DNA from: Ignavibacteria bacterium GWF2_33_9
GTDB taxonomy: Bacteria; Bacteroidota; Ignavibacteria; Kapaibacteriales; UBA2268
Assembly (NCBI GenBank): GCA_001804565.1
Contig: MHAC01000084.1
Span: 49,787 to 82,623 of the forward strand
DNA: 32,837 bases
Direction: 5' to 3'
The translations under genes were made by a program, and so were the position numbers. Positions 1-32,837 of this stretch are shown piece after piece (position 1 is the first letter of the stretch; the number at the start of each line of letters is the position of its first letter). The notes below the pieces were generated by a model. It saw only the letters and a program-made list of their open reading frames with translations. It was not told where the DNA came from and made no database searches.

Positions 1-585
1 CATTCCGGTTTTAATTGCAAACATTGTAAGGGTAATATCTGCAATGAAGGCATCTTCGTGTGCTAATCCTGTTAATGAATTCAATCCGCTGGGAATGTCA
101 ATTGCTATTTTCAAAGCATCAAGTTCATTGACCTTTTTTAATATCGGTACTACCAATCCTTGCAGATATTCGCTTCCGCCCACCCCAATAAGACTATCTA
201 TAATTAAATCTGCATTAAAATTAAACTGTTCAATATCATTATCATCTTTCAGATGATGAATATCCAATCCAATTTTTTCCAGGATTAAGAAATTGCTTAA
301 AGTTTCTGGAGACATTTTTTCTTTTGCACCAATCCAAGCAACCCTCACATGGTATAAATTACTTAGATGTCTTGCAGCTGCGAATCCGTCTCCTCCATTA
401 TTGCCACTTCCACAAATCAACAAAATTTCCGGATTTTCGATTTCGGAATCCAACAAGATTTCATCAATGATATCAGATACTGACCGAGCAGCATTTTCCA
501 TTAATATTTCACCTTTGATTCCATATTGATTAATTGCAATACTATCTGCATTTCTGATTTCTTCCGGAGTTAAGATGTATTTCAT
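1..585 (-). CDS. nnrE: NAD(P)H-hydrate epimerase (NnrE/YjeF N-terminal domain), C-terminal part runs off the left edge
   Basis: Reverse-strand reading from ATG (complement of 583-585) gives MKYILTPEEIRNADSIAINQYGIKGEILMENAARSV...LLICGSGNNGGDGFAAARHL...ADLIIDSLIGVG...AIDIPSGLNSLTG..., open to position 1. Not in the ORF track, probably because the stop lies outside the window. Confidence 0.9.
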   Translation of the reverse strand, partial: MKYILTPEEIRNADSIAINQYGIKGEILMENAARSVSDIIDEILLDSEIENPEILLICGSGNNGGDGFAAARHLSNLYHVRVAWIGAKEKMSPETLSNFLILEKIGLDIHHLKDDNDIEQFNFNADLIIDSLIGVGGSEYLQGLVVPILKKVNELDALKIAIDIPSGLNSLTGLAHEDAFIADITLTMFAIKTGM

Positions 586-695
586 ATTTATACCGAATTT
601 TAAAAAAAATAATATTCGCAAAATTAAAAATAATTGTTAATTTATATTAAAATTAATGAATTTTAAACAAAATTCCTTTCAAATCGTAAATTATA

Positions 696-2819
696 TTGAT
701 GTTTGATAAAAATGAAATATTAGAGATTTTTCAATCGAAAAAATTCATTCTATATTCTTCTATAAGCGTTTTAACTGTGAAATTGCTTGGCGATTTCCTT
801 TTATCATACTTCTTCGGGACTGTTAGTTTCGAGGATAATTTATTATGGAAACTTGTTACCACAGCACTTCTGGGAGTTTTCGGTTTCTCATATCTCAATG
901 AAATTCTAAAGAACAGATTAGTAAAATACAAAAACAAGTTTTTACAGAAGTATCCTGATGATTTACTGAAACTCACAATATATTACTTTATTGGAATAGT
1001 CCTTTCATATTTTATCAGCAATATGGAACATTTACTAAAGTCTAGTGAATATCCATTTTTTAATTTAATTCAAGTTTTTGGCTGGTATTATGTTTTAGGT
1101 GCTTTTTGGGTAATTACTTTTTTCATTAAATGGGTTGATGATTTAAAAAACAAGAGGACAAAAAGTTTTAAGATAATTTTTCTTTCTGTATTTATAATTA
1201 TCGGACTCAATGTATTTGTAGTAAATGTGCTGAATTATTATCTTGATTTTTCCATAATGAAAGATGTTTTTGACGTATTTATCATTTTGGGATTTATAGT
1301 AGTTGGTTTTTCTGCATTCATTCTTCCTTTTGATAAAAACTGGATGTTGATATATAACACTGAGCAGAAGCATAAAATTCAATTATGGTCTTTCTTGTTT
1401 ACCATAACTGTATTTACAACTTACATCTTATTGTCAAATAATTCCGGAGCCAAAAATTCCATAGATTGGATTTTTCCAAATGTTTCTCATTTAATAGTAT
1501 ATCCCACATTTGTTCTTACTCTTTTTACATTAAGAGTATTTTTTGTAAGTTTTAGTAGAAATAAACAAAAATATTTGGATTTTCAGAGAGAAAAATTCGA
1601 TTTCCTTTCCAAAATCAACAATTTGATTTCAGAATCAATAAATTCAGAAAAATCAATGATTATCCGTGATGCAATGGAAATCATCATCCCCACTTTTCAT
1701 ATTAATTATGCATGGGTAGAAAATTATAATACTTCTTTTGCAATTACTTTTGAATACAATATGAATGAGAAATTTATCCATGATATAAGAACTGATGATT
1801 CATTCCGTGATAAGGTATTTGAATTAAATAGAATTGCATATTTTGCTTCAGACAATGAATTATTAGAGTATTTTACTACTCAAAAATTCAGTGGTTCATT
1901 GATTGTTATTCCTGTGTTCGAAAGGAAGAATAGAGTAAGTACTATATTCCTTGGTAAAATGATGGATTTCGGATTCAAGAATGATGAATTTGAAATGCTG
2001 AATACTTTTTCTACGAATTACAGATTAGCTTTGGAAAATTCGATATTAGTGAAAGATTCATTGCAAAAGCAAAGATATGAATTTGAATTGCAAATAGCAA
2101 AAGGGATTCAAAACATAATAATTCCGCAGCAAATAGCAGATATTCCTAATTACTCTATTGCAGGTATATCTATTCCTGCTCATGAATTGGGAGGTGATTA
2201 TTATGACCTTGTTTATTTGAAAGGTGATCGACCAACCTTATTGATTGCAGATGTTTCAGGGAAAAGTATCAATGCTGCTCTCTACCTTTCTCAATTGAAG
2301 GGTATTGTGATGTCAATAAGTAAATACGTGGAAACTCCTTTGGAATTTGTGAAAGAATTGAATAATCTTTTGCATCTTTATACAGAAAAGCATATTTTTA
2401 TTACCTTATCTGCAATAACTTTAGAAAACAACAAAGGTTTGATCAAATACGTAAGAGCAGGGCATTCCCCGTTATTAGTGAAAAACAAAAATGAAATTAA
2501 TGAATATACTCCACAGGGAATTGCTTTGGGTGTGACTTCCAAAGCATTATTCGACCGAAATTGCTGCGAGGTAGAAATTCAATTGCAAAAAGGAGATATA
2601 TGCTTTACTTTCACAGACGGCTTTGATGAATTAAGAAATGCAAATAATCTGGAATTCGGCAAAGAGAAAATATGTAACTTATTATTGAACTCTGAACCGA
2701 AAAAGGCACAGGATTTGATAGATGTTTCCATGGCAGAAATCGTAAAATTTGTTAATGGAAATATGTTTCATGATGATTTAACTTTACTCTCATTAATTTA
2801 TACTGGAGAAAATGAGTAA
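696..2819 (+). CDS. Membrane-bound PP2C/SpoIIE-family serine phosphatase (RsbU-like) with about 8 N-terminal TM segments and a GAF-like middle region
   Basis: Hydrophobic segments over roughly the first 290 aa; C-terminal PP2C/SpoIIE motifs IPAHELGGDYYDLVYL, LLIADVSGKSINAALYLSQLKG, YVRAGHSPLLV, FTFTDGFDELRNA, FHDDLTLL. Confidence 0.9.
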   Translation: MMFDKNEILEIFQSKKFILYSSISVLTVKLLGDFLLSYFFGTVSFEDNLLWKLVTTALLGVFGFSYLNEILKNRLVKYKNKFLQKYPDDLLKLTIYYFIGIVLSYFISNMEHLLKSSEYPFFNLIQVFGWYYVLGAFWVITFFIKWVDDLKNKRTKSFKIIFLSVFIIIGLNVFVVNVLNYYLDFSIMKDVFDVFIILGFIVVGFSAFILPFDKNWMLIYNTEQKHKIQLWSFLFTITVFTTYILLSNNSGAKNSIDWIFPNVSHLIVYPTFVLTLFTLRVFFVSFSRNKQKYLDFQREKFDFLSKINNLISESINSEKSMIIRDAMEIIIPTFHINYAWVENYNTSFAITFEYNMNEKFIHDIRTDDSFRDKVFELNRIAYFASDNELLEYFTTQKFSGSLIVIPVFERKNRVSTIFLGKMMDFGFKNDEFEMLNTFSTNYRLALENSILVKDSLQKQRYEFELQIAKGIQNIIIPQQIADIPNYSIAGISIPAHELGGDYYDLVYLKGDRPTLLIADVSGKSINAALYLSQLKGIVMSISKYVETPLEFVKELNNLLHLYTEKHIFITLSAITLENNKGLIKYVRAGHSPLLVKNKNEINEYTPQGIALGVTSKALFDRNCCEVEIQLQKGDICFTFTDGFDELRNANNLEFGKEKICNLLLNSEPKKAQDLIDVSMAEIVKFVNGNMFHDDLTLLSLIYTGENE

Positions 2820-3182
2820 ATGGACAATATTCAAATAAAATTTAAGATTGAAAATCTTTCTGAAGAAAACGTGCATACTTTGTCTCTTGCGGGATACTTA
2901 GATGCCCATACTGCTCCGGATCTGGAAACTGCAATTCAGGAGGCTATTACTTCTGGAAATCATAATATACTGATTGATTTCGAGAAATTAGACTATATTA
3001 GCAGTGCAGGATTTGGAGTGTTTATGGAATTTATCGAAGATATTCGTTCAAAAGGCGGAGATATGAAAATGACTGGTATGAATTCCAAAATCAAAGGACT
3101 GTTCGATTTGTTGGGCTTCAATTTACTATTTGATATTAACGATGATAAAAATACTTTACTGAATAAATTTAAGAATGATTGA
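2820..3182 (+). CDS. STAS-domain anti-anti-sigma factor (SpoIIAA/RsbV family)
   Basis: SLAGYLDAHTAPDLETAIQEAI...NILIDFEKLDYISSAGFGVFMEF, with a phosphorylatable-Ser type motif. Its ATG directly follows the TAA of the upstream phosphatase. Confidence 0.9.
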   Translation: MDNIQIKFKIENLSEENVHTLSLAGYLDAHTAPDLETAIQEAITSGNHNILIDFEKLDYISSAGFGVFMEFIEDIRSKGGDMKMTGMNSKIKGLFDLLGFNLLFDINDDKNTLLNKFKND

Positions 3183-3630
3183 TCAAGAAAATATAGAACC
3201 TGAAAAAATATGCATCAATGCAATTACGGATGAATTAGCAAAAGTTCGTGAATTAGTTGAAATGCATATTCAGGAAATGGGTTTTTCTGAGGAAAAGCAG
3301 TTTTCCATTAAATTAGTCATTGATGAAATTTGCTCCAATATCATCAAACATTCTTATACAACTGTACAAAAGCCTGAAGATGATTATCTCAAAATCTGTA
3401 TAGAAATTCAAAAAGAAGTTAATAAACTTATTGTAAAAATATTTGATCAGGGCCCTCCTTTCAATCCTGTGGAATATCACTCGCAGGAATTGTCAGAAAA
3501 AATCAAACATCCCCATAAAGGTGGATTGGGTATCACTCTTGTCAAGTTACTCTCCGATAATCTTTCTTATTCTCGTCTGGATTCAGATCCACAGTCAAAT
3601 TTACTGGAAATTACTTTTTTCAAAAATTAA
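3175..3630 (+). CDS. Anti-sigma regulatory serine kinase (RsbW/SpoIIAB-like HATPase_c)
   Basis: KLVIDEICSNIIKHSY (N-box), IFDQGPPFNP, HKGGLGITLVKLLSD (G-box); overlaps the STAS gene by 8 nt. Confidence 0.88.
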   Translation: MIDQENIEPEKICINAITDELAKVRELVEMHIQEMGFSEEKQFSIKLVIDEICSNIIKHSYTTVQKPEDDYLKICIEIQKEVNKLIVKIFDQGPPFNPVEYHSQELSEKIKHPHKGGLGITLVKLLSDNLSYSRLDSDPQSNLLEITFFKN

Positions 3631-3710
3631 TTTTATTGCATTCACTACCAGCCATGTAATTAATTATCACGCTTTTCGTATATATTATACAATATATTGA
3701 ACATTTTAGT

Positions 3711-3718
3711 TAATTTTG
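3711..3718 (+). promoter_or_regulatory. Candidate Bacteroidota-type -7 element TAATTTTG upstream of ccmC
   Basis: Matches TAnnTTTG, 21 nt before the ccmC ATG; no convincing -33 TTTG box at the expected spacing. Confidence 0.3.
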
Positions 3719-3739
3719 AAATTAAACTGAATTGCATTT

Positions 3740-4732
3740 ATGAAAGGAATGATAATTGGCATTAGTGTTATTTTGGGAATAATCATTGGGATTTTTCCAT
3801 CATTAACCAAACCCAAACCAAATTGGTGGAAAGCAATGGTATCGGTGCTTTTCATTATAAATCTAATAATGATAATAACACCTGATTTAGTGTCAAATCT
3901 GAATTATGTGAATTATCTTGCAGTGAATGATATTGAAGAACAAGTGCTGATTGACCCTTCAGAAGGAACAATCACACAGAATGAAGATTCATATAGTATC
4001 ACTCCATTAAAATATCCTGTTTTGAAAAGTCAGGAAAATTCTAAGATTGAAGGTAAATTGCTGAAAATAAAGTATAATGGAAAATTGCAGGCTTTTGAAA
4101 TAATGGGCTTAGAAAATCCTTCGATTATTCCGTTGCAATATCCAATGATTGTGGAATTGAAGGAAAGAATTAAAATCATGGTATTGCACGTACCTGTCGC
4201 CTGGACTGCAGTTTTGGCTTACTTATTTTCAATGATCTTTTCAGTAATGTATCTGAAAAAACGTGAATATAAATATGATATTTATGCAAATTCGGCTGCA
4301 GGAGTAGGCGTGATTCTAACCATACTTGCAACTGTTACAGGTATGATATGGGCAAAATTCAATTGGGGTAGTTATTGGAATTGGGATCCTCGTGAGACAT
4401 CCATTTTCGTACTTTTGCTAATTTATTTTGCATATTTCGGATTGAGACAATCAATAGAAAATCCTGATACTCGCTCCAGACTTTCGGCTGTATATTCAAT
4501 AATCGCATTCGTTACAGTTCCATTTTTCATCTTTATATTGCCGAGAATTTCAAGTGGATTGCATCCTGGAGCAAGCGGAGAAAACACTGCAGGACCGGTT
4601 TTGGGTGGAGGTACAGAAATGTTGAATCCTAATCTAGGATTAACATTCGGTTTTTCAATGTTTTGCTTTTCACTGCTCTTTTTCTGGATGTTCAATCTGA
4701 AAGTGAGAACTGAAATTTTGGATAACAAGTAA
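3740..4732 (+). CDS. ccmC: Cytochrome c maturation protein CcmC (heme-handling WWD-domain protein) with an N-terminal extension
   Basis: WWD motif region WGSYWNWDPRETSIFVLLLIYFAYFGLR, multiple TM segments, followed by ccmD/E/F. About 145 aa precede the usual CcmC core. Confidence 0.88.
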   Translation: MKGMIIGISVILGIIIGIFPSLTKPKPNWWKAMVSVLFIINLIMIITPDLVSNLNYVNYLAVNDIEEQVLIDPSEGTITQNEDSYSITPLKYPVLKSQENSKIEGKLLKIKYNGKLQAFEIMGLENPSIIPLQYPMIVELKERIKIMVLHVPVAWTAVLAYLFSMIFSVMYLKKREYKYDIYANSAAGVGVILTILATVTGMIWAKFNWGSYWNWDPRETSIFVLLLIYFAYFGLRQSIENPDTRSRLSAVYSIIAFVTVPFFIFILPRISSGLHPGASGENTAGPVLGGGTEMLNPNLGLTFGFSMFCFSLLFFWMFNLKVRTEILDNK

Positions 4733-4742
4733 TTATTTTTGA

Positions 4743-4766
4743 AAATAAATAAATAAATAAATAAAT
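4743..4766. repeat. Tetranucleotide tandem repeat (AAAT)x6 abutting the ccmD start codon
   Basis: AAATAAATAAATAAATAAATAAAT at 4743-4766, directly followed by ATG at 4767. Confidence 0.95.
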
Positions 4767-4922
4767 ATGACATTCTTAGAACAAAACACACTATACATAG
4801 TCCTTATCATCTCTTTGATGATTTGGTTAGGAATAGTTTTTTATCTTTACAGAATTGACAGTAAAGTTTCCAAACTCGAAAAACTATTCAATGAATCAAA
4901 TATTGATGAAGTTGATGAATAA
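4767..4922 (+). CDS. ccmD: CcmD-like small single-TM protein (51 aa), missed by the ORF track
   Basis: Manual translation: MTFLEQNTLYIVLIISLMIWLGIVFYLYRIDSKVSKLEKLFNESNIDEVDE*. One TM helix followed by a charged tail, located between ccmC and ccmE. Confidence 0.75.
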   Translation: MTFLEQNTLYIVLIISLMIWLGIVFYLYRIDSKVSKLEKLFNESNIDEVDE

Positions 4923-4983
4923 TCATTTGCTTTTGCAATGATTTAATGTGTTAATTCTCTCAATTTATTTTTCGGAAATTACT

Positions 4984-4991
4984 TAATTTTG
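4984..4991 (+). promoter_or_regulatory. Candidate -7 element TAATTTTG in the ccmD-ccmE intergenic region
   Basis: Matches TAnnTTTG about 70 nt upstream of the ccmE ATG; -33 element not evident. Confidence 0.3.
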
Positions 4992-5060
4992 AAGATTGTA
5001 TTTTTTACAATCCAAGTATAATTATTAAAATTGAACAATAACTAAAAAAGAGGATATAAA

Positions 5061-5459
5061 ATGAAATTAAAATATATCATAATCGGAGTGATTGCCATTG
5101 GCTTCCTTGGCCTGGCATACTATTCATTCGATTCGAATAAAATTGATTATTCCGATTTTGAATCCGCCAGAGAATCACTGAAAACTGTTCAGGTAATTGG
5201 TAAAGTGGATAAAACACAGAATGTATCTTACGATTCTGACGACAATGTGCTGACTTTCGCACTTATTGATGAATTGAACACAACTGAGATGATTACATTC
5301 AACGGACCAAAGCCAAACAATTTTGATATGGCACCAATGGTTGTAGTTAAAGGTAGATACGAAGAAGGGAAATTTATTGCAAAAGACATTATGACAAAAT
5401 GCCCTTCAAAATACGAAGGAGATGGTAATGATGTCAAGAAAAACAATGGAGAAATTTAA
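5061..5459 (+). CDS. ccmE: Cytochrome c maturation heme chaperone CcmE, CxxxY variant
   Basis: N-terminal TM anchor, OB-fold-like CcmE body (VQVIGKVDKTQ...LTFALIDELN...ITFNGPKPNNFDMAPMVVVKGRYEEGKFIAKDIMTKCPSKYEG), located just before ccmF. CPSKY sits where HxxxY is expected. Confidence 0.88.
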   Translation: MKLKYIIIGVIAIGFLGLAYYSFDSNKIDYSDFESARESLKTVQVIGKVDKTQNVSYDSDDNVLTFALIDELNTTEMITFNGPKPNNFDMAPMVVVKGRYEEGKFIAKDIMTKCPSKYEGDGNDVKKNNGEI

Positions 5460-7744
5460 TGATTGGTGAAATAACTGTTTGGTTGAGTTTTGCTCTTTCT
5501 GTCTTATTCACAATCCTCTTTTTTGCTGCAGATAAAAAAGGAGGAAGATTGAGTGAATTTACTCGCATTTTTTATTATACAATGCCGGGCGTTTTATTGA
5601 TTGCTTCGATATACTTAATGTATAATATTCTGACTCATAATTACACATTCACATATATTTGGTCCTATTCAAATAATTACTTACCTACTCATATTTTGTT
5701 AACCTCATTTTTCTCGGGACAGGAAGGTTCATTTCTGCTCTGGGCATTGCTGGTAGCATTTTTCTCATTATTTGTGAGAAGATTTGCAAGAAAATATGGA
5801 TATGAAAATTTAGTGATGGCATTTTTCAGTTTAACATTAGTTTTTATAACATTTATGCTTATTCTGAAAAGTCCGTTTACCAAAATTTGGGAGAGTTTTC
5901 CAGATCAGGTAAGCGCCGGATATATGCCTCCTGACGGAAGAGGTTTGAATCCTATTTTAGAGAATTTCTGGAATATGATACATCCTCCGATTTTATTCAT
6001 TGGCTATGCTGCAATGTCAGTTCCATTTGTATTTGCAATTGCGGGTTTAATCAAAAAAGATTATCAGAATTGGATTAAAATATCGGCTCCTTGGACTTTA
6101 TTTGCAACCGGAATTTTAGGTCTAGGAATTATGCTTGGTGGATTTTGGTCGTACGAAACACTTGGTTGGGGAGGTTTCTGGGGTTGGGATCCAGTAGAAA
6201 ATGCTTCACTTATGCCATGGTTAATTGCTGCAGCTCTTGTGCATTCAATGCTTGTGCAGAAGAAATCAGGTACATTAGTGAAAACTAATTTTGCTCTCGC
6301 AATGCTCACTTTCATTTTTGTACTGCTATCTACTTTCCTCACTAGAAGCGGTATTCTTGGCGATATGTCAGTTCATTCATTTGGAGAACCGGGCAAACTA
6401 GCATATAATGTTTTACTCGGATTCTTACTTGTATTTTTATTCTTGAGTATAATCTTATTAATTGTACGAACCAAGGATATTAATTCCAAAATGGATAAAT
6501 CTGAAATGAACTTTAGTTCAAGAGAATTTTCGCTTTCACTTGGTATGATTGCTCTCACTCTAACAACGTTCATTGTTTTTATCGGAACAACTTTACCAAT
6601 TACATCAGAAATATTTTCTTCATCCAAATCATCAGTAGATATTTCATTTTATGATAAATGGAATTTGCCAATAGCAGCATTTATTATGATTTTGAATGGA
6701 TTGGCTTTCTATCAGAAATGGAAAAAATCAGATTGGTCAGAAATCATGAAGAAATTGATTTTGCCAATGATTATTGCACTGGCAGTTACAATTCTCATAA
6801 TAATACTCAAAATTGATAGATTTAGCTTAGCAGTTCTTGCTTTCACTGCAGTTTTCTCTCTTGTAGTTAATTTGCAGATGATTTTCAGAACAGTTGGTAA
6901 GTCATGGAAGAAAATTGGCAGCATGCTTTCGCATATTGGTATTGCCATGCTACTGCTGGGAGTTATATTTAGTGGTGCTTATTCCGAGAAACATACTTAT
7001 TCCCTGAAAGAGGGAGACTCTACAAAAGCATTTGGTTATAATGTCACTTATAAAGGGAAACACCAAATTGAAAAAGAATTGAAAGACCGTGAAAAATTCT
7101 TGCATATCCTCAATTTTGAAAAAGAGGGGAACAATGTAGAAGTTGGGTCCATTCTTTACTGGAGTGATTTTAACGATAGATCGCAGGTGTTCCTTGAACC
7201 CGGGATAAAAACCGGTTTGACACAGGATATTTACGTGTCTCCTGTTTCTTTCGATACAAAAGTGGATATTCCTGAAATAAAATTATTCAAAGGTATGCCG
7301 GAAAATATTCCACAGGACAAAGATGTAACAGTTACCTTGAATTCATATGACATGTCCAATGGTGAAAAAAGTCCTGAAGGTGAAATTCTATTTGGCTCTA
7401 TTATTCAATTTAATACACCAAAATATAAATATACTGATACAATCTATACCTGGTTAAATATGGCAACATTTGTCGGTATTCCAATTTGGTATGGAATAGA
7501 TTCAACCGATTATGAAATTGGTTTCAGCGGAATTGAAAATTCAATGCAAAGTCAAGGTGAAAATAAAGCTATAATGTTGATTAGACAAAAAGGTAGTGAA
7601 GAACCTGCAACTTATGATATTTTTACTTTCCAAATTGAATTGAAACCATATATGTATTTAGTGTGGATAGGATCAATCTTTATAGTGTTCGGATTATTCC
7701 TTGCAGTAACAAGATATCCTGGTAAAACTGAATTAAGTCAATAA
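5459..7744 (+). CDS. ccmF: Cytochrome c maturation protein CcmF (heme lyase component)
   Basis: WWD motif WGGFWGWDPVENASLMPWL, SFFSGQEGSFLLWALL, NMIHPPILFIGYAAMSVPF, FLTRSGILGDMSVHSF; start overlaps the ccmE stop by 1 nt. Confidence 0.95.
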   Translation: MIGEITVWLSFALSVLFTILFFAADKKGGRLSEFTRIFYYTMPGVLLIASIYLMYNILTHNYTFTYIWSYSNNYLPTHILLTSFFSGQEGSFLLWALLVAFFSLFVRRFARKYGYENLVMAFFSLTLVFITFMLILKSPFTKIWESFPDQVSAGYMPPDGRGLNPILENFWNMIHPPILFIGYAAMSVPFVFAIAGLIKKDYQNWIKISAPWTLFATGILGLGIMLGGFWSYETLGWGGFWGWDPVENASLMPWLIAAALVHSMLVQKKSGTLVKTNFALAMLTFIFVLLSTFLTRSGILGDMSVHSFGEPGKLAYNVLLGFLLVFLFLSIILLIVRTKDINSKMDKSEMNFSSREFSLSLGMIALTLTTFIVFIGTTLPITSEIFSSSKSSVDISFYDKWNLPIAAFIMILNGLAFYQKWKKSDWSEIMKKLILPMIIALAVTILIIILKIDRFSLAVLAFTAVFSLVVNLQMIFRTVGKSWKKIGSMLSHIGIAMLLLGVIFSGAYSEKHTYSLKEGDSTKAFGYNVTYKGKHQIEKELKDREKFLHILNFEKEGNNVEVGSILYWSDFNDRSQVFLEPGIKTGLTQDIYVSPVSFDTKVDIPEIKLFKGMPENIPQDKDVTVTLNSYDMSNGEKSPEGEILFGSIIQFNTPKYKYTDTIYTWLNMATFVGIPIWYGIDSTDYEIGFSGIENSMQSQGENKAIMLIRQKGSEEPATYDIFTFQIELKPYMYLVWIGSIFIVFGLFLAVTRYPGKTELSQ

Positions 7745-7761
7745 TTTTGATTTGAAATTAT

Positions 7762-7798
7762 AAAAAATGGCAGCTTAATTAGGCTGCCATTTTTTTTT
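7762..7798. terminator. Bidirectional intrinsic terminator between convergent ccmF and the M3 peptidase gene
   Basis: aaaaaATGGCAGC-ttaattag-GCTGCCATttttttt: 8-bp core stem flanked by A-tract and T-tract. Confidence 0.9.
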
Positions 7799-7812
7799 GA
7801 TTAGGTTATTTA

Positions 7813-9897
7813 TTAATTCAAACCACGTTTTTCTAGTAATGGTTTAATGCTTGGTTCTTGACCTCTGAAACGAATATATAAATCCATTGGGTCCTCACTG
7901 TTCCCTTTTTCAAGGATATTCTTTCTGAATGAAGTGGCAGTTTTTTTATCGAATATCCCATTTTCTTTGAAATCCTGGAATGCATCAGAATCAAGTACTC
8001 CGGCCCAAATATAAGCATAATATCCGGCATCATATCCACCGGAAAATGTATGGCGAAAATAAGTTGAACGATAACGTGGAGGAATTTCGGAAATTAGTCC
8101 TAATTTTCCAAGTTTGTTTGCCTCAAATTTATCAATATCTTCAGTGAGTGGTTTTTCGATTATATGGTAAAATAAATCAAGATAACTTGCCGCAAGATAT
8201 TCGGTTGTTGCAAAACCTTGACCGAATCTTGATGCAGCTTTGATTTTTTCAACCAATTTTGCAGGAATAACTTCATTAGTTTTGTAGTGTTTTGCATATA
8301 GTGCAAGCATTTCAGGTTCGAAAGCCCAGTTTTCCATAATTTGAGAAGGTAATTCTACGAAGTCACGACTTACATTAGTTCCGCTCACACCTAAATATTG
8401 ACAATTAGAGAAAAGTCCGTGCAATGCATGACCAAATTCATGGAAGAAAGTTTCAGTTTCATCAATAGTTAAAAGGGATGGCTGGTCTTTTGTTGGTTTA
8501 GTGAAATTCAATACAATACTCACAACCGGTGATACTTTTTCACCATTAGCATAATATTCTTCTCTGTAATTTGTCATCCACGCTCCACCACGTTTACTGT
8601 CACGTGGGAAAAAGTCCATATAAATTACGCCAAGATGTGATCCGTCATTTTCCAAAACTTCATAACTAACTGCATCCTCGTGGTATTTTGGCAAATTTGT
8701 CATTTCTTTGAAAGTAATACCATAAAGGCGTTTAGATAATTCGAAGATTCCTTTTTTTACATTTTCTAATTGGAAATAAGGACGTATTTCTTCTTCATTC
8801 AAATCGTATTTTGCTTTGCGAACCTTTTCGGAATAATATCTCCAGTCGCAAGGTTCGAGTTTGAAATTACCACCTTCTTCATTTATCATCTTTTGCATGT
8901 CGGCAGCTTCCTGTTTGGAAACGTTTAATGCTGGTGTCCAGAGTTTATCGAGTAAATCGAATACTTTCGCCGGTGTTTTTGCCATATTTTCTGCCAATAC
9001 GAAGTCTGCATGAGATTTGTATCCAAGTAAATTCGCACGTTCTAAACGCAGATTTGCTATTTCCTTAATAATTTCTTTATTATCAAATTCATTATTATTA
9101 TTACCACGGTTCAGGTAAGCGTCTAAAAGTACTTTACGTAAATTTCTATTGTCTGCATATTGAAGGAATGGCATAATTGAGGGATTTTGCAATGTAAATA
9201 CCCATTTGCCTTCCAAACCTCTTGCTTTTGCATCATCTGCTGCAGCGTCAATCAGACCTTGAGGTAATCCGGATAAATCCTTTTTATTGTCAATAACTAA
9301 TTGATAGGAATTAGTTTCCTTAAGTACATTTTGTCCGAATTTGAGTGTAAGTAGCGAGAGTCTTTCATTGAGTTCACGCATTTTTGCTTGTTTTTTATCA
9401 TCAAGTTCGGCGCCGTTTCTTACGAAACCTCTATAATTATCGTCAAGTAGTCTTTGCTGTTCTTTTGTTAAATTTTCCGATTTCTGATGTTCATAAACAT
9501 ATTTAATACGTTTGAACAGTTCTTTATTCATCGAAATATTATCGGAATGAGCTGACAAGAGAGGTGATGATTCTTCAGCGATTTTCATCATTTCATCATC
9601 AGTAATAACGCTATTCAAGTTGTAAAAAATTGTGGCAACCTGATTTAAAGCTTGACCCGCATTGTCCAATACTTCAATTGTATTTTTAAAATTTGGAGTT
9701 TCTTTATTATTGATAATTGCTTCAATTTCCTTCTCATTCATTTTGATTGCTTCTTTGAAGGCAGGCATGTAATCGGAAGTTTTGAATTTGTTGAATGCCG
9801 GTACACCAAATGGTGTAGCAAATTTTTCCAGTAAGGGATTGGAATATACTGTCATAGTCATTGAAATTCCTATTAATAAGAATAATATAGTTTTCAT
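7813..9897 (-). CDS. M3-family zinc metallopeptidase (peptidyl-dipeptidase Dcp/oligopeptidase A-like) with signal peptide
   Basis: Zinc motif FFHEFGHALHGLF, PSQIMENWAFEPEML, GYDAGYYAYIWAGVLDSDAF; N-terminal signal-like MKTILFLLIGISMTMTVYS. Confidence 0.92.
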   Translation of the reverse strand: MKTILFLLIGISMTMTVYSNPLLEKFATPFGVPAFNKFKTSDYMPAFKEAIKMNEKEIEAIINNKETPNFKNTIEVLDNAGQALNQVATIFYNLNSVITDDEMMKIAEESSPLLSAHSDNISMNKELFKRIKYVYEHQKSENLTKEQQRLLDDNYRGFVRNGAELDDKKQAKMRELNERLSLLTLKFGQNVLKETNSYQLVIDNKKDLSGLPQGLIDAAADDAKARGLEGKWVFTLQNPSIMPFLQYADNRNLRKVLLDAYLNRGNNNNEFDNKEIIKEIANLRLERANLLGYKSHADFVLAENMAKTPAKVFDLLDKLWTPALNVSKQEAADMQKMINEEGGNFKLEPCDWRYYSEKVRKAKYDLNEEEIRPYFQLENVKKGIFELSKRLYGITFKEMTNLPKYHEDAVSYEVLENDGSHLGVIYMDFFPRDSKRGGAWMTNYREEYYANGEKVSPVVSIVLNFTKPTKDQPSLLTIDETETFFHEFGHALHGLFSNCQYLGVSGTNVSRDFVELPSQIMENWAFEPEMLALYAKHYKTNEVIPAKLVEKIKAASRFGQGFATTEYLAASYLDLFYHIIEKPLTEDIDKFEANKLGKLGLISEIPPRYRSTYFRHTFSGGYDAGYYAYIWAGVLDSDAFQDFKENGIFDKKTATSFRKNILEKGNSEDPMDLYIRFRGQEPSIKPLLEKRGLN

Positions 9898-9974
9898 TTA
9901 AATCCTATAAATATTTGTTAAAAAATCGAATTGTTAGTATTAAAATTGACGATTTTTCTAATGATTAATTACAA

Positions 9975-10871
9975 TTAATCATTATCATTGGAACTAATTT
10001 CGAAAGAAAGAACAACAGGTGTATGGTCTGAGATTTTTTCTGAATCCTTAGTTTTCAGCAAATCGTAAAAATCAATTTGATGGAGTGAATTTTGAATAAT
10101 TCTTTGTTCGGCAGCATTTGAGACTAGAATATGGTCTATCGAAAGCCAACGGTAATTCTTAGTACTCTTTAAAAATTCAGTAAGGAATTTAATATTTCTA
10201 TCTTCCGAAAGGGGATAAAGAGTTGTGGATTTTTTCTTGGGATTATCATTAAAGTCACCCAAAATGATATAATCTCTTTCTTTTGAGAAATGTTCCATTG
10301 AATCAATCCAGCCCTTTAAAGCATAGGCCTGTCTTGTACGTATAATTTGGCTGAATTTCTTCAACTCGGGTGTGCTGTCATAACGTGAAGTTGATTTGAG
10401 ATGTATATTCATCAGGGTAAAATCAAAATTTCCTTTCTTGGCCTCAGCAATAAATCCCGGCCTTGTTTTGTTAGGTTCAACAATTAATTGTCTAAAACTG
10501 CCAAAAATATTAAATGAAATTTTATCACTTACTAAAAAAGCGGGATTTTGTCTGCCTTTGTCTTCGCAAACGTAAAAATCATACCCATCAATATAATCGC
10601 AAACTTTTTTTAGAGCATTTTCATTTTCCACTTCTTGGAGTGCAATAATGTCAGCCTGAATTGTGGATAGCATTCGAGCCATGAGTTCATAATCACGTGC
10701 AGAACGAGGCTTGGTGTCGTTAATTCCATCACCAAGCCATTCTGTATTAAATGTAACTATTGTTAAAGTTTTCGGATTTGGTTCAATTTTATACTTTTTT
10801 TCAGTTGTCTGACAGGCAAAAAGAAAAGCAATTGATAAAAGTAATAAGTAATATCTACCAAAGATTTTCAC
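9975..10871 (-). CDS. Endonuclease/exonuclease/phosphatase (EEP) family lipoprotein
   Basis: Lipobox-like LLLLSIAFLFACQ; TIVTFNTEWLGDG, DIIALQEVEN, YIILGDFNDNP, SDHTPVVLSFE. Confidence 0.85.
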   Translation of the reverse strand: MKIFGRYYLLLLSIAFLFACQTTEKKYKIEPNPKTLTIVTFNTEWLGDGINDTKPRSARDYELMARMLSTIQADIIALQEVENENALKKVCDYIDGYDFYVCEDKGRQNPAFLVSDKISFNIFGSFRQLIVEPNKTRPGFIAEAKKGNFDFTLMNIHLKSTSRYDSTPELKKFSQIIRTRQAYALKGWIDSMEHFSKERDYIILGDFNDNPKKKSTTLYPLSEDRNIKFLTEFLKSTKNYRWLSIDHILVSNAAEQRIIQNSLHQIDFYDLLKTKDSEKISDHTPVVLSFEISSNDND

Positions 10872-10873
10872 TT

Positions 10874-11773
10874 TTACTTACCAATTCCAAAAATTGATTT
10901 TGTGATATGAGTAACCATTTGCGGATTTTCTTTTAATCTGCGGGTAGCGTATCCAAACCAGTCATCACCAAATGGGACATAAACACGCAAAGGATGACCT
11001 AATTTGAGTAATGAATTTCTTCGTTCTTCACGAACACCTAGCAGCATTTGGAATTCATATTGTTTTTTAGGCAAATTGCGTCTTTTCAGGGCGTCTAAGG
11101 AATATTGAATTAATTCCTCATCATGAGTCGCAATACCCACATAAAATTCATTGTCGAGCATTAAATCGAGTAATTTCTTATAATTATCACGTATTCCCTG
11201 TTTGTCTTTTATTGCAATTTCAGGTGCTTCATTATAAATGCCCTTGCAAAGGCGAACATTAGGCTTCAAGTCAATCAAACTCTTTACATCTGCTTCAGAA
11301 CGTTTCATATATGCCTGAAGGACAACTCCGACATTGTCGAAACCTTCAGAACGCAATTTTCTGTATGCATCCAAAGTCATATCTGTATATGGAGAATTTT
11401 CCATATCCAGTCTTGCACGAAGTCCGTATTCCTTTGCTTTAGCTACTAATCCACGAATATTATTGTAACCATAATCAAAATCGATTCCAAGACCAACAGA
11501 AGTTGGCTTAATGGAAAGATATGTTTCCAGATTATTGTCTTTAATTGAATCAAGGACCTGATAACAAAGGCCAAGTTCATGTTCAGCAACTTCTTTTGTT
11601 GTAACAAATTCGCCAAGGGCATCAATAGTGCTCATTCCATTCATATCCATAAGGCTTTTTGTAACATTCACAGCATCGCTTAAGGAAGGTCCGGCTATAT
11701 ATTTCTTTGCGAAAATATATACAAACGGTTTAGGGAAATAAGGTATTATTTTAGCGATTAAACTACTTATCAT
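10874..11773 (-). CDS. Proline dehydrogenase (monofunctional)
   Basis: LRARLDMENSPYTDMTLDAYR, GVVLQAYMKRSEADV, VRLCKGIYNEAPEIA, YEFQMLLGVREERRNSLL, RVYVPFGDDWFGYATRRLKENP. Confidence 0.9.
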   Translation of the reverse strand: MISSLIAKIIPYFPKPFVYIFAKKYIAGPSLSDAVNVTKSLMDMNGMSTIDALGEFVTTKEVAEHELGLCYQVLDSIKDNNLETYLSIKPTSVGLGIDFDYGYNNIRGLVAKAKEYGLRARLDMENSPYTDMTLDAYRKLRSEGFDNVGVVLQAYMKRSEADVKSLIDLKPNVRLCKGIYNEAPEIAIKDKQGIRDNYKKLLDLMLDNEFYVGIATHDEELIQYSLDALKRRNLPKKQYEFQMLLGVREERRNSLLKLGHPLRVYVPFGDDWFGYATRRLKENPQMVTHITKSIFGIGK

Positions 11774-11821
11774 TTTGTCACCTAAATAGGGTAAATATTT
11801 TATTAATTTATTAAAAAAAGA

Positions 11822-13210
11822 TTATTTCTTAATTGTTGAAATAAATTCTTCGACTTCAGGAATACCGCCCTGGAAGATCAAGTAACCATTGCTTGGTTCT
11901 CTTTCAGTCATTTCACCGGCAACAGGAGTAAGCATAATTTCTTTCACTTTATCCAACTCATGAGTTTGACCCAAAGCCCAGCCTAATTTCATAAAGGCAA
12001 CTTCAGGCAGCATATTTGCCAGAGGAACTACACCTAATTCCATCAGGTCACGACCTGTATCGTAAACATACATTTGTGCATATCCCCAAAGTGTTTGCAC
12101 AGTCATATATACTGCAACACCCGCTTCTTGTGCTCTTTTTAATGCAGGATAAACAGGTTTATTTACGTGTCCGAGACCTGTACCGGCAATAACAATACCT
12201 TTATAGCCTCTTTCAATGAGTGAATCGAAAATATCCGGATGCATTGCTGGATAATAGTAAACAATAGCAACATTATCATCAAAGTAAGGAACTAATTTGA
12301 AATTGCGGTCATTTCTGCGTTTTTTATAATCAGAGCGAAGAGGTTTAATTGATTGATTATTTACAGTAGCAAGTGGAATATCACCAATTGTACGGAAAGT
12401 CGAACGATAACTGGAATGCATTTTGCGAACTCTTGTTCCACGATGCAAAATGCCATACATATCCGAAGTAGGACCAAACATACAAACCATAACTTCTGCA
12501 ATATCACTCTCAGCTGCAGTTTTCACTGAGTGAATCAAATTAAGTGCAGCATCTGAGCTCGGTCTGTCGCTGGAACGTTGTGAACCCACCATGACGATTG
12601 GTACTGGTGAATCCTGAATCATGAAGGAAAGAATTGCAGCAGTATGGTGCATAGTGTCAGTACCATGACCAATAACAATCCCGTCAACACCTTTTTCTAT
12701 TTCGGCAGCAATTGCTTTTGCTGTGCCGATCCATTGTTCCGGGCCCATATTTTCACTAAATACTCCGTAAAGTTTTACTGTTTCAAGATTGCAAATATCT
12801 GCTAATTCGGGAACTGATCCATAAAGTTCACCTGGTGAAAAAGCAGGAATTACGGCACCTGTCCGATAATCCAAACGGCTTGCTATTGTTCCGCCTGTTC
12901 CGAAAAGCATTACTCTCGGCATCTTAGGTGAATAAGGGAATTCTTTTTCAGGAATTTTATAATGTGCTTCCTTACGACCATTGATTTTAATGTCTCGTAC
13001 TTTGCTTGCACGAACACCGATATTATAGCCAGTACGGAGTTTAATTACAATATGAAATTCATCTTGTTGTTCAGAACGAGGCAAAATCAATCCGATGAAA
13101 GTTGACTCATCAGTTGTTAATTCCACGTCACTCCAAATATAAGCATTATACTGCTTCAGTGCTTCCAGAGCAGCACCACGATAACCTTTAAATAATTCTT
13201 TTTCGTCCAT
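11822..13210 (-). CDS. gatD: Glutamyl-tRNA(Gln) amidotransferase subunit D (archaeal-type GatD, L-asparaginase-like)
   Basis: N-terminal GatD domain (FIGLILPRSEQQDEFHIVIKLRTGYNIGV) ahead of the asparaginase fold: MLFGTGGTIASRLDYRTGAVIPAFSPGEL, ENMGPEQW, GIVIGHGTDTMHHTAAILSFM, VGSQRSSDRPSSDAALNL, RGTRVRKMHSSYRSTF, GIVIAGTGLGHV. Adjacent to gatE. Confidence 0.93.
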   Translation of the reverse strand: MDEKELFKGYRGAALEALKQYNAYIWSDVELTTDESTFIGLILPRSEQQDEFHIVIKLRTGYNIGVRASKVRDIKINGRKEAHYKIPEKEFPYSPKMPRVMLFGTGGTIASRLDYRTGAVIPAFSPGELYGSVPELADICNLETVKLYGVFSENMGPEQWIGTAKAIAAEIEKGVDGIVIGHGTDTMHHTAAILSFMIQDSPVPIVMVGSQRSSDRPSSDAALNLIHSVKTAAESDIAEVMVCMFGPTSDMYGILHRGTRVRKMHSSYRSTFRTIGDIPLATVNNQSIKPLRSDYKKRRNDRNFKLVPYFDDNVAIVYYYPAMHPDIFDSLIERGYKGIVIAGTGLGHVNKPVYPALKRAQEAGVAVYMTVQTLWGYAQMYVYDTGRDLMELGVVPLANMLPEVAFMKLGWALGQTHELDKVKEIMLTPVAGEMTEREPSNGYLIFQGGIPEVEEFISTIKK

Positions 13211-13224
13211 TTTCAGTTCAAATT

Positions 13225-15141
13225 TTAGTCTTTAATTAAGTTTAATATTTCCTGACCTTTCACTTTTCCACGTAATTTCGACATTGTAATACCCATCAAA
13301 ATCTCTGTTTTGAATTCCGGTTTTCTGATTTTTATTCTATCAAATTCTGCTTTTGCTTGATTTATAATTTGAGTTAATTCAGGATCTACACAAAGTTTCG
13401 GCAGCATATCCGGTGAATATTTACCCAAGTTCATTGCTTTACGAATTGTATGCAAAACACCTTCTTTCAAAATGTTGCCAGATTGATAATTGCGGAAAAT
13501 ATCAAGATAATCTTCATGTGAAAGTACAGAAATGTTTAGTTTTTCTTTCTTCAATCTTTTATGAAAATCTATCAGGATAAAACTTGCATATTTCGGATCA
13601 ACTTTTAAATTATAGACAACTTCTTCGAAAGTATCTGCAAATCTTGATCCTGCGATTTCTTCAGAAAGTTTTTCACTCAAGCCCAAATCTTGGTAGTTCT
13701 TAATTCTAATCCAAACAGATTTTGGCAAACCTGCTTTAATTTTGTCATATCTTTCCTGCGTGATTTTAATTGGAGGCAAATCAGTATCAGGATACATTCT
13801 TTCGGGTCCGGGTAAAATTCTTTCGAAACCGTTTGTTCCGTCCGAAAGTGCCTGACGAGTTTCAGAAGGAATTCCAATTGTTGCTTCTTTTGCACGGATA
13901 ATAATCTCGTTTGCTCCGGTTAAGGAATCTCTTTCATCACCCCAAACGATTACTATAGTATCATTTTCGGTTGCACCGATTGATTTCTTTATAATACTCC
14001 ATTCCGAGGAAGGAATTGATTCGCTCATAGAATCAGAATGCATAATATTTGGCAAAGTTGAAAGACAAGCAATTACTCTAACTCTATCTGAAATTTCTCG
14101 TGAAAAATAAGTATCAGTTTGAGTCTGCCATCTTAGCAAACCTTTAAATCCATGGAGTAGAACACATCTCACTCTATTACCTTTTGCTATAGCATCGCTG
14201 ATTTGGAAGCACCGAGTTTTCCTCATCAATTTTGTTATATCCGCATTTTCAGCTGAAAAAGTTTCTGCGTTAATGCCACGATTCCATAATTCCTGACGCA
14301 ATTTGAGTAAATTCCATTGTCTCATTGCTTCATTATATGTCAGAAGTGGAATTTTAGTAATTTTGGATACACCTTTTATTTCAATTCTGGTACCACCTGT
14401 AACTGATACATTCACATCTTGTCTTGCTGCACCCATTCCTGTTCTCACGTGACCGGTGGAACGAGCCATTTTGCGAATAATTTGGTTAACTTCAGCAACT
14501 TCCTGAGGTGTTTTCATTTCCGGTTGAGTTACTGTTTCAATTAGTGGCATACCAAGCCTATCAGTAATATACACACGTTTATGTCCAACATCACTCACTT
14601 CACGGCAAGAATCCTCTTCGATCGACATTTGAATTAGATTGATTTGCTTGTCCTTATAGGGTAATGCTCCACCTACCGATACGATGGCAGTTCTTTGGAA
14701 ACCGGTCGGTATGCTGCCATCCAAATACTGTTTTCTTGCTATATGAACTTCATCAACAATATGAGCATTATTGAGCATTGCAATTTCCATTGCAATATCC
14801 AATGCGTTTGAATTCATCATAAACGGTGGTGTATCGTCCATTTCGTATGTGCAGACAGTATCGTAATTTATTCTATAAATAATTTCTTTTTTAGTTTTAA
14901 ATTCCATCAAGGCAGTCCCATCGTACTCGCCCAGTTCAGAAAGGGTTGGTCGCATGTGACGCAGAATTTCTGCATTATAATTGCTTGAATAATGTCCGGC
15001 AGGGCAGCGGCAGAAGAGTTTTTTATCTGTCCAAAGTTGTTGATGCACCTCCAGACCTGATTTGAAACCTACTTTCGCATAATCTTCGGGAGTCATCAGA
15101 TTAAATGGCTTAAAATCGAAATCGAAATAATTAATGTTCAT
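13225..15141 (-). CDS. gatE: Glutamyl-tRNA(Gln) amidotransferase subunit E (archaeal-type GatE, with GAD insertion domain)
   Basis: GLEVHQQLWTDKKLFCRCPAGH, RPTLSELGEYDGTAL, GFQRTAIVSVGG, DRLGMPLIETVTQPEMKTPQE, GAARQDVNVSVTGGTRIEIKGVS, a GAD-like insertion (IGATENDTIVIVWGDE...ANEIIIRAKEATIGIPSETRQAL) before FERILPGPERMYPDTDLPPI, and a GatB/YqeY-like C-terminus. Confidence 0.93.
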   Translation of the reverse strand: MNINYFDFDFKPFNLMTPEDYAKVGFKSGLEVHQQLWTDKKLFCRCPAGHYSSNYNAEILRHMRPTLSELGEYDGTALMEFKTKKEIIYRINYDTVCTYEMDDTPPFMMNSNALDIAMEIAMLNNAHIVDEVHIARKQYLDGSIPTGFQRTAIVSVGGALPYKDKQINLIQMSIEEDSCREVSDVGHKRVYITDRLGMPLIETVTQPEMKTPQEVAEVNQIIRKMARSTGHVRTGMGAARQDVNVSVTGGTRIEIKGVSKITKIPLLTYNEAMRQWNLLKLRQELWNRGINAETFSAENADITKLMRKTRCFQISDAIAKGNRVRCVLLHGFKGLLRWQTQTDTYFSREISDRVRVIACLSTLPNIMHSDSMSESIPSSEWSIIKKSIGATENDTIVIVWGDERDSLTGANEIIIRAKEATIGIPSETRQALSDGTNGFERILPGPERMYPDTDLPPIKITQERYDKIKAGLPKSVWIRIKNYQDLGLSEKLSEEIAGSRFADTFEEVVYNLKVDPKYASFILIDFHKRLKKEKLNISVLSHEDYLDIFRNYQSGNILKEGVLHTIRKAMNLGKYSPDMLPKLCVDPELTQIINQAKAEFDRIKIRKPEFKTEILMGITMSKLRGKVKGQEILNLIKD

Positions 15142-15241
15142 AGACTTTCAAAAAATGATTTTTACAGAAACACAAAATTACGAAATAAATTTCTTAAAGT
15201 CTAACCTTCAACTTTTTAATTATATATTATTTTTATTTTCT

Positions 15242-15249
15242 TAATTTTG
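15242..15249 (+). promoter_or_regulatory. Candidate -7 element TAATTTTG upstream of gap
   Basis: Matches TAnnTTTG, 62 nt upstream of the gap ATG; -33 element not clear. Confidence 0.3.
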
Positions 15250-15311
15250 TAAACAAGATTTACAATTGAAATCACAAAAAATTAAAATTCAAATTAAATT
15301 TAAGGTATATT

Positions 15312-16313
15312 ATGAGTATGAAAATTGCAATTAACGGATTTGGCAGAATTGGTAGATTAGTATTTCGTGAAATGTTCAATCGTAAAATGGATGTGGAATT
15401 TGTTGGAATTAATGATTTAACTGACGCAAAAACTTTAGCACATCTTTTCAAATATGATTCCACACAAGGGAAATTCCCGGGTTCTGTTTCCATTGATGGA
15501 AGTAATCTGAATGTGGATGGAATCGTTATCCCGATTTCTTCATCACGCACAATTGAAGATATTCCATGGAAGGACGTGGACATAGTAATAGAATCTACAG
15601 GTGTTTACACAAAAAGAGCTGATTTGGAAAAATTCATCAATGTGAAGGGTGCAAAAAAGGTTGTTCTTACAGCTCCAGCAAAAGATGAACTCGATGCGAC
15701 AGTTGTATTGGGTGTGAACGACCATGTTTTAAATGGTTCCGAAAAAATTCTTTCTAATGCATCTTGCACTACCAATTGCCTTGCTCCTATGGTAAAAGTA
15801 CTTAATGATAAATTTGGCGTAGAAAGTGGATTTATGCTTACTGTTCATGCTTATACAAATGATCAGAGAATTTTGGATTTACCACACAAAGATTTACGCA
15901 GGGCAAGAGCTGCTGCAGTAAATACAATTCCTACTTCTACAGGAGCAGCAAAAGCTGTTGGATTGGTTATCCCTGAATTATTAGGCAAATTGAAAGGATA
16001 TTCATTGCGTGTGCCTGTTCCAGATGGTTCTATTACTGATTTTTCTGCAATTTTGAAAACACCTGCAACAAAAGATGAAATAAACAAAGCAATGAAAGAA
16101 GCTTCTGAAACATATCTGAAAGGTATAATGGAATATTCAGAAGAACCTTTAGTATCCAGCGATATAATCGGTAATCCTCATTCATGCATTTTGGATGCTG
16201 ACCTGACTGATTCTATTGGTACATTCGTAAAAGTAGTTGGTTGGTATGATAATGAATTTGGTTATTCAAGCAGAATAGTTGACCTGGTTGCAAAACTTGA
16301 AGCAATGCTATAG
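15312..16313 (+). CDS. gap: Glyceraldehyde-3-phosphate dehydrogenase, type I
   Basis: [16 protein letters not shown], catalytic [62 protein letters not shown]. Confidence 0.98.
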
Positions 16314-16322
16314 GAGCGGGAT

Positions 16323-17516
16323 ATGATTAAATCTATTAATGATTATTCCTTTTCAGGGAAGAAAGTCCTTGTAAGAGTGGATTTCAACGTACCTATAGAT
16401 GAAAATCTGAAAATAACGGATGATACAAGGATAATATCAAGTCTTCCTACAATTGAAAAAATTTTGAAAGATGGTGGAATCCCTGTACTATGCTCGCATT
16501 TAGGACGTCCAAAAGGCAAAGTAAATTCAAAATATTCTCTGAAACCTGTCGCAGATTATTTAGCAAGCATCTTGAATTTTACTGTTCATTTTGCAGAAGA
16601 CTGCATTGGTGAACCTGCTGAAGATGCAGTTGCAAAAGCGAAATTAGGTGAAATTGTATTATTGGAAAATTTACGATTCCATCCTGAAGAAGAGGGGAAC
16701 GTCAAAGAATTTTCTGAAAGTTTAGCATCCCTCACTGATGTATATGTGAATGATGCTTTCGGTAGTGCTCACCGTGCTCATGCAAGTACTGAAGGTGTTA
16801 CAAAATTCTTTGGTGAAAATAAATTTGCCGGCTTTTTGTTGCTGAAAGAATTAAAATATCTTGGTTCTGCAATGGAAAATCCGCAAAATCCTTTTGTGTC
16901 AATTATTGGTGGGGCGAAAATTTCCGGAAAAATTGATGTAATCAGGAAATTGCTTGAAAAATGCGATTCAATTTTAATTGGCGGCGGGATGACGTTTACT
17001 TTTTTAAAAGCAAAAGGATATAATATTGGCAATTCATTGCTCGAGGAAGACAGAATAAATCTTGCAAAAGAACTTCTCGAGGAAGCAAAAGAACGCAAAG
17101 TGAATTTAATTCTACCGAGCGATATTATAATTGCAAAAGAATTTAATAATAATTCTGAATATAAAATTGTACCGTCTGATAAAATACCTGATGGATGGAT
17201 TGGTATGGACATTGGTATTGCTGCACAAAATGAGTATTTCAATATTATTAACAATGCAAAAACAGTCTTTTGGAATGGACCGATGGGAGTTTTCGAAATG
17301 ACAAACTTTGCAAACGGTACTTTGAGCATAGCTAAAGGAATGAAGGAATCCACCGGAAAAGGTGCTGTAACAATTGTTGGAGGAGGAGATTCCGTTGCTG
17401 CGATTAATCAGTTAGGATTCAGTAAAGATGTTTCTCATGTTTCCACAGGTGGTGGTGCTTCATTGGAATTCATTGAAGGTAAAGTTCTGCCGGGTGTGAA
17501 AGCATTGGAAATATAA
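16323..17516 (+). CDS. pgk: Phosphoglycerate kinase
   Basis: KKVLVRVDFNVPIDE, LCSHLGRPKG, LLENLRFHPEEEGN, VNDAFGSAHRAHAST, FWNGPMGVFE, IVGGGDSVAA, HVSTGGGASLEF. Confidence 0.98.
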   Translation: MIKSINDYSFSGKKVLVRVDFNVPIDENLKITDDTRIISSLPTIEKILKDGGIPVLCSHLGRPKGKVNSKYSLKPVADYLASILNFTVHFAEDCIGEPAEDAVAKAKLGEIVLLENLRFHPEEEGNVKEFSESLASLTDVYVNDAFGSAHRAHASTEGVTKFFGENKFAGFLLLKELKYLGSAMENPQNPFVSIIGGAKISGKIDVIRKLLEKCDSILIGGGMTFTFLKAKGYNIGNSLLEEDRINLAKELLEEAKERKVNLILPSDIIIAKEFNNNSEYKIVPSDKIPDGWIGMDIGIAAQNEYFNIINNAKTVFWNGPMGVFEMTNFANGTLSIAKGMKESTGKGAVTIVGGGDSVAAINQLGFSKDVSHVSTGGGASLEFIEGKVLPGVKALEI

Positions 17517-17540
17517 TATTTTATTTTTTCACTAAAAAGA

Positions 17541-17573
17541 AAAGGTTGCCCGATGTGAGCAACCTTTTTTTTG
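17541..17573. terminator. Intrinsic terminator between convergent pgk and the T9SS cargo gene
   Basis: AAAGGTTGC-ccgatgtga-GCAACCTTTtttttt. Confidence 0.85.
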
Positions 17574-17588
17574 ATTTTAAGGAAAATA

Positions 17589-19895
17589 CTATTTTACAAT
17601 AATAAACGGCAGAATCACACTTTCAGTTAGAGTTTTCACCCCAATGAAATATTGTCCTGATGGTAATAATGCATTGTTTAAATCATAATATGATTGTCCT
17701 TCTTCAATATTACCCTGGAAAATTGTCATTACAACTTTTCCCTTAAGGTCGTAAATATTCAATGATGCATTCATAAATTGAGCTTTCGAAGTGATTTCCA
17801 ATTTGAAATCGCCTCCGGAAGGATTTGGAAATGCTTTCATTGAAAGTGTACCCAATTTATTTTGTACCTCACCTTTAACTGAGAATGGATCATGACCTGT
17901 TCCTTTCAAATATATTTTGAAATTATTTCCTCCTTCGTTTGTAGCATTTGTAAACATACCAAGTTCACCATAATAAACATCCATATCTGTATAAGGTTTG
18001 AAGTTTACTGGTATTTTATACATTTCGGAAGGAGCAATCAATACCGGAGTTTGGTCAATGTATCCATCAGGGACAGTGAAAACATCATAATCATCATTGA
18101 GATAAAACTTATTAATTCTCAGCGAATCTGCACCAGTACTTAAGATATTAAATTCCATCTGAACTTCATTATTTAAGGTCACATATCCAAAATCTAAAGT
18201 ATCAAATGCCAAATCTGATGAAATACTTGGTCCGATACCTGAGGATTTGGTTTTACCAACTAATTTAATGAATGCAACGTAGTTCTTCACTGCATTGGAT
18301 GTTATCTTCAAAGTTGCAGAATAAGATTTACCATAATCGATTGGTGAGAATTTAACTGAGAAAGTATATTGAGTTCCGGGTTTCACAACTTGTGGGAAAT
18401 TCATTGTCTGTGGGAATGAAAATGCGTTACCGATATTATCATAAAATTCGATATTATCAACAATCACATTATCTGTCCCAACACTGTTGAAGTAAATATC
18501 TTTTGTTTTACTAGTTGGAATCTCAACAACACCAAAATCGAATGGTTCTGCACTTACTCTGATTTCAGGACCGGTTGGAGCATCCTTACCGCCTCTTCCT
18601 TTAACGTTGATTGCGGTTGAAGGAGCATTAATTGCATCTGATTCAATGAAGAGTTGGTCTTCATAATCTCTTTCTTCGGTAGGTGTAAATCCAATTTTAA
18701 TTGTTCTGAATTCACCTGGTTGCAGAACTCCGGCACCACCGCCTTCAATAACTACGAATGTACCGGGTTCTTCCCATTCATTCCATTCAATTGCACTTAT
18801 TGTCAGAGGTTTTTTACCAAAATTACGAATTCTAACTTCCTGTGTTTTTTGTTGATCTAATAAAGATTCACCAAAATTAACAAGAGTAGCTTCCAAATCA
18901 ATCCATTGTCCATATTTTGGTAGGTCTTTTGTAAACCAATCCATTGCGTACAATTCAGTATTAGTGAAATATTGCAATTCCGTTAATGCTATGTTATCTG
19001 GAGCCAAACTCCAAAGCACTATACGACCATCACCAACATCTGCTCTAACTCCAACCCAGCTTCCCATAGGAACATTTGGATCACCGTCAGTCTTGCCATA
19101 TTTATCCAAATATGCAAAACCGGTTCCTAAAGCATTACTTGCTAATTTGAATTGATCTAAAAGAGTTCTGTATGCAATTGGGTGCATAGGTTCTACATTT
19201 CTGCCGTATGCAATGTTGCCGTAATAATCATATCCTTTAGCAACAGGATCACCATCAATACCTTCGATATGATAAGGCAAGTAACTTTGACCGTCAGTAA
19301 TTGCAATAACACCTGTTTGGGGAGGATCAATTCCGATTTCATTTTGGAGGAAATCGATTACTACAGGATCTTTCCCGCCTGCAAATGTGCCATCTTGATG
19401 GAATGCATAGGAAGCCCAATAACGACCGATAACCATAACTCTCTTACCTGCATTAAGCATTTCTTTGATTTTGTCAATAATCTTGATACCACCTTGTGTA
19501 GCGGCATTCAATGGCCAGCTTCCGATTGGGAAAATTGCAACATCAAAATCCGTGAGAGTATATTGTGAAAGGGTTGCATCACTATACGGAGCACGAACCA
19601 TCAAATTATAATAATTGTAGTCAGGATTTGGCCACTTTTTGTAAATGTCATAATATGCCAATTCGATATAATTCGAAACCTGATTGGAAATTTCAGGATC
19701 CAGATTATCGAACAGTATATACATCTGATTGTCTGCGTTATTTATCTTAGGCAGTGGGTTACTTTTACCCTCGGGGATTATCATTGGATTTGCAGGTAAA
19801 TCCAAACCTGTTAAGTTTTTTGCAACTTCTATTGCACTTGTGTTTAAACTGAATGCAATAAAAAGAGTGATGAAAATAGTTAATGATTTTTTCAT
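17589..19895 (-). CDS. T9SS cargo protein with C-terminal type A sorting domain and HYDIN/ASPM-like (choice-of-anchor D) repeats
   Basis: N-terminal signal peptide; C-terminus SMKAFPNPSGGDFKLEI...LNIYDLKGKVVMTIF...LPSGQYFIGVKT; internal repeats such as VNFGESLLDQQKTQEVRIRNFGKKPLTIS, FDFGVVEIPTSKTKDIYFNSVGTDNVIVD and LDFGYVTLNNEVQMEFNILSTGADSLRIN. Confidence 0.88.
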   Translation of the reverse strand: MKKSLTIFITLFIAFSLNTSAIEVAKNLTGLDLPANPMIIPEGKSNPLPKINNADNQMYILFDNLDPEISNQVSNYIELAYYDIYKKWPNPDYNYYNLMVRAPYSDATLSQYTLTDFDVAIFPIGSWPLNAATQGGIKIIDKIKEMLNAGKRVMVIGRYWASYAFHQDGTFAGGKDPVVIDFLQNEIGIDPPQTGVIAITDGQSYLPYHIEGIDGDPVAKGYDYYGNIAYGRNVEPMHPIAYRTLLDQFKLASNALGTGFAYLDKYGKTDGDPNVPMGSWVGVRADVGDGRIVLWSLAPDNIALTELQYFTNTELYAMDWFTKDLPKYGQWIDLEATLVNFGESLLDQQKTQEVRIRNFGKKPLTISAIEWNEWEEPGTFVVIEGGGAGVLQPGEFRTIKIGFTPTEERDYEDQLFIESDAINAPSTAINVKGRGGKDAPTGPEIRVSAEPFDFGVVEIPTSKTKDIYFNSVGTDNVIVDNIEFYDNIGNAFSFPQTMNFPQVVKPGTQYTFSVKFSPIDYGKSYSATLKITSNAVKNYVAFIKLVGKTKSSGIGPSISSDLAFDTLDFGYVTLNNEVQMEFNILSTGADSLRINKFYLNDDYDVFTVPDGYIDQTPVLIAPSEMYKIPVNFKPYTDMDVYYGELGMFTNATNEGGNNFKIYLKGTGHDPFSVKGEVQNKLGTLSMKAFPNPSGGDFKLEITSKAQFMNASLNIYDLKGKVVMTIFQGNIEEGQSYYDLNNALLPSGQYFIGVKTLTESVILPFIIVK

Positions 19896-20020
19896 TTTTA
19901 TAACCTTTTAATTATCTTTCTATATTATAAACACCAAAATTAAGGAAAAGTTACAAATTTGTCAAAATTTTTTAAAGATTTTTTAAAAATATTAGCTTTT
20001 TGATTATTTTTGTGAGAATA

Positions 20021-20815
20021 TTAGCCATTTTCTCCTTTCCAAAATTTTGTGAGGTACCTAAAGATGAATCCCGGTAAAATTTTTATTAGATAACTTCCGA
20101 TTGCAGTTGGTAAAGGGAAATAAATTTGTTTTTTCCCTTTTTTGATCCCTGAGTATATTATTTTTGCAGATTTTTCTGCAGAAATTAAAAACGGCATAGT
20201 AAATTTATGATTTGCGGTCATATCTGTAATAACGAAACCCGGCTTTATTAGAGTTACATTGATATTCGATTTTCGTAATTCGATACTTGCAGCTTCTGTG
20301 AAATGACTAATTGCAGTCTTGCTTGCAACATAAGCAGATGAACCCGGAAAACCACGTGCATCCGCAAGTGAACTTACTGTTGCGATGTGTCCTTTTCCTA
20401 TTATCTTGAAATAATCAACAGCAAATTTCATTCCACGAACTATTCCAAAAAAATTAGTTTCGAATATCTGCCGAATAATATTTTCATCAATTTCGGAAAG
20501 ATTAATAGGTTTTGATATTCCAGAATTAAGAATAATTAAATCTAAGTTATGATTCTGATTTCTTATTTTACTGAAAACAAGTTCATAATCCTTATCTGAA
20601 GTTACGTCCAGCACTGTGATTATGCAATCCACACTGTACTTGGATTCAATTTCACTTTTAATTGTTTTTAAATTTTCTATATCTCTTGATGCAAGAAATA
20701 AATCCCATCCATTTTTAGCAAATTCAAATGCTAATGCTTTACCAATTCCCCGAGATGCACCAATAATCAATACTGAATTTGATTTCAATGAATCTGTCGA
20801 TCCGAATTTATTCAT
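20021..20815 (-). CDS. Short-chain dehydrogenase/reductase (SDR) family oxidoreductase
   Basis: VLIIGASRGIGKALAFEFAKNG (Rossmann GxxxGIG), DLIILNSGIS, SSLADARGFPGSSAYVASKTAI (YxxxK). Confidence 0.93.
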   Translation of the reverse strand: MNKFGSTDSLKSNSVLIIGASRGIGKALAFEFAKNGWDLFLASRDIENLKTIKSEIESKYSVDCIITVLDVTSDKDYELVFSKIRNQNHNLDLIILNSGISKPINLSEIDENIIRQIFETNFFGIVRGMKFAVDYFKIIGKGHIATVSSLADARGFPGSSAYVASKTAISHFTEAASIELRKSNINVTLIKPGFVITDMTANHKFTMPFLISAEKSAKIIYSGIKKGKKQIYFPLPTAIGSYLIKILPGFIFRYLTKFWKGENG

Positions 20816-21566
20816 TATGATATCTTTCTAAAGTGAATGTTTCACCCAAGTAACGTTTGCGGACTTCTTCATTTGCTGCTATTTCCTCAGCTGTTCCGTC
20901 AATAAAAATATTACCGTCAATTAAAATATAGGCTCTATCAGTAATAGAAAGAGTTTCATGAACATTATGGTCCGTGATTATTACCCCAATATTTTTATTT
21001 TTCAACTGAGTAACCATTCTCATGATTTCTTCAACAGCAATTGGGTCAATTCCGGCAAAAGGTTCATCCAGCAAAACAAATTTCGGGAATGAAGCAAGGG
21101 CACGGGCGATTTCGCAGCGTCTTCTTTCACCACCGGAAAGCATGTAACCTTTACTTTTGCGAATATGACCAATTCCGAAATCTTCAAGCAATTCTTCTAA
21201 AATTTCATTTTGCTGTTTTCTTGAGATCTTTTGTAATTGTAAAATTGCACGGATATTATTTTCAATACTTAGTCCACGGAAAATGGAAGGCTCCTGGGGC
21301 AAATAGCTGATTCCCATTTTTGAGCGCTGGTACATTGCCTTGCCAGTTATATCCTTTCCATTTAGTCTTACTATTCCTTCATTCGGCTTAACCATTCCAA
21401 CAATCATGTAAAAGGAAGTAGTTTTACCGGCACCATTCGGACCGAGCAAACCAACTACTTCACCTTGACTCACATTAATGCTTACATTTTTTACTACTTT
21501 TCTTTTTTTGTAAATTTTAACTAAATTTTCAGCACTTAAAATACTGATATTTTCGGAATTTTGCAA
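20808..21566 (-). CDS. lptB: LPS export ABC transporter ATP-binding protein LptB
   Basis: Walker A GLLGPNGAGKTTSFYMIVG, signature MLSGGERRRCEIARALA, Walker B FVLLDEPFAGIDP, ITDHNVHETLSITDRAYIL, C-terminal RKRYLGETFTL. Confidence 0.93.
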   Translation of the reverse strand: MQNSENISILSAENLVKIYKKRKVVKNVSINVSQGEVVGLLGPNGAGKTTSFYMIVGMVKPNEGIVRLNGKDITGKAMYQRSKMGISYLPQEPSIFRGLSIENNIRAILQLQKISRKQQNEILEELLEDFGIGHIRKSKGYMLSGGERRRCEIARALASFPKFVLLDEPFAGIDPIAVEEIMRMVTQLKNKNIGVIITDHNVHETLSITDRAYILIDGNIFIDGTAEEIAANEEVRKRYLGETFTLERYHNE

Positions 21567-21568
21567 TT

Positions 21569-22717
21569 TTACCTCTTTGAACTTTCCAAAATTACATTTT
21601 TTTTGGAAATTTTACCATTATTTTGAATTTCAAAATTTAATTTAGCACCAACAGCCGCATCCAAAACTTCAATGTAATAATCCTCAAGATTATAAATTTT
21701 CCTGTCATTAATCTTTAAAATCACATCACCTAATTCTATTCCGGCCTTTTCAGCGGGGGAATTTCGGAAAATTCTCGAAACAAAAATACCTTCATTTTTA
21801 TCCAAATTAAAGTAATTTTTGAATTTCGCATTTATTGCTTCGGTATCCATCCCGATATAAGTATCTCTATCAATTGTTTTACCTTTTTTGAGAATATCAA
21901 CAATTTTCTTAACACGGTTTACAGGTATTGCAAAACCAATGCCGATACTTCCGGATCCTTGAGAATTTTGTGAAGTAGAGAAAATCATCGTATTCATACC
22001 AATGACATCTCCATTAGAATTCAAGAGTGGACCACCGGAATTTCCGGAACTAATTGCAGCATCAGTCTGAATCAATCCTTTGTAAACACGGTTATAGGGA
22101 GTATCTTCATTAATCATATTTAAATCTAAATTCGATACAACCCCTACAGTAACTGTTGGTTTTGTGTTAATATCGAATAAACCAAATGGATTACCCATTG
22201 CAATTACCCATTCACCAATAATTAAATCATCCGAATCACTTAATTTTAGATATGGTAAATTGTTGGCTTGGATTTTCAGCAAAGCAACATCGCTAGTCAT
22301 GTCTGAACCAATAATTTCTGCAGGATATTTTTCGCCGTTTGTCAAAGTTACAAGGATTTCCTTTGCGTTCCCTGCGACGTGGTGATTTGTGATAATATAT
22401 CCGTCAGGAGAAACAAGATACCCTGAACCGAGACCATGTACTTTTCTGGTAGTTTTCATATATCTATCACCAAAAAAGAAACTGAAAAAAGGATCAGATG
22501 CATAAGGAGAATACACATTTTGGATTTCAGTTACATTTATGCCTACAACTGCGGGTAATGCTTTTGCGGAAGCACGTGTTATTGCATTTTGTCTGGAATT
22601 GTTAATGTCTGCATTATTTGCATTTTCGTACACATCCTGTGCAATTGAATTAGCAAAAGCGGAAAAAAGGAGAAACATCAAAAAAATGAATGTTTTCGTT
22701 AACTTTGTATTTTTCAT
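21569..22717 (-). CDS. HtrA/DegP-like trypsin-family serine protease with one C-terminal PDZ domain
   Basis: GSGYLVSPDGYIITNHHVAGNAKEILVTL, DVALLKI, AAISSGNSGGPLLNSNGDVIGMNT, PDZ-like GIFVSRIFRNSPAEKAGIELGDVILKIND. Confidence 0.94.
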   Translation of the reverse strand: MKNTKLTKTFIFLMFLLFSAFANSIAQDVYENANNADINNSRQNAITRASAKALPAVVGINVTEIQNVYSPYASDPFFSFFFGDRYMKTTRKVHGLGSGYLVSPDGYIITNHHVAGNAKEILVTLTNGEKYPAEIIGSDMTSDVALLKIQANNLPYLKLSDSDDLIIGEWVIAMGNPFGLFDINTKPTVTVGVVSNLDLNMINEDTPYNRVYKGLIQTDAAISSGNSGGPLLNSNGDVIGMNTMIFSTSQNSQGSGSIGIGFAIPVNRVKKIVDILKKGKTIDRDTYIGMDTEAINAKFKNYFNLDKNEGIFVSRIFRNSPAEKAGIELGDVILKINDRKIYNLEDYYIEVLDAAVGAKLNFEIQNNGKISKKNVILESSKR

Positions 22718-22796
22718 ATATTTATTAAGTTTTAAATTATTGTAAAAAAATATGTTGAAAAATAAATTATATACTTACTCCATTTGTTTGTAATTT

Positions 22797-22804
22797 TATT
22801 TTTG
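22797..22804 (+). promoter_or_regulatory. Candidate -7 element TATTTTTG upstream of priA
   Basis: Matches TAnnTTTG, 28 nt upstream of the priA ATG; no properly spaced -33 box seen. Confidence 0.25.
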
Positions 22805-22832
22805 ACGAATTTGTAAAAGTAAAAGTTTTTTA

Positions 22833-25340
22833 ATGTCTCGTCTTGTTAATATAGCATTACCTTTACCGATAAAGGATTTATTCACTTATAAAATTCCTGA
22901 TGATGATTATTATGCAAATATCATCGGTATGCGAGTGTTTGTGCCTTTTGGCAAGCAATATTTAACAGGTGTAGTTGTTGAGTTCGTGACTGATGAAATG
23001 AATTTGGAAGTGAAACCTATCATCGAATTACTGGATGAAAAGCGGCTTTTTTCGGATACGATGCTTAAATTTACCAAATGGATTTCGGAATATTATTTTT
23101 GTAGTTGGGGGGAAGTGCTTAAATCCGCAATGCCCCCAAATTTCAATTTATCATATATTAAGAAAATTCAGATTGAAAGACAACCTACTAATGCTGAACT
23201 CGACGAATTGCACATGAAAGCACCCAAAAGAGCACGTATGCTTAGGTTGTTAATGAATTCGAAAGGCAATATAACAGTTACGCAATTACAAAAGGAATTT
23301 GATATAAAGAATATTTCTCCACAGTTGGAAGCATTAATTCAGAAAGGTTTTATAAGAATTATTGGTGAAATGGAGAAACAAATCGAAGTCAAAGTTTCTG
23401 CAGCAAAGTTGAATAGAGCAATTTTGTCAGATGAAGAAAAGTTAAATGAAATATTCAATAAACTTGAGAAATCTGCTCCAAAGCAATCACAGATATTAAG
23501 TTATCTCATTCTCGAAGCTGAATCCGGAAGAAATGAAATTATTTGCACTGAAATTACGAAGCAATACAAAACAACGCAATCTTCAATTAATGCATTGAAA
23601 GAGAAAGATTTGATTTCGATTGTGAAAGTTCCAAAACCCGATAAAGTTGATTTGAACATAAATTTGGCTGACGATGAATCAAATTTCTTACTTAATGAAG
23701 AGCAGGAAAAAGCATATAATGAAATTGCTGAATATGTTGCCCAAAATATATTTTCCGGTCATTTGCTATATGGAATAACCGGAAGTGGAAAAACCCTGGT
23801 GTATGTGAAATTAATTCAGGATGTTCTCAATTCCGGAAGAAGAGTACTATATTTATTACCTGAAATTTCACTCACACCACAAATTGTAGATAGAATCAAG
23901 AATTTTTTCGGTAATAATGTTGCTGTTCTACACAGTAATATGACTGATAATGAAAGGAATAAGATTTTCACACAAATTCTAAATGATGAATATCAGATAG
24001 TGTTGGGAGTGAGGTCGGCTGTTTTTAGTCAAATTAATAACCTTGGATTAATTATTGTTGATGAAGAACATGATGCAAGTTATAAGCAGAATAATCCTTC
24101 CCCGAGGTATAATGCAAGAGATGCAGCAATTGTGAGGGCAAAGATGGAAAACTGCAGTGTTTTGCTTGGTTCGGCAACTCCTTCCTTGGAAAGTTCGCAA
24201 AATGTAATTAATGGAAATCTGAAATTACACCAACTAACTTCACGTGCTGATAATGCATCACTACCCGAAATTCAGATTGTTGATATGAGGCAGGAGAGAA
24301 AAGAAAAAATCAATATAAAGAGTTTTTCCTCTGTCTTATTGGAAAAAATCATAGATAGACTGAACAAACAGGAAGGTATAATCTTATTCCAAAATAGGAG
24401 GGGATTTGCACCACAACTTTATTGTCCTGATTGCGGAAATGTACCTATGTGTAAAAATTGCGATATTGCACTGACTTATCATAAAAAAGCGGATAAACTT
24501 GTATGCCATTATTGCGGATATGTTATTCCTGCAATAAAGATATGTAATGTATGCGGTTCGAGCGATGTGAATGAAATTGGGGCAGGAACGGAAAAAATCG
24601 AAGAGGAGTTGAAAAGTATTCTTGCAGCAAAAGGATATAATCCATCAATTGCCCGATTTGACAGAGATACTACTTCACGAAAGAATGCATCAAGAAGAAT
24701 AATGTATCAGTTTATAAATGGTGATATTGATATTTTAGTAGGGACTCAAATGCTTTCAAAAGGGATTGATGTCGGTAGAGTTACACTTGTAGGTATAATC
24801 AATGCTGATATGCACCTTTTTTTCCCTGACTTCAGGTCGAATGAACGTACATATCAAATTTTGACTCAGGTATCAGGCCGTGCAGGAAGGAAGGGAAATA
24901 AGAAAGGTGAAGTTGTAATTCAGACATCCAATCCATCGGCTTATGCTATTAAATATGCTGCAGAATCTAATTTCAATAAATTTCTGAAGAATGAGTTGAA
25001 TATTCGTAAAAGTGTGAATTACCCTCCTTTCACAAGATTAACCAAAATTGAATTTCAAAGCAAAGAATTCGAAGAAGTCCAAAAAGCTGCTTTTGATTTT
25101 GCAAATTTACTTCCCAAAAACGTAAAAGGTATGGTGTATATTGGACCGGTAAATCCTTCTATAATTCGTATTAATAATATGTTCCGCCAATTTATATACA
25201 TAAAAAGTAATAAGGAATATGATAAAAGCAACGGAATACTAAATAGAGTTTTACTGAATACTTATAAAACATATACCGAAAAATCAAACAAAATTAATGT
25301 CAAAATTAATATAGATATTGATTCATACCAAAATATGTAA
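22833..25340 (+). CDS. priA: Primosomal protein N' (PriA replication restart helicase)
   Basis: Walker A LLYGITGSGKTLVYVKLI, LIIVDEEHDASYKQ, zinc-binding cysteines CPDCGNVPMCKNCDIALTYHKKADKLVCHYCG...CNVCGS, ILVGTQMLSKGIDVGRVTLVGIINAD, QILTQVSGRAGRKGNKKGEVVIQT. Confidence 0.96.
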   Translation: MSRLVNIALPLPIKDLFTYKIPDDDYYANIIGMRVFVPFGKQYLTGVVVEFVTDEMNLEVKPIIELLDEKRLFSDTMLKFTKWISEYYFCSWGEVLKSAMPPNFNLSYIKKIQIERQPTNAELDELHMKAPKRARMLRLLMNSKGNITVTQLQKEFDIKNISPQLEALIQKGFIRIIGEMEKQIEVKVSAAKLNRAILSDEEKLNEIFNKLEKSAPKQSQILSYLILEAESGRNEIICTEITKQYKTTQSSINALKEKDLISIVKVPKPDKVDLNINLADDESNFLLNEEQEKAYNEIAEYVAQNIFSGHLLYGITGSGKTLVYVKLIQDVLNSGRRVLYLLPEISLTPQIVDRIKNFFGNNVAVLHSNMTDNERNKIFTQILNDEYQIVLGVRSAVFSQINNLGLIIVDEEHDASYKQNNPSPRYNARDAAIVRAKMENCSVLLGSATPSLESSQNVINGNLKLHQLTSRADNASLPEIQIVDMRQERKEKINIKSFSSVLLEKIIDRLNKQEGIILFQNRRGFAPQLYCPDCGNVPMCKNCDIALTYHKKADKLVCHYCGYVIPAIKICNVCGSSDVNEIGAGTEKIEEELKSILAAKGYNPSIARFDRDTTSRKNASRRIMYQFINGDIDILVGTQMLSKGIDVGRVTLVGIINADMHLFFPDFRSNERTYQILTQVSGRAGRKGNKKGEVVIQTSNPSAYAIKYAAESNFNKFLKNELNIRKSVNYPPFTRLTKIEFQSKEFEEVQKAAFDFANLLPKNVKGMVYIGPVNPSIIRINNMFRQFIYIKSNKEYDKSNGILNRVLLNTYKTYTEKSNKINVKINIDIDSYQNM

Positions 25341-25447
25341 ATTCAGATATCTTACTAAATTAATTACTTTAACGTTAAAATTGCGATTGATACGTTAATA
25401 ATACTGCTTTTTAAACATTTAATTTTTGAACACTAATATTATAAAGT

Positions 25448-26761
25448 ATGAAAAAAGTATTTAATTCAATCCTAATCTTTTCTGTTTTTTTGGCTTCAGC
25501 ATTGAGTGCTTTTTCAGCAGATTCAAAGGATTCAATAACCGGGAAAATTGAATTTGGACAAAATCTGATGAAAATGCGCAATTATGAAAAAGCAATTGAA
25601 AAATTCGATGAAGTTCTTGCTTTAGATAAAAACCATCCGGATGCATTATTTAATAAAAGTTTATGTAATTACAATTTATTTGAATATAATAAAGCAATGA
25701 AGGACTTGAATGTACTTGTAAAAATTATTCCGAATATTGCGGATGTTTTTAACTTGCGTGGACTTGTGCAAATGAGTCTTAAAGACACTTTATCTGCCTT
25801 AAATGATTTGAACAAGGCAGTAAAATTAGATAATAAATTCCCTGAGGCATACTTAAACAGGGCAAAAGCTCAATTACATTTTGGAAAAAACGATGAAGCT
25901 GTGAAAGATTTGAATGTTGCAATTTCTTTGGATAGCAATATCGCAGATTTATATTTCACCAAAGGTAGAGCCATGCATAATCTTGGAAAATATAAAGAAG
26001 CTGCTAATAATTTTACAAAGGCTATGTCTAGAAATTATATAAATTCCGATATTTTCTACAGACGTGGGAATTCAAATTTCAAAGATGAAAATTATATTGC
26101 TTCAATTGATGATTATACACAAGTGATTTATTGGGAACCATTAAATCCACTTTCATATAATAATCGTTCATTTGCATTTGAAAAAACTGGACAGCAAAAA
26201 TATGCACAACAAGACAGACAAATGATTGAAGACATAGCAGCGGCAAAGGATTTAGATCCGGAAAAGACAAATATGAAGATTTTTTCCAACAAAGATTCTA
26301 ATTTCACTATTTTACTTCCGACAGCATTCCAAATGATGGAGAACACTTCACTGGACAGTATTGCTTGTACTTTCTTTCCTGTGAATGAAACTTTAGAAAA
26401 TCACAGAATTGGAGTTGAATTTAAAATATTCCCATTTTATTCTAAAAAAATTGGAGCAGAACAACCTGCTGAAGTTATAGAACATTATAGACAGTTACAA
26501 GATTCAATCGGTCAGAGTGGATATTGGAGATATAATTTATCCGAAAGAGTAAGTAAGCCCTTTCACGATTTCCCGACATTATTGGATAAAATACTTGTAC
26601 AGGATGATAGATATGGAATTGCCTATATTATATGGAACTATGGAATAGCATACGGTGACCATTTGATAACTATGCATTTCCTCATCCCATTGCCACTTTA
26701 TAATTACTTTAATGAAATTTACTCAAAGTCCTTACAATCACTTGTAATCAGGAATATGTAA
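25448..26761 (+). CDS. Secreted TPR-repeat protein with an unassigned C-terminal domain
   Basis: Signal-like N-terminus MKKVFNSILIFSVFLASALSAFSA; multiple TPR units (YEKAIEKFDEVLALDKNHPDALFNKSLCNYNLFEYNKAMKDLNVL...); about 160 aa non-TPR C-terminus. Confidence 0.85.
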   Translation: MKKVFNSILIFSVFLASALSAFSADSKDSITGKIEFGQNLMKMRNYEKAIEKFDEVLALDKNHPDALFNKSLCNYNLFEYNKAMKDLNVLVKIIPNIADVFNLRGLVQMSLKDTLSALNDLNKAVKLDNKFPEAYLNRAKAQLHFGKNDEAVKDLNVAISLDSNIADLYFTKGRAMHNLGKYKEAANNFTKAMSRNYINSDIFYRRGNSNFKDENYIASIDDYTQVIYWEPLNPLSYNNRSFAFEKTGQQKYAQQDRQMIEDIAAAKDLDPEKTNMKIFSNKDSNFTILLPTAFQMMENTSLDSIACTFFPVNETLENHRIGVEFKIFPFYSKKIGAEQPAEVIEHYRQLQDSIGQSGYWRYNLSERVSKPFHDFPTLLDKILVQDDRYGIAYIIWNYGIAYGDHLITMHFLIPLPLYNYFNEIYSKSLQSLVIRNM

Positions 26762-26807
26762 TATGAAAAATATCTACACCTTTTAAAATAACAAAACTGA
26801 GGGTAGA

Positions 26808-28376
26808 ATGAATAAAGGAAAAATTCTTTGGATTGATGATGAAATAGAAATGCTTCGTCCTCATTTAATTTTATTGAAAGAAAAAGGATATGAAGTTGAA
26901 ACCTCTTCTAATGGTGAAGACGGAATTGAATTGATGAAATCGCATCACTTTGATTTAGTATTTCTTGATGAGACAATGGTGGGACTTACTGGATTAGAAA
27001 CATTACCGATTTTAAAACAAATTGATCCGGCTGCAGCTGTTGTGATGGTTACGAAAAATGAAGCTGAGAGCCTAATGGAAGATGCAATTGGCAAATCAAT
27101 TGATGATTATTTAACAAAACCTGTAAATCCTGCTCAGATATTACTAACCTGTAAAAAGTTTCTTGAGGAAGATAGGATTAGACAGGAAACGTTTATCACA
27201 AATTATCTACAGAATTTCAATCAAATATCCCATAAAATTTTGATGCAAAGAACCTGGGATGACTGGATTGAAATTTATACACAACTTGTCGATTGGACAA
27301 TCGAATTGGACAGACTGAAAAATACAGGTCTCGACCAAACTTTGCAAGACCAATGGAAATCTGCAAATTTAGAATTTTCTAAGTTTGTTGAAGATAATTA
27401 TCTTGATTGGTTGACTGATTTACATGAAGAAGGTAATCCGTTACTTTCACCACATATTGCAACAAAGTACCTGGAACCTGCTCTTAAGAAAGGAAATCCG
27501 GTATTTTTTATTGTAGTAGATTGTATGAGATATGATCAATGGTTGACTATGAAGGATTTGCTAAATCCATACTACTCAATAAAGACTGATTTTTATTCTT
27601 CGATATTGCCGACTGCTACTCCTTTTTCAAGAAATGCAATTTTTGCAGGGCTATATCCACTGCAAATCAAGCAGTACTATCCGCAATGGTGGAATGTGGA
27701 TTCAAATACTGAAGACCATAAACAAAATGCCTACGAAAGAGAATTGCAGGAATCATGGCTTGAAAGAAAAAGAATTAAACTAAAAAGCAAACTGAATTTT
27801 ATCAAGATTTTCGATACTGAATTCGGTAAAAAAGTGGAAAGAGAATTAAAGGATTATCTGGATTCACACTTGACAACTCTTGTAATCAATGCAGTAGATA
27901 TGATTGCCCATTCCCGTTCGGATTATGCAATATTGAAGGAGATAGCTCCGAATGAATCAGCATACAGAACATTGACTAAATCTTGGTTCAATCATTCAAG
28001 TTTACTTTCAATGCTTAAGAAAATAGCTGAAAAAGGAAATGCCACTGTGATTATCACAACAGACCATGGTTCGGTAAGATGTATGAAAGGAGTACAGGTG
28101 TTGGGTGATAAAGAAACTTCTACAAATCTCCGATATAAATTTGGCAAGAATGTAAAAACTGAAGCTAAACATGCAATGATGGTGAAAAATCTGGAAGATA
28201 TTCGTATACCTAAGATGGGAATTTCTGTCAGTAACTTCATTGCAAAAGATGATGCTTACTTCGTTTATCCTACGGATTATCATTATTATTTGAATAAATA
28301 TAAAGACAGTTTCCAGCACGGAGGTATTTCTCTTGAAGAGATGATAATTCCTATCAGTATTCTGGAACCTAGATAA
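26808..28376 (+). CDS. porX: PorX-type response regulator with PglZ (alkaline-phosphatase superfamily) effector domain; T9SS regulator
   Basis: Receiver domain ILWIDDEIEMLRPHLILLKEKGYEVETSSNGEDGIEL...FDLVFLDETMVGLTG...DDYLTKPVNP, then PglZ-like VFFIVVDCMRYDQWLTMKDLL...SILPTATPFSRNAIFAGLYP...ATVIITTDHGSVR...FQHGGISLEEMIIPI. Confidence 0.92.
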   Translation: MNKGKILWIDDEIEMLRPHLILLKEKGYEVETSSNGEDGIELMKSHHFDLVFLDETMVGLTGLETLPILKQIDPAAAVVMVTKNEAESLMEDAIGKSIDDYLTKPVNPAQILLTCKKFLEEDRIRQETFITNYLQNFNQISHKILMQRTWDDWIEIYTQLVDWTIELDRLKNTGLDQTLQDQWKSANLEFSKFVEDNYLDWLTDLHEEGNPLLSPHIATKYLEPALKKGNPVFFIVVDCMRYDQWLTMKDLLNPYYSIKTDFYSSILPTATPFSRNAIFAGLYPLQIKQYYPQWWNVDSNTEDHKQNAYERELQESWLERKRIKLKSKLNFIKIFDTEFGKKVERELKDYLDSHLTTLVINAVDMIAHSRSDYAILKEIAPNESAYRTLTKSWFNHSSLLSMLKKIAEKGNATVIITTDHGSVRCMKGVQVLGDKETSTNLRYKFGKNVKTEAKHAMMVKNLEDIRIPKMGISVSNFIAKDDAYFVYPTDYHYYLNKYKDSFQHGGISLEEMIIPISILEPR

Positions 28377-28393
28377 TTTGAATTGTATAAAAC

Positions 28394-28428
28394 AAAAAGG
28401 GTAGTTTAAAAAAAACTACCCTTTTTCT
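28394..28428. terminator. Bidirectional intrinsic terminator between convergent porX and the cyclophilin gene
   Basis: AAAAAGGGTAGTTT-aaaaa-AAACTACCCTTTTT hairpin with T-tract. Confidence 0.88.
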
Positions 28429-28443
28429 TATTAGAAAGAATGT

Positions 28444-29046
28444 TTATTTAATTTTCTTTATAAACATTTCAATTTTATCGTTAGGATTGTCGTTTCTGTC
28501 TCTCGGAGAGTTCACAACCTTATCTGCAACTTCCATACCGCTGATTGCTTTGCCGAAAGCAGTATATTGTCTGTCTAAGAATTTAGCATCTGCAACGCAA
28601 ATGAAAAATTGAGAAGTTGCACTGTTTGGATCCTGACTTCTTGCCGCTGAAAGAATACCTCTTTCGTGACTTGTGCTGTTGAATTCTGCAGGAACTTTAG
28701 TTTGGCTTGGATCACCATATCCCCATTTTTCCTTTGGCATTGTTTTAGAATTTGGATCACCACCCTGAATCATGAATCCCGGAATTACTCTATGGAAGGC
28801 AGTTCCATCATAAAATCCACTGCTTACCAAACTGTCAAAATTATGAACATGCTTTGGAGCAATTTCAGGATAAAGTTCAAGAATGATTTTACCTAATTCA
28901 GCACCTTTTTGCTTTACAGTAATTTCGTATTGAGGATTTTTACTTTTATTTTGTTCACTCATTGTTTTTTCCGTAGTTAAAATTAAAGTTAAAAAAGTAC
29001 CAATTGCAAATATTGCAAATGTCATTATTAATGTGTTTCTCTTCAT
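28444..29046 (-). CDS. Cyclophilin-type peptidyl-prolyl cis-trans isomerase, membrane-anchored or exported
   Basis: GFYDGTAFHRVIPGFMIQGGDP, GILSAARSQDPNSATSQFFICVADAKFLDRQYTAFGKAISGMEVADKV; N-terminal hydrophobic segment. Confidence 0.94.
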   Translation of the reverse strand: MKRNTLIMTFAIFAIGTFLTLILTTEKTMSEQNKSKNPQYEITVKQKGAELGKIILELYPEIAPKHVHNFDSLVSSGFYDGTAFHRVIPGFMIQGGDPNSKTMPKEKWGYGDPSQTKVPAEFNSTSHERGILSAARSQDPNSATSQFFICVADAKFLDRQYTAFGKAISGMEVADKVVNSPRDRNDNPNDKIEMFIKKIK

Positions 29047-29061
29047 ATTATCACCAATAAG

Positions 29062-30102
29062 TTATGAAATTTCCCAAAAATCTGAACCTTTCAAAAGGTC
29101 ATCTACATTACCTTTGCCTTTACGTTCGATTTCTTTTGTAATCTGATGATTGATTAACTCATCGTAAGATGGTTTTTCAATATCAAGAAATACTCCGAAT
29201 GGGCGAGGCAAATTATTATCATGGCTCATTGTAGCAATCATTTGAGCCAAAGCAACATTCTTTTCGTTATGAATCATTAATTCTTTTTCATTTCCACTAA
29301 GTTGAATTTCTTTTGGAGTGAAATTATCAATGACAATAGCTTTGTCTTTTTCTCTTCCGAAAATTAAAGGTTTTGCATCTTCAAGAAAAACTGCATTTTC
29401 ATCAATGTAATTTTTATTTGTCCATTGGTCAAAAATACCATCAGTGAAAATTACGCAATTCGAATAAATTTCCACGAAAGCAATTCCTTTATGTTCAGCT
29501 GCACGCTTCAAAATATAATTCAAATGCTTAGGATTACTGTACGAAGTTCTAGCAACAAAAGTTGCGCCGCTTCCTAAAGCCAAAGCTATTGGATTGAAAG
29601 GATAATCCACAACACCAAAAGGTGAGGACTTAGTTTTTGAATTCTGTTGTGTTGTGGGTGAATATTGTCCCTTGGTCATTGAATAAATTTCATTATTCAA
29701 AAGCAGGATTTTTAAGTCCATATTACGACGAATTGCATGGATAAAGTGGTTTCCACCAATTGCCATTCCATCACCATCTCCGGTAATAACCCAAACGGAT
29801 AAATCAGGATTAGCGATTTTAATACCAGAAGCAACAGGCAAAGCACGACCGTGCATTGTATGGAAGCCATAAGTATTTACGTAATAAGGGAAACGGCTGG
29901 AACAACCAATACCGGAAACTACAGTAAACTTTTCACGAGGAATTCCTAAGGTTGGAAAAAGTTTCTGAAGTTGTGCCAATACTGAATAATCACCACATCC
30001 AGCACACCATCTAACGTCTAAATCTGTTTTGAAATCTTTTGCTGTTAATGGTTGAATTTCTTGTAACATATATTCATTATTTTTTGCATCAATATTAGTC
30101 AT
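29062..30102 (-). CDS. korB: 2-oxoacid:ferredoxin oxidoreductase subunit beta (2-oxoglutarate type likely)
   Basis: DVRWCAGCGDYSVLAQLQ, VSGIGCSSRFPYYVNTYGFHTMHGRALPVASGIKIANPDLSVWVITGDGDGMAIGGNHFIHAIRRN, NNEIYSMTKGQYSPTT (TPP domain). Confidence 0.92.
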   Translation of the reverse strand: MTNIDAKNNEYMLQEIQPLTAKDFKTDLDVRWCAGCGDYSVLAQLQKLFPTLGIPREKFTVVSGIGCSSRFPYYVNTYGFHTMHGRALPVASGIKIANPDLSVWVITGDGDGMAIGGNHFIHAIRRNMDLKILLLNNEIYSMTKGQYSPTTQQNSKTKSSPFGVVDYPFNPIALALGSGATFVARTSYSNPKHLNYILKRAAEHKGIAFVEIYSNCVIFTDGIFDQWTNKNYIDENAVFLEDAKPLIFGREKDKAIVIDNFTPKEIQLSGNEKELMIHNEKNVALAQMIATMSHDNNLPRPFGVFLDIEKPSYDELINHQITKEIERKGKGNVDDLLKGSDFWEIS

Positions 30103-30103
30103 C

Positions 30104-31942
30104 TCAATTTCCCCCGTTTAAAAGTTTCATTAATTCAATTTCAATTTCGAGAGCAGTAAAAGGTTTGCCATGCATTTTGTGGTAACCGAGAACATCTCTC
30201 AAATATTTAGTTTTAATCAATGTGGATAATTGCCCCATATTCATTTCCGGTATAAAAATTCTTTTGAATTTGGAAAGAATTTCCCCCAGATTTGCAGGGA
30301 ATGGATTAAGCCAGCGTAAGTGTACGAAGGAGAGTTTATGACCTTGTTCAACTAATTTATCAAATGTATTTTTAATTGCCCCATAAGAACTACCCCAACC
30401 GAGAATAAGTAAATCACCTGATTCTTCACCTTCAATAACTGCATTAGGAACATCTCTAACTATTCCGTCAATTTTCTGAGCACGAAGTTCAGTCATCAAT
30501 TGGTGATTCTTAGGGTCTTGAGTTACAATTCCGGTAATATTTTCTTTTTCCAGACCGCCGATTTGGTGTTCAAAACCGGGAGTTCCCGGATGAGCCCATT
30601 CACGTGACAAGGTTTCAGGATCACGTTTGTAAGGTTTATATTCATCTGGATTTTTTGCAATATTTAATTCAAATTCAGGTAAACTATCTAATGTTGGAAC
30701 TAACCAAGGTTCAGTACCTTGAGCTAGATATCCGTCAGAAAGAACCATAACAGGAGTCATATACTTTAAAGCAATTTTTGCAGCTTCATAAGATGCATAA
30801 AAACAGTCATTAGCACTTTTAGCAGCGATAATCGGCATAGGTGCTTCGCCGTGACGTCCCCACATGCTCATAAGCAAATCTGATTGTTCGGGTTTAGTCG
30901 GCATACCTGTACTCGGACCTGCTCTTTGCACGTCCACGATTACCAAAGGAAGTTCCATTATTACTGCTAATCCCATTGATTCCACTTTAAGCGAAAGTCC
31001 TGGTCCGGAAGTTGTTGTCACTGCCAAATTTCCTGCAAATGATGCACCAATTGCAGATGCAATACCTGCAATTTCATCTTCAGCCTGAAGGATTTTCACA
31101 CCATATTGCTTATAACCCGAAAGATGGTGCAAAATTTCAGTTGCCGGAGTAATAGGGTAAGAACCAAGATATAGCGATAAATCTGCTTTCTTTGCTGCTG
31201 CAACTAAACCAAGAGCTGCAGCTTCATTACCTGTTATATTACGGTAAATACCGGGTTTTTGCTTAATTTTCGGTACATTATAATAAAATGGGAATGATTC
31301 ATCATTTTTTGCAAATTCATATCCGGCTTTTAATGCTCTTGTATTAGATTCGAAAATTTCGATTTTCTTGCCGAATTTATTTTTCAACCAGTCAATTGTA
31401 CTTTCCAATGGTTGATTAAATAACCAATAAGCAATTCCAAGTGCAAAAAAGTTTTTGGTACGTTCTATCTGATTTAAAGGTAAACTCAAATCTTTGAGCT
31501 CTTCCTTCATAATTTCAGGAATATTAATTGCATGAACAGTATAGTCTGAATATTCACCATTTAGCAATGGATTATTTTCATACTGTGCCAATTTTAAATT
31601 TTTGGGTCCAAATCCAGCTTCATTACAAATAATAATTGCACCTTTATTCAGATTTGGAATATTAACTTTCACCGATGCCGCATTCATTGCGAACAAGACA
31701 TCAATTTTGTCTCCCATTGTATTCATTTTTTTTGAACCAAAATGAACCTGATAAGCACTTACACCGTACAAAGTATCTGCAGGTGGTCTGATTTCGGATG
31801 GGTAATCAGGGAATGTATTTACATCCGTACCAATTGACCCTGAGTTTTTTGAGAATAGAGTACCGGTCATTTGCATACCATCACCTGAATCTCCCGCAAA
31901 CCTAACGGTAACATCATTAGTTATTACAACTTGTTTATCCAT
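30104..31942 (-). CDS. korA: 2-oxoacid:ferredoxin oxidoreductase subunit alpha, with fused N-terminal gamma domain
   Basis: Gamma-type N-terminus VRFAGDSGDGMQMTGTLFS...YPSEIRPPADTLYGVSAYQVHFGS followed by alpha domain GNEAAALGLVAAAKKADLSLYLGSYPITPATEILHHL, AEDEIAGIASAIGASFAGNLAVTTTSGPGLSLKVE. Confidence 0.92.
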   Translation of the reverse strand: MDKQVVITNDVTVRFAGDSGDGMQMTGTLFSKNSGSIGTDVNTFPDYPSEIRPPADTLYGVSAYQVHFGSKKMNTMGDKIDVLFAMNAASVKVNIPNLNKGAIIICNEAGFGPKNLKLAQYENNPLLNGEYSDYTVHAINIPEIMKEELKDLSLPLNQIERTKNFFALGIAYWLFNQPLESTIDWLKNKFGKKIEIFESNTRALKAGYEFAKNDESFPFYYNVPKIKQKPGIYRNITGNEAAALGLVAAAKKADLSLYLGSYPITPATEILHHLSGYKQYGVKILQAEDEIAGIASAIGASFAGNLAVTTTSGPGLSLKVESMGLAVIMELPLVIVDVQRAGPSTGMPTKPEQSDLLMSMWGRHGEAPMPIIAAKSANDCFYASYEAAKIALKYMTPVMVLSDGYLAQGTEPWLVPTLDSLPEFELNIAKNPDEYKPYKRDPETLSREWAHPGTPGFEHQIGGLEKENITGIVTQDPKNHQLMTELRAQKIDGIVRDVPNAVIEGEESGDLLILGWGSSYGAIKNTFDKLVEQGHKLSFVHLRWLNPFPANLGEILSKFKRIFIPEMNMGQLSTLIKTKYLRDVLGYHKMHGKPFTALEIEIELMKLLNGGN

Positions 31943-32057
31943 GATTAATTTTTTATTAAAAGAAATAGTTTATTTTTTTCCTAACAAAGATTTAATAGTT
32001 TAATGTCTGTTAATCTAATTTTTAGTTAAACACAATTTCAAAATTAAATAAAAACAA

Positions 32058-32091
32058 GAAATTAATAAGAAAAAATTCACTTATTAATTTC
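32058..32091 (-). terminator. Candidate AT-rich terminator hairpin downstream of the outer-membrane protein gene
   Basis: GAAATTAATAAG-aaaaaattca-CTTATTAATTTC inverted repeat; on the minus strand it is followed by a T-rich stretch TTGTTTTTATTT. Confidence 0.5.
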
Positions 32092-32111
32092 TCGAAAATG
32101 GTTAACCATAT

Positions 32112-32762
32112 TTAAAATAAAATGCCTAAAGTCAAAGTGAAGTAGTTTTTATCGTCTTCTTTGGCTTCTTTTCCAATTAAATTTGTTTGATTGAATTTTC
32201 CTTCTAAATAGAAACTAAGTAATTTCACATCAAGTTCAACTCCTGCTCCGATTCCATATCCAAATCTGCTGTCTGATGGAGAATTTGAGAATGGAATATT
32301 GTTCGGTCCTGAGACGCTGGTGCTCATATAATTATATGAAATTTCACCAGTGGCATAGGGATTAAGGAAAAATTTAAAGGGATAAAATTTTATTCCTGCA
32401 GCAATTGGAACTATCCGTGTATTTGTTTTAAGTGTTGCGAGTGTATCGCCTGTATTCGGATCTTGAACTAATATTTCAGATTCAGGAAAACTATTGAATC
32501 CGATATGACCGGCAAATGAAAAGTAATCATTCAATGGCATTTGCATCAATAATCCTAAATGATATCCTGCTTTCAAGCCTTTATTAACTAAGTTTGCAAC
32601 AGCATCTTGATCTAATTTCAAAGTGTTTGAATTGTATATATCATTCATTTTATCGTTTGGAGTTGCTAATCCTCCTTCGAACCCAATTTCCAATACTCCT
32701 GCTGATACTATAGAGAAATTTATAGCAAGGAATGTTGTAATCGCAAAAAATATTTTCTTCAT
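32112..32762 (-). CDS. Putative outer-membrane beta-barrel (porin/OmpW-like) protein
   Basis: Signal peptide MKKIFFAITTFLAINFSIVSA (internal Met at codon 6 of the 32777 ORF preferred), alternating barrel-like segments, aromatic C-terminal strand NYFTLTLGILF. Confidence 0.75.
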   Translation of the reverse strand: MKKIFFAITTFLAINFSIVSAGVLEIGFEGGLATPNDKMNDIYNSNTLKLDQDAVANLVNKGLKAGYHLGLLMQMPLNDYFSFAGHIGFNSFPESEILVQDPNTGDTLATLKTNTRIVPIAAGIKFYPFKFFLNPYATGEISYNYMSTSVSGPNNIPFSNSPSDSRFGYGIGAGVELDVKLLSFYLEGKFNQTNLIGKEAKEDDKNYFTLTLGILF

Positions 32763-32837
32763 ATTTACATCTAACAATTTTAAATTTCAAAAGAAATGTG
32801 TCTTTCACTTAACTCGAAAATTTTTAAAAAACATTAA

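What the first reader, a model, noticed from the sequence alone, without database searches (positions are those of the whole stretch)
11822..15141. Complete archaeal-type GatE-GatD amidotransferase pair in a bacterial genome
Two adjacent ORFs (14 nt apart) translate to full-length GatD, with the N-terminal GatD domain plus asparaginase-fold motifs, and GatE, with a GatB-like core, AspRS-like GAD insertion and YqeY-like tail. GatDE is classically described as the archaeal-specific Glu-tRNA(Gln) amidotransferase, while bacteria use GatCAB or GlnRS. The flanking genes (T9SS cargo, PorX, PriA, LptB, CcmF) are clearly bacterial. Motifs expected for catalysis appear intact in both: GTGGTIAS, HGTDTMHHTA and SSDRPSSDAA in GatD, GLEVHQQL and RQDVNVS in GatE. 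This suggests lateral acquisition, or an unrecognised bacterial GatDE lineage, of a translation-fidelity enzyme. I cannot exclude that bacterial GatDE homologs are already in databases.
Basis: partly seen in the sequence, partly recalled or inferred. Interest (0 to 1): 0.82.

Follow-up and report, generated by a model that had tools for sequence, protein, structure and literature searches.

The report
Bacterial branch of archaeal GatDE amidotransferase
The genome carries a complete, selected-for pair of genes (gatE-gatD) for an enzyme that reviews place only in archaea and that turns glutamate into glutamine on its tRNA; the pair proves to be an old, widely shared bacterial branch in Kapabacteria and Ignavibacteria, kept alongside the ordinary enzyme for the same job, so its role is an open question.

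Summary
In detail: 13225-15141(-) is full-length GatE and 11822-13210(-) full-length GatD. Both pass the NCBI equivalog cut-offs, match crystallised archaeal GatDE along nearly their whole length and keep the GatD catalytic residues. It is neither a one-off nor a recent archaeal gift. The pair occurs in 28 of 37 genomes of the host's family (Kapaibacteriaceae-like), in Ignavibacteriaceae, Melioribacteraceae and relatives, and scattered in KSB1, Marinimicrobia and Aminicenantes. All sampled copies form one clade, far from Pyrococcus and Methanothermobacter GatDE, whose tree broadly follows taxonomy, under strong purifying selection (dN/dS 0.006-0.09). A 2022 review still calls GatDE archaea-only. 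The surprise is its company: this genome has GlnRS, GluRS and AsnRS but no detectable GatCAB, and almost every GatDE genome has GlnRS or GatCAB too. GatDE is therefore probably an accessory that converts stray Glu-tRNAGln to Gln-tRNAGln, not the main route; that role is inferred. GluRS in most GlnRS-bearing genomes has lost a residue fixed in genomes that must mischarge tRNAGln. The host's tRNAGln has the A1-U72 pair used by archaeal GatDE, but most GatDE genomes keep bacterial U1-A72. New variant of a known kind; activity and substrate untested.

The parts
13225..15141 (-). gatE, Glu-tRNA(Gln) amidotransferase subunit E, 638 aa: GatB-type catalytic core, AspRS-like (GAD) insertion, YqeY-like tail
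   Evidence: NF003107 551 bits and TIGR00134 472 bits, both over cut-off; phmmer to 1zq1_C 1.3e-103 over residues 20-636; 82 residues invariant between 89 bacterial and 2 archaeal sequences
11822..13210 (-). gatD, Glu-tRNA(Gln) amidotransferase subunit D (amide donor side), 462 aa: GatD_N domain plus asparaginase-fold domains
   Evidence: NF003217 507 bits and TIGR02153 505 bits, both over cut-off; phmmer to 1zq1_A 5.6e-119; T101/T177/D178/K254 equivalents conserved 89 of 89
13211..13224 (-). 14-nt gap between gatE and gatD (two-gene unit)
   Evidence: AATTTGAACTGAAA on the coding strand; gap between -14 and +42 nt in most of the sampled bacterial loci

Best explanation
A functional bacterial GatDE, belonging to an old bacterial branch of the family. 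Mechanism (inferred from archaeal GatDE): GatD releases ammonia from glutamine or asparagine; GatE phosphorylates the gamma-carboxyl of Glu on Glu-tRNAGln and amidates it to Gln-tRNAGln. In this genome GlnRS most likely does the bulk of Gln-tRNAGln synthesis, and GatDE is an accessory that converts Glu-tRNAGln made by an imperfectly discriminating GluRS, so that Glu is not misread at Gln codons. Shown here: presence, intact motifs, selection, spread, lack of GatCAB, presence of GlnRS. Inferred: the reaction, the substrate and the accessory role. The confidence covers the whole statement; for the reaction alone it would be about 0.8.
For: Full-length orthology and conserved catalytic residues; two-gene unit conserved in about 73-79 sampled loci with no other conserved neighbour; dN/dS 0.006-0.09 in both genes. 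GlnRS (784 bits), GluRS and AsnRS present, no GatA match and no GatB match in this genome, while GatB and GatA are readily found in sister genomes. GatDE is almost never the only Gln-tRNA route: in the family 18 of 28 GatDE genomes have GlnRS without GatA, 8 have GatA without GlnRS, 1 has both, and 1 (84% complete, with no GluRS found either) has neither; outside the family 23 of 24 have GlnRS. tRNAGln here has A1-U72, a pair bacterial GatCAB does not use but archaeal GatDE does. On a GluRS tree GatDE changes state 3 times against 6 for GlnRS and 5 for GatCAB, so GatDE is the steadier trait.
Against: GluRS of this genome lacks the valine (T. thermophilus position 443) that all 18 GlnRS-less genomes keep, so it may be discriminating and supply little Glu-tRNAGln. 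A1-U72 is not tied to GatDE: 14 of 18 GatDE-positive, GatCAB-negative genomes of the family keep U1-A72, and two GatDE-less genomes (G033, G043) have A1-U72. Strong constraint says the pair matters but not for what. One GlnRS-only sister (G033) does without it.
Confidence: 0.52

Rival explanations
1. GatDE with a non-discriminating GluRS is the main Gln-tRNAGln route and GlnRS is the auxiliary or poorly active one (as was suspected for the GlnRS of Ignavibacterium album in PMC3927822).
For: GlnRS genes come and go (6 changes) while GatDE stays (3 changes); PMC3927822 suggested the I. album GlnRS may be non-functional, without considering GatDE.
Against: GlnRS is intact and high-scoring in nearly all these genomes; GluRS loses the non-discriminating-type residue exactly where GlnRS is present; GatDE-positive genomes without GlnRS nearly always have GatCAB.
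Confidence: 0.13
2. The bacterial branch has a different job: for example another acyl-tRNA or a non-translational amide transfer, with Glu-tRNAGln no longer the substrate.
For: Coexists with complete alternatives; 38 GatE positions are fixed in bacteria but differ from both archaeal enzymes; most host tRNAGln carry U1-A72, not the archaeal A1-U72.
Against: 82 GatE positions and the GatD catalytic residues are unchanged, including the tail's C-terminal motif; no conserved neighbour gene points to another pathway.
Confidence: 0.2
3. It makes Asn-tRNAAsn (Asp-tRNAAsn amidotransferase) in place of the absent GatCAB.
For: GatCAB is missing here.
Against: AsnRS is present over cut-off in this genome and in 59 of 61 relatives; archaeal GatDE is Gln-specific (PMC9499178).
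Confidence: 0.03
4. Contamination or an archaeal chimera in the contig.
For: None found; the window is from an 87-contig draft assembly.
Against: Same gene order in four independent assemblies; clade shared by more than 80 bacterial loci including complete chromosomes (CP054675.1, CP053447.1); flanks bacterial.
Confidence: 0.01
5. Recent transfer from an archaeon into this lineage.
For: The family is described as archaeal.
Against: Bacterial clade with a stem of about 1.3 changes per site on each side of the root, and a tree that broadly follows taxonomy; identity to the two archaea 33-35% against 58-71% among most bacteria.
Confidence: 0.04

Closest known systems
Archaeal GatDE, Glu-tRNA(Gln) amidotransferase (Pyrococcus abyssi 1ZQ1, Methanothermobacter thermautotrophicus 2D6F)
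   Same: Both subunits full length, same domains, same GatD catalytic residues, 82 invariant GatE residues
   Different: Bacterial host; only 33-35% (GatE) and 46-48% (GatD) identical; 38 bacteria-specific GatE positions; coexists with GlnRS; host tRNAGln mostly U1-A72; E-D gene pair conserved across phyla
Bacterial GatCAB, Asp-tRNA(Asn)/Glu-tRNA(Gln) amidotransferase
   Same: GatE shares the GatB core and YqeY-like tail
   Different: GatB models score far under cut-off for GatE; the amide donor side is asparaginase-type GatD, not amidase-type GatA; GatA not found in this genome
Bacterial GlnRS plus GatCAB sets (Deinococcus, Thermus, Bdellovibrio)
   Same: A direct synthetase coexisting with a tRNA-dependent amidotransferase (PMC4206432)
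   Different: There the amidotransferase is GatCAB and can serve Asn; here it is GatDE, AsnRS is present and no Asn role is expected
Type I/II L-asparaginases
   Same: Asparaginase fold and catalytic residues
   Different: GatD_N domain present, fused gene order with gatE, GatD models score 505-507 bits over cut-off. M. roseus MrAII (PMC8709496) is a separate 35-kDa type II enzyme, not this one

Membership tests
GatDE | GatD: GatD_N domain plus asparaginase domains, passing curated GatD equivalog models | tested here: met
GatDE | GatD catalytic residues T101, T177, D178, K254 (M. thermautotrophicus numbering; identity of the residues from own knowledge) | tested here: met
   conserved in window and 89 of 89 bacterial sequences
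GatDE | GatE: GatB-type core, AspRS-like insertion, YqeY-like tail, passing curated GatE equivalog models | tested here: met
   GAD domain itself slightly under Pfam's cut-off
GatDE | Both subunits encoded together in the genome | tested here: met
   adjacent, 14 nt apart; conserved pair
GatDE | Archaeal host lacking GlnRS | tested here: not met
   bacterial genome with GlnRS. A historical description of where the family occurs, not a structural criterion; it lowers the claim that it plays the archaeal role
GatDE | tRNAGln with A1-U72 and matching D-loop recognised by GatE | tested here: inconclusive
   A1-U72 in this genome, but U1-A72 in most GatDE genomes; binding not testable
GatDE | Partner non-discriminating GluRS supplying Glu-tRNAGln | tested here: inconclusive
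   position 358 is Arg in all 39 GluRS compared, uninformative; V443 lost here
GatDE | Glu-tRNAGln amidotransferase activity | not testable with these tools
   needs biochemistry
GatCAB | GatA, GatB and GatC subunits | tested here: not met
   no GatA match in this genome, and the GatE-model search, which picks up GatB in sisters, found only GatE and a YqeY-type protein; GatC not searched separately

The most novel reading that the evidence does not exclude
GatDE is a standing safety net that let this group swap its glutamine-charging system repeatedly: while GatDE is retained, lineages change between GatCAB (indirect) and GlnRS (direct), and tRNAGln and GluRS drift away from the GatCAB-type identity after the swap. 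It would mean a third, bacterial, tRNA-dependent amidotransferase with relaxed tRNA recognition (U1-A72 and A1-U72) acting in translation quality control beside a complete direct pathway.
Probability: 0.22. Interest if true: 0.75.

Novelty: new variant of a known kind. Interest (0 to 1): 0.58.

Why it matters
How Gln-tRNAGln is made is a standard dividing line between the domains, and reviews state that GatDE is found only in archaea (PMC9499178; PMC8007984). A deep bacterial GatDE clade revises that picture, bears on whether GatDE was in the last common ancestor, and gives cultivable bacteria (Ignavibacterium, Melioribacter) in which GatDE, GlnRS and sometimes GatCAB coexist, so the cost of Glu-tRNAGln and the purpose of a second amidation system can be tested directly.

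Tried and rejected
GluRS Arg358 as a test of discrimination: Arg in every genome, including those that must mischarge tRNAGln, so uninformative. An Asn role for GatDE: AsnRS present. GatA apparently split in the two g16 genomes (G019, G035; no GlnRS), which would have left GatDE as sole route: the breaks are runs of N in the assembly and the flanking reading frames continue, so not pseudogenes. A1-U72 as a mark of GatDE: it follows absence of GatCAB instead (6 of 21 against 0 of 19, Fisher p = 0.02, not corrected for relatedness), and occurs in GatDE-less genomes. GatDE-GlnRS association in the family: Fisher p = 0.005 without correction, but no independent support from tree pairs, so not claimed. 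Plasmid carriage: only one archaeal megaplasmid with a partial GatE. Conserved neighbours as a clue to function: none beyond genus level. M. roseus MrAII as a characterised GatD: it is another protein. Two tRNA patterns missed or confused tRNAGln with tRNAPro, so a covariance model was used instead. The L123 'Desulfobulbaceae' copy is 98% identical to an Ignavibacteria one, so probably mislabelled or misbinned.

Full report
Observation. Both pass NCBI's curated equivalog cut-offs for the GatDE subunits with a wide margin, while bacterial GatB and asparaginase-only models fit less well. They align along nearly their whole length with the crystallised archaeal enzymes: GatD with 1ZQ1_A and 2D6F_A (5.6e-119, 5.4e-118) and GatE with 1ZQ1_C and 2D6F_C (1.3e-103, 1.2e-93). 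The four GatD catalytic residues, known from archaeal work (own knowledge), are conserved in the window and in all 89 bacterial GatDs compared; 82 GatE positions are invariant across bacteria and the two archaea.

Not a chimera. Flanking genes are bacterial: GAPDH and PGK divergently upstream, proline dehydrogenase and an endonuclease/phosphatase-family protein downstream, and PriA, LptB, PorX and CcmF-like further away. Three other assemblies keep PGK-GAPDH-gatE-gatD and a fourth keeps gatE-gatD-ProDH-EEP.

Host. The genome is a 2.65-Mb, 94% complete draft. The genomes nearest to it in the GatDE tree are labelled Candidatus Kapabacteria or Bacteroidetes, and others of the family Candidatus Kapaibacterium; two same-genus records are labelled Chloroherpeton, probably loosely.

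Distribution. GatE over cut-off occurs in 28 of 37 genomes of the host's family and in none of the 24 sampled genomes from other families of the same order. In 396 genomes drawn across the phylum it occurs in 31: 7 of the host family and 24 of six other families of the class. A scan of 85,462 species genomes returned 102 relatives, the best 80 being Kapabacteria, Ignavibacteria, Melioribacteraceae, 'Chlorobiota' draft genomes and a few from KSB1, UBA2214, Marinimicrobia, Aminicenantes and Acidobacteriota. That search used one protein and keeps only the best 80, so more distant bacterial copies may exist.

Evolution. A concatenated GatE+GatD tree of 89 bacterial pairs and two archaea gives one bacterial clade (SH-aLRT 100) on a long stem, within which host-family and Ignavibacteria groups largely follow taxonomy. 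GatE of the window is 35% and 33% identical to Pyrococcus and Methanothermobacter, which are 52% identical to each other, against 58-71% for most bacteria. With two archaeal sequences, the direction and age of any ancient transfer cannot be settled. The outlier G012 (GatE 42% identical to the window's) is a long branch in the host family whose same-genus sister G033 has no GatDE. The pair is under strong purifying selection: dN/dS 0.027-0.09 for GatE and 0-0.04 for GatD in eleven close pairs. Gene order E-D is kept in about 73-79 loci, with no other conserved neighbour.

What else makes Gln-tRNA. This genome has GlnRS (784 bits), one GluRS and AsnRS, but no GatA and no GatB match. In the family: GatDE+GlnRS without GatA, 18; GatDE+GatA without GlnRS, 8; all three, 1; GatDE alone, 1 (84% complete and with no GluRS found, so a gap is likely); GatA alone, 8; GlnRS alone, 1. 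Outside the family 23 of 24 GatDE genomes have GlnRS and 21 of 24 also have GatA; the Aminicenantes, Marinimicrobia and Acidobacteriota genomes have GlnRS without GatA. Absence of GatA is also seen in single-contig or complete genomes (G338, G440), so it is not only draft incompleteness. The second amidation system is therefore nearly always an addition, unlike in archaea.

tRNAGln. Bacterial GatCAB relies on U1-A72 (PMC9976931) and archaeal GatDE on the D-loop and A1-U72 (PMC9499178). This genome has a single detected tRNAGln(UUG), with A1-U72. Across 40 genomes A1-U72 is found in 6 of 21 without GatCAB and 0 of 19 with it (p = 0.02 before any correction for relatedness). That fits release from GatCAB and agrees with the gene absences, but 14 of 18 GatDE-positive, GatCAB-negative genomes of the family keep U1-A72, and G033 and G043 have A1-U72 without GatDE. 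If the bacterial enzyme acts on tRNAGln, it must accept U1-A72.

GluRS. Arg358, the classical discrimination residue, is invariant and so tells nothing here. The residue aligned with T. thermophilus 443, next to the anticodon-contacting Thr444 (own knowledge), is Val in 18 of 18 genomes without GlnRS and in 2 of 21 with it; in this genome it is Lys. The contrast holds inside the host's genus (Val in G001-G003, Lys and Gly in G000 and G004), but only four well-supported independent pairs exist, too few for significance. It suggests GluRS has changed specificity where GlnRS took over, which makes a large supply of Glu-tRNAGln in this cell uncertain.

Mechanism. Best-supported reading: GatDE performs the archaeal reaction (GatD liberates ammonia, GatE activates and amidates Glu on tRNAGln) and in bacteria serves as an accessory that cleans up Glu-tRNAGln. 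The chemistry is inferred from orthology and conserved residues; the accessory role is inferred from coexistence and constraint; neither was measured. The counts of state changes (GatDE 3, GatCAB 5, GlnRS 6 on a GluRS tree with the signature columns removed) raise the further idea that GatDE allows swaps between GatCAB and GlnRS, put forward only as the novel case.

Known or new. NCBI's models already name these proteins, so databases hold the annotation; but reviews of 2021 and 2022 describe GatDE as archaeal only, a 2014 survey of bacterial GlxRS that included Ignavibacterium album does not mention it, and no held paper was found that reports a bacterial GatDE (subscription papers and Sheppard and Soll 2008 itself could not be read). 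I therefore rate it a new variant of a known kind.

Noticed in passing
G000:C52:19746-19818 (locus L058/L201), same genome, outside the window: The only tRNAGln found has A1-U72, unusual for bacteria; the same change appears in five other genomes that lack GatCAB.
   Followed up: yes
GluRS loci L281-L320: Val at T. thermophilus position 443 and a QQKAGxxPKYDR loop are fixed in genomes without GlnRS and degenerate in genomes with it: a possible new marker of non-discriminating GluRS in this group.
   Followed up: partly
L181, L191: In KSB1 and UBA2214 about 3.2 kb with a ~500-aa ORF and a second ORF that looks like methylenetetrahydrofolate reductase (by eye) separates gatE from gatD, with a PLP-type methionine/cystathionine enzyme-like ORF after gatD.
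   Followed up: no
L172, L187, L160, L169: Single extra ORFs between gatE and gatD: an ankyrin-like 288-aa ORF in Melioribacter, and a Bro/RhuM-like ORF (105-277 aa) in Ignavibacterium (both by eye).
   Followed up: no
L085 (G012): Fast-evolving GatDE (GatE 42%, GatD 65% identical to the window's); its tRNAGln has A1-U72 and a larger D-loop, and its same-genus sister G033 has lost GatDE.
   Followed up: partly
G074:C45:508058-512924: GlnRS lies directly next to gatE-gatD in this genome, suggesting functional or historical linkage.
   Followed up: no
window 17589-19895(-) and 26808-28376(+): Choice-of-anchor D domain protein and PorX-type response regulator (T9SS_RR_PorX 674 bits), supporting a type IX secretion background.
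   Followed up: no
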